Of a DNA stretch of 32,602 nucleotides, positions 1 through 32,602 are shown one piece after another. Numbering within the stretch: the first letter of the stretch is position 1; the number at the start of each line of letters is the position of its first letter. The notes beneath the pieces were generated by a model that worked only from the letters and a program-made list of their open reading frames with translations, had not been told where the DNA came from and made no database searches. The position numbers were made by a program, and so were the translations under genes. Origin of the DNA: Candidatus Yanofskybacteria bacterium RIFCSPHIGHO2_12_FULL_45_19b (GTDB lineage: Bacteria > Patescibacteriota > Minisyncoccia > 2-02-FULL-40-12 > IGHO2-12-FULL-4); assembly GCA_001794605.1 (NCBI GenBank), contig MGKD01000020.1, positions 1-32,602 on the forward strand. Direction: 5' to 3'.

Positions 1-1
1 C

Positions 2-88
2 TTTCGGGTCGCCATTTTTACTCTCGGCTTTACAGCCCAGGCAGTTAATCGGGAAGATTATATCGGCCAAATAGTTTCTCCGCACTAA
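2..88 (+). CDS. 3' end of an unidentified gene (partial)
   Basis: The frame starting at base 2 is open from the window edge to a TAA at 86-88 and gives 28 residues ending in GQIVSPH. It lies just upstream of the pilM promoter on the same strand, so it may be the tail of another pilus or pilin gene. That is a guess from position only. A second frame (base 1) is open only to a TAA at 46-48 and is less likely. The product cannot be recognised from this fragment. Confidence 0.4.
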   Translation, partial: FRVAIFTLGFTAQAVNREDYIGQIVSPH

Positions 89-95
89 TCAATTG

Positions 96-104
96 TGGTA
101 TAAT
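96..104 (+). promoter_or_regulatory. Extended -10 promoter element of pilM
   Basis: TGGTATAAT is a perfect extended -10 (TGnTATAAT). No good -35 is seen. It ends 15 nt before the ATG at 120, so the 5' leader should be only about 9 nt, too short for a normal Shine-Dalgarno site. Confidence 0.7.
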
Positions 105-119
105 TCTAGGCAACAGACA

Positions 120-1202
120 ATGGCTTTTTCTTTATTCGGAAATCTTTTAGGTAAAAAAGGCGTCATCGGTCTTGATATTGGCACCGCCTCAATTAAGTTA
201 GTCGAGCTAGCCCATGACGGTGGCCGCTTTAATCTGCTTAACTATGGAATTTTTGAGTTAAGTAACCAGGAGGAGGCAATTGAGACCAGTCATGCTGGCA
301 AGCTACCAGAAGAAAACATTGTCGCTGGTATTAAAGAATTGTTGACTCGGGCCAATATCAAGAGCAAAAAGGTAATTGCCTCAGTGCCCTCCTTCTCTAC
401 CTTTTCCACGGTGCTATCGATGTCTTACTTATCGGAAAAAGATTTAGCCAAGACGATACCACTAGAGGCAAAAAAATACATTCCTATTCCCCTGGAGGAG
501 GTGGACATGGATTGGACTATTATTGATACCAAGCCAGCCACCGGGCAGGGAACACCAATGGTGGATGTTTTTTTGGTGGCGATGGCTAAGGCTGAAAAAG
601 AAAAGTATAAGCGTATCATTCAGGCGGCTGGTCTGGAGCTAATCTCTTTCGACCTAGAAAGTATTGGCTTGATCCGTTCTTTATTAGGCAACGATCTTAG
701 TCCAATGGCGGTAGTAAACATTGGGGGACGCAGTAGTTCGATCATGGTAGTGGATCGTGGTTATGAGAGAATTAACCATAATTATGAAATTGGCGGCTTT
801 GAGATTACGCGCTCGATTGCTCGTTCCATGGGGGTTAATTTAGCACGGGCCGAAGAGTTAAAACGTAGTATGGGTCTACTGCAAGATAACAAGGGTGGTA
901 CCAAAATTGTCAGCGAAGCAATGCGTTCGTTGTTGGATATGATTGCGTTTGAAACCCAAAAAACTATCACCAACTATGAAACTGGCAAAACCATTAAGGT
1001 ACAAAAAGTTTTTTTGGTGGGCGGCATGGCCAATATGCCGGGCCTCGCTGACTATATCAAAGGCAAGTTACAAATCGATGTTTCAGTCGGTAACGCTTTT
1101 GCTCGGGTAGTATTTACCCCCAAATTACAACCAATTATTGCTGAATTAGCTCCGACCTTGGCCATTGCTACTGGGGTAGCAATGCGCGAAGTGAACATCT
1201 AA
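120..1202 (+). CDS. pilM: Type IV pilus assembly protein PilM (actin-like ATPase)
   Basis: PilM is a cytoplasmic actin/FtsA-like ATPase that binds the N-terminus of PilN and couples the inner-membrane pilus platform to the motor ATPases. The 360-residue product starts MAFSLFGNLLGKKG and shows the phosphate-1 motif VIGLDIGTASIKLVEL near residues 15-30, a phosphate-2 like stretch VVNIGGRSSSIMVVD, and a late adenosine-type motif VFLVGGMANMPGL. Length matches the family. A TTG at 93 would add nine residues but precedes and overlaps the -10 box, so the ATG at 120 is preferred. It is the first gene of a pilMNO-x-BTC cluster, 43 bp before pilN. No Shine-Dalgarno sequence is visible. Assignment is firm from motifs plus context. 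Confidence 0.95.
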   Translation: MAFSLFGNLLGKKGVIGLDIGTASIKLVELAHDGGRFNLLNYGIFELSNQEEAIETSHAGKLPEENIVAGIKELLTRANIKSKKVIASVPSFSTFSTVLSMSYLSEKDLAKTIPLEAKKYIPIPLEEVDMDWTIIDTKPATGQGTPMVDVFLVAMAKAEKEKYKRIIQAAGLELISFDLESIGLIRSLLGNDLSPMAVVNIGGRSSSIMVVDRGYERINHNYEIGGFEITRSIARSMGVNLARAEELKRSMGLLQDNKGGTKIVSEAMRSLLDMIAFETQKTITNYETGKTIKVQKVFLVGGMANMPGLADYIKGKLQIDVSVGNAFARVVFTPKLQPIIAELAPTLAIATGVAMREVNI

Positions 1203-1223
1203 CTAGAGTACCGATAGTTTTGT

Positions 1224-1232
1224 TGGTATAAT
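1224..1232 (+). promoter_or_regulatory. Extended -10 element before pilN
   Basis: TGGTATAAT, identical to the element before pilM, lies in the 43-bp gap between pilM and pilN and ends 13 nt before the pilN ATG. It predicts an internal promoter, so pilNO and later genes could be made without pilM. No clear -35 is present. Confidence 0.6.
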
Positions 1233-1245
1233 ATTATCATCACCC

Positions 1246-1830
1246 ATGAATAACCCAACTGAATCAATCCAATTTTTACCGGAAAGCCGACGCCGGATAG
1301 AGATTGATAAACCGGGAGAAAACAAGCTACTCTACTGGGCGCTTGGTTTTATAGCACTAGTGTTATTGATTTGGGGTGGTTTAAAAGTTTGGGAGTATCA
1401 ATTAGCTAAACAGATCACCGATCCGGCCACTGGTTTAGATAAGCAAATTGAAGATCAAGACAAGTTGCGTGATCGAACCTACGAAGAGCAATCCCTACTC
1501 CTAAGTCAAAAGCTTAATCTGGTTGGGGGTTTAATAGATAATCATATTATCTGGTCCAACGCCTTGCGCCGTTTGCAAAATCTAACACCGGCTCAGATTC
1601 AGTTGGTGAATTTGGGGGCTAAGGTTTACGAAAACAAAATGCAAATAGAAGGATTGGCGGCAGATTATGGCACCATTGCCAGACAGATCAAGAGTTACCT
1701 AAGCGAGGCTGGTATCGTTGATGTGTTAGTACAACAAATTAAACTAATGCCAACTGGCAGATTGCAATACCAGATGTTCATTACCATCGATAAGAATAAA
1801 TTTCTTTTAGCTAAACCAGTCAAACCATGA
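1246..1830 (+). CDS. pilN: Type IV pilus assembly protein PilN-like
   Basis: PilN is a bitopic inner-membrane protein of the alignment subcomplex. Its short cytoplasmic tail binds PilM and its periplasm-side domain pairs with PilO. This 194-residue product has a hydrophilic N-terminal tail containing IQFLPESRR (family PilN tails carry a similar NLLP-type motif), one transmembrane segment near residues 29-45 (LLYWALGFIALVLLIWGG), then a coiled-coil and a ferredoxin-like C-terminal domain. It overlaps pilO by four bases (ATGA), which implies translational coupling. The call rests on topology, tail motif and position between pilM and pilO; the sequence outside the tail is divergent. Confidence 0.85.
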   Translation: MNNPTESIQFLPESRRRIEIDKPGENKLLYWALGFIALVLLIWGGLKVWEYQLAKQITDPATGLDKQIEDQDKLRDRTYEEQSLLLSQKLNLVGGLIDNHIIWSNALRRLQNLTPAQIQLVNLGAKVYENKMQIEGLAADYGTIARQIKSYLSEAGIVDVLVQQIKLMPTGRLQYQMFITIDKNKFLLAKPVKP

Positions 1831-2351
1831 ATTTTCGTAAATTAATATCAGCCGGGGTTATCAGTTTGGCGGTAGTGATAGCTTTTGTCTTGCTTTGGCC
1901 AACCTTCAACCACACCAGTCTTTTACGCACCGCTATTCAAGAGCGTCAAGTGATTCTGCAGAAACGCGCATCCTTAGTGAGTAAGGTTAAGCAATGGCAA
2001 GCACAACAGAAAAAAGATCAATCCAAGATCGATAAATTAAGTACTTTGTTACCCAGTCAAAATGCCAACGAAGAGATTTTGGTTTCGCTTGAACAAATTG
2101 CCAAACAAGCTGGGGTGGTAATGCAAAAGGTGGAAATATCCAACGGTGATATAAATAACGCGACAAGTTATGAGAATTTGTTAGTGACGGTTGTAAGTAG
2201 CGGACAGTATGTAAATTTTCGTGAGTGGCTGGCCTTATTGGAAAAAAATCTAAGAATTTTTGATGTCCAAGAATACGTTATTGGCAAGGATATCGCCGGT
2301 AATAATTTAAACTTTACCATAAAATTTAATAGCTATTATCTAAACAAATAA
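1827..2351 (+). CDS. pilO: Type IV pilus assembly protein PilO-like
   Basis: PilO is the partner of PilN in the inner-membrane alignment complex. The 174-residue product has an N-terminal membrane segment (about residues 8-25, ISAGVISLAVVIAFVLLWP), a predicted coiled coil rich in Q and K (about 35-70, including KQWQAQQKKDQSKIDKLSTL), and a C-terminal domain with the pattern EILVSLEQIAKQAGV that is typical of the PilO/GspM-like fold. It starts inside the pilN stop codon (ATGA overlap) and is followed after 3 bp by a small membrane gene. Assignment comes from topology and operon position. Confidence 0.85.
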   Translation: MNFRKLISAGVISLAVVIAFVLLWPTFNHTSLLRTAIQERQVILQKRASLVSKVKQWQAQQKKDQSKIDKLSTLLPSQNANEEILVSLEQIAKQAGVVMQKVEISNGDINNATSYENLLVTVVSSGQYVNFREWLALLEKNLRIFDVQEYVIGKDIAGNNLNFTIKFNSYYLNK

Positions 2352-2354
2352 TCC

Positions 2355-2651
2355 ATGGAAGCAAACAAGCCAAAAACCAAAGCTAATACTGATAATCTTT
2401 TTGCTGGTTTGATTATTTTTGTTGGTTTGGTTTTGGGCTATCTATTGTATTCTAGTTATCCCGATGGTTTGTTTGGGGCAGTAGCCGTTCCACCCGCTCC
2501 TAAACTAGATGATCTGGGTCAAAAAGTAGAGAAGCTAGACTTAAGGTTTACAGTACTGGATAGAATCGCCTCTAGCCAACTGGAGATTTTCGGTGAAATT
2601 CCAGTAACGCCTGGTACTACTGGCAAAGAGGATCTGTTTAGTCCATTTTAG
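2355..2651 (+). CDS. Small single-pass membrane protein in the pilP position
   Basis: This 98-residue protein has a charged N-terminus (MEANKPKTKANTD), one transmembrane helix near residues 15-33 (LFAGLIIFVGLVLGYLLYS), and about 60 residues predicted outside the membrane, ending GKEDLFSPF. It has no lipobox or cysteine, so it is not a classical PilP lipoprotein. It lies 3 bp after pilO and 8 bp before pilB, exactly where pilP sits in many pilus operons. I do not recognise the family. A role as a short PilP analogue contacting PilN/PilO is inferred from position only. Confidence 0.75.
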   Translation: MEANKPKTKANTDNLFAGLIIFVGLVLGYLLYSSYPDGLFGAVAVPPAPKLDDLGQKVEKLDLRFTVLDRIASSQLEIFGEIPVTPGTTGKEDLFSPF

Positions 2652-2659
2652 TTTCTCCT

Positions 2660-4432
2660 ATGGCAGTAAAAATTCCGATCACCCTAATCAACGAGTTGAT
2701 TCAGCGCAAGCTGTTAACCGCCGAACAGGCGGAGCTTTATCAAAAACAGGCCCGGGAAGAGGGCAAAGACTTTGGTCGAATTTTATTGGACCAGGGTATC
2801 GTTAAAGATGAGGAATTACTAAAGATAAAGTCGGAGCTTTACCATTTGCCAGCGGTTAATTCAGCCGAACTAGAAATTAACAAAGAGCTTTCTAAAACCA
2901 TCTCAGAGGATGTTATAAATTTCTATCAGATCATTCCGGTAGCACGCCAAGATACCACCCTTAGTGTGGGGGTGCTTAATCCCGAAGACCTGGACGCGCT
3001 AGAAGCACTGAAGTTTATCGGTCAAGATCAAGGTCTGACTTTGGGGAAATTGGTGATTAGTTATCGGGATTTTGACAAGGTCTTTAAGAGTTACTCCTCG
3101 ATTACCGAAGAAGTAGGGGAAATTCTTCAGCCATTAACCACGGAGGATAAAAAGCCGCAACTAGATTTGGCAGAAAGTGGTAGTCTGGAGCAAATTACCG
3201 CTGATTCGCCAATTACTAAAGTAGTGGCGATTATTGTTAAGCATGCGGTAGAAAGCAAGGCCTCTGATATTCACATTGAACCATTTGAAAATAATATTCG
3301 CGTGCGCTTTCGTATTGATGGAATTTTGCAGTCGGCCCTGGCTTTGCCTAAAAATCTGCTAGCGGCCATTGTTACCCGCATCAAGATTCTGTCAGAAATG
3401 AAGATTGATGAAACCCGCCTGCCGCAAGATGGGCGGTTTAGTACCTTTCTTGGACGTAAAATTGACTTTCGTGTTTCCTCACTGCCTACGCGTAATGGAG
3501 AAAAGATTGTGATGCGTATTCTCGACCCCTTGGTTGGCAATATTGATTTACCAGATTTAGGTCTGGCTGGACACTCTTTAGAATTAGTAGAAAAGAGCAT
3601 TGCCAAGCCTTTCGGCCAGATTTTGGTTACCGGTCCAACTGGTTCTGGCAAAAGTACCACACTATATTCTTTATTGCGTCGATTTAATAACGACGGTATC
3701 AATGTCATTACGTTAGAGGATCCCATTGAATATTTTATTGATGGCGTGAATCAGTCACAGACCCATGAGGAGATCGGCTACACTTTCGCTAGCGGTTTAC
3801 GTACCATTTTGCGCCAAGACCCGGATGTTATTATGGTGGGTGAGATTCGTGACCGTGAAACTGCTGGGCTGGCTACTAATGCCGCTTTGACTGGGCATAT
3901 TGTGTTAGCTTCACTACATACTAACGATGCGGTTGGTGTAATCCCGCGCTTGATTGATATGGGGGTGGAGAAGTATCTAATTGCGCCTACTTTAAATTTA
4001 GCCATTGCCCAAAGGTTGTTACGTAAACTCTGTAACAGCTGTAAGGTAAAGAGCGAACCAAATGCGGGAGAGAAGCACATCATTGCTGAGGCGATTAACA
4101 ACATCCCCGAAGTTTATAAGGCCGAGTTACCCGAGACGGTTGATTATATCTATAAACCATCTGAGCAGGGTTGTAAGGAGTGTGGTGGCAAGTCTTACAG
4201 AGGGCGTATCGCTATCTTTGAAGTCTTGGAAATGACGGATGAGTTGGAACAGCTGGTCTTAACCGATATCTCAGAGAGTAAAATTCGGGCTGAGGCCAAG
4301 CGGCAAAATATGATAATTATGTTCCAGGATGGTATAATAAAAGTACTGCAGGGGGTTACTTCGTTAGAAGAGTTGTTGCAGACCGCCCAACAAGAGGAAC
4401 CAGTGGCAGAAAAAGCCAAAACTAAAGTTTAA
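2660..4432 (+). CDS. pilB: Type IV pilus extension ATPase PilB
   Basis: PilB is the hexameric cytoplasmic ATPase that drives pilus assembly. The 590-residue protein has an N-terminal MshEN/T2SSE_N-type region (about 1-150), then the GspE ATPase core with Walker A GPTGSGKST (residues 325-333), a DPIEYFIDG Asp-box region, and Walker B DPDVIMVGEIRD starting at 387. Four cysteines, C458, C461, C505 and C508, form the paired CxxC zinc site typical of PilB/GspE and absent from PilT. Length is normal for the family. It lies 8 bp after the small membrane gene and 3 bp before pilT, with no Shine-Dalgarno sequence (the ATG follows a pyrimidine-rich TTTCTCCT). Confidence 0.97.
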   Translation: MAVKIPITLINELIQRKLLTAEQAELYQKQAREEGKDFGRILLDQGIVKDEELLKIKSELYHLPAVNSAELEINKELSKTISEDVINFYQIIPVARQDTTLSVGVLNPEDLDALEALKFIGQDQGLTLGKLVISYRDFDKVFKSYSSITEEVGEILQPLTTEDKKPQLDLAESGSLEQITADSPITKVVAIIVKHAVESKASDIHIEPFENNIRVRFRIDGILQSALALPKNLLAAIVTRIKILSEMKIDETRLPQDGRFSTFLGRKIDFRVSSLPTRNGEKIVMRILDPLVGNIDLPDLGLAGHSLELVEKSIAKPFGQILVTGPTGSGKSTTLYSLLRRFNNDGINVITLEDPIEYFIDGVNQSQTHEEIGYTFASGLRTILRQDPDVIMVGEIRDRETAGLATNAALTGHIVLASLHTNDAVGVIPRLIDMGVEKYLIAPTLNLAIAQRLLRKLCNSCKVKSEPNAGEKHIIAEAINNIPEVYKAELPETVDYIYKPSEQGCKECGGKSYRGRIAIFEVLEMTDELEQLVLTDISESKIRAEAKRQNMIIMFQDGIIKVLQGVTSLEELLQTAQQEEPVAEKAKTKV

Positions 4433-4435
4433 TTT

Positions 4436-5509
4436 ATGGATCTATTGAATTATCGTCAGGCAGTCGAAGAGCTACTTACTACTACCGCTAAAGAGCACGG
4501 CTCGGACTTGCATCTCTCGCCGGGAGTTTACCCAACTATGCGCGTGGATGGTCGCCTAATTGCGCTTAATCAGCGGCCGATTCTGGATCCGCAGACGTTG
4601 GAGGGGTATGCGTTAGCCTTGTTGGGTGAAGAAAATAAGGAAAAATTTTTACAAGAAAAAGAGGCTGACCTAGCCTATACGGTTGGGGATAAAGCACGTT
4701 TTCGTATAAATATTTATTTAACACGTGGTCAGTATGCCATTGCTTGCCGCTTTATTCCTTACACTATCAAAACGATTGAGGAGTTAAAACTGCCCCCGAT
4801 TATTAAATTTTTTAGCAAGCTTTCCCAGGGTTTTGTTTTGGTGGTAGGGCCTAATGGTCACGGCAAATCTACTACCATGGCTTCTTTGATTGATTTAATT
4901 AACCATGAGCGCGTAGAAAAAATTGTTACCATTGAAGACCCGATTGAATATATGTTCATCTCTGACAAGAGTGTGATTGACCAACGTGAGGTCGGTAGTG
5001 ATACCAACTCCTTTAATGCCGCGCTGCGTTCTACTTTTCGTGAAAATGTTAATGTCATAATGGTGGGGGAGATGCGTGACTATGAGACTATTAGCACCGC
5101 GGTGTCGGCGGCCGAAACTGGCCACCTAGTATTTGCTTCCTTGCACACCAACAATGCTCCACAAACGATCGAGCGCATCATCGATAGTTTTCCACCCACT
5201 CAGCAACCGCAGATTATCTCTCAATTAGCTAATACTATCTCCGGAGTGATTTCCCAGCGTCTAATCCCTAGTGTCAATGGTGGACTGGTGCCCGCCGTGG
5301 AAATTATGATTGCTAATTCAGCGGTGCGTAATCTAATCCGTGAAAATAAAACTGAACAATTGGGCATCGTAATTGAAACTAGCGAAGACGCCGGTATGAT
5401 TTCATTAAACAAATCCTTGGCCGATCTAGTGCGCCAGGGGATTGTGGCGCGCGAGCAGGCCGAATTCTTCTCGCTCAATCCCAAAGAATTAAAAATCCTT
5501 CTTAGCTAA
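4436..5509 (+). CDS. pilT: Type IV pilus retraction ATPase PilT
   Basis: PilT is the ATPase that depolymerises the pilus. The 357-residue product has the PilT N-terminal domain with SDLHLSPGVYPTMRVDG near residues 22-38, Walker A GPNGHGKST at 138-146, DPIEYMF, and Walker B NVNVIMVGEMRD from 204. The N and H in Walker A differ from the common GPTGSGKST but keep the GxxxxGK[ST] consensus. It lacks the CxxC zinc site of PilB. It overlaps pilC by one base (TAATG). Retraction implies twitching, attachment or DNA uptake; which applies here cannot be seen. Confidence 0.96.
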   Translation: MDLLNYRQAVEELLTTTAKEHGSDLHLSPGVYPTMRVDGRLIALNQRPILDPQTLEGYALALLGEENKEKFLQEKEADLAYTVGDKARFRINIYLTRGQYAIACRFIPYTIKTIEELKLPPIIKFFSKLSQGFVLVVGPNGHGKSTTMASLIDLINHERVEKIVTIEDPIEYMFISDKSVIDQREVGSDTNSFNAALRSTFRENVNVIMVGEMRDYETISTAVSAAETGHLVFASLHTNNAPQTIERIIDSFPPTQQPQIISQLANTISGVISQRLIPSVNGGLVPAVEIMIANSAVRNLIRENKTEQLGIVIETSEDAGMISLNKSLADLVRQGIVAREQAEFFSLNPKELKILLS

Positions 5510-6726
5510 TGGCTTTATTACAATTCCAATATGAGGCGAAGAACCGACGCGAAGAAATAGTAAGCGGTAGCGTCGAGGCAATCTCGGAAGAATCAGCGTT
5601 GGAGACGCTCCAGGAGCGTGGTTTAACTGTGCTTAGTTTGGTTGGTGAGGAACGCGGTTTGTTGAAAATGGATGTGGGGGGCTGGTTTAATCGACCCAAC
5701 AACAAAGATGTTGTAGTTTTTACGCGTCAGTTAGCTACCGTTATTGCGGCGGATGTGCCCTTGATTGAGGGTCTCAATACGATTGCTCGTCAATCCGAAA
5801 AACCGGTTTTTACCAAAATTGTCATGGATCTAGCCGAAGCGATTCGGGGCGGTAACTCACTTTCTGGTGCTGTAGCCAAATATCCCAAACTGTTTACCAA
5901 CTTCTATGTCAGCCTGGTACGTTCAGGAGAAGTTTCTGGTCGCATGGAAGAGACCTTGCTTTATCTAGCTGACTACCTGGAGCGTAACCAAAATATGAAT
6001 TCCAAAGTGAAGGGGGCTTTAGCCTATCCAGGTTTTATTTTGTTTGCTTTGGTAACGGTGATGATTATCATGGTTACCAGCGTATTGCCTAAAATGCTTG
6101 GCTTTATCACCGAAGCGGGGGTAGCAGACATCCCATTAATTACACGCATCCTAATTGCTTTAACTGACTTTGTTAACCGTTATCTTTGGGTAATATTGGC
6201 AGTAATGGTGTTTGGTATTTGGTTCGTGCGTCAGTATGCGCGTACTCTCGATGGGAAAAAGCGCTTGGACTATATCAAGATTTCCTTTCCACGCCTGGGG
6301 GTAGTGGCGCGTAATGTTTATATTGCTCGTATTGCTGAAACGCTGTCCACCTTAATTAAATCTGGCGTGCCAATTTTGGAAGGGTTAAAAATTACCTCAG
6401 AGATTGCCAATCACTCACTCTATCGCGAAATTCTGATTGAGGCGCAACAAAACGTGCAAAATGGCGGTACCATTTCCGAGGTGTTATTCAAATATCCCAA
6501 GGAAATCCCGCGTTTGGTGGCCTCAATGCTAACTATCGGCGAAAAGACCGGCAAAACTGACTTTATGCTAGAAAACATCTTTAAATTTTATAACGCCGAA
6601 GCCGAGCGGGATATCCAGAATTTATCGCAATTAATTGAGCCGATTCTGATCCTATTGTTAGGCTTAGGTGTGGCTCTACTCGTATCCGCTATAATGTTGC
6701 CAATGTTTAGTCTAGTGAACATTTAA
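5509..6726 (+). CDS. pilC: Type IV pilus inner-membrane platform protein PilC
   Basis: PilC is the polytopic membrane platform that PilB and PilT act on. The 405-residue protein has the two T2SSF domains expected, one before and one after the central membrane pair, with VVFTRQLATVIAADVPLIEG early and ETLSTLIKSGVPILEGLK in the second domain. Membrane segments lie near 172-195, 222-245 and 375-402. The ATG overlaps the pilT stop by one base. Its last eight codons (MFSLVNI plus stop) are repeated downstream with four synonymous changes; see the repeat at 6703-6841. Confidence 0.96.
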   Translation: MALLQFQYEAKNRREEIVSGSVEAISEESALETLQERGLTVLSLVGEERGLLKMDVGGWFNRPNNKDVVVFTRQLATVIAADVPLIEGLNTIARQSEKPVFTKIVMDLAEAIRGGNSLSGAVAKYPKLFTNFYVSLVRSGEVSGRMEETLLYLADYLERNQNMNSKVKGALAYPGFILFALVTVMIIMVTSVLPKMLGFITEAGVADIPLITRILIALTDFVNRYLWVILAVMVFGIWFVRQYARTLDGKKRLDYIKISFPRLGVVARNVYIARIAETLSTLIKSGVPILEGLKITSEIANHSLYREILIEAQQNVQNGGTISEVLFKYPKEIPRLVASMLTIGEKTGKTDFMLENIFKFYNAEAERDIQNLSQLIEPILILLLGLGVALLVSAIMLPMFSLVNI

Positions 6727-6841
6727 TTATGCTACTTGCCCGCCGAAGCCCCCTTGGGGCGTAGGAGGGCCTATGTTTAGTCTGGTTAATATCTAATCAT
6801 GTTGCTTGCCCGCCCGTAGCCCTTGGGGCTTAGGCGGGCCT
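6703..6841 (+). repeat. Imperfect tandem duplication of the pilC 3' end plus a GCCCGCC hairpin
   Basis: Copy 1 is 6703-6772 (70 nt) and copy 2 is 6773-6841 (69 nt). Each begins with an eight-codon segment encoding MFSLVNI and stop, then a spacer with CTTGCCCGCC, then a nested hairpin. In copy 1 the outer stem is GCCCgCC/GGaGGGC with inner stem GCCCC/GGGGC. In copy 2 the outer stem is a perfect GCCCGCC/GGCGGGC with inner stem AGCCC/GGGCT. All four differences within the duplicated codons are third-position and silent. The hairpins may act as transcript ends or REP-like elements; neither is followed by a T-run. Confidence 0.9.
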
Positions 6842-6854
6842 GTGTATAACTAAT

Positions 6855-6883
6855 TTGCTAGTGACTGCTGACGGCGTTATAAT
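6855..6883 (+). promoter_or_regulatory. Promoter of the major pilin gene
   Basis: TTGCTA (6855-6860), a 17-nt spacer and TATAAT (6878-6883) form a strong sigma-70-like promoter. The predicted start near 6890 gives a leader of about 22 nt without a Shine-Dalgarno sequence. It separates pilin expression from the upstream machinery genes. Confidence 0.75.
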
Positions 6884-6911
6884 CAAGAAAAGTTTAAATA
6901 ATTAAGCAACT

Positions 6912-7448
6912 ATGAATATATTTGCAAGCAGAAACTCTCGGCCAGCCAATACCCTACGGCTCTCTCGTGGTTTCACTTTGGTTGAGTTGTTGGTCGTGAT
7001 CGCGATTATCGGTGTTTTATCCACACTGCTACTTTTGCAGTTAGGTACGGCGCGTGCCAAAGCGCGTGATACTAAGCGCATTACCGATGTTAGTGGCATT
7101 CGTACGGCAGTGGAGCTTTATTATGATGACTTTAATGGAGTCTATCCGACTGCCATCTCTACGGCTAATATTGGCAAATATTTGGCAGCACCAACTGTAC
7201 CAAATGATCCAGTAACCGCTGTAGCTTATTTTTACGCCTATAGCCCGGCCGCTAGTCCCACGAAATTTCACATCTGGACTGAGCTAGAGAATAAGAATAC
7301 TGCCGCTTTAGCGGGTGATGGTGATATGAATTCTACTGGTTGGTCCGGCAGTGCTTTTAATGCCAGTGTCGCTACTACCGAAGCTTGCACAGCGGCTTAC
7401 GCGGCTGGGGTGGCGCGTGATTGCGTTTACGATACTGGTCAAAAATAA
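6912..7448 (+). CDS. Type IV pilin (probable major subunit)
   Basis: This 178-residue prepilin has a 20-residue basic leader ending SRG and cleaved before F21 (SRG|FTLVELLVVIAIIG), with the conserved glutamate at mature position 5 (E25) and a long hydrophobic helix. The motif LQLGTARAKARDTKRITDV followed by a globular domain with YYDDFNGVYPT is the usual bacterial pilin/pseudopilin layout. Two cysteines near the C-terminus could form the D-region disulfide. It has its own promoter and lies just before the prepilin peptidase gene. The major-pilin role is inferred from the strong dedicated promoter and the canonical leader. Confidence 0.9.
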   Translation: MNIFASRNSRPANTLRLSRGFTLVELLVVIAIIGVLSTLLLLQLGTARAKARDTKRITDVSGIRTAVELYYDDFNGVYPTAISTANIGKYLAAPTVPNDPVTAVAYFYAYSPAASPTKFHIWTELENKNTAALAGDGDMNSTGWSGSAFNASVATTEACTAAYAAGVARDCVYDTGQK

Positions 7449-7481
7449 TTCCCTTTGATTTTTCTCTTGCCACCGTTAGCG

Positions 7482-7490
7482 TGCTAGAAT
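7482..7490 (+). promoter_or_regulatory. Extended -10 element of pilD, leaderless geometry
   Basis: TGCTAGAAT ends exactly 6 nt before the pilD ATG at 7497, so transcription should begin at or next to the start codon. No correctly spaced -35 is visible. Confidence 0.6.
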
Positions 7491-7496
7491 GTAAGC

Positions 7497-8327
7497 ATGT
7501 TAACGGTGGTTTTGTTTTTGGTTGGTCTAATAGTTGGTAGTTTTCTCAATGTTGTAATTTGGCGCTTGCCACGTGGAGAGGGAGTGACCGGTTTGGTTCG
7601 GGGTGAAAAAAAGGGCCAGGTTTCAACAGAGAGGCAATTTCGGTACTGGGACAATAGCCGTTCCAAATGTCCCAACTGCCAACGCCAAATCAATTGGTAT
7701 GACTTAATGCCGGTTATCAGTTTTTTTATTCTGCGTCGGCGGTGTCGTTTTTGTAAAAAGCCAATCAGTTGGCGCTACCCCTTAATAGAATTATCCATTG
7801 GGCTGCTCGCCTTACTGCTTTATTGGCTATTTCTGCCCGTCAGTTTAATCCAGTGGCTAAATTTTGCTTACTGGCTGGTGACATTGTCTGGTGTTTTCGC
7901 TATTGGTGTTATTGATTTTACCCATTTAGTTATTCCTGATAAAATATTGATAGTTTTGGGGGTGGTAGGTTTGGCGCATGCCATAAAATTTGATTTTTCC
8001 AGCCACCTGATTACTGCCCTAATTGGCGGCGTACTATTTGCGCTAGTCTATTGGATTACGCATGGTCGAGGGATTGGCTGGGGCGATGTGAAGTTTATCT
8101 TTGTCCTTGGACTATTATTTGGTTTTCCGGATATTTTGTTTGTTATCTATGGAGCGTTGTTTTTGGGGGTGATCTGGGGAGGGGCCTTGCTTTTAACTAG
8201 ACGAGCTAATATGAAAACCAAGTTACCTTTTGGTACAATGTTAGCCACCACTGCCATTCTTACCATCTTTTTACACAGTTGGCTGATTAGTTCCACTAGT
8301 GAGTATCTCTTTTATCTTTATCACTAA
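7497..8327 (+). CDS. pilD: Prepilin peptidase / N-methyltransferase PilD (A24)
   Basis: PilD is the membrane aspartyl protease that cleaves prepilin leaders and methylates the new N-terminus. The 276-residue product begins with a membrane segment and the family motif VGSFLNVVIWRLP. It has the cytoplasmic zinc loop with C58, C61, C83 and C86, and several later membrane helices. Catalytic aspartates are likely D140 (in IDFTHLVIPD) and D197 (in GWGDVKF, the GxGD motif). It sits between the major pilin and four minor pilin-like genes, all probable substrates. It overlaps the next gene by one base (TAATG). Confidence 0.95.
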   Translation: MLTVVLFLVGLIVGSFLNVVIWRLPRGEGVTGLVRGEKKGQVSTERQFRYWDNSRSKCPNCQRQINWYDLMPVISFFILRRRCRFCKKPISWRYPLIELSIGLLALLLYWLFLPVSLIQWLNFAYWLVTLSGVFAIGVIDFTHLVIPDKILIVLGVVGLAHAIKFDFSSHLITALIGGVLFALVYWITHGRGIGWGDVKFIFVLGLLFGFPDILFVIYGALFLGVIWGGALLLTRRANMKTKLPFGTMLATTAILTIFLHSWLISSTSEYLFYLYH

Positions 8328-8896
8328 TGAGTAAGGCACAAAAAATTGGTAAGTTAATTGGTCAACACGGTTTTAGCTTGATAGAGGTAATCTTTATTAC
8401 TTTTTTTGTTGGTGTACTTTCTAGCCTGCTATTGGTAAATTTAAATGGGTCGCGTAATAACATCGTAATCGTGGAGCGTTCAGCCGCCGCTTTGGTGGGA
8501 GATATTAGACAGGCACAAAATTTGGCGATAGCCGGAAAAACCAGTGGCGGCGGAGCAGTGTGTGGTTTTGGTTTACACTATGTTAATACTACTAGCTACG
8601 CGCTTTATGCTGGCTCTACTTCAGTCGGTACCACTTGTGCTGGTGTCAATCGTAATTTTGATGTTAGTATTGATTCCATTCTTTCCACTAAGAACCTAAT
8701 CGAAACTAATGTGGAAATAAAAAGCTGGATCAGCGGGGACCTGTTCTTTGAGTCGCCCGATCCAAAAACTTTTATTAATAATTCCAATGCTGTTGGTCAA
8801 ACTATGCTTATTACTTTAGGTTTTAAAAATACCGCCTGTCCGACTAATTGCAAAACCATTACTATTTCTACCGGTGGCCGAATTGATCTTCCCTAA
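8327..8896 (+). CDS. Minor pilin / GspH-type pseudopilin
   Basis: The 189-residue prepilin has a leader ending QHG|FSLIEV (cleavage after G15, glutamate at +5), a hydrophobic helix, and the GspH/FimT-like stretch AAALVGDIRQAQNLAIAG. Minor pilins of this type are thought to prime pilus assembly at the tip. It begins at the pilD stop codon (one-base overlap) and is followed 3 bp later by another prepilin gene. The exact minor pilin class is uncertain. Confidence 0.85.
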   Translation: MSKAQKIGKLIGQHGFSLIEVIFITFFVGVLSSLLLVNLNGSRNNIVIVERSAAALVGDIRQAQNLAIAGKTSGGGAVCGFGLHYVNTTSYALYAGSTSVGTTCAGVNRNFDVSIDSILSTKNLIETNVEIKSWISGDLFFESPDPKTFINNSNAVGQTMLITLGFKNTACPTNCKTITISTGGRIDLP

Positions 8897-8899
8897 AGT

Positions 8900-9400
8900 A
8901 TGAAAAAAATGGAAAATGTGGCGGGTTTTACTCTGGTCGAAACTCTGACTGCTTTATTTATTTTATCTTTAGGTATTCTTGCGGCGCTAGCAATGATTAC
9001 CGCTAGTTTGAACTCAGCCATAGTGGTACAGGATAACTTAACCGCCAGCAACTTGGTGCAGGAGGGGGTGGAGGTGGTGCGTAATATGCGCGACCGTGAT
9101 TGGTTGGCGGGTAATAGTTTTGGTGCTTTTTTGGCGAGTGCTGGTGGTAACGGTGATTATCGGGTGCAATGGAATTCTACTAATTTATTGTCAGATCTCG
9201 GCAACCCAGTTTTGCTCCAAGATACTACCTCTGGTCTATATAGCTACGATTCTGGCAACAGCACAAAATTTAAACGTCGGCTAACTATTACTAAGCTGGC
9301 CAACAACATAGAGATAAAAATTATTAGCACAGTAAGCTGGAACAACCGTGGGGTTAGTAAGCAAGTCAGCGCCGAAGAACATCTTTTTGATTGGTATTAA
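8900..9400 (+). CDS. Minor pilin, PilV-like
   Basis: This 166-residue prepilin has a very short leader, MKKMENVAG|FTLVET, cleaved after G9 with glutamate at +5, then LGILAALAMITASLNSA and the PilV-type segment NLVQEGVEVVRNMRDRDW. It is third in the run of prepilin genes behind pilD, with 3-bp and 2-bp gaps to its neighbours. Its start is closely similar in DNA to that of the next gene, which suggests that the two N-termini share an origin. Confidence 0.85.
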   Translation: MKKMENVAGFTLVETLTALFILSLGILAALAMITASLNSAIVVQDNLTASNLVQEGVEVVRNMRDRDWLAGNSFGAFLASAGGNGDYRVQWNSTNLLSDLGNPVLLQDTTSGLYSYDSGNSTKFKRRLTITKLANNIEIKIISTVSWNNRGVSKQVSAEEHLFDWY

Positions 9401-9402
9401 AA

Positions 9403-9921
9403 ATGAAAAAAATGGCAAATGGCAAATGGCAAATGGCAAATGCGGCAGGCTTTACTTTAATCGAGGCGCTTACTGCCTTAGCGATCTTTGTGGTCATAGT
9501 TTCGGCCGCTGGTAGTTTGTTCGTGCAAATAGTAAACCTGCAACGGCGGGCACTAAATATTCAGCGAGTAGACGAAAATGCTGGGTTTATTTTGGAAACT
9601 GTAGCCAAGGAAATTAGAGTGGGAGAAGTTACTGATGCCGACTCTAGTTGTCCAGCTACGCCGGCCAATAGTTTAACGATAAATCATCCGGTCAACGGAA
9701 CGATTGCCTACAGTTTTTCTGGGCAGAGTTTGTTGCGCAATGGCGAGGCGCTTAACTCTGGCCTAGTTAAAGTAATCGCAGTAAATTTCTGTGTTAGTGG
9801 TCGTTCCAGCGGTTTACAGCCACGGGTAACACTGTGGCTTACGCTTCAGAGCGGATCGGGTAGTGGTTTGTTTAGCAGAACCGTTCAGACGACGGTTTCG
9901 CAACGAGTCATAAAATTTTAA
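9403..9921 (+). CDS. Minor pilin, PilW-like, with a heptanucleotide repeat in its leader
   Basis: The 172-residue prepilin starts at the ATG two bases after the preceding stop. It is cleaved in NAAG|FTLIEA (after G16, glutamate at +5). The family pattern ITxLQRRALNIQRVDENAGFILETVAKEIR-like segment is typical of PilW/PilJ-type minor pilins. The leader contains four perfect ATGGCAA units, giving the odd peptide MANGKWQMANA. A TTG at 9391 could extend the protein by four residues but would overlap the previous gene. An internal in-frame ATG at 9433 could also serve as the start. Confidence 0.85.
   Translation: MKKMANGKWQMANAAGFTLIEALTALAIFVVIVSAAGSLFVQIVNLQRRALNIQRVDENAGFILETVAKEIRVGEVTDADSSCPATPANSLTINHPVNGTIAYSFSGQSLLRNGEALNSGLVKVIAVNFCVSGRSSGLQPRVTLWLTLQSGSGSGLFSRTVQTTVSQRVIKF
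9412..9439 (+). repeat. Heptanucleotide tandem repeat, ATGGCAA x4, in a pilin leader
   Basis: Four perfect copies of ATGGCAA occupy 9412-9439 and a partial unit follows. Seven is not a multiple of three, so gain or loss of one unit shifts the frame relative to the ATG at 9403. The last unit carries its own in-frame ATG (9433). Confidence 0.95.
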
Positions 9922-9922
9922 T

Positions 9923-10339
9923 ATGCCCAAAAAAACTTCTAACAATCAGGCCGGGGTGGCACTACTTTTTACCATTATTTTATTGTCGATCATGCTTTCT
10001 ATTTCGCTGGCCTTGGCGGCAATTTTTCTACCTAAAATTCGCATCTCCGCCGATACAAAAAATTCGGTGGGAGCTTTTTTTGCGGCCGACAGTGCGACGG
10101 AACTTTGTCTCTATGAAGCACGCAAACAAATAGTGCCAAATCCGACCCTAACCTTAATCAGCCCGGCCTATTATACTATTGCCAGTCCTTCTTCAACCGG
10201 CGCTGATGTTACTATTATTAGTACTAATCCAGTCAATCCAATCAGTGGCGATTGTCGTTTCTTCGGCACCGGTGCTTTTCGTTTTCGGGCCCGGGGTGAG
10301 CTACGCACCGTTAATCGGGCCATTGAAGCTAGTCAGTAG
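9923..10339 (+). CDS. PilX-like membrane-anchored pilus assembly protein
   Basis: This 138-residue protein begins MPKKTSNNQAG|VALLFTIILLSIMLS. That resembles the PilX N-terminal domain: a prepilin-like glycine before a hydrophobic helix, but without glutamate at +5. After the helix comes the PilX-type segment GAFFAADSATELCLYEAR. It ends in a beta-rich tail (FRARGELRTVNRAIEAS). It closes the minor pilin run, one base after the previous stop. The lack of E5 suggests that it sits at the pilus tip or primes assembly rather than forming the shaft. Confidence 0.8.
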   Translation: MPKKTSNNQAGVALLFTIILLSIMLSISLALAAIFLPKIRISADTKNSVGAFFAADSATELCLYEARKQIVPNPTLTLISPAYYTIASPSSTGADVTIISTNPVNPISGDCRFFGTGAFRFRARGELRTVNRAIEASQ

Positions 10340-10356
10340 GCCTTAGTTGTGGAATC

Positions 10357-12481
<2,125 letters not shown>

Positions 12482-12493
12482 TAATCTCATATT

Positions 12494-12850
12494 ATGGGAA
12501 GCAAAGCCTTAGCCGTGATCGCTCTGTTGATCGCCATCGCCGCTGGTTATTTTTCCTATGTTTCTTACCGCAAAATTGATGCCCTAAAACCAGCTAGCAT
12601 TGCCCGGACTATTTTAAGTATGCAAGCCGAACAACAACTGCTTAGCTCACTTAAGGGTAAATCCCGGGCTGAACAAGAGAAGGCGATTCAGAACTTCTTT
12701 GAGAAAAATAAAATTAGCACGATTAGTTTTTCTAGTGCCACGGCCAGTAACTCCGCCTGTGATATCTACTTAGAACGTGCCACTCTCTGGGGCGAAACCC
12801 CCTTGGGCAAAGACTATGCCGCTCTCTACCAAGCCAATTGTACTCAGTAG
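12494..12850 (+). CDS. Small membrane-anchored protein of unknown function
   Basis: I do not recognise this 118-residue protein. An N-terminal hydrophobic segment (about residues 4-25, KALAVIALLIAIAAGYFSYVSY) looks like an uncleaved signal anchor. The rest is predicted outside the cytoplasm, with a helical charged middle (QAEQQLLSSLKGKSRAEQEK) and two cysteines near the end (SACDIY and ANCTQ) that could form a disulfide. It lies 13 bp after ligA, has its own extended -10, and ends inside a strong bidirectional hairpin shared with tgt. Confidence 0.75.
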   Translation: MGSKALAVIALLIAIAAGYFSYVSYRKIDALKPASIARTILSMQAEQQLLSSLKGKSRAEQEKAIQNFFEKNKISTISFSSATASNSACDIYLERATLWGETPLGKDYAALYQANCTQ

Positions 12851-12899
12851 CCAACAGCAAAAAGTCCGCCTAACTAGGCGGACTTTTTGCTGTTGGCTA
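12848..12899. terminator. Bidirectional terminator hairpin shared by two convergent genes
   Basis: A perfect 23-bp stem with loop TAACTA (12871-12876) contains an A5 run on one arm and a T5 run on the other. It includes the TAG stop of the upstream gene (12848-12850) and the stop codon plus the last seven sense codons of tgt (ANSKKSA). It can end transcription from both sides. Confidence 0.9.
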
Positions 12900-14064
12900 G
12901 GAACTCGTTACGAAACTGACGCAGACGCTGTTCTTTAATGGCTTGGCGGATCTGCGCCATCAGATTGTTAAAAAAAAATATATTGTGAACAATGGCATAT
13001 TGTCCGGCCAGGGTGTCTTTGGCTTTGAATAGGGTGTGTACCGTGGCTTGGTCAATACTTACACAGGCGTCGCAACTGCAGTCTTCTTCTAGTGGGTCTT
13101 TAGATTGGCTATAGATTGCTTTATGAATATCATAACGTCCACGTTTGGTCCAAATTCCACCGTGGCGTGCTTCACGCGTGGGGATTACGCAGTCAAAGGT
13201 ATCAATTCCGGCCAGCACACCGTCTAGCAAGTCTTCGATTTTTCCAATTCCCAAAAAGTGTCTTGGTCTGGCCTCATCCAAATGCGATATCGTCCAATTT
13301 AAAATATTAAAATCTCCGTCCGCTGATTTACTAAATGAACCACCAATGGCAAAACCGGGAAAGGGGAGTGCGTTGATATATTTAGCGCTGGCCTCGCGCA
13401 AGTCCTGAAATTCGCCGCCCTGCACAATCCCATAAAGTAACTGGTCAGAACGGGTTTGACTATCGAGGCAAACTTTTGCCCAACGATGAGTGCGTTTCAG
13501 AGCGATCTTGGTGTATTCATAATCATGTAATGGTGAGGTGCACTCATCAAAGGACATAATAATATCGGCACCAATTTTTTCCTGCAGAGCGATGGATAAT
13601 TCAGGGCCAAGGAAAACTTCTGGCTGGCCCGGAGTTTTTTTAAACCAAGCCCCTTCGTCCGTAATACGCACCAAGTTTCTCTCTGGTTTGTTCTGGTTAT
13701 TGGCCATTGTCTCTGAACTATGGTCTGATCTCAACCGTATTACCTTGCCGATACCGTGTTCACGCGAGAAGCCTAGGCTAAAAACCTGAAAGCCACCGCT
13801 ATCGGTCATGGTGGGGCCATTCCAATCCATCACCTTGGCCAAACCGCCAGCTTGAGCGATTTCTTCCGCCCGCCCCCAGAGATGGTAAGTGTTGGCAATG
13901 ATTAGTTGGGTTTTGGTGGCGGGGATCAGCTCGGGTGGCAAATGGCGTATCGATGCATAGGTGCCGACAATGGTATAAGCAGGAGTTTCTATTACTCCGT
14001 GCGGGGTCTCTAGTAACCCAGTGCGGGCTCGGGAGTTGGGATCTTTGTTTAAAATTCTAAACAT
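12874..14064 (-). CDS. tgt: tRNA-guanine transglycosylase (Tgt)
   Basis: Tgt exchanges the wobble guanine of GUN-anticodon tRNAs for preQ1 or queuine. The 396-residue protein has ETPAYTIVG, DSGGFQVFSLG, the substrate-binding SFDECT, GIVQGGEFQDLR, the GFAIGGS loop, the probable nucleophile Asp in DTFDCVIPTR, and the zinc ligands CSCDAC with a later histidine. About 25 residues are inserted after FSREHG (RLRSDHSSETMANNQNKPER) compared with typical bacterial Tgt. The last seven residues are encoded inside the terminator hairpin. No other queuosine gene is nearby, so salvage of a precursor is possible. A -10-like TAGTAT ends 6 nt before the ATG. Confidence 0.95.
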   Translation of the reverse strand: MFRILNKDPNSRARTGLLETPHGVIETPAYTIVGTYASIRHLPPELIPATKTQLIIANTYHLWGRAEEIAQAGGLAKVMDWNGPTMTDSGGFQVFSLGFSREHGIGKVIRLRSDHSSETMANNQNKPERNLVRITDEGAWFKKTPGQPEVFLGPELSIALQEKIGADIIMSFDECTSPLHDYEYTKIALKRTHRWAKVCLDSQTRSDQLLYGIVQGGEFQDLREASAKYINALPFPGFAIGGSFSKSADGDFNILNWTISHLDEARPRHFLGIGKIEDLLDGVLAGIDTFDCVIPTREARHGGIWTKRGRYDIHKAIYSQSKDPLEEDCSCDACVSIDQATVHTLFKAKDTLAGQYAIVHNIFFFNNLMAQIRQAIKEQRLRQFRNEFLANSKKSA

Positions 14065-14070
14065 TTATTG

Positions 14071-14076
14071 ATACTA
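14071..14076 (-). promoter_or_regulatory. -10 element of tgt, leaderless geometry
   Basis: On the minus strand TAGTAT is followed by exactly 6 nt and then the tgt ATG (14064). No -35 is apparent. The same spacing is seen before pilD, the RAYT and the HTH gene. Confidence 0.5.
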
Positions 14077-14112
14077 ACCTAAGTGTTTGAAATTTGGTAG
14101 TTTTTAAGGTGC

Positions 14113-14140
14113 TTGCTTGCCTGGCCAATTTGGCTATAAT
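14113..14140 (+). promoter_or_regulatory. Promoter of the glutaredoxin-SOD unit
   Basis: TTGCTT (14113-14118), a 16-nt spacer and TATAAT (14135-14140) lie upstream of the glutaredoxin ATG at 14168, giving a leader of about 20 nt. Confidence 0.65.
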
Positions 14141-14167
14141 TGAAGATACGATAAATTCAACTGTATT

Positions 14168-14410
14168 ATGAATGTCACCCACAAGATTGAGATTTTTACC
14201 ACCCCAACCTGTGCTTATTGCAAACTGGCTAAGGAGTATTTTAAATCTCTTAATCTGCCTTATGAAGAGTACAATGTTTTTTTGGATGAAAAGCGACGCA
14301 ATGAGATGATTGGTCTGACTGGTCAGATGGGCGTACCGGTTTTACGTATTAATGGCCAAGTGGTGTTAGGATTTAACAAAATGTTGATTAATAAAGCCCT
14401 GGGAATTTAA
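14168..14410 (+). CDS. Glutaredoxin-like thiol-disulfide protein (NrdH/Grx type)
   Basis: This 80-residue thioredoxin-fold protein has the redox motif CAYC (C15, C18) after IEIFTTPT, the cis-proline loop GVPVLRING, and a short C-terminal helix. Length and motif fit small glutaredoxin/NrdH-like proteins. It probably takes electrons from a thioredoxin reductase; a TrxB gene lies 3.5 kb away. It is 18 bp upstream of superoxide dismutase on the same strand, and the two share a promoter, which suggests an oxidative-defence unit. The exact physiological partner is unknown. Confidence 0.9.
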   Translation: MNVTHKIEIFTTPTCAYCKLAKEYFKSLNLPYEEYNVFLDEKRRNEMIGLTGQMGVPVLRINGQVVLGFNKMLINKALGI

Positions 14411-14428
14411 TTATAAACTATCACTCCT

Positions 14429-15013
14429 ATGAACAAACGTCTCCTCCCTCCGTTGGCATATGCTTATGATGCGCTCGAACCATATATTGATGCACAAACT
14501 ATGGAGTTGCATCATACTAAACACCACCAGACTTATATTGATAAGCTCAATGCAGTATTAGAAAAATATCCAGAAATTGCCGATGAGCCAGTAGAAGAGC
14601 TTTTGGCTGAATTAGATACTTTAAAGGTAGAAGAAACTGACCGTCTTGCTATTCGTAACCACGGCGGTGGACATGCCAATCACCTGCTTTTTTGGGAGAT
14701 CATGGGTCCAAACAAAGTGATTGATCAAAAATTAGTTAATGATATTAACGCCAAGTTTGGCTCTACGGAGGAGTTTAAAAAACAATTTACCGATTTAGCT
14801 ACTAAGCTCTTTGGTAGTGGTTGGGTGTGGCTAGCGCGTAATCGAGGCGATGGACTGGAGCTTTATACTACTGCTAATCAAGACTCGCCTTGGTTAAAAG
14901 GGCATACTCCTTTGATTGGTCTAGATGTTTGGGAGCATGCCCACTATCTTAAATATCAAAACCGACGGGCAGAATATATTGAGAACTGGTGGCAGGTTCT
15001 AAAGTTGATCTAA
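14429..15013 (+). CDS. Superoxide dismutase, Fe/Mn family
   Basis: This enzyme converts superoxide to oxygen and hydrogen peroxide. The 194-residue protein has the full SOD fold: MELHHTKHHQTY in the N-terminal hairpin and DVWEHAHYLKYQNRR near the C-terminus. Metal ligands are H28, H85, D166 and H170. The GGHANHLLFW motif favours manganese or cambialistic use over the iron type, but metal choice cannot be settled from sequence. No export signal is seen. It ends in a strong hairpin. An AT-rich TATAAA at 14412 may add promoter activity. Confidence 0.95.
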   Translation: MNKRLLPPLAYAYDALEPYIDAQTMELHHTKHHQTYIDKLNAVLEKYPEIADEPVEELLAELDTLKVEETDRLAIRNHGGGHANHLLFWEIMGPNKVIDQKLVNDINAKFGSTEEFKKQFTDLATKLFGSGWVWLARNRGDGLELYTTANQDSPWLKGHTPLIGLDVWEHAHYLKYQNRRAEYIENWWQVLKLI

Positions 15014-15054
15014 AACAAACACCCACACTAGTTCAGTGTGGGTGTTTGTTTTAG
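15010..15054. terminator. Bidirectional terminator between SOD and a secreted protein gene
   Basis: A perfect 20-bp stem (15010-15029 with 15035-15054) and loop AGTTC includes the SOD stop codon. One arm ends in TTTGTTTT and the opposite strand gives the same pattern, so it can stop both convergent transcripts. Confidence 0.85.
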
Positions 15055-15068
15055 AGTTTAGTAGCTAG

Positions 15069-15359
15069 TTAATTACTATCACAAGTCCAGTCAATCCACC
15101 CCCAAATAGTGGCACAGTGTGCTCGGTGGGCCGCTTCTTCCTGCTCGATTATATAAGAATTCAACTGTGCTGTGCAGGTCGCAACATTGGACGCTCCCCA
15201 ATCCTGACACTCCGCCTGGGCGCTATCAGAATGGTCACTGGCATTGCTCTTGGAAAGACCAGCTGAAACACCCTGCGAATTAGTTGCTACAATTCCACCT
15301 AAAACAAAAGTAACAACTAGTAAGACTACTACAGTCGAAAAATTAAGGTTTTTTCTCAT
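15069..15359 (-). CDS. Small secreted four-cysteine protein of unknown function
   Basis: This 96-residue product starts MRKNLNFSTVVVLLVVTFVL, a clear signal peptide or anchor with probable cleavage around ATNSQGVSA. The mature part is short, acidic and contains four cysteines (AECQDW, ATCTAQ, AHCATI, WTCDSN), likely two disulfides, plus several tryptophans. I do not recognise the family. It faces sod across the shared terminator. A TACAAT at 15401-15406 on the minus strand could be its -10, giving a leader of about 34 nt. Its G-rich upstream DNA differs from the surroundings. Confidence 0.7.
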   Translation of the reverse strand: MRKNLNFSTVVVLLVVTFVLGGIVATNSQGVSAGLSKSNASDHSDSAQAECQDWGASNVATCTAQLNSYIIEQEEAAHRAHCATIWGWIDWTCDSN

Positions 15360-15524
15360 ATTTTTGATGTTTTTAGAAAATTAACTCGACCGTTGGTTTA
15401 ATTGTAGTATTTTAATGGGGGGGCAAGGGAGTCTGTTGACAAAATTTCCAGCTTTCGTCAGCGCCAGTTCGAAAACCAGAAGAGTTTGTCTAGATCAGTT
15501 GTAGCCCCACTCAGTCCATAGGTC

Positions 15525-15555
15525 TCTACCCCCGAGGTTCGACCTTGGGGGTAGA
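15525..15555. repeat. REP palindrome at the 3' end of the RAYT gene
   Basis: TCTACCCCC (15525-15533) pairs with GGGGGTAGA (15547-15555), a G-T wobble follows, then AGGT pairs with ACCT around the loop TCG. That is a continuous 14-position stem. It overlaps the last nine sense codons and the stop of the RAYT. No T-run follows, so it is more likely a REP element than an intrinsic terminator. Confidence 0.9.
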
Positions 15556-16203
15556 CGTTAGCCAGTCTCGAGTTGTAGTCTTAAAATTATTTACGGAACT
15601 AAAGTATCGGGGTAGTACGTCTTTGTTGATTACTTTTCTTTCTGGGCGTGTCTTACCACAATAATCTAAATAACTTGAATAAAGATATTGATCTAAAAAA
15701 TTCTCTGCTCGTTTTTTATCTTTAATTCCTTCTTCTTTCCACTGTGAGTCAATTATTTTTATTGGGTTTAGATGAATGTAAGATATTAAATATTTTAAAT
15801 ACTCATCTTGGTTAGCATGGGTGGCTTTAAATTCCCCCTGAAAAAGTGCACCTGTTCTCTCATATCGTTTATTGAAATACATAGTATAACCAGTGATAAT
15901 TTTTTGCATAAATCGACTGATACCGTTATCTCCTCTCTCCTGTACTATCAGGTGAAAGTGGTTGGGCATTAAACAGTAGGCACCAATGTTTAATAGCGGG
16001 CTGACTCGCTCTAGTAAGAGTCTTTCGGCTAAATTTGAGCTTGGGCGGTCATTTAAATGAACGTTTTGTGTGTCATTGCATAGATACAACAGAGCAATAA
16101 ATCTTTCATAGTCAGCTTTAGCAGAGAATATTATCCGTTTTTCCGTGCCACGATTATATAGATGATAAAATTCATCTTGGCTAAATACTATACTTCTAGA
16201 CAT
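15526..16203 (-). CDS. REP-associated tyrosine transposase (RAYT, Y1_Tnp)
   Basis: RAYTs are HUH single-strand nucleases related to IS200/IS605 TnpA. They bind and cut REP hairpins and are usually single-copy and immobile. The 225-residue protein has the N-terminal YHLYNRGTEKRIIF motif, the HUH motif in MPNHFHLIVQE (H82 and H84), the catalytic tyrosine region GYTMYFNKRYERTG (Y106 or Y109), and LFQGEFKATH. Its ATG follows an extended -10 (TGTTATAAT) by 6 nt. Palindromes with the same core flank both ends. The last residues, STPKVEPRG, are encoded by the downstream palindrome, so the present C-terminus probably arose by its insertion or retention. Confidence 0.93.
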   Translation of the reverse strand: MSRSIVFSQDEFYHLYNRGTEKRIIFSAKADYERFIALLYLCNDTQNVHLNDRPSSNLAERLLLERVSPLLNIGAYCLMPNHFHLIVQERGDNGISRFMQKIITGYTMYFNKRYERTGALFQGEFKATHANQDEYLKYLISYIHLNPIKIIDSQWKEEGIKDKKRAENFLDQYLYSSYLDYCGKTRPERKVINKDVLPRYFSSVNNFKTTTRDWLTSTPKVEPRG

Positions 16204-16209
16204 TTAGTA

Positions 16210-16218
16210 ATTATAACA
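16210..16218 (-). promoter_or_regulatory. Extended -10 of the RAYT gene
   Basis: On the minus strand TGTTATAAT ends exactly 6 nt before the ATG at 16203, again predicting a leaderless transcript. The place where a -35 would lie falls inside the palindrome at 16222-16246. Confidence 0.65.
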
Positions 16219-16221
16219 CAA

Positions 16222-16246
16222 TCTACCGAGGTTCGACCTTGATGGA
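16222..16246. repeat. REP palindrome upstream of the RAYT gene
   Basis: This 25-nt hairpin has the core AGGT-TCG-ACCT, identical to the core at 15535-15545, and the same TCTACC left flank, but three C are missing and the right arm is degenerate (one C-A mismatch). It lies between the end of the PMT gene and the RAYT promoter. Confidence 0.85.
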
Positions 16247-16251
16247 TGTTT

Positions 16252-17649
16252 CTATCGCCAACTACTAAACCAAAACAGTTGGTCTAATTGGGCGGTGGTG
16301 CGCTCTAGCCCGTAGCTAAGGGGTGCAAAGTAGAAAAATGCCAATACGGAAAGTAGCAAGATTGCTACCCAGGTGGCTTTTTTTGTTTTTCCTGAGGTGC
16401 CGTCAAGCACATAACTCAAGGCCAGCAGAGCAAAAATTAACGCGCTGAAGTAGTGATACAAGAACATTACCCGGGTGATACCAATGAAGGGGAGTAGGTT
16501 AAATAAGTAGCCGCCGGCCAGGAGTTTAGTAGTGGGGTCGTTGCCTGCGCGTAAGAACCACCGACTGAGGAGATTCAATAGGAGCCAAAGCATAGCGATG
16601 CTACTACTCCACCAAATTATAGGATTACCAAGCAGATAAATTCGGCCCTCCTGCCCATTGCCAAAGTTTTGATTCCAATAATAGATTGAGCGACCAAGCC
16701 AGGGCCAGGTATACCACTGACTGCCATAAGGATGGGTAGCGGTAAGATTTTGATTAGCGCGGTACATCTCAATGTTTAGTTGCACAAACTTGCTTAGTAG
16801 TCCAAGCGGTTTTGTATTAGAATCACCTTGATAAGAATTACCGATTAACCCGGCTTGAAATTCAGGAGACATAAAAGCATTGCCTGGGCCAGACTTTGGT
16901 AGCAGGGCAAAGTGAATTGCAAAGGTAGAGAAATATATTAAGCCAGCTAAGACTACTATTAAAATTGGGCCAAACAGTTTGCGTAAAATTTCAAGATGCC
17001 AATCTTTTTGTCTAAAACTTGACCAAAGTTGGCTAATAAAACCCGTCATCTCCCAAACCAAAATTATTCCCAGAAAACTAAAGCCAGTCCATTTCACACT
17101 GCCGGCTAAGCCAGCCAGTAGCCCAGTGCTGATGATATTTTTTATGCTAGGATTTTCTCGATAGCGTAAATACGAAAGTAGGGCTGAAAAACCAAAAAAC
17201 AACAGAAAGGAATCCAGGAGCATGAAACGCGACTGTACTAGTAGCGCGGCATCAATAGCGACCAGTAAGCCAAGGCCAGTGCTTGTAAAGGTAGAAAATT
17301 TTAATCGGCGAGCCAGCCAATAAATTATTAAGGGCAAAAATACACCGGCCAAGGTTGGTAACAGGCGCAAAGCTAGGTAGCTATGGTCAGGAAAGGCCTT
17401 GCCGATATTGCTAAACGAAAAACCGGCTCGAAAGCCGCCCCAATATCCGGCCAGACTCATTAAAAGCTTCGCCAAAGGTGGGTGAATGTCAAAAAAATAC
17501 TCACCGGTAAAATAGCCGGTGATAAACTTGCCAAAATGCACCTCGTCAAATACCGTTTGGTTGGGGTAGCCAAAATAGGCGAAATGTACTACCGCGCTTA
17601 CAACCAGAATCAACCACACCGGCCAGCTTTTGGGAAGATATTTACGCAT
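16252..17649 (-). CDS. PMT-family protein mannosyltransferase-like glycosyltransferase
   Basis: Members of this GT-C family move a sugar from a polyprenyl phosphate to proteins on the outer side of the membrane. The 465-residue protein has at least nine hydrophobic segments. The first luminal loop holds the acidic pair D35-E36 in FDEVHFGKF, then DIHPPLAKLL and RFMLLDSFLLFF. A later loop carries YGSQWYTWPWLGR, as in bacterial PMTs. Length is close to bacterial members (about 450-520). Acceptor proteins are unknown; pilins or other surface proteins are possible. It is divergent from trxB with only 28 bp between the starts. Confidence 0.88.
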   Translation of the reverse strand: MRKYLPKSWPVWLILVVSAVVHFAYFGYPNQTVFDEVHFGKFITGYFTGEYFFDIHPPLAKLLMSLAGYWGGFRAGFSFSNIGKAFPDHSYLALRLLPTLAGVFLPLIIYWLARRLKFSTFTSTGLGLLVAIDAALLVQSRFMLLDSFLLFFGFSALLSYLRYRENPSIKNIISTGLLAGLAGSVKWTGFSFLGIILVWEMTGFISQLWSSFRQKDWHLEILRKLFGPILIVVLAGLIYFSTFAIHFALLPKSGPGNAFMSPEFQAGLIGNSYQGDSNTKPLGLLSKFVQLNIEMYRANQNLTATHPYGSQWYTWPWLGRSIYYWNQNFGNGQEGRIYLLGNPIIWWSSSIAMLWLLLNLLSRWFLRAGNDPTTKLLAGGYLFNLLPFIGITRVMFLYHYFSALIFALLALSYVLDGTSGKTKKATWVAILLLSVLAFFYFAPLSYGLERTTAQLDQLFWFSSWR

Positions 17650-17654
17650 ATAGG

Positions 17655-17667
17655 ATTATGATATACT
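17655..17667. promoter_or_regulatory. Back-to-back -10 elements of the PMT gene and trxB
   Basis: On the plus strand TGATATACT (17659-17667) is an extended -10 ending 10 nt before the trxB ATG. On the minus strand CATAAT (17660-17655) ends 5 nt before the PMT ATG. Both promoters are packed in 28 bp, so their use is probably mutually exclusive. Confidence 0.55.
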
Positions 17668-17677
17668 TAATTAAAAC

Positions 17678-18610
17678 ATGGAACAATACGACTTAATCAT
17701 CATTGGTGGTTCAGCGGCGGCTACTACGGCTGGGCTCTATGCCGCTCGGCGTAATCTTAACTTCAAGATCATTACCAAGGAATTTGGGGGAGAGGTAGCC
17801 ACCTCGGGCGAGATTGGTAACTGGCCAGGCGATGCCCAAACCGATGGTCTAACTTTGGCTCAGCGTTTTCGTGACCATCTGGATCACTACCAAGCCCCAA
17901 TTGAGGAGGGAGTGTGGGTAGAAAGGGTGGTTGTGCAACCAGATGGAACATTTGCAATTTTGGGGAAGGATTTCAACGGCGAAGCAACGTCGGCATCGGG
18001 GCGATCGGTGATTGTTGCCACCGGTGCCCACCCGCGTGAACTGACTATTCCTGGAGAAAAAGAGTTGCGCAATAAAGGAGTTAGTTATTGTACTACTTGT
18101 GACGGTCCGCTTTTTGTTGGCAAGACTACCACGGTGGTGGGTGGTGGCAACTCTGCTCTGGAGTCTGGGCTGATGTTGGCGGATATTTGTCAGCAAGTTT
18201 ATATGATTAACAAAAATTCACAATTTAAGGGCGATGCCGTGTTATTAGAAAAGCTACAGGCGAAACCGAACGTAAAAATTATTTACAATGTTTTGGCTAG
18301 TGCTGTAGTGGGGAATGGTTTTGTTAGTGCTCTGCGTTACAAAGATCAAGCCGGGGCCGAACAAGAACTCAAAACCGATGGCATTTTTGTACACGTGGGT
18401 ATGATGCCAAATAGCAATATCGTGCCAGCCGAGGTAAAAAAGAATCAGTATGGCGAAATTGTGGTCAATGAAAATTGTGAAACTAACTTACCGGGTCTCT
18501 ATGTGGCCGGTGATGTTAGTAACGTTCCCTTTAAACAAATTGTGATTGCGGCTGGCATGGGTTGCGTAGCAACACTATCAGCGGTGCAATATTTAAATCG
18601 AGCCAAATGA
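17678..18610 (+). CDS. trxB: Thioredoxin reductase
   Basis: TrxB is a cytoplasmic FAD enzyme that passes electrons from NADPH to thioredoxin or a similar protein. The 310-residue product has the FAD motif IIGGSAAATTAGLYAARR (the usual GxGPAG is GGSAAA here), the redox pair C138 and C141 in SYCTTCDG, the NADPH motif VVGGGNSALES, and the second FAD motif LYVAGDVSNVPFKQIVIAAG. Length is normal. It overlaps rpiB by four bases (ATGA), so the redox enzyme is translationally coupled to sugar phosphate metabolism. Its partner may be the glutaredoxin-like protein at 14168. Confidence 0.95.
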   Translation: MEQYDLIIIGGSAAATTAGLYAARRNLNFKIITKEFGGEVATSGEIGNWPGDAQTDGLTLAQRFRDHLDHYQAPIEEGVWVERVVVQPDGTFAILGKDFNGEATSASGRSVIVATGAHPRELTIPGEKELRNKGVSYCTTCDGPLFVGKTTTVVGGGNSALESGLMLADICQQVYMINKNSQFKGDAVLLEKLQAKPNVKIIYNVLASAVVGNGFVSALRYKDQAGAEQELKTDGIFVHVGMMPNSNIVPAEVKKNQYGEIVVNENCETNLPGLYVAGDVSNVPFKQIVIAAGMGCVATLSAVQYLNRAK

Positions 18611-19080
18611 TCTATCTAGGGGCTGATCATCGCGGGTACGCACTGAAGGAAAAGCTCAAACTATGGCTTGAGCAACTGGGCTACCAATATGAAGATTGTG
18701 GGGCTTTAGAATATAATAAAGACGATGACTATCCAGATTTTGCAGAATTGGTGGGAGAAAAAATTGCTCAGTCCCAGCGAGGTTTAACCTCATACCTTGA
18801 GGTTAAACCTCAGGGTATCTTGATTTGTGGTTCCGGAATTGGCATGGCTGTAGCTGCTAATAAAATTAAGGGTATTCGGGCCGGTACGGCCATTAATCCT
18901 AAACAAATTGCCGAGGCGGTCAATGATGAGGATCTGAATGTGTTAACGCTCTCGGCCGATTTTATCTCTGAAGATCAAGCTAAAGCGATCATCAAAATCT
19001 TTTTAAAAACAACCTTTGCTGGCGCAAAGCGTTTTCAGCGGAGACTAGAGAAAATCAAAGAAATAGAAACTCGTAATTAA
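18607..19080 (+). CDS. rpiB: Ribose 5-phosphate isomerase B
   Basis: RpiB interconverts ribose 5-phosphate and ribulose 5-phosphate. The 157-residue protein starts MIYLGADHRGYALK, as expected for the family; this ATG overlaps the trxB stop, so longer starts are rejected. It has the active-site cysteine C74 in GILICGSGIGM and AANKIKGIRAG, with the usual threonine after CG replaced by serine. E. coli RpiB has this cysteine at 66. The extra eight or so residues come from an insertion (RGLTSYLEVKPQ, about 57-68) encoded by a perfect inverted repeat. Confidence 0.95.
   Translation: MIYLGADHRGYALKEKLKLWLEQLGYQYEDCGALEYNKDDDYPDFAELVGEKIAQSQRGLTSYLEVKPQGILICGSGIGMAVAANKIKGIRAGTAINPKQIAEAVNDEDLNVLTLSADFISEDQAKAIIKIFLKTTFAGAKRFQRRLEKIKEIETRN
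18779..18811. repeat. Perfect inverted repeat in frame within rpiB
   Basis: GAGGTTTAACCTC (18779-18791) and GAGGTTAAACCTC (18799-18811) are exact reverse complements separated by ATACCTT. The arms resemble the core of the REP palindromes next to the RAYT (AGGTTCGACCT). The insertion is read as GLTSYLEVKP and interrupts a loop before the catalytic cysteine. Confidence 0.9.
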
Positions 19081-19142
19081 GCATGAAAATCAACCAAATT
19101 AAAAAAATTGATTGCTTGTTTCTTGTCGCTTGCCACTAATCT

Positions 19143-19811
19143 ATGTCCGAGATTGTTCCCTCTGTTTTAGTCAAGACTGGCCAGGAGTTTAAGGAAAAGC
19201 TAGAATTAATTAGCCCTTATTTCTTGGCCTTTCATCTCGATATTGCCGATGGAATCTTTGTTCCCAATACTACCATTGAAGGAGCACCCGAGCTTAACGC
19301 TAGCACTACTGATTTAACAGTCACGGTACATCTAATGGTCAGTAAACCGGAGAACCATATCGTGCGCTGGCTGGATACCGTGGTGCGTTGTATTATCTTT
19401 CATCTGGAGGCTACCAGCACTGACAAGGTCATCTCGATTATTAATGCCATTCATAACGGTGAACGTGAGGCCGGAATTGCTATCAATCCAGAAACGCCAA
19501 TTGATCAGCTGGCTGACTATGTTGATTTAATTGATCGCGTACATTTCATGACAGTTCATCCGGGTTTCTATGGCGGAGAATTTAATGAGAGCGTGATTGA
19601 AAAGATTCGTGAGTTCCACTATTTTTATCCGGATAAAAAAATTTCCGTAGATGGTGGAATTAACCCAGATAACGCTCCTAAATTAATTTCGGCTGGTGCC
19701 AATGAGCTAGTGGTGGGAAGTTATCTGTTTAAGGACAAAGACTTTAGCCAAGCCGTTGATATGTTGAAAAATGTTGTAGAAGGATCTAAAACCCAAATTC
19801 CTAATGACTAA
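19143..19811 (+). CDS. rpe: Ribulose-phosphate 3-epimerase
   Basis: Rpe interconverts ribulose 5-phosphate and xylulose 5-phosphate. The 222-residue TIM-barrel protein has FHLDIADGIFVPN, TVHLMVSKPE, HFMTVHPGFYGG and the phosphate-binding KISVDGGINPDNAP. The metal-binding His and Asp residues in these motifs are kept. It follows rpiB after 62 bp and belongs to the same trxB-rpiB-rpe-pfkB-aldolase run. Its last residues (KTQIPND) and stop run into an AT-rich inverted repeat region, so the tail may have been added by that repeat. No Shine-Dalgarno sequence is seen. Confidence 0.94.
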   Translation: MSEIVPSVLVKTGQEFKEKLELISPYFLAFHLDIADGIFVPNTTIEGAPELNASTTDLTVTVHLMVSKPENHIVRWLDTVVRCIIFHLEATSTDKVISIINAIHNGEREAGIAINPETPIDQLADYVDLIDRVHFMTVHPGFYGGEFNESVIEKIREFHYFYPDKKISVDGGINPDNAPKLISAGANELVVGSYLFKDKDFSQAVDMLKNVVEGSKTQIPND

Positions 19812-19891
19812 CCAATGACTAAATCCAAAATCCAAATTAAGACTTTGTCATTTGAACTTGAATTGTCATTAGTCATTAGAAATTAGTCATT
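19803..19891. repeat. AT-rich inverted repeat cluster between rpe and the PfkB gene
   Basis: AATGACTAA occurs at 19803-19811 and 19814-19822, and its reverse complement TTAGTCATT at 19869-19877 and 19883-19891. The two pairs can fold over a central AT-rich stretch with AAATCCAAAATCCAAATT. The first copy contains the rpe stop codon, and the last lies 6 bp before the PfkB start. Confidence 0.85.
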
Positions 19892-19897
19892 ATTACT

Positions 19898-20866
19898 ATG
19901 TACGACGTTATCACCATTGGTTCGGCGACCCGCGATGTTTTTTTGAGTGGCAAGGTGTTAGAAAAAAACACTTCTATTTCTGATAGCCAGATTACGTTGT
20001 CCTTGGGAGCAAAACTGGAAATGGAGAAAATCGTTTTGACTTCTGGTGGGGGAGCTACTAATGCCGCTGTTACCTTTGCGCGCCAGGGCATGAGGGTGGC
20101 CTGTCTAGGGGTGGTGGGGGATGATCTGGATGGACAGGAGATTATCACTGAGCTTGAGCATGAAGGGGTTGTCACCGATTTAATACAAAAACACCGGGAC
20201 GATCACACTGGCTACTCAACTATTTTGGTCCATCCCAAAGGTGAACGGGTGATCTTGAGTTACAAAGGCGAAGGCCAGCACTTTGATGCGACCAATATTC
20301 CTCTAAAAAAACTGGAGGCCACCTGGTTTTATATCAGCTCAGTTGGCGGTAACAGTAAACTTCTTAGTGAATTGTTTGAACATGCAAAAGCTAATAATAT
20401 TAAAATCGCCTTTAATCCTGGCCAAAAAGAGCTGGAACTTGGTTTAGACCAGTTGGCACTGTTTTTAAAACCGTTGGCGGTACTCACGCTTAATCGTGAA
20501 GAGGGGGCAGGTTTAGTGAGTTTGCCAGGTGCCACCGCCGCAGAGGTTTTGGATAAATTGGCTCCATTGTCAGATGGAATAATCATCGTGACTGATGGAG
20601 TCAATGGAGCAACCCTGCATCACACTGATGGCAGTCGCTATTTTGCTCCTGTGCCGGATTCGCCGGTAGTAGAACGTACCGGAGCAGGCGATGCCTTTGC
20701 CTCGGGTTTTGTGGCAGAACACCAGCACGCGGGTGACGTGGTTAAAGCATTACAGTTTGGAACGGCTAATGCCTCATCAGTGGTAACCCAATTTGGTGCC
20801 AAGGCGGGAATATTAAAAAAAGATAATTGGGGCGGGTGGCCCTTGGTAAAAGTTATTAAAAAATGA
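19898..20866 (+). CDS. PfkB-family carbohydrate kinase (candidate phosphofructokinase)
   Basis: PfkB/ribokinase enzymes phosphorylate sugars or sugar phosphates with ATP. The 322-residue protein has both signatures: GGGATNAAVTFARQG near residues 50-64 and ERTGAGDAFASGF near the C-terminus with the catalytic Asp in GAGD. The N-terminus MYDVITIGSATRDVFLSG fits the family. Substrate cannot be read from sequence. The neighbours rpiB, rpe and class II aldolase favour a sugar phosphate, possibly fructose 6-phosphate, which would supply the aldolase, but ribose or another pentose is possible. Confidence 0.88.
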   Translation: MYDVITIGSATRDVFLSGKVLEKNTSISDSQITLSLGAKLEMEKIVLTSGGGATNAAVTFARQGMRVACLGVVGDDLDGQEIITELEHEGVVTDLIQKHRDDHTGYSTILVHPKGERVILSYKGEGQHFDATNIPLKKLEATWFYISSVGGNSKLLSELFEHAKANNIKIAFNPGQKELELGLDQLALFLKPLAVLTLNREEGAGLVSLPGATAAEVLDKLAPLSDGIIIVTDGVNGATLHHTDGSRYFAPVPDSPVVERTGAGDAFASGFVAEHQHAGDVVKALQFGTANASSVVTQFGAKAGILKKDNWGGWPLVKVIKK

Positions 20867-20897
20867 TGAAGTCCCGATAATCACACACTCTTGTCAG

Positions 20898-22160
20898 ATG
20901 CCAAAAACCTACGAAAAATTAAGCCAAATTTTAGGGCCTAAAGCCGAGCTTTTTGAACAGTTGGACGCTCGGATGTCCGCCTTATCGGGCAAGGCCTCAG
21001 TTTTTAGACATGTCTTAGAAGAGGGCGAGACGGCGGCTAATACTACCCTGGAACGTTTTGGTTTAACCTCTGAACAGCGCACAGCAGAGAATGTTTATAC
21101 TACTTTAACCAACCGCTTAACTGAACTTGATGCGGTGCTCTATCAGTATCTTGGTCAGCCTAGTCTGCTTGACCCGGCTAGTTGCGAAAAGATGCTAACC
21201 ACTGCTTTAGAGTTGGCCCAGCCACCGCAAGGATTTTTCATCAAAGAAGCCAAAGCTATCACGATGCTAGAAGCTAACCCGCCACAAAAATTGCTGGAGC
21301 ATATGGGCTATACCAATATTCGCGAGTTGGTAGAAAAGGAGGGATTGGTGTCAGTGATGGGAGCGCTACGCTTTGTGCAGGACAGCGCCTGGATGCACAA
21401 TTTTTTTGATCAGGCTTATAGCGACTTAATCGCGAGCGATTTTGAGGAACGAGCGGTACAAATTAAAATTCTTGACGCGAAATGGTTGGGCGAAACCGGT
21501 AAATTTGTTGAACACAAGTTTCATAATCTCAGTCACCTCAAAGAGTGGGGGATAATTTTTATTGTGCCACTAGAAATCGATACCCCCGGCGAAATGTTGC
21601 GTGTATTTTCGCTCCTGCTCCACTATTTAAACGAAGTACCGTTTTATTCCAGCCTCTTCCAGCGTTTTGCTAACCGTTCAGATTTTGCTGGCTGGGTTAA
21701 ATCGCTTTTGCGGGGTGATGTTTTAAGCGTTGAGCAGATTGCTAATAAAAAATTGGATTACGACTGGCTAATTATTCAACGTTACTTGGCCAAGGATGAT
21801 AGTAATGACCCTCGTCTCTTTCTTCCACATGTCAATCCGGAGACGATACATTGGCATCGGGTGGGAGAAAATTTCACGCGACTGAAACCATTAATTGGTG
21901 CCACTGGAGAGTATTTTGACGTTTGGCACAATCTGGATTGGGTAGCGGGGTGGTTTAATTCTTCTGCTACTACGACCGCTCAGTTGGTGAGTTTCAATAT
22001 TATTGATTTAGTGATGTCGCTGGTAGATCAAAACAAAAAGCGTTATCTTTATCATCAGTTTGAGGCGCTGTGGAATAAACTTTTCATTGCTCACCTGGGC
22101 AAAGAAAAACTAGACCAGCTAATTTCCGAACGGATTATCGACGGCTACATTAAATTTTGA
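20898..22160 (+). CDS. Uncharacterised 420-residue protein between PfkB kinase and aldolase
   Basis: I do not recognise this family. The protein is soluble, with no signal peptide or membrane segment, mostly alpha-helical, and rich in aromatic residues (several Trp, Tyr and Phe clusters such as WMHNFFDQAYSDL and EYFDVWHNLDWVAGWF). A central segment has an IIFIVPLEIDTPGEMLRVFS-type beta-strand and helix. It lies 31 bp after the PfkB gene, and its TGA stop overlaps the aldolase ATG (TGATG), so it is translationally coupled to the aldolase. A role in central carbon metabolism is inferred from this coupling only. Confidence 0.85.
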   Translation: MPKTYEKLSQILGPKAELFEQLDARMSALSGKASVFRHVLEEGETAANTTLERFGLTSEQRTAENVYTTLTNRLTELDAVLYQYLGQPSLLDPASCEKMLTTALELAQPPQGFFIKEAKAITMLEANPPQKLLEHMGYTNIRELVEKEGLVSVMGALRFVQDSAWMHNFFDQAYSDLIASDFEERAVQIKILDAKWLGETGKFVEHKFHNLSHLKEWGIIFIVPLEIDTPGEMLRVFSLLLHYLNEVPFYSSLFQRFANRSDFAGWVKSLLRGDVLSVEQIANKKLDYDWLIIQRYLAKDDSNDPRLFLPHVNPETIHWHRVGENFTRLKPLIGATGEYFDVWHNLDWVAGWFNSSATTTAQLVSFNIIDLVMSLVDQNKKRYLYHQFEALWNKLFIAHLGKEKLDQLISERIIDGYIKF

Positions 22161-23020
22161 TGGATACACTTAAACAATATCTAGCCAAAGCTAAAACCGA
22201 ACACTGGGCGGTAGGGCATTTTAATTTTTCTACCGCCGAACAATTGAGGGCAATTGTTGAGGCGACTAGTGACCTGAAGGCCCCGGTGATGGTGGCCACC
22301 TCAGAAGGCGAAGCAAAATTTGTTGGTTATGAGCAGGCGGTGGCATTAGTGAAATCTTATCAAGTCGAAGGACATGTGGTTTGGCTAAACGCCGACCATC
22401 ACCATTCTTTTGCGTCATGCAAAAAGGCCATCGATGCCGGTTATGACACAGTTTTGATTGATGCTTCTAAATTGTCACTGGAAGAAAATATCACTTTAAC
22501 GAAACAGGTGGTTGATTATGCTCACTCAGTGAACCCGATGATGTCAGTAGAAGGGGAGCTGGGCTATTTGCGTGGTGCATCAGAAGTGCAGGAAAAGATT
22601 GAAATTAATTCTAATGACTATACTCAACCGGAAGCGGCAAAAGAGTTTGTTGTTGCTACTGGAGTAGATCGTTTGGCAGTGGTCTTTGGCAACATTCATG
22701 GCATTGTTACTGAACAAAGAGAAGCTTTAAACCTTGAACATTTGGGCAGTATTATCGAAGCCGTACCGGATACCAATCTGGTGCTACATGGTGCTTCCGG
22801 GCTATCTGACAACGACATTGCTAACGCCATTGCTGCCGGTGTCTGTAATGTGCATATTAATACCGAACTGCGACTAACTTTCCATGACTCTTTAATGGCC
22901 ACCCTACACAATGACCCTACCCAGTCTACTCCGTATAAATTTCTTGCTCCTAGTTTGGAGGCTATGAAAGAATTGATCAAAGCCAAAATCGTTCTTTTTG
23001 GCTCCGCTGGCCGCCTCTAG
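22160..23020 (+). CDS. Class II fructose-bisphosphate aldolase family protein
   Basis: Class II aldolases use zinc to split fructose 1,6-bisphosphate into triose phosphates. The 286-residue TIM barrel has WAVGHFNFSTAEQL, D79 and H80 in NADHHHSF (general acid and zinc ligand), VEGELGYLRG, GNIHG and LVLHGASGLSDNDI with the remaining zinc ligands. Length is normal. The ATG overlaps the upstream TGA; a TTG one codon earlier is not preferred. The sequence places it in the aldolase superfamily, but tagatose or another sugar bisphosphate cannot be excluded. Confidence 0.92.
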   Translation: MDTLKQYLAKAKTEHWAVGHFNFSTAEQLRAIVEATSDLKAPVMVATSEGEAKFVGYEQAVALVKSYQVEGHVVWLNADHHHSFASCKKAIDAGYDTVLIDASKLSLEENITLTKQVVDYAHSVNPMMSVEGELGYLRGASEVQEKIEINSNDYTQPEAAKEFVVATGVDRLAVVFGNIHGIVTEQREALNLEHLGSIIEAVPDTNLVLHGASGLSDNDIANAIAAGVCNVHINTELRLTFHDSLMATLHNDPTQSTPYKFLAPSLEAMKELIKAKIVLFGSAGRL

Positions 23021-23074
23021 ACAAAAAGCGTTATTTAGATTAGTATTAAGCCTCAATATTGAGTCAATTATTCT

Positions 23075-23779
23075 ATGAAAAAGATTACTCTAGGAGCAGA
23101 AACTCGTACTCAGGTTGGCAAAGGCCTAGCCGCTTTGCGCATGGCTGAGGTTTTACCGGCGGTAGTTTATGGTCAAGATTTTCCCTCCCAGTCAATTAGC
23201 GTCAAGTTAAAAGACTTCGCTGAGGCTTATAAGCAGGCGGGAGAGTCTAGTTTGGTTTATCTTGAACTGGGCGAGCAATCTCTGCCAGTGATTATTAGTG
23301 ATGTGTCTAAAGATCCGGTTTCGGATCTCTTTATGCACGCTGATTTTCACAAGGTCAGTCTAAAGGAAAAAGTAAAAGCCGAGGTACAGCTGGTCTTTAC
23401 GGGTGAATCACCAGCGGTTAAGGAGTTGGCCGGTATTTTATTGAAGAATCTTAATGCTATCGAGGTAGAGGCACTGCCACAGGATTTACCACACGAAATT
23501 TCCGTTGATATTTCTAATCTTAAGACTTTTGCCGATCACATCATGGTCAAAGACTTGATCTTGCCCAATGGAGTTACGGTTGAGTCAAGCCCAGATGAGG
23601 TCATTGCGTTAGTCCAGGAGCCGATCTCACAGGAGAAACTAGATGAGGGATTAGCGGCCGAATCTACCACTACCCCAGAAGAAGTAGAGGTTATCAAGCG
23701 TCCCGGTGCCGATGTTGAAGTTGGCGTTGAGCCAGCTGCAGGTGAAACCAAACCCGAAGTCAAAAAAGAGGAGAAGTAA
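23075..23779 (+). CDS. rplY: Ribosomal protein bL25 (CTC / TL5 form)
   Basis: bL25 binds 5S rRNA in the large subunit. The 234-residue protein has the L25 domain first (TRTQVGKGLAALRMAEVLPAVVYG, then VIISDVSKDPVSDLFMHADFHKV), followed by the CTC-type beta-barrel domain (HEISVDISNLKTFADHIMVKDL) and an acidic, lysine-ending tail (about 195-234) typical of this long form. It is 54 bp after the aldolase and ends 2 bp before the stop of a convergent gene, with no terminator hairpin between. Confidence 0.93.
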   Translation: MKKITLGAETRTQVGKGLAALRMAEVLPAVVYGQDFPSQSISVKLKDFAEAYKQAGESSLVYLELGEQSLPVIISDVSKDPVSDLFMHADFHKVSLKEKVKAEVQLVFTGESPAVKELAGILLKNLNAIEVEALPQDLPHEISVDISNLKTFADHIMVKDLILPNGVTVESSPDEVIALVQEPISQEKLDEGLAAESTTTPEEVEVIKRPGADVEVGVEPAAGETKPEVKKEEK

Positions 23780-23781
23780 CC

Positions 23782-24276
23782 CTACTTCAAATAAGCCCGA
23801 TATTTGGCTAATTGGCTGGGGGTTAATTTTTGAGCGGCAGTAATTGCTATTAAAATATTGTCCGGATTGAATTCGAGCTTAGTCCCTGCAATCAATTGAT
23901 CGGCGGGGACTTTTGCTGCCAGAAGGTTTTCGGCATGCAATTTTTGTTCTGGGCTTAAATTAATGTCTGGGTTGGCGGTTAGATATAACGCTAAAGCGTG
24001 TCTGGCAACCAAAGTTTTACTATCGCCCTTGTTTATAGAGATAGTCATGAAGTCTATAAATGGAGTAGGCGATAGGGTTTGATTAGCGGTGTCCGCGGTC
24101 TGCTGGCTCGGTCGGTTTAGATAGGAGCCAATTATTAATAACAGTATCACTAACAAGGCCGTCGGTAACACCCACTGCCAGTTGGTATTTAGCCAGCTTT
24201 TCAACTGTCTGCCCCAACCGGGTCGAGGTTCAAAAATTGGTCCACTGGCGCTATATTTTTTTATTTCGCTCTCCAT
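23782..24276 (-). CDS. Membrane-anchored protein of unknown function, possibly LysM-like
   Basis: This 164-residue protein has a cytoplasmic N-terminus, one membrane helix near residues 34-52 (WVLPTALLVILLLIIGSYL), a serine/threonine/proline-rich linker, and a C-terminal domain with the pattern DSKTLVARHALALYL, LSPEQKLHAENLL, then KLEFNPDNILIAITAAQ and LTPSQLAKYRAYL. From memory, a similar pattern occurs in a recurring CPR protein with a degenerate LysM-like fold; I cannot confirm that here. Its ATG follows the prfA stop with no gap, so it is the third gene of the rpmE-prfA unit. Confidence 0.75.
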   Translation of the reverse strand: MESEIKKYSASGPIFEPRPGWGRQLKSWLNTNWQWVLPTALLVILLLIIGSYLNRPSQQTADTANQTLSPTPFIDFMTISINKGDSKTLVARHALALYLTANPDINLSPEQKLHAENLLAAKVPADQLIAGTKLEFNPDNILIAITAAQKLTPSQLAKYRAYLK

Positions 24277-25155
24277 TTATTTGGCGGTTTGTAGGGCTTC
24301 AATTACATCTTCCAGGTGGCCATTCATAATATTGGCCAAGTTGCCCCAATTTTCTTTAATACGATGATCGGTCAGGCGGTCTTGGGGGAAGTTGTAGGTA
24401 CGGATCTTTTCTGAGCGATCGCCGCTACCAATTTGTTCACGCCGGTTGGCACCCATCTTTTGTTCCTCTTGTTCACGTTGAAAACCCGCCAGCTTGGCGC
24501 GTAGCACCGAAAGGGCGCGCTCGCGATTCTGATTTTGGGAGCGCTCCTCTTGCGAGCGCACCACTAAGCCAGAAGGTTTATGTAAAATACGTACAGCGGT
24601 CTCGACTTTATTAACGTTTTGTCCCCCAGCGCCACCGGCGCGTGAAAAAGTAATCTCTAAGTCATCTGGTTTAAGCACAAACTCTGCCTCAGTTACTTTT
24701 GGTAAAACTGCTACCGTGGCGGTGGAGGTGTGGATGCGGCCACTTTTTTCGGTTTCTGGAACACGCTGTACTCTATGCACCCCACTCTCCCAGCGCAGTT
24801 GTTTAAAAATCTGCTCACCCTCCACTTCGGCTGTGATAATTTTGTAGCCACCCAGCGAATTTTGGTTATAGTCTAAGACCTTAACTTGCCAACCTTGGGT
24901 AGTGGCGTATTTCTTGTACATGTTAAATAGATCAGTAGCGAAGTGGGCCGCTTCGTCCCCACCGGTACCAGCGCGAATTTCTAAAATTACTGCATTGGTA
25001 GCAGCATCAGCGTCGCCCCCCGATTCTTGGAGTTTTTTAATTTGGGCGTAGCGCTTGCTTAATTCACCCACCCGGCGGTAGTCGCTAGCAATGGCCGGAT
25101 CAGATAGTTTAGCAGTGATCTCGGTTAGTTCTTGTTCTAGCTCCTCCATGGACAT
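24277..25155 (-). CDS. prfA: Peptide chain release factor 1 with shortened domain 1
   Basis: RF1 reads UAA and UAG and triggers peptide release. The 292-residue protein has the recognition segment [18 protein letters not shown] (PxT tripeptide as PET), the catalytic GGQ at residues 177-179 ([10 protein letters not shown]), and [15 protein letters not shown]. In E. coli RF1 the GGQ is near 233-235 and the protein is about 360 residues. The missing 55-60 residues all fall in the second half of N-terminal domain 1, after [11 protein letters not shown]. The rpmE stop 12 bp upstream excludes a longer start. Codon recognition and catalysis should be intact. It lies between rpmE and a membrane protein gene. 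Confidence 0.93.
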
Positions 25156-25167
25156 GGAATTGGGGAG

Positions 25168-25428
25168 TTACTTAGCTTTGGCTTTTTTGACCGTCTTCTT
25201 GGTTATTTTAGAGTCTTGTTTAATTTGACTTTTTTCGGCGCGTTTGCGGAACTTATCGACACGACCACGCGTATCTAAAATCTTCTCCTTGCCAGAGTAA
25301 AAAGGATGACAATTAGAACAAATTTCCACCTTGAGTTCAGGTAGGGTGGAACCAGTGGTCCAGCTTTGGCCACAAGCACAGCTGACCTTCGCTTCTGGAT
25401 AATAGGTTGGGTGCAGGCCCTTTTTCAT
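25168..25428 (-). CDS. rpmE: Ribosomal protein bL31, zinc-binding form
   Basis: This is a large-subunit protein bridging to the small subunit head. From the ATG at 25428 it is 86 residues, [15 protein letters not shown], with zinc ligands C17, C19, C37 and C40 (the C+ type) and [12 protein letters not shown]. The lysine-rich tail after residue 60 extends beyond the usual length of about 70. A TTG at 25464 would add 12 residues but lies 3 nt from a -10-like TATACT, so the transcript should start after it; the ATG also matches the conserved family start. First gene of the rpmE-prfA unit, divergent from nusA. Confidence 0.93.
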
Positions 25429-25467
25429 ACGCCCAAGCTTAACCGATTTGGTGGTTTTCGTCAACCC

Positions 25468-25473
25468 AGTATA
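25468..25473 (-). promoter_or_regulatory. -10 element of rpmE
   Basis: TATACT on the minus strand predicts a start near 25461 and a leader of about 33 nt before the ATG at 25428. A TTGATC lies 19 nt upstream (25493-25498), so the -35 is weak. Confidence 0.5.
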
Positions 25474-25510
25474 ATCACTTTGAGCTATACCGGATCAATC
25501 TTAGCTGAAT

Positions 25511-25538
25511 TTGACAAATTGCTCTGAGGGGGTATAAT
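25511..25538 (+). promoter_or_regulatory. Consensus promoter upstream of nusA
   Basis: TTGACA (25511-25516), 16 nt, then TATAAT (25533-25538) is a perfect consensus pair and the best promoter in the window. Transcription should start near 25545, about 70 nt before nusA, and runs directly into the hairpin at 25557. Confidence 0.85.
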
Positions 25539-25556
25539 GCACTTAGTAAGGTTGAT

Positions 25557-25582
25557 GCTCGCCAGGTGCGAGCGCTTTTTTT
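25557..25582 (+). terminator. Intrinsic terminator between the nusA promoter and nusA
   Basis: GCTCGC (25557-25562), loop CAGGT, and GCGAGC (25568-25573) are followed by GC and seven T (25576-25582). On this strand it can only act on transcripts from the promoter at 25511, which would end after about 35-38 nt. It is therefore a candidate attenuator or the end of a very short RNA. Confidence 0.8.
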
Positions 25583-25604
25583 AGAAATTTTAGCATAAAG
25601 AGTG

Positions 25605-25610
25605 TAAAAT
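25605..25610 (+). promoter_or_regulatory. Second, weaker nusA -10 with leaderless spacing
   Basis: TGTAAAAT contains a -10-like TAAAAT that ends 7 nt before the nusA ATG at 25618. It lies after the terminator, so it could give an uninterrupted leaderless nusA mRNA. Confidence 0.45.
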
Positions 25611-25617
25611 AATAAAC

Positions 25618-26850
25618 ATGATTGATACCAAACAATTTTTGTCGGCCATCCAACAGATTGCCGAAGAGAAGGGGATCCCGAAAGAAAAGATCGTTGAAAC
25701 GATCGAGGACGCGATTGCCGCCGCCTATAAGCGTGATTATGGCGAAAAGGGTTGGATTGTACGCTCCCAACTTAATGCCGATGATGGTGATATTAAGGTC
25801 TTCCAGATAAAGTACGTCGTTTCTGGGGTGGATGAGGAAGGCTACTTAACGGGCGAACTACCACAAAAAGTTGAGAAAGAAAAAGAAATTACCCCAGTTA
25901 ATCCCGGCGAGGAGGTTAAGATTAAATACAGTCCAGAAAAACACATCCTGTTGTCAGAGGCACAAGCCATAGATAAAAAATTGCAGGTGGGCGATGAACT
26001 GGTTACTCCGCTTGAGACCAAAACCGAGTTTGGTCGGATTGCGGCCCAAACCGCTAAGCAGGTAATTATCCAACGTTTACGCGAGGTAGAACGTGAGGCA
26101 ATTTTTAATGAATTTAAAGGTCGCGAGGGTGAGGTGGTGAGTGGTTTGGTACAGCGCCGTGAAGGTCCACTGGTCTATATTGATCTTGGTCGCACCAACG
26201 GTCTGCTTTTGGGTACCGAACAGTTGCCCAACGATAACTATCGCTTAGGCCAACGTTTGCGTTTCTATATTATGCGCGTTGAGGAGTCTCAACGTGGTCC
26301 GGCGGTGTTGCTATCACGGACGCATCCCCAGTTGGTAGCACAACTGTTTGCTCTAGAAGTACCAGAAATTGATTCCGGTAGTGTAATTATTAAAACTGTC
26401 GCGCGTGAAGCTGGCTCACGTTCGAAGGTGGCAGTCACCTCGCAAGAAGACGGAGTAGACCCGATTGGTTCGTTGGTTGGTCAACGGGGAGTCCGTGTCC
26501 AAACCGTGATTAATGAGTTGGCGGGTGAGAAGATTGACATCATTGAGTGGAGTGAGGATCCAATTAGATTTATTACTAACGCTTTATCGCCGGCTAAAGT
26601 ATCTGAGGTAAAAATATTAGATACTGATAACCACCATGCTCTAGCGGAAGTTAATGATGATCAGTTCTCTTTGGCGATCGGTAAGCGTGGTCAAAATGTT
26701 CGCTTGGCGGCCAAGTTAACCGGCTGGAAAATTGATGTCCGTTCACCGCAGGAGGAGATCTCTTCTGATAAGGCAGAGGAGGAAATTGTAGAGGAGCTTA
26801 AGGCAGAAACTAGGACCGAGGAACCAGCTGGGACAACTGTAGTAGAGTAA
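25618..26850 (+). CDS. nusA: Transcription termination/antitermination factor NusA
   Basis: NusA binds RNA polymerase and RNA, modulating pausing, termination and antitermination. The 410-residue protein has the N-terminal polymerase-binding domain (about 1-130, including EKIVETIEDAIAAAYKRDYG), the S1 domain (GREGEVVSGLVQRREGPLVYIDLG), KH1 with SRTHPQLVAQLFALEVPEI and KVAVTSQEDGVDPIGSLVGQRGVR, and KH2 with FSLAIGKRGQNVRLAAKLTGW. An acidic tail follows; the extra C-terminal repeats of E. coli NusA are absent, as in most bacteria. It leads a run with the trigger factor-like and cysteine desulfurase genes. Its leader carries a promoter-terminator pair that NusA itself could influence. Confidence 0.96.
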   Translation: MIDTKQFLSAIQQIAEEKGIPKEKIVETIEDAIAAAYKRDYGEKGWIVRSQLNADDGDIKVFQIKYVVSGVDEEGYLTGELPQKVEKEKEITPVNPGEEVKIKYSPEKHILLSEAQAIDKKLQVGDELVTPLETKTEFGRIAAQTAKQVIIQRLREVEREAIFNEFKGREGEVVSGLVQRREGPLVYIDLGRTNGLLLGTEQLPNDNYRLGQRLRFYIMRVEESQRGPAVLLSRTHPQLVAQLFALEVPEIDSGSVIIKTVAREAGSRSKVAVTSQEDGVDPIGSLVGQRGVRVQTVINELAGEKIDIIEWSEDPIRFITNALSPAKVSEVKILDTDNHHALAEVNDDQFSLAIGKRGQNVRLAAKLTGWKIDVRSPQEEISSDKAEEEIVEELKAETRTEEPAGTTVVE

Positions 26851-26862
26851 GTAGCCAAAAAT

Positions 26863-27846
26863 ATGGAACACAAAATAACCGCGCGAAAAGGCGAGCGCTT
26901 AGAACTGACAGTTGAACTAGGTAAAAATGACCTGGAAAAATATCTAACTCAAGCAGAACAAAGACTGGCTCAGCAAGTCACTATTCCCGGTTTTCGTCCG
27001 GGCAAAGCGCCAGCGCGGGCCTTACACGAACATCTGGGTGACGCCGCTATCTTAGAGGAAGCGCTTAAGCTAGCTCTAAGTGGGAGCTTGGACCAAATTG
27101 TGGCTGAGGAAAAACTAGATGTACTACGTACTGCCGACTTGAAGATTAAAGAAAACACTGCCGAAAAACTAGACTACGAAGTAGTGTTGACAGTCTTCCC
27201 GGAAGTTAAACTGGGGCAGTATAAAGATCTGAAAGTGACTCGTCCGGAAATCACTGTTAGTGAACAAGAAATAGACGAAGCAGTTGAATATATTAAAAAA
27301 GCTAACGGGCAAAATCCCGCGGTGGATTCAACAACTACTAAGCCATTGAATTTGCCAACTGACATCCGCGAAAAACTGAACGTGGCCATTAGACAAGACA
27401 AAGAACGTGAGGCTAAAGAAAAGTACCGTCTCTTGGTGCTAGATCAAGTGGTAACTAATTCTGAGTTGGCACCATCAGCGGAAATGATTGATAGTCAACT
27501 AGAGGCAATGGTCGGGGAGCTGAAGCACAGCTTATCACACCAGAATTCTACGCTCGAACAGTATTTGGAAAAAATCAAAAAGAGTGAAAAGGAAATGCGA
27601 AACGAATGGCGTCAACGGGCGGAACGGGAAATTCGTCATGCGCTAGTAATGCGGGCTATTGCGCAACAGGAAAACATCCGAGCCGATGAAGATTGGGTGC
27701 GTAAGGAAAGCGAAGTAGTATGGGGTAAATATTTTGCCGACTTACCAGCTGACAAACAACCCGAACCAGCCGCTCTGCGTAGTCAGATTCGTGAACGACT
27801 TTTAAGCGAGGCGATTCTACATTGGCTAGAGCAGGCTAATAATTAG
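26863..27846 (+). CDS. Trigger factor-like chaperone lacking the PPIase domain
   Basis: Trigger factor is the ribosome-bound chaperone for nascent chains. The 327-residue protein has the ribosome-binding N-terminal domain with the signature GFRPGKAP at residues 43-50, then passes (YKDLKVTRPEITVSEQEID) directly to the helical C-terminal chaperone domain (about 160-327). Full-length trigger factors are about 430 residues with a central FKBP-type PPIase domain of roughly 85-100 residues; none is present here. The holding activity should remain. It starts 12 bp after nusA and ends 2 bp before the cysteine desulfurase gene. Confidence 0.88.
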   Translation: MEHKITARKGERLELTVELGKNDLEKYLTQAEQRLAQQVTIPGFRPGKAPARALHEHLGDAAILEEALKLALSGSLDQIVAEEKLDVLRTADLKIKENTAEKLDYEVVLTVFPEVKLGQYKDLKVTRPEITVSEQEIDEAVEYIKKANGQNPAVDSTTTKPLNLPTDIREKLNVAIRQDKEREAKEKYRLLVLDQVVTNSELAPSAEMIDSQLEAMVGELKHSLSHQNSTLEQYLEKIKKSEKEMRNEWRQRAEREIRHALVMRAIAQQENIRADEDWVRKESEVVWGKYFADLPADKQPEPAALRSQIRERLLSEAILHWLEQANN

Positions 27847-27848
27847 CC

Positions 27849-29012
27849 ATGGCTAAAAAATTAAAATCGTCTTTAGTCTATTTAGACTATGCCTCTGCTA
27901 CGCCGTTAGCACCAGTGGTGCAAAAGGCGATGGTCAAAGCAGAACTAAATTGGGGGAACCCTTCTTCCGTACATCAGGTTGGCCAGTTGGCGCAGGTTGC
28001 TTTAGCTTCGGCACGCCGTCAGGTTGCTAAAATATTGGCCATTAAGCCAGAGGAGGTTATTTTTACTAGTTCCGGTACTGAGTCGGATAATTTGGCTCTC
28101 CTGGGGGTCGCTAAAACGCAACCAGCGGGGCAGATCATTGTTTCTGCCATCGAACATCCTGCCGTCATGGCGGTGACAGAATACCTGACTAAATTAGGTT
28201 GGGAAGTAGTTTGTTTGCCGGTTAACGAATTCGGACTAATTAGCGCCAAAGATTTAGCCGTCAAACTAACCGATAAAACTAGACTAGTTTCGGTGGCCTT
28301 AGCTAATGGTGAGATTGGTACGATCCAACCAATTCGCGAGATTTCCCAGATAATTAAAAAATGGCGTCTCCAGCACAATACCAGCTGGCCGGTTCTACAT
28401 AGTGACGTTTGTTCCGCCGCCGGCTATTTAAATATTCAACCGCATGCGCTGGGTGTCGACTTGATGAGTTTCAGCGCGCAAAAGATTTATGGCCCCAAAG
28501 GGATAGCGGTTTTGTATAAACGGGCCGATTTAGAACTCGAACCACTAGTCTATGGTGGTGGACAAGAACGTGGCTTACGCTCTGGTACCGAGAGTGTGGC
28601 GCTAGCTACTGGTATGGCTACGGCTTTGGCGTTAGCTATAAAACAACAGAAAAAGCAGTCGGTGCGTCTAAGTAAATTACGCGACTGGTTGATTGGTGAG
28701 ATTTTAAAACTTATCCCAAATAGTCGTTTGAATGGTGATTCGAAACAGCGTTTACCCAATAATATTAATATCTCTTTTTCTGGGGTGGATGGTGAACAGC
28801 TAGCATACGCTCTCAATCGTCAGGGGATTTATGTTTCCACCGGTTCAGCCTGTAGTGCTACCAAAAACGAAATTTCACCTGTGCTGAAGGCAATTGGTAG
28901 CCCAGCGGAGTGGGGGAACATTCGCATCACCCTGGGCAGAGAAACTACTAAGAAGGAGTTGCAACGTTTCCTGGGTAAACTGATAAGGATGGTGAACGAT
29001 TTTCATAACTAG
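27849..29012 (+). CDS. Cysteine desulfurase (NifS/IscS family)
   Basis: This PLP enzyme takes sulfur from cysteine for Fe-S clusters and tRNA thiolation. The 387-residue protein starts with the typical VYLDYASATPL, has TSSGTESDNLAL, HSDVCSAAGY, the PLP lysine K212 in SFSAQKIYGPKG, RSGTESVALATG, and the catalytic cysteine C335 in TGSACSAT. The residue before the lysine, usually His, is Gln here. No iscU or sufU gene is in the window, so a role in tRNA thiolation is as likely as cluster assembly. It ends the nusA run, 2 bp after the chaperone gene. Confidence 0.93.
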   Translation: MAKKLKSSLVYLDYASATPLAPVVQKAMVKAELNWGNPSSVHQVGQLAQVALASARRQVAKILAIKPEEVIFTSSGTESDNLALLGVAKTQPAGQIIVSAIEHPAVMAVTEYLTKLGWEVVCLPVNEFGLISAKDLAVKLTDKTRLVSVALANGEIGTIQPIREISQIIKKWRLQHNTSWPVLHSDVCSAAGYLNIQPHALGVDLMSFSAQKIYGPKGIAVLYKRADLELEPLVYGGGQERGLRSGTESVALATGMATALALAIKQQKKQSVRLSKLRDWLIGEILKLIPNSRLNGDSKQRLPNNINISFSGVDGEQLAYALNRQGIYVSTGSACSATKNEISPVLKAIGSPAEWGNIRITLGRETTKKELQRFLGKLIRMVNDFHN

Positions 29013-29020
29013 CTGTATTT

Positions 29021-29049
29021 GGCGTAGTATTTTTGAGTTGGTCCGTATC
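29021..29049 (+). repeat. Degenerate third copy of the R1 repeat
   Basis: GGCGTAGTATTTTTGAGTTG and the following GTCCGTAT match the first 28 nt of the repeat at 29750 and 30922 at about 21 positions. It lies 10 bp from the 3' end of the first methyltransferase gene. Confidence 0.6.
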
Positions 29050-29058
29050 ACTAGCAAT

Positions 29059-29745
29059 TTAGATAGCCTTACGGCCGTAAAGTATCAATTTAAAAAATCC
29101 GATTATGCCAAACAAGGCACGGTATATGAGGAAGCCAATATTTTCTAGGCGGTGCACTGCGGAGTTTTTCTCTACCTTTTCAAAACAGGTGATAGTATCA
29201 ACTAGTTGTGGGTTTTTGATTCTAGACGAAGTCAATAAAAGAATGGCCGTTACTAAATATGGCCCAGCAAAGTGTAAATGCCAGGAGTCGTGGAAAGCTA
29301 AAATTCCCCCGTTTACTACCTTTGGAAACCAAAGATTAAAATCCAATTTAACAAATTTATACCCATGATGACCATCAATAAAAACAAGCTCTACTTGATG
29401 TTTGAAGTTTTCTGCTGCGTTTTCTGAAGTATCTCTGACCGGTTCAATATAGTGAGCAACCCCAGCCCTATCTATGTTTTGTCTAAACTCTTCGAATGTA
29501 TCAATTTTGCGAAATCTTTTTTGATGTTCAGGACTGCCGACATGAGGGTCAATGGCAAAGATTTTAGCTTTATTCCCATCTTTCGAGCCATTGCCTAAAC
29601 AAATTGCAGACCGTCCTTTCCAGGAACCGATTTCCACGATTACGTTTTCTGCTTTGACTTTTTTTGCAGTGTTGTACAAAAAAAGGCCTTCCGCCCTTGT
29701 TAGCCAACCGCCAACATTTTCGGTTGCTTTTTTAAAATCAAACAT
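29059..29745 (-). CDS. Class I SAM-dependent methyltransferase (Methyltransf_24-like), copy 1
   Basis: The 228-residue protein has the SAM-binding motif I as VIVEIGSWKGRSAICLG (near residues 35-51), the acidic motif II as IFAIDPHVG, and FIDGHHGYKFVKLDFNLWFP followed by GGILAFHDSWH, the pattern of the Methyltransf_24/CmcI-like family. The C-terminus is hydrophobic (IGFLIYRALFGIIGFFKLIL) and may touch the membrane. Substrate is unknown; relatives often lie in sugar or cell-surface loci. It is about 73 percent identical by eye count to the gene at 31052, with equal length and no gaps. Confidence 0.85.
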   Translation of the reverse strand: MFDFKKATENVGGWLTRAEGLFLYNTAKKVKAENVIVEIGSWKGRSAICLGNGSKDGNKAKIFAIDPHVGSPEHQKRFRKIDTFEEFRQNIDRAGVAHYIEPVRDTSENAAENFKHQVELVFIDGHHGYKFVKLDFNLWFPKVVNGGILAFHDSWHLHFAGPYLVTAILLLTSSRIKNPQLVDTITCFEKVEKNSAVHRLENIGFLIYRALFGIIGFFKLILYGRKAI

Positions 29746-29748
29746 ACG

Positions 29749-29862
29749 TGGTGCAGTATTCTTGAATTAGTCCGAACGAAAATTCGGAAAGGTCGCGGCT
29801 TGTACTGAGCGAAGTCGAAGTGTGCCGAACCTCTGGCATGACAAGTTTTTCTTTGTCGGCAA
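29749..29862 (+). repeat. R1 intergenic block, copy 1
   Basis: The block begins TGGTGCAGTATTCTTGAATT and continues AGTCCGAACG, then AAAATTCGGAAAGG, forming a small hairpin TCCGAA/TTCGGA. It ends with AAGTTTTTCTTTG near 29842-29862. The same start and end occur at 30921-31051. Inside it, ACTGAGCGAAGTCGAAGT (29804-29821) resembles a REP-like sequence that I recall from many unrelated bacteria. Confidence 0.8.
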
Positions 29863-29879
29863 GTTCTTTGAAACTTTGA

Positions 29880-30035
29880 TTACTTGTTTGGACTTAATAA
29901 ATCATCGTGATAACTATCAAATTCCATATCGAAATCTTTATAGTTCTGAACTAATTCCTCATTTTCTATTATGTCCTTAAGTGCAATACACCTTTTTTCT
30001 TCACTGTCCTCGGTAAAGGTAACGCCAATGTTCAA
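29880..30035 (-). CDS. Possible small acidic protein downstream of tRNA-Lys
   Basis: A 51-codon frame on the minus strand begins with TTG at 30035 (first residues NIGVTFTEDSEEK) and ends at TAA (29882-29880). The product is acidic and hydrophilic (KDIIENEELVQNYKDFDM, then DDLLSPNK) with one cysteine. Composition looks protein-like and the frame fills most of the gap between tRNA-Lys and the R1 block. There is no ATG start and no recognised family, so it could be chance or a remnant. The remaining sequence of the 29746-30056 gap is the R1 block. Confidence 0.35.
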   Translation of the reverse strand: MNIGVTFTEDSEEKRCIALKDIIENEELVQNYKDFDMEFDSYHDDLLSPNK

Positions 30036-30056
30036 AATCTCTTATTTTTTACTTTG

Positions 30057-30132
30057 TGGTCCGCCCGGTAGGAGTTGAACCTACAACTTTCGCCTTAAGA
30101 GGGCGCTACTCTGCCAATTGAGTTACGGGCGG
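30057..30132 (-). tRNA. tRNA-Lys (anticodon CTT)
   Basis: A 76-nt cloverleaf: acceptor CCGCCCG/CGGGCGG, D arm ACTC/GAGT, anticodon loop CTCTTAA giving CTT, T arm GTAGG-TTCAACT-CCTAC, discriminator A and an encoded CCA. Pair 27-43 of the anticodon stem is a G-A mismatch. Its 5' end contains the stop codon of the upstream HTH gene. Confidence 0.95.
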
Positions 30133-30863
30133 TCTAAATTAACTGCTGAAGTTCTCTCTACCTTGGTAAGTAAATACCATCTTTTCTTAACTTGTTTAAC
30201 ATGAGGAGCAATATCTTTGAAGGCGGCCGCCAGCCAGCCAAAGATTTTATGTTTGTTATCGACGCTCTTAGGCACATAAATCTGGGCGGTACCGTAGTAG
30301 AGATTATTCTTTTTATAGTCCTTATTTACTGGTTTAACAAAAGATTTGCCGAAGTTCTTGGTTGGTATACCAGTGATTTGTGACCAAAATTTTTTTAATT
30401 TTAGATCATCTTGCTGGGAGTAAATATTCAACCTGATTTTTAATGTCTTAGGAGATATAGCAAAAATTGATTCAAACCACTTAACCATAAAAGCTATTAA
30501 ATAGGGATCGGAGTTGGTTACCTCGCAAGCTCCTTTTTTGCTACCTTCGGCCCAGTAAAGTGCTGCCCCTAGGAGCTGTCGAGCTACTCTTGGTAGGGGT
30601 AGATTAATTTCATCCTCTGCTTTTTTTAGAATTTCCCAAACCTCACGCTGGCGTCTTTCTTTTTGACTTTGTGCCCCACGAGATAGAAATAAAATACGTT
30701 TTGTATAGAGGCGTTTACGATGTTCTGGTTTGAGGGGGACTGACTTTAACCAGAGGCTTAGGCTACTCTTGGCGACTGGGATTTGCCGCATTATTTCTCC
30801 GTAGCTAAGACCTCGACTTCTCAATCTTACCGCTAGAGCCCGTTCTTTTATCTTGGCATCCAT
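30123..30863 (-). CDS. HTH protein with a possible LAGLIDADG-like domain, ending inside tRNA-Lys
   Basis: The 246-residue protein has an N-terminal helix-turn-helix (about 10-45: RLRSRGLSYGEIMRQI, then KSSLSLWLKSV), a basic linker, and a domain beginning LLGAALYWAEGSKKG followed by VTNSDPYLIAFMVKWFESIF. I associate the YWAEGSK and NSDP pattern with a widespread group that resembles intein-type homing endonucleases, but no activity can be claimed. Its last residues (DRP) and TAA lie within the acceptor stem of tRNA-Lys, a 10-bp overlap on the same strand. A -10-like TACAAT ends 6 nt before the ATG. Confidence 0.8.
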   Translation of the reverse strand: MDAKIKERALAVRLRSRGLSYGEIMRQIPVAKSSLSLWLKSVPLKPEHRKRLYTKRILFLSRGAQSQKERRQREVWEILKKAEDEINLPLPRVARQLLGAALYWAEGSKKGACEVTNSDPYLIAFMVKWFESIFAISPKTLKIRLNIYSQQDDLKLKKFWSQITGIPTKNFGKSFVKPVNKDYKKNNLYYGTAQIYVPKSVDNKHKIFGWLAAAFKDIAPHVKQVKKRWYLLTKVERTSAVNLDRP

Positions 30864-30869
30864 ACCAAG

Positions 30870-30875
30870 ATTGTA
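30870..30875 (-). promoter_or_regulatory. -10 element of the HTH gene, leaderless geometry
   Basis: TACAAT on the minus strand is followed by CTTGGT and then the ATG, a 6-nt gap identical to that of pilD, tgt and the RAYT. The transcript would probably include tRNA-Lys downstream. Confidence 0.5.
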
Positions 30876-30920
30876 CCGTACATAACAGATGGACTCAATA
30901 AGAAAGTTGATAAGTTGTAT

Positions 30921-31051
30921 TGGTGCAGTATTCTTGAATTAGTCCGAACGCATTTCGCCGCTTGCGGCGGCGAGGAATTCCCCCCCGCGAAAATTCGGAA
31001 AGGCGACGAAGCCGCACCGCTGACAATTTCAAGTTTTTCTTTGACAGCAAT
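30921..31051 (+). repeat. R1 intergenic block, copy 2, with a 39-bp internal insertion
   Basis: It matches copy 1 from TGGTGCAGTATTC to CCGAACG (30950) and again from AAAATTCGGAAAGG (30990). Between them are 39 extra bases (30951-30989) containing CGCCGCTTGCGGCG, a perfect palindrome, and a C-run. It ends with AAGTTTTTCTTTGACAGCAA directly at the 3' end of the second methyltransferase gene. This block fills most of the 188-bp gap. Confidence 0.85.
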
Positions 31052-31738
31052 CTAAACAACATTATGACCCTGAAACACCAATCTTAAAAATCCAGTTATT
31101 CCAAGCAAAGAACGATACATGAGAAAACCAATATTTTTTAAACGATCAAATAAAGAAGTTCTCTCGGTTTTTTCAAAGTATGTTATCGTGTCGACCAGTT
31201 TTGGATTTTTAATTTTTGATGAAAATAATAAAGCAGTTGCCGTTACTAGACCTGGCCCAATAAAATGCAAGTGCCAGGAATCGTGGAAAGCTAATAATCC
31301 GCCGTTCACTACTTTTGGAAACCATTGATTGAAATCCAATTTAACAAACTTATATTCATGACGACCATCGATAAAAATAAATCCAACCGGATAGTTAAAA
31401 TTTCTGACCGCATTTACAGACGTGTCTCTTATGGGTTCAATATTTTCAGCAATGCCTGCCCTGGTTATATTTTGTCTAAACTCTTCAAATGTATCAATTA
31501 TACCAAACTGTCTCTGATGTTCTGGATTACCAACATGAGGATCAATGGCAAAAATTTTAGCTTTATTTCCGTCTTTAGAACCATTGCCAAGGCAAATAGT
31601 AGACCTTCCCTTCCACGAACCTACTTCTACAATTACATTTTCGGCTTTAATTTTCTTGGCAGTATTATACAAAGAAAGACCTTCGCCCTGGGTCAACCAA
31701 CCACCAACATTTTTAGTTTTATTATTAAAGTCAAACAT
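31052..31738 (-). CDS. Class I SAM-dependent methyltransferase (Methyltransf_24-like), copy 2
   Basis: This is the paralogue of the gene at 29059. From the ATG at 31738 it is 228 residues and aligns without gaps from MFDF onward; a TTG start 33 nt upstream is rejected on that ground. Motifs are VIVEVGSWKGRSTICLG, IFAIDPHVG, FIDGRHEYKFVKLDFNQWFP and GGLLAFHDSWH. The catalytic-domain core is better conserved than the hydrophobic C-terminal tail. Base composition is noticeably AT-rich compared with the pilus region. Substrate unknown. Confidence 0.85.
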   Translation of the reverse strand: MFDFNNKTKNVGGWLTQGEGLSLYNTAKKIKAENVIVEVGSWKGRSTICLGNGSKDGNKAKIFAIDPHVGNPEHQRQFGIIDTFEEFRQNITRAGIAENIEPIRDTSVNAVRNFNYPVGFIFIDGRHEYKFVKLDFNQWFPKVVNGGLLAFHDSWHLHFIGPGLVTATALLFSSKIKNPKLVDTITYFEKTERTSLFDRLKNIGFLMYRSLLGITGFLRLVFQGHNVV

Positions 31739-31785
31739 GGAATTAAAAAATTTTCTTCCCCCAAAATCCAATACAAATTAGTCGC

Positions 31786-31825
31786 CGAGTCTCTCCTTCG
31801 TCGGGATAAACTCCGCGAGGCGAAC
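31786..31825. repeat. REP-like sequence upstream of methyltransferase copy 2
   Basis: The stretch from TCGCC to GGCGA encloses CCTTCGTCGGGATAAACTCC and has arms that can pair at its base. I recall similar sequences in CPR intergenic regions, but there is only one copy here. Confidence 0.35.
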
Positions 31826-31849
31826 CTTTCAAACTTGCAATTTCTTTTC

Positions 31850-31924
31850 TGGTGCGCCCGGAGAGAATCGAACTCCCATCCTCGGTTCCGAAGACCGGTA
31901 CTCTATCCGTTGAGCTACGGGCGC
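31850..31924 (-). tRNA. tRNA-Arg (anticodon TCG)
   Basis: A 75-nt cloverleaf: acceptor GCGCCCG/CGGGCGC, D arm GCTC/GAGT (one wobble), anticodon loop CTTCGGA giving TCG, T arm GGGAG-TTCGATT-CTCTC with one wobble, discriminator A and an encoded CCA. Confidence 0.95.
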
Positions 31925-31954
31925 TATAGCCTAATTAAATAACGAAACTAGCCA

Positions 31955-31986
31955 TAACACAACCCCACCGCGGCGGGGTTGTGTTA
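31955..31986. terminator. Hairpin between the 3D-domain gene and tRNA-Arg
   Basis: TAACACAACCCC (31955-31966) pairs perfectly with GGGGTTGTGTTA (31975-31986), 12 bp. It begins 3 bp after the stop of the 3D-domain gene in its direction of transcription. Only a weak T-rich tail follows, so termination strength is uncertain. Confidence 0.7.
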
Positions 31987-31988
31987 AG

Positions 31989-32573
31989 TTACGAGACAAT
32001 CTCGATTTTTACCTGTTTAACACCGAACTCTTTAGCGGCCTGACGAGTGGCAAACCAGAGGTCAATTTTATATTGGTAGCGTTTATTCATGCGATCTTCC
32101 ACCACGAAAGTTTTATCACCATATAGTTCGGGGATTTTGATTACTGTACCTAGCGGCAAGAAGTTTGCGGCTATAACGCCATCGCGTACATGCGTACCCA
32201 TAGCGGTGATAAACGGAGTATCATCTGTCTGGTCGGGGGTAGAAGAATAGGCTGAAGCCGGAACGGTATAGTTTACTGCTTTATTGTTTATGCTACGGCG
32301 TTGAGTAACCGTGCTTTGGGTGGCCACCACCGCAGTATCATTCACCAAAGATAAATTTTCGACAGCTTTCGGGGTTGGAGTCTCAATTTGACCAATACCG
32401 AAGCTATCATAGGCGCTAGAAACATATAGCAAGGTGGAGCTGTTTGTGGAGTCCTGGTTGGAGCCGAAAAGATTACTCCAAAAGGAGGCTTGGGCCGTGC
32501 TAACAGTAGCAATATTTAATAGGGTAATAACCGCGATAGTTAGGGCTAATTTGCGCTTGTTTAGAATGTTCAT
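31989..32573 (-). CDS. Secreted 3D-domain (RlpA-like barrel) cell-wall protein
   Basis: The 194-residue protein has a signal peptide (about 1-30, KLALTIAVITLLNIATVSTAQA), a serine/threonine-rich linker (about 31-100), and a C-terminal 3D domain (about 105-194) named for three conserved aspartates. Visible motifs are VPASAYSSTPDQTDDTPF, TAMGTHVRDGVIAANF, LPLGTVIKIP, VVEDRMNKR and KIDLWF. Such double-psi barrels occur in lytic transglycosylases and stationary-phase wall proteins, so a role in peptidoglycan remodelling is probable. No SH3 or LysM domain is present. It is the last gene of the window; the 29 bases upstream are AT-rich without a clear -10. Confidence 0.88.
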   Translation of the reverse strand: MNILNKRKLALTIAVITLLNIATVSTAQASFWSNLFGSNQDSTNSSTLLYVSSAYDSFGIGQIETPTPKAVENLSLVNDTAVVATQSTVTQRRSINNKAVNYTVPASAYSSTPDQTDDTPFITAMGTHVRDGVIAANFLPLGTVIKIPELYGDKTFVVEDRMNKRYQYKIDLWFATRQAAKEFGVKQVKIEIVS

Positions 32574-32602
32574 AGTGATTTAAAAAGCCTTTAAATAGGC
32601 CT

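Follow-up and report, generated by a model that had tools for sequence, protein, structure and literature searches.

A conserved promoter-proximal hairpin before nusA in Patescibacteria: a candidate attenuator that may respond to NusA

The nusA gene in the window (the whole 32,602-nt stretch of DNA analysed here) is preceded by a sigma-70-type promoter and, directly behind it, a terminator-type hairpin with a T-tract. The promoter and hairpin are conserved in the class and the layout in the phylum, and the proposal of a candidate attenuator before nusA, first made in a sequence-only reading of the window, is thus well supported. A functional promoter-proximal terminator before nusA is very likely on the sequence evidence. 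We consider it probable, though less firmly so, that the element is a promoter-proximal attenuator of nusA and autogenous through NusA, the effector being named by analogy with known leaders.

Results

The source assembly measures 0.6 Mb in 32 contigs. The closest named relatives of its NusA are Candidatus Yanofskybacteria, and we take the class of the window to be Paceibacteria (Parcubacteria) of Patescibacteria. The features around the start of nusA are collected in Table 1.

Table 1. Features at the nusA locus (window positions)
Feature	Position	Strand	Remarks
rpmE (L31), divergent upstream neighbour of nusA	25168..25464	-	
Sigma-70-type promoter of nusA, TTGACA-16-TATAAT	25511..25538	+	12/12 match; most relatives have TTGAC..TA...T in this position
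Start region and short 5' leader	25539..25555	+	transcription start ~25545, inferred from the -10
Terminator-type hairpin, TGCTCGC-CAGGT-GCGAGCG	25556..25574	+	occupies the place that GUCCGC-loop-GCGGGC has in relatives
T7 tract, predicted termination points	25576..25582	+	one C between stem and T7
AT-rich spacer up to the nusA start codon	25583..25617	+	length and sequence not conserved
nusA	25618..26850	+	Pfam NusA_N (5e-33) and NusA KH_5 (2.5e-29) above cut-off; KH_NusA_C and S1 below

The two promoter elements (TTGACA, 25511-25516; TATAAT, 25533-25538) are 16 nt apart and form the sole 12/12 sigma-70 site in 20000-32602 (12.6 kb), where the runner-up matches at 10/12. The scan found 30 promoter-like sites, with 19 expected by chance. 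The hairpin starts 17 nt after the -10 and ends 43 nt before nusA. Together with the T7 tract, it is the strongest terminator-like site in 20000-32602 and the only one there with a T7. In isolation, the hairpin folds with -10.3 kcal/mol (z -2.0). With transcription predicted to start at A25545, approximately 7 nt past the -10, the stem would begin near +12, and termination would give an RNA of approximately 36-38 nt. The sequence-only reading had described a perfect promoter followed by a GC hairpin and T7, which the sequence confirms; its estimates of a hairpin within about 20 nt of the start and a product of 35-38 nt agree with the predicted start. It had also proposed that a weak further -10 beside the ATG would supply a basal level. 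We rejected this site (TAGAAA-17-TAAAAT, 25582-25610), as chance alone should account for most sites that match at 9/12, as this one does, and it has no conserved counterpart in relatives.

The start region AAGGTTGAT is common to the window and the relatives L034, L038, and L007, and is similar in L035. The window stem has diverged from the consensus of the relatives; model R1 gives it 13.0 bits (E about 1), the fourth score in the window. The hairpin was assigned to the family by its position and by the shared start region. An Rfam search at the site gave no match.

Sequence upstream of nusA was taken from 130 loci, of which 125 were distinct after the removal of four duplicates and one truncated gene (L106). 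A joint caller, which looks for a sigma-70-like promoter and an ungapped hairpin 5-45 nt after the -10 and gives credit for tail T residues, was run on the upstream regions with thresholds at the 95% and 99% points of dinucleotide shuffles. In 108 of the 125 distinct regions, the promoter-then-hairpin layout scored higher than 95% of shuffles, and in 103 it passed the 99% point. It was called in 49 of the 50 regions of the closest set, which covers the family, order, and class of the window. As a control, the same caller was run on 269 other genes of the same loci, and 12% were positive. When the best promoter and the best hairpin were picked independently, they lay 5-45 nt apart in 87/125 regions with 18 expected (L106 is still counted among the 125 in this test). 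In a phylum-wide sample, the layout is present in 41 of 60 nusA upstream regions, 34 of them with high scores, and independent picks fall 5-45 nt apart in 34/55 (7.7 expected). Stems differ by group in the phylum, for example CCGGCCGGCAGGTCGG and GGTGGG..CCCACC. No joint call above threshold was obtained in 17/125 class regions and 19/60 phylum regions, partly because the caller demands an ungapped stem; several of the uncalled phylum regions (e.g. L217, L259, L266, and L276) show a hairpin and T-tract by eye. The sequence-only reading had named missing conservation of the hairpin or promoter as a point that would count against it. Both are clearly conserved, across the class and, in their arrangement, across the phylum.

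The gap between the -10 and the stem is narrow (median 17 nt, quartiles 12-26 nt), and the gap between the stem and the ATG is wide (quartiles 26-87 nt, range 2-205). The hairpin thus keeps its distance to the promoter rather than to the start codon, and this speaks for an element that acts on transcription. Low-complexity, repeat-like inserts (e.g. ataagccataagccataagc) lie between the hairpin and the nusA ATG in L018, L017, L030, and L016. In L020, L024, and L026, a very stable long hairpin follows the nusA promoter and the U-tract is lost.

The alignment of 37 hairpins, from which the window was left out, gives the stem G-U-C-C-G-C / G-C-G-G-G-C, with a U.G wobble in 26 and a U-A pair in 11. 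The stem shows compensatory changes in relatives. Its covariation score is 0.394 versus 0.205 in shuffles (reached by 0/500), and slid partners give 0.04-0.14; the A2 alignment was selected for the TCC core, so invariance there is partly by selection, whereas covariation at the other pairs is not. Across 58 genomes, the wobble stem GTCCGC-n-GCGGGC occurs at 65 sites, 24 of which are just upstream of nusA on the sense strand (approximately 0.01 expected). The perfect palindrome GTCCGC..GCGGAC has 76 sites, 3 of them at nusA, and only the wobble form is enriched there (Fisher p 6e-7). The stem sequence was rejected as a signature of nusA alone, because the perfect palindrome is a general stem in these genomes. 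Within the window itself, the perfect form (GTCCGCC..GGCGGAC, 12859-12888) stands between convergent genes as a bidirectional terminator. Terminating in both directions is the ordinary use of the perfect form, and the leader hairpin thus looks like one of the terminators of the lineage, usually slightly weakened. The pattern TTGAC-A...T-GTCCG, tried as a genome-wide signature, was too loose to inform. Three copies of GTCCGCTTCGGCGGAC, approximately 62 nt apart, were seen on contig 21 of genome G000 (5233-5373).

These observations bear on a rival reading, in which the nusA mRNA begins with a stabilizing or processing hairpin, or with a pause site, and not with a terminator. Such a role would fit the location of the hairpin, which in nearly every region is close to the 5' end predicted for the mRNA, and also the three loci that keep a long hairpin without the U-tract. 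The stretch right after the stem is, however, enriched in U in the relatives (mean 5.4 T in 9 nt versus 2.5 further downstream), and the same type of stem is the bidirectional terminator at 12859-12888. We therefore hold this reading to be quite unlikely and the terminator to be the better account.

The gene upstream of nusA, rpmE, is divergent, and the nusA hairpin is therefore not the rpmE terminator. Since prfA, also upstream, is on the opposite strand as well, nearly all sense transcripts that reach the hairpin should start at the nusA promoter. The claim that only transcripts from this promoter can meet the terminator holds to that extent, but polymerases reading through in antisense from farther upstream could also reach it. 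The hairpin was likewise rejected as the terminator of an upstream gene in the relatives, where the nearest upstream ORF is divergent in 74/120 cases. The upstream neighbours vary: many relatives have a divergent PilB/GspE-like ATPase, recognized by inspection of its sequence, in place of the rpmE-prfA pair of the window.

Two further observations concern the neighbourhood. A DnaA-box-like TGTGGA(T/C)AA lies 106-321 nt upstream of nusA in 21/130 loci (0.65 expected from shuffles; e.g. L009, L008, L030, and L023), in constant orientation and often with TTTGTAAA before it; it is absent in the window. On the minus strand of the window, two similar ORFs of approximately 230 aa (29059-29745 and 31052-31771; MFDF..NVGGWL..EGL) lie about 2 kb apart, apparently as a duplication.

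We also asked which gene the element follows. RimP (PF02576) gave no match in the 58 relatives or in 136 genomes of the phylum; the same search matched in 10/14 control genomes. The infB gene is away from nusA, on another contig, and the promoter with the GUCCGC hairpin is absent from 24 infB upstream regions. With RimP absent and infB elsewhere without the hairpin, the element travels with nusA. Upstream of infB in L132, L134, L136, L137, and others, TTTGTAAAAA is followed by an AAAATG(C/T)TA-like -10 very near the start codon. Promoters that close to the start codon suggest a short or leaderless infB mRNA.

No pairing of downstream sequence with the 3' arm of the hairpin exceeded shuffles over the set, and between the leader and the 5' arm, pairing is depleted (z -3.75). 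An outer pairing GATTGATTTT/AAAATCAATC in L033, shorter in its neighbours, was tried as an antiterminator and rejected, as such pairing is not above shuffles over the set. The median of 17 nt between the -10 and the stem leaves no room for a leader peptide. The leaders were tested as a leader-peptide attenuator or riboswitch, and neither a leader ORF nor a competing structure was found. An attenuator with a different effector, such as NusG, a ribosomal protein, or some other protein that binds RNA, is highly improbable: the element goes with nusA rather than infB, RimP is missing, and the search for an antiterminator, as a small-molecule or tRNA sensor would need, found none. In its favor, NusA is named by analogy and the stem sequence differs between classes.

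Discussion

NusA helps RNA polymerase to stop. In the mechanism we propose, polymerase would start at approximately 25545, transcribe about 12 nt, and then form the hairpin and U-tract. There it would either stop, releasing an RNA of 36-38 nt, or read on into nusA. NusA itself may make termination at this hairpin more frequent; plentiful NusA would then shut nusA down, and scarce NusA would let the polymerase pass, a negative feedback.

The conservation evidence fits equally well with a fixed throttle, in which a constant share of transcripts is terminated and a strong promoter yields a low level of nusA without feedback. The terminator is the only regulatory element seen, and the stem core is also in use elsewhere in these genomes. 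We nevertheless regard a throttle as unlikely. A weaker promoter would suffice for that purpose, the layout is kept across the phylum despite changing stem sequences, and NusA feeds back on its own leader in Bacillus (PMC12288461). The sequence-only reading had offered a small RNA as an alternative, with the 35-38 nt product acting in trans. The predicted terminated RNA is indeed discrete in size; its loop and 5' tail, however, are not conserved in the relatives, and only the stem, the U-tract, and the place before nusA are. This alternative falls away almost entirely.

For autogenous attenuation, a wider form can be put forward tentatively, as a possibility we would not bet on: a phylum-wide nusA element of Patescibacteria, not in Rfam, which would pack a promoter, a NusA-responsive hairpin, and a terminator into approximately 75 bp. 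The share of polymerases that halt at about 40 nt would directly report free NusA, and class-specific stems would be recognized by the RNA-binding domains of NusA. To our knowledge, there has been very little work on how members of the candidate phyla radiation regulate their genes, and the literature searched contained no paper on a nusA leader from Patescibacteria. If correct, autogenous control by NusA would be one of the few sequence-recognizable feedback circuits in these reduced genomes, kept although rimP is absent and infB is elsewhere. The element would also offer a minimal system of roughly 75 bp for measuring NusA-dependent termination in vitro.

The closest precedents are in Bacillus subtilis and in the rimP-leader. 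In B. subtilis, nusA belongs to a rimP-nusA-infB operon whose leader measures approximately 180 nt (PMC2965389), and NusA is known to stimulate termination in its own 5' leader (PMC12288461, citing Mondal 2016). As there, an intrinsic terminator in the leader would set the transcription entering nusA, here as judged by sequence and conservation. Unlike in B. subtilis, nusA here has its own promoter and no rimP, and the hairpin lies approximately 12 nt from the predicted start. NusA dependence is established for the B. subtilis leader, whereas for the window element we infer it.

For the rimP-leader (Rfam RF01770; Naville and Gautheret 2010), protein control was proposed, with NusA as the best candidate effector (PMC2965389). 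The window element similarly has a short conserved terminator hairpin and U-tract and no visible antiterminator. The lack of an antiterminator together with a leader too short for a peptide is the pattern behind Naville and Gautheret's argument for protein control (PMC2965389). The rimP-leader precedes the rimP-nusA-infB operon; here, RimP is absent and infB is on another contig. The two candidate effectors of the rimP-leader are thus separated, and the hairpin stays with nusA. The rimP-leader stem is GGGc(...)gCCC, whereas the class consensus GUCCGC/GCGGGC has the inverse orientation; the window has GCTCGC/GCGAGC, which does not match the rimP-leader stem, and some other members of the phylum have GGTGGG/CCCACC. 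The RF01770 covariance model placed 0/136 phylum genomes above its gathering score of 47 bits. With no genome past the cut-off, the operon context absent, and the stem orientation inverse in the class, the window element is, as far as its sequence tells, one that would work like a NusA-controlled leader terminator but stands outside the Rfam rimP-leader family. An autogenous role for NusA is plausible, given the precedents in B. subtilis and the rimP-leader and an element that stays with nusA.

A third system is the autoregulation that gamma-proteobacteria impose on Nus factor genes through BoxA and NusB-NusE, which combines translational repression with Rho-dependent termination on suhB (PMC5725501). 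It shares with the element proposed here a feedback on the gene of a Nus factor. It differs in means, as the window element is an intrinsic-terminator hairpin placed at the promoter.
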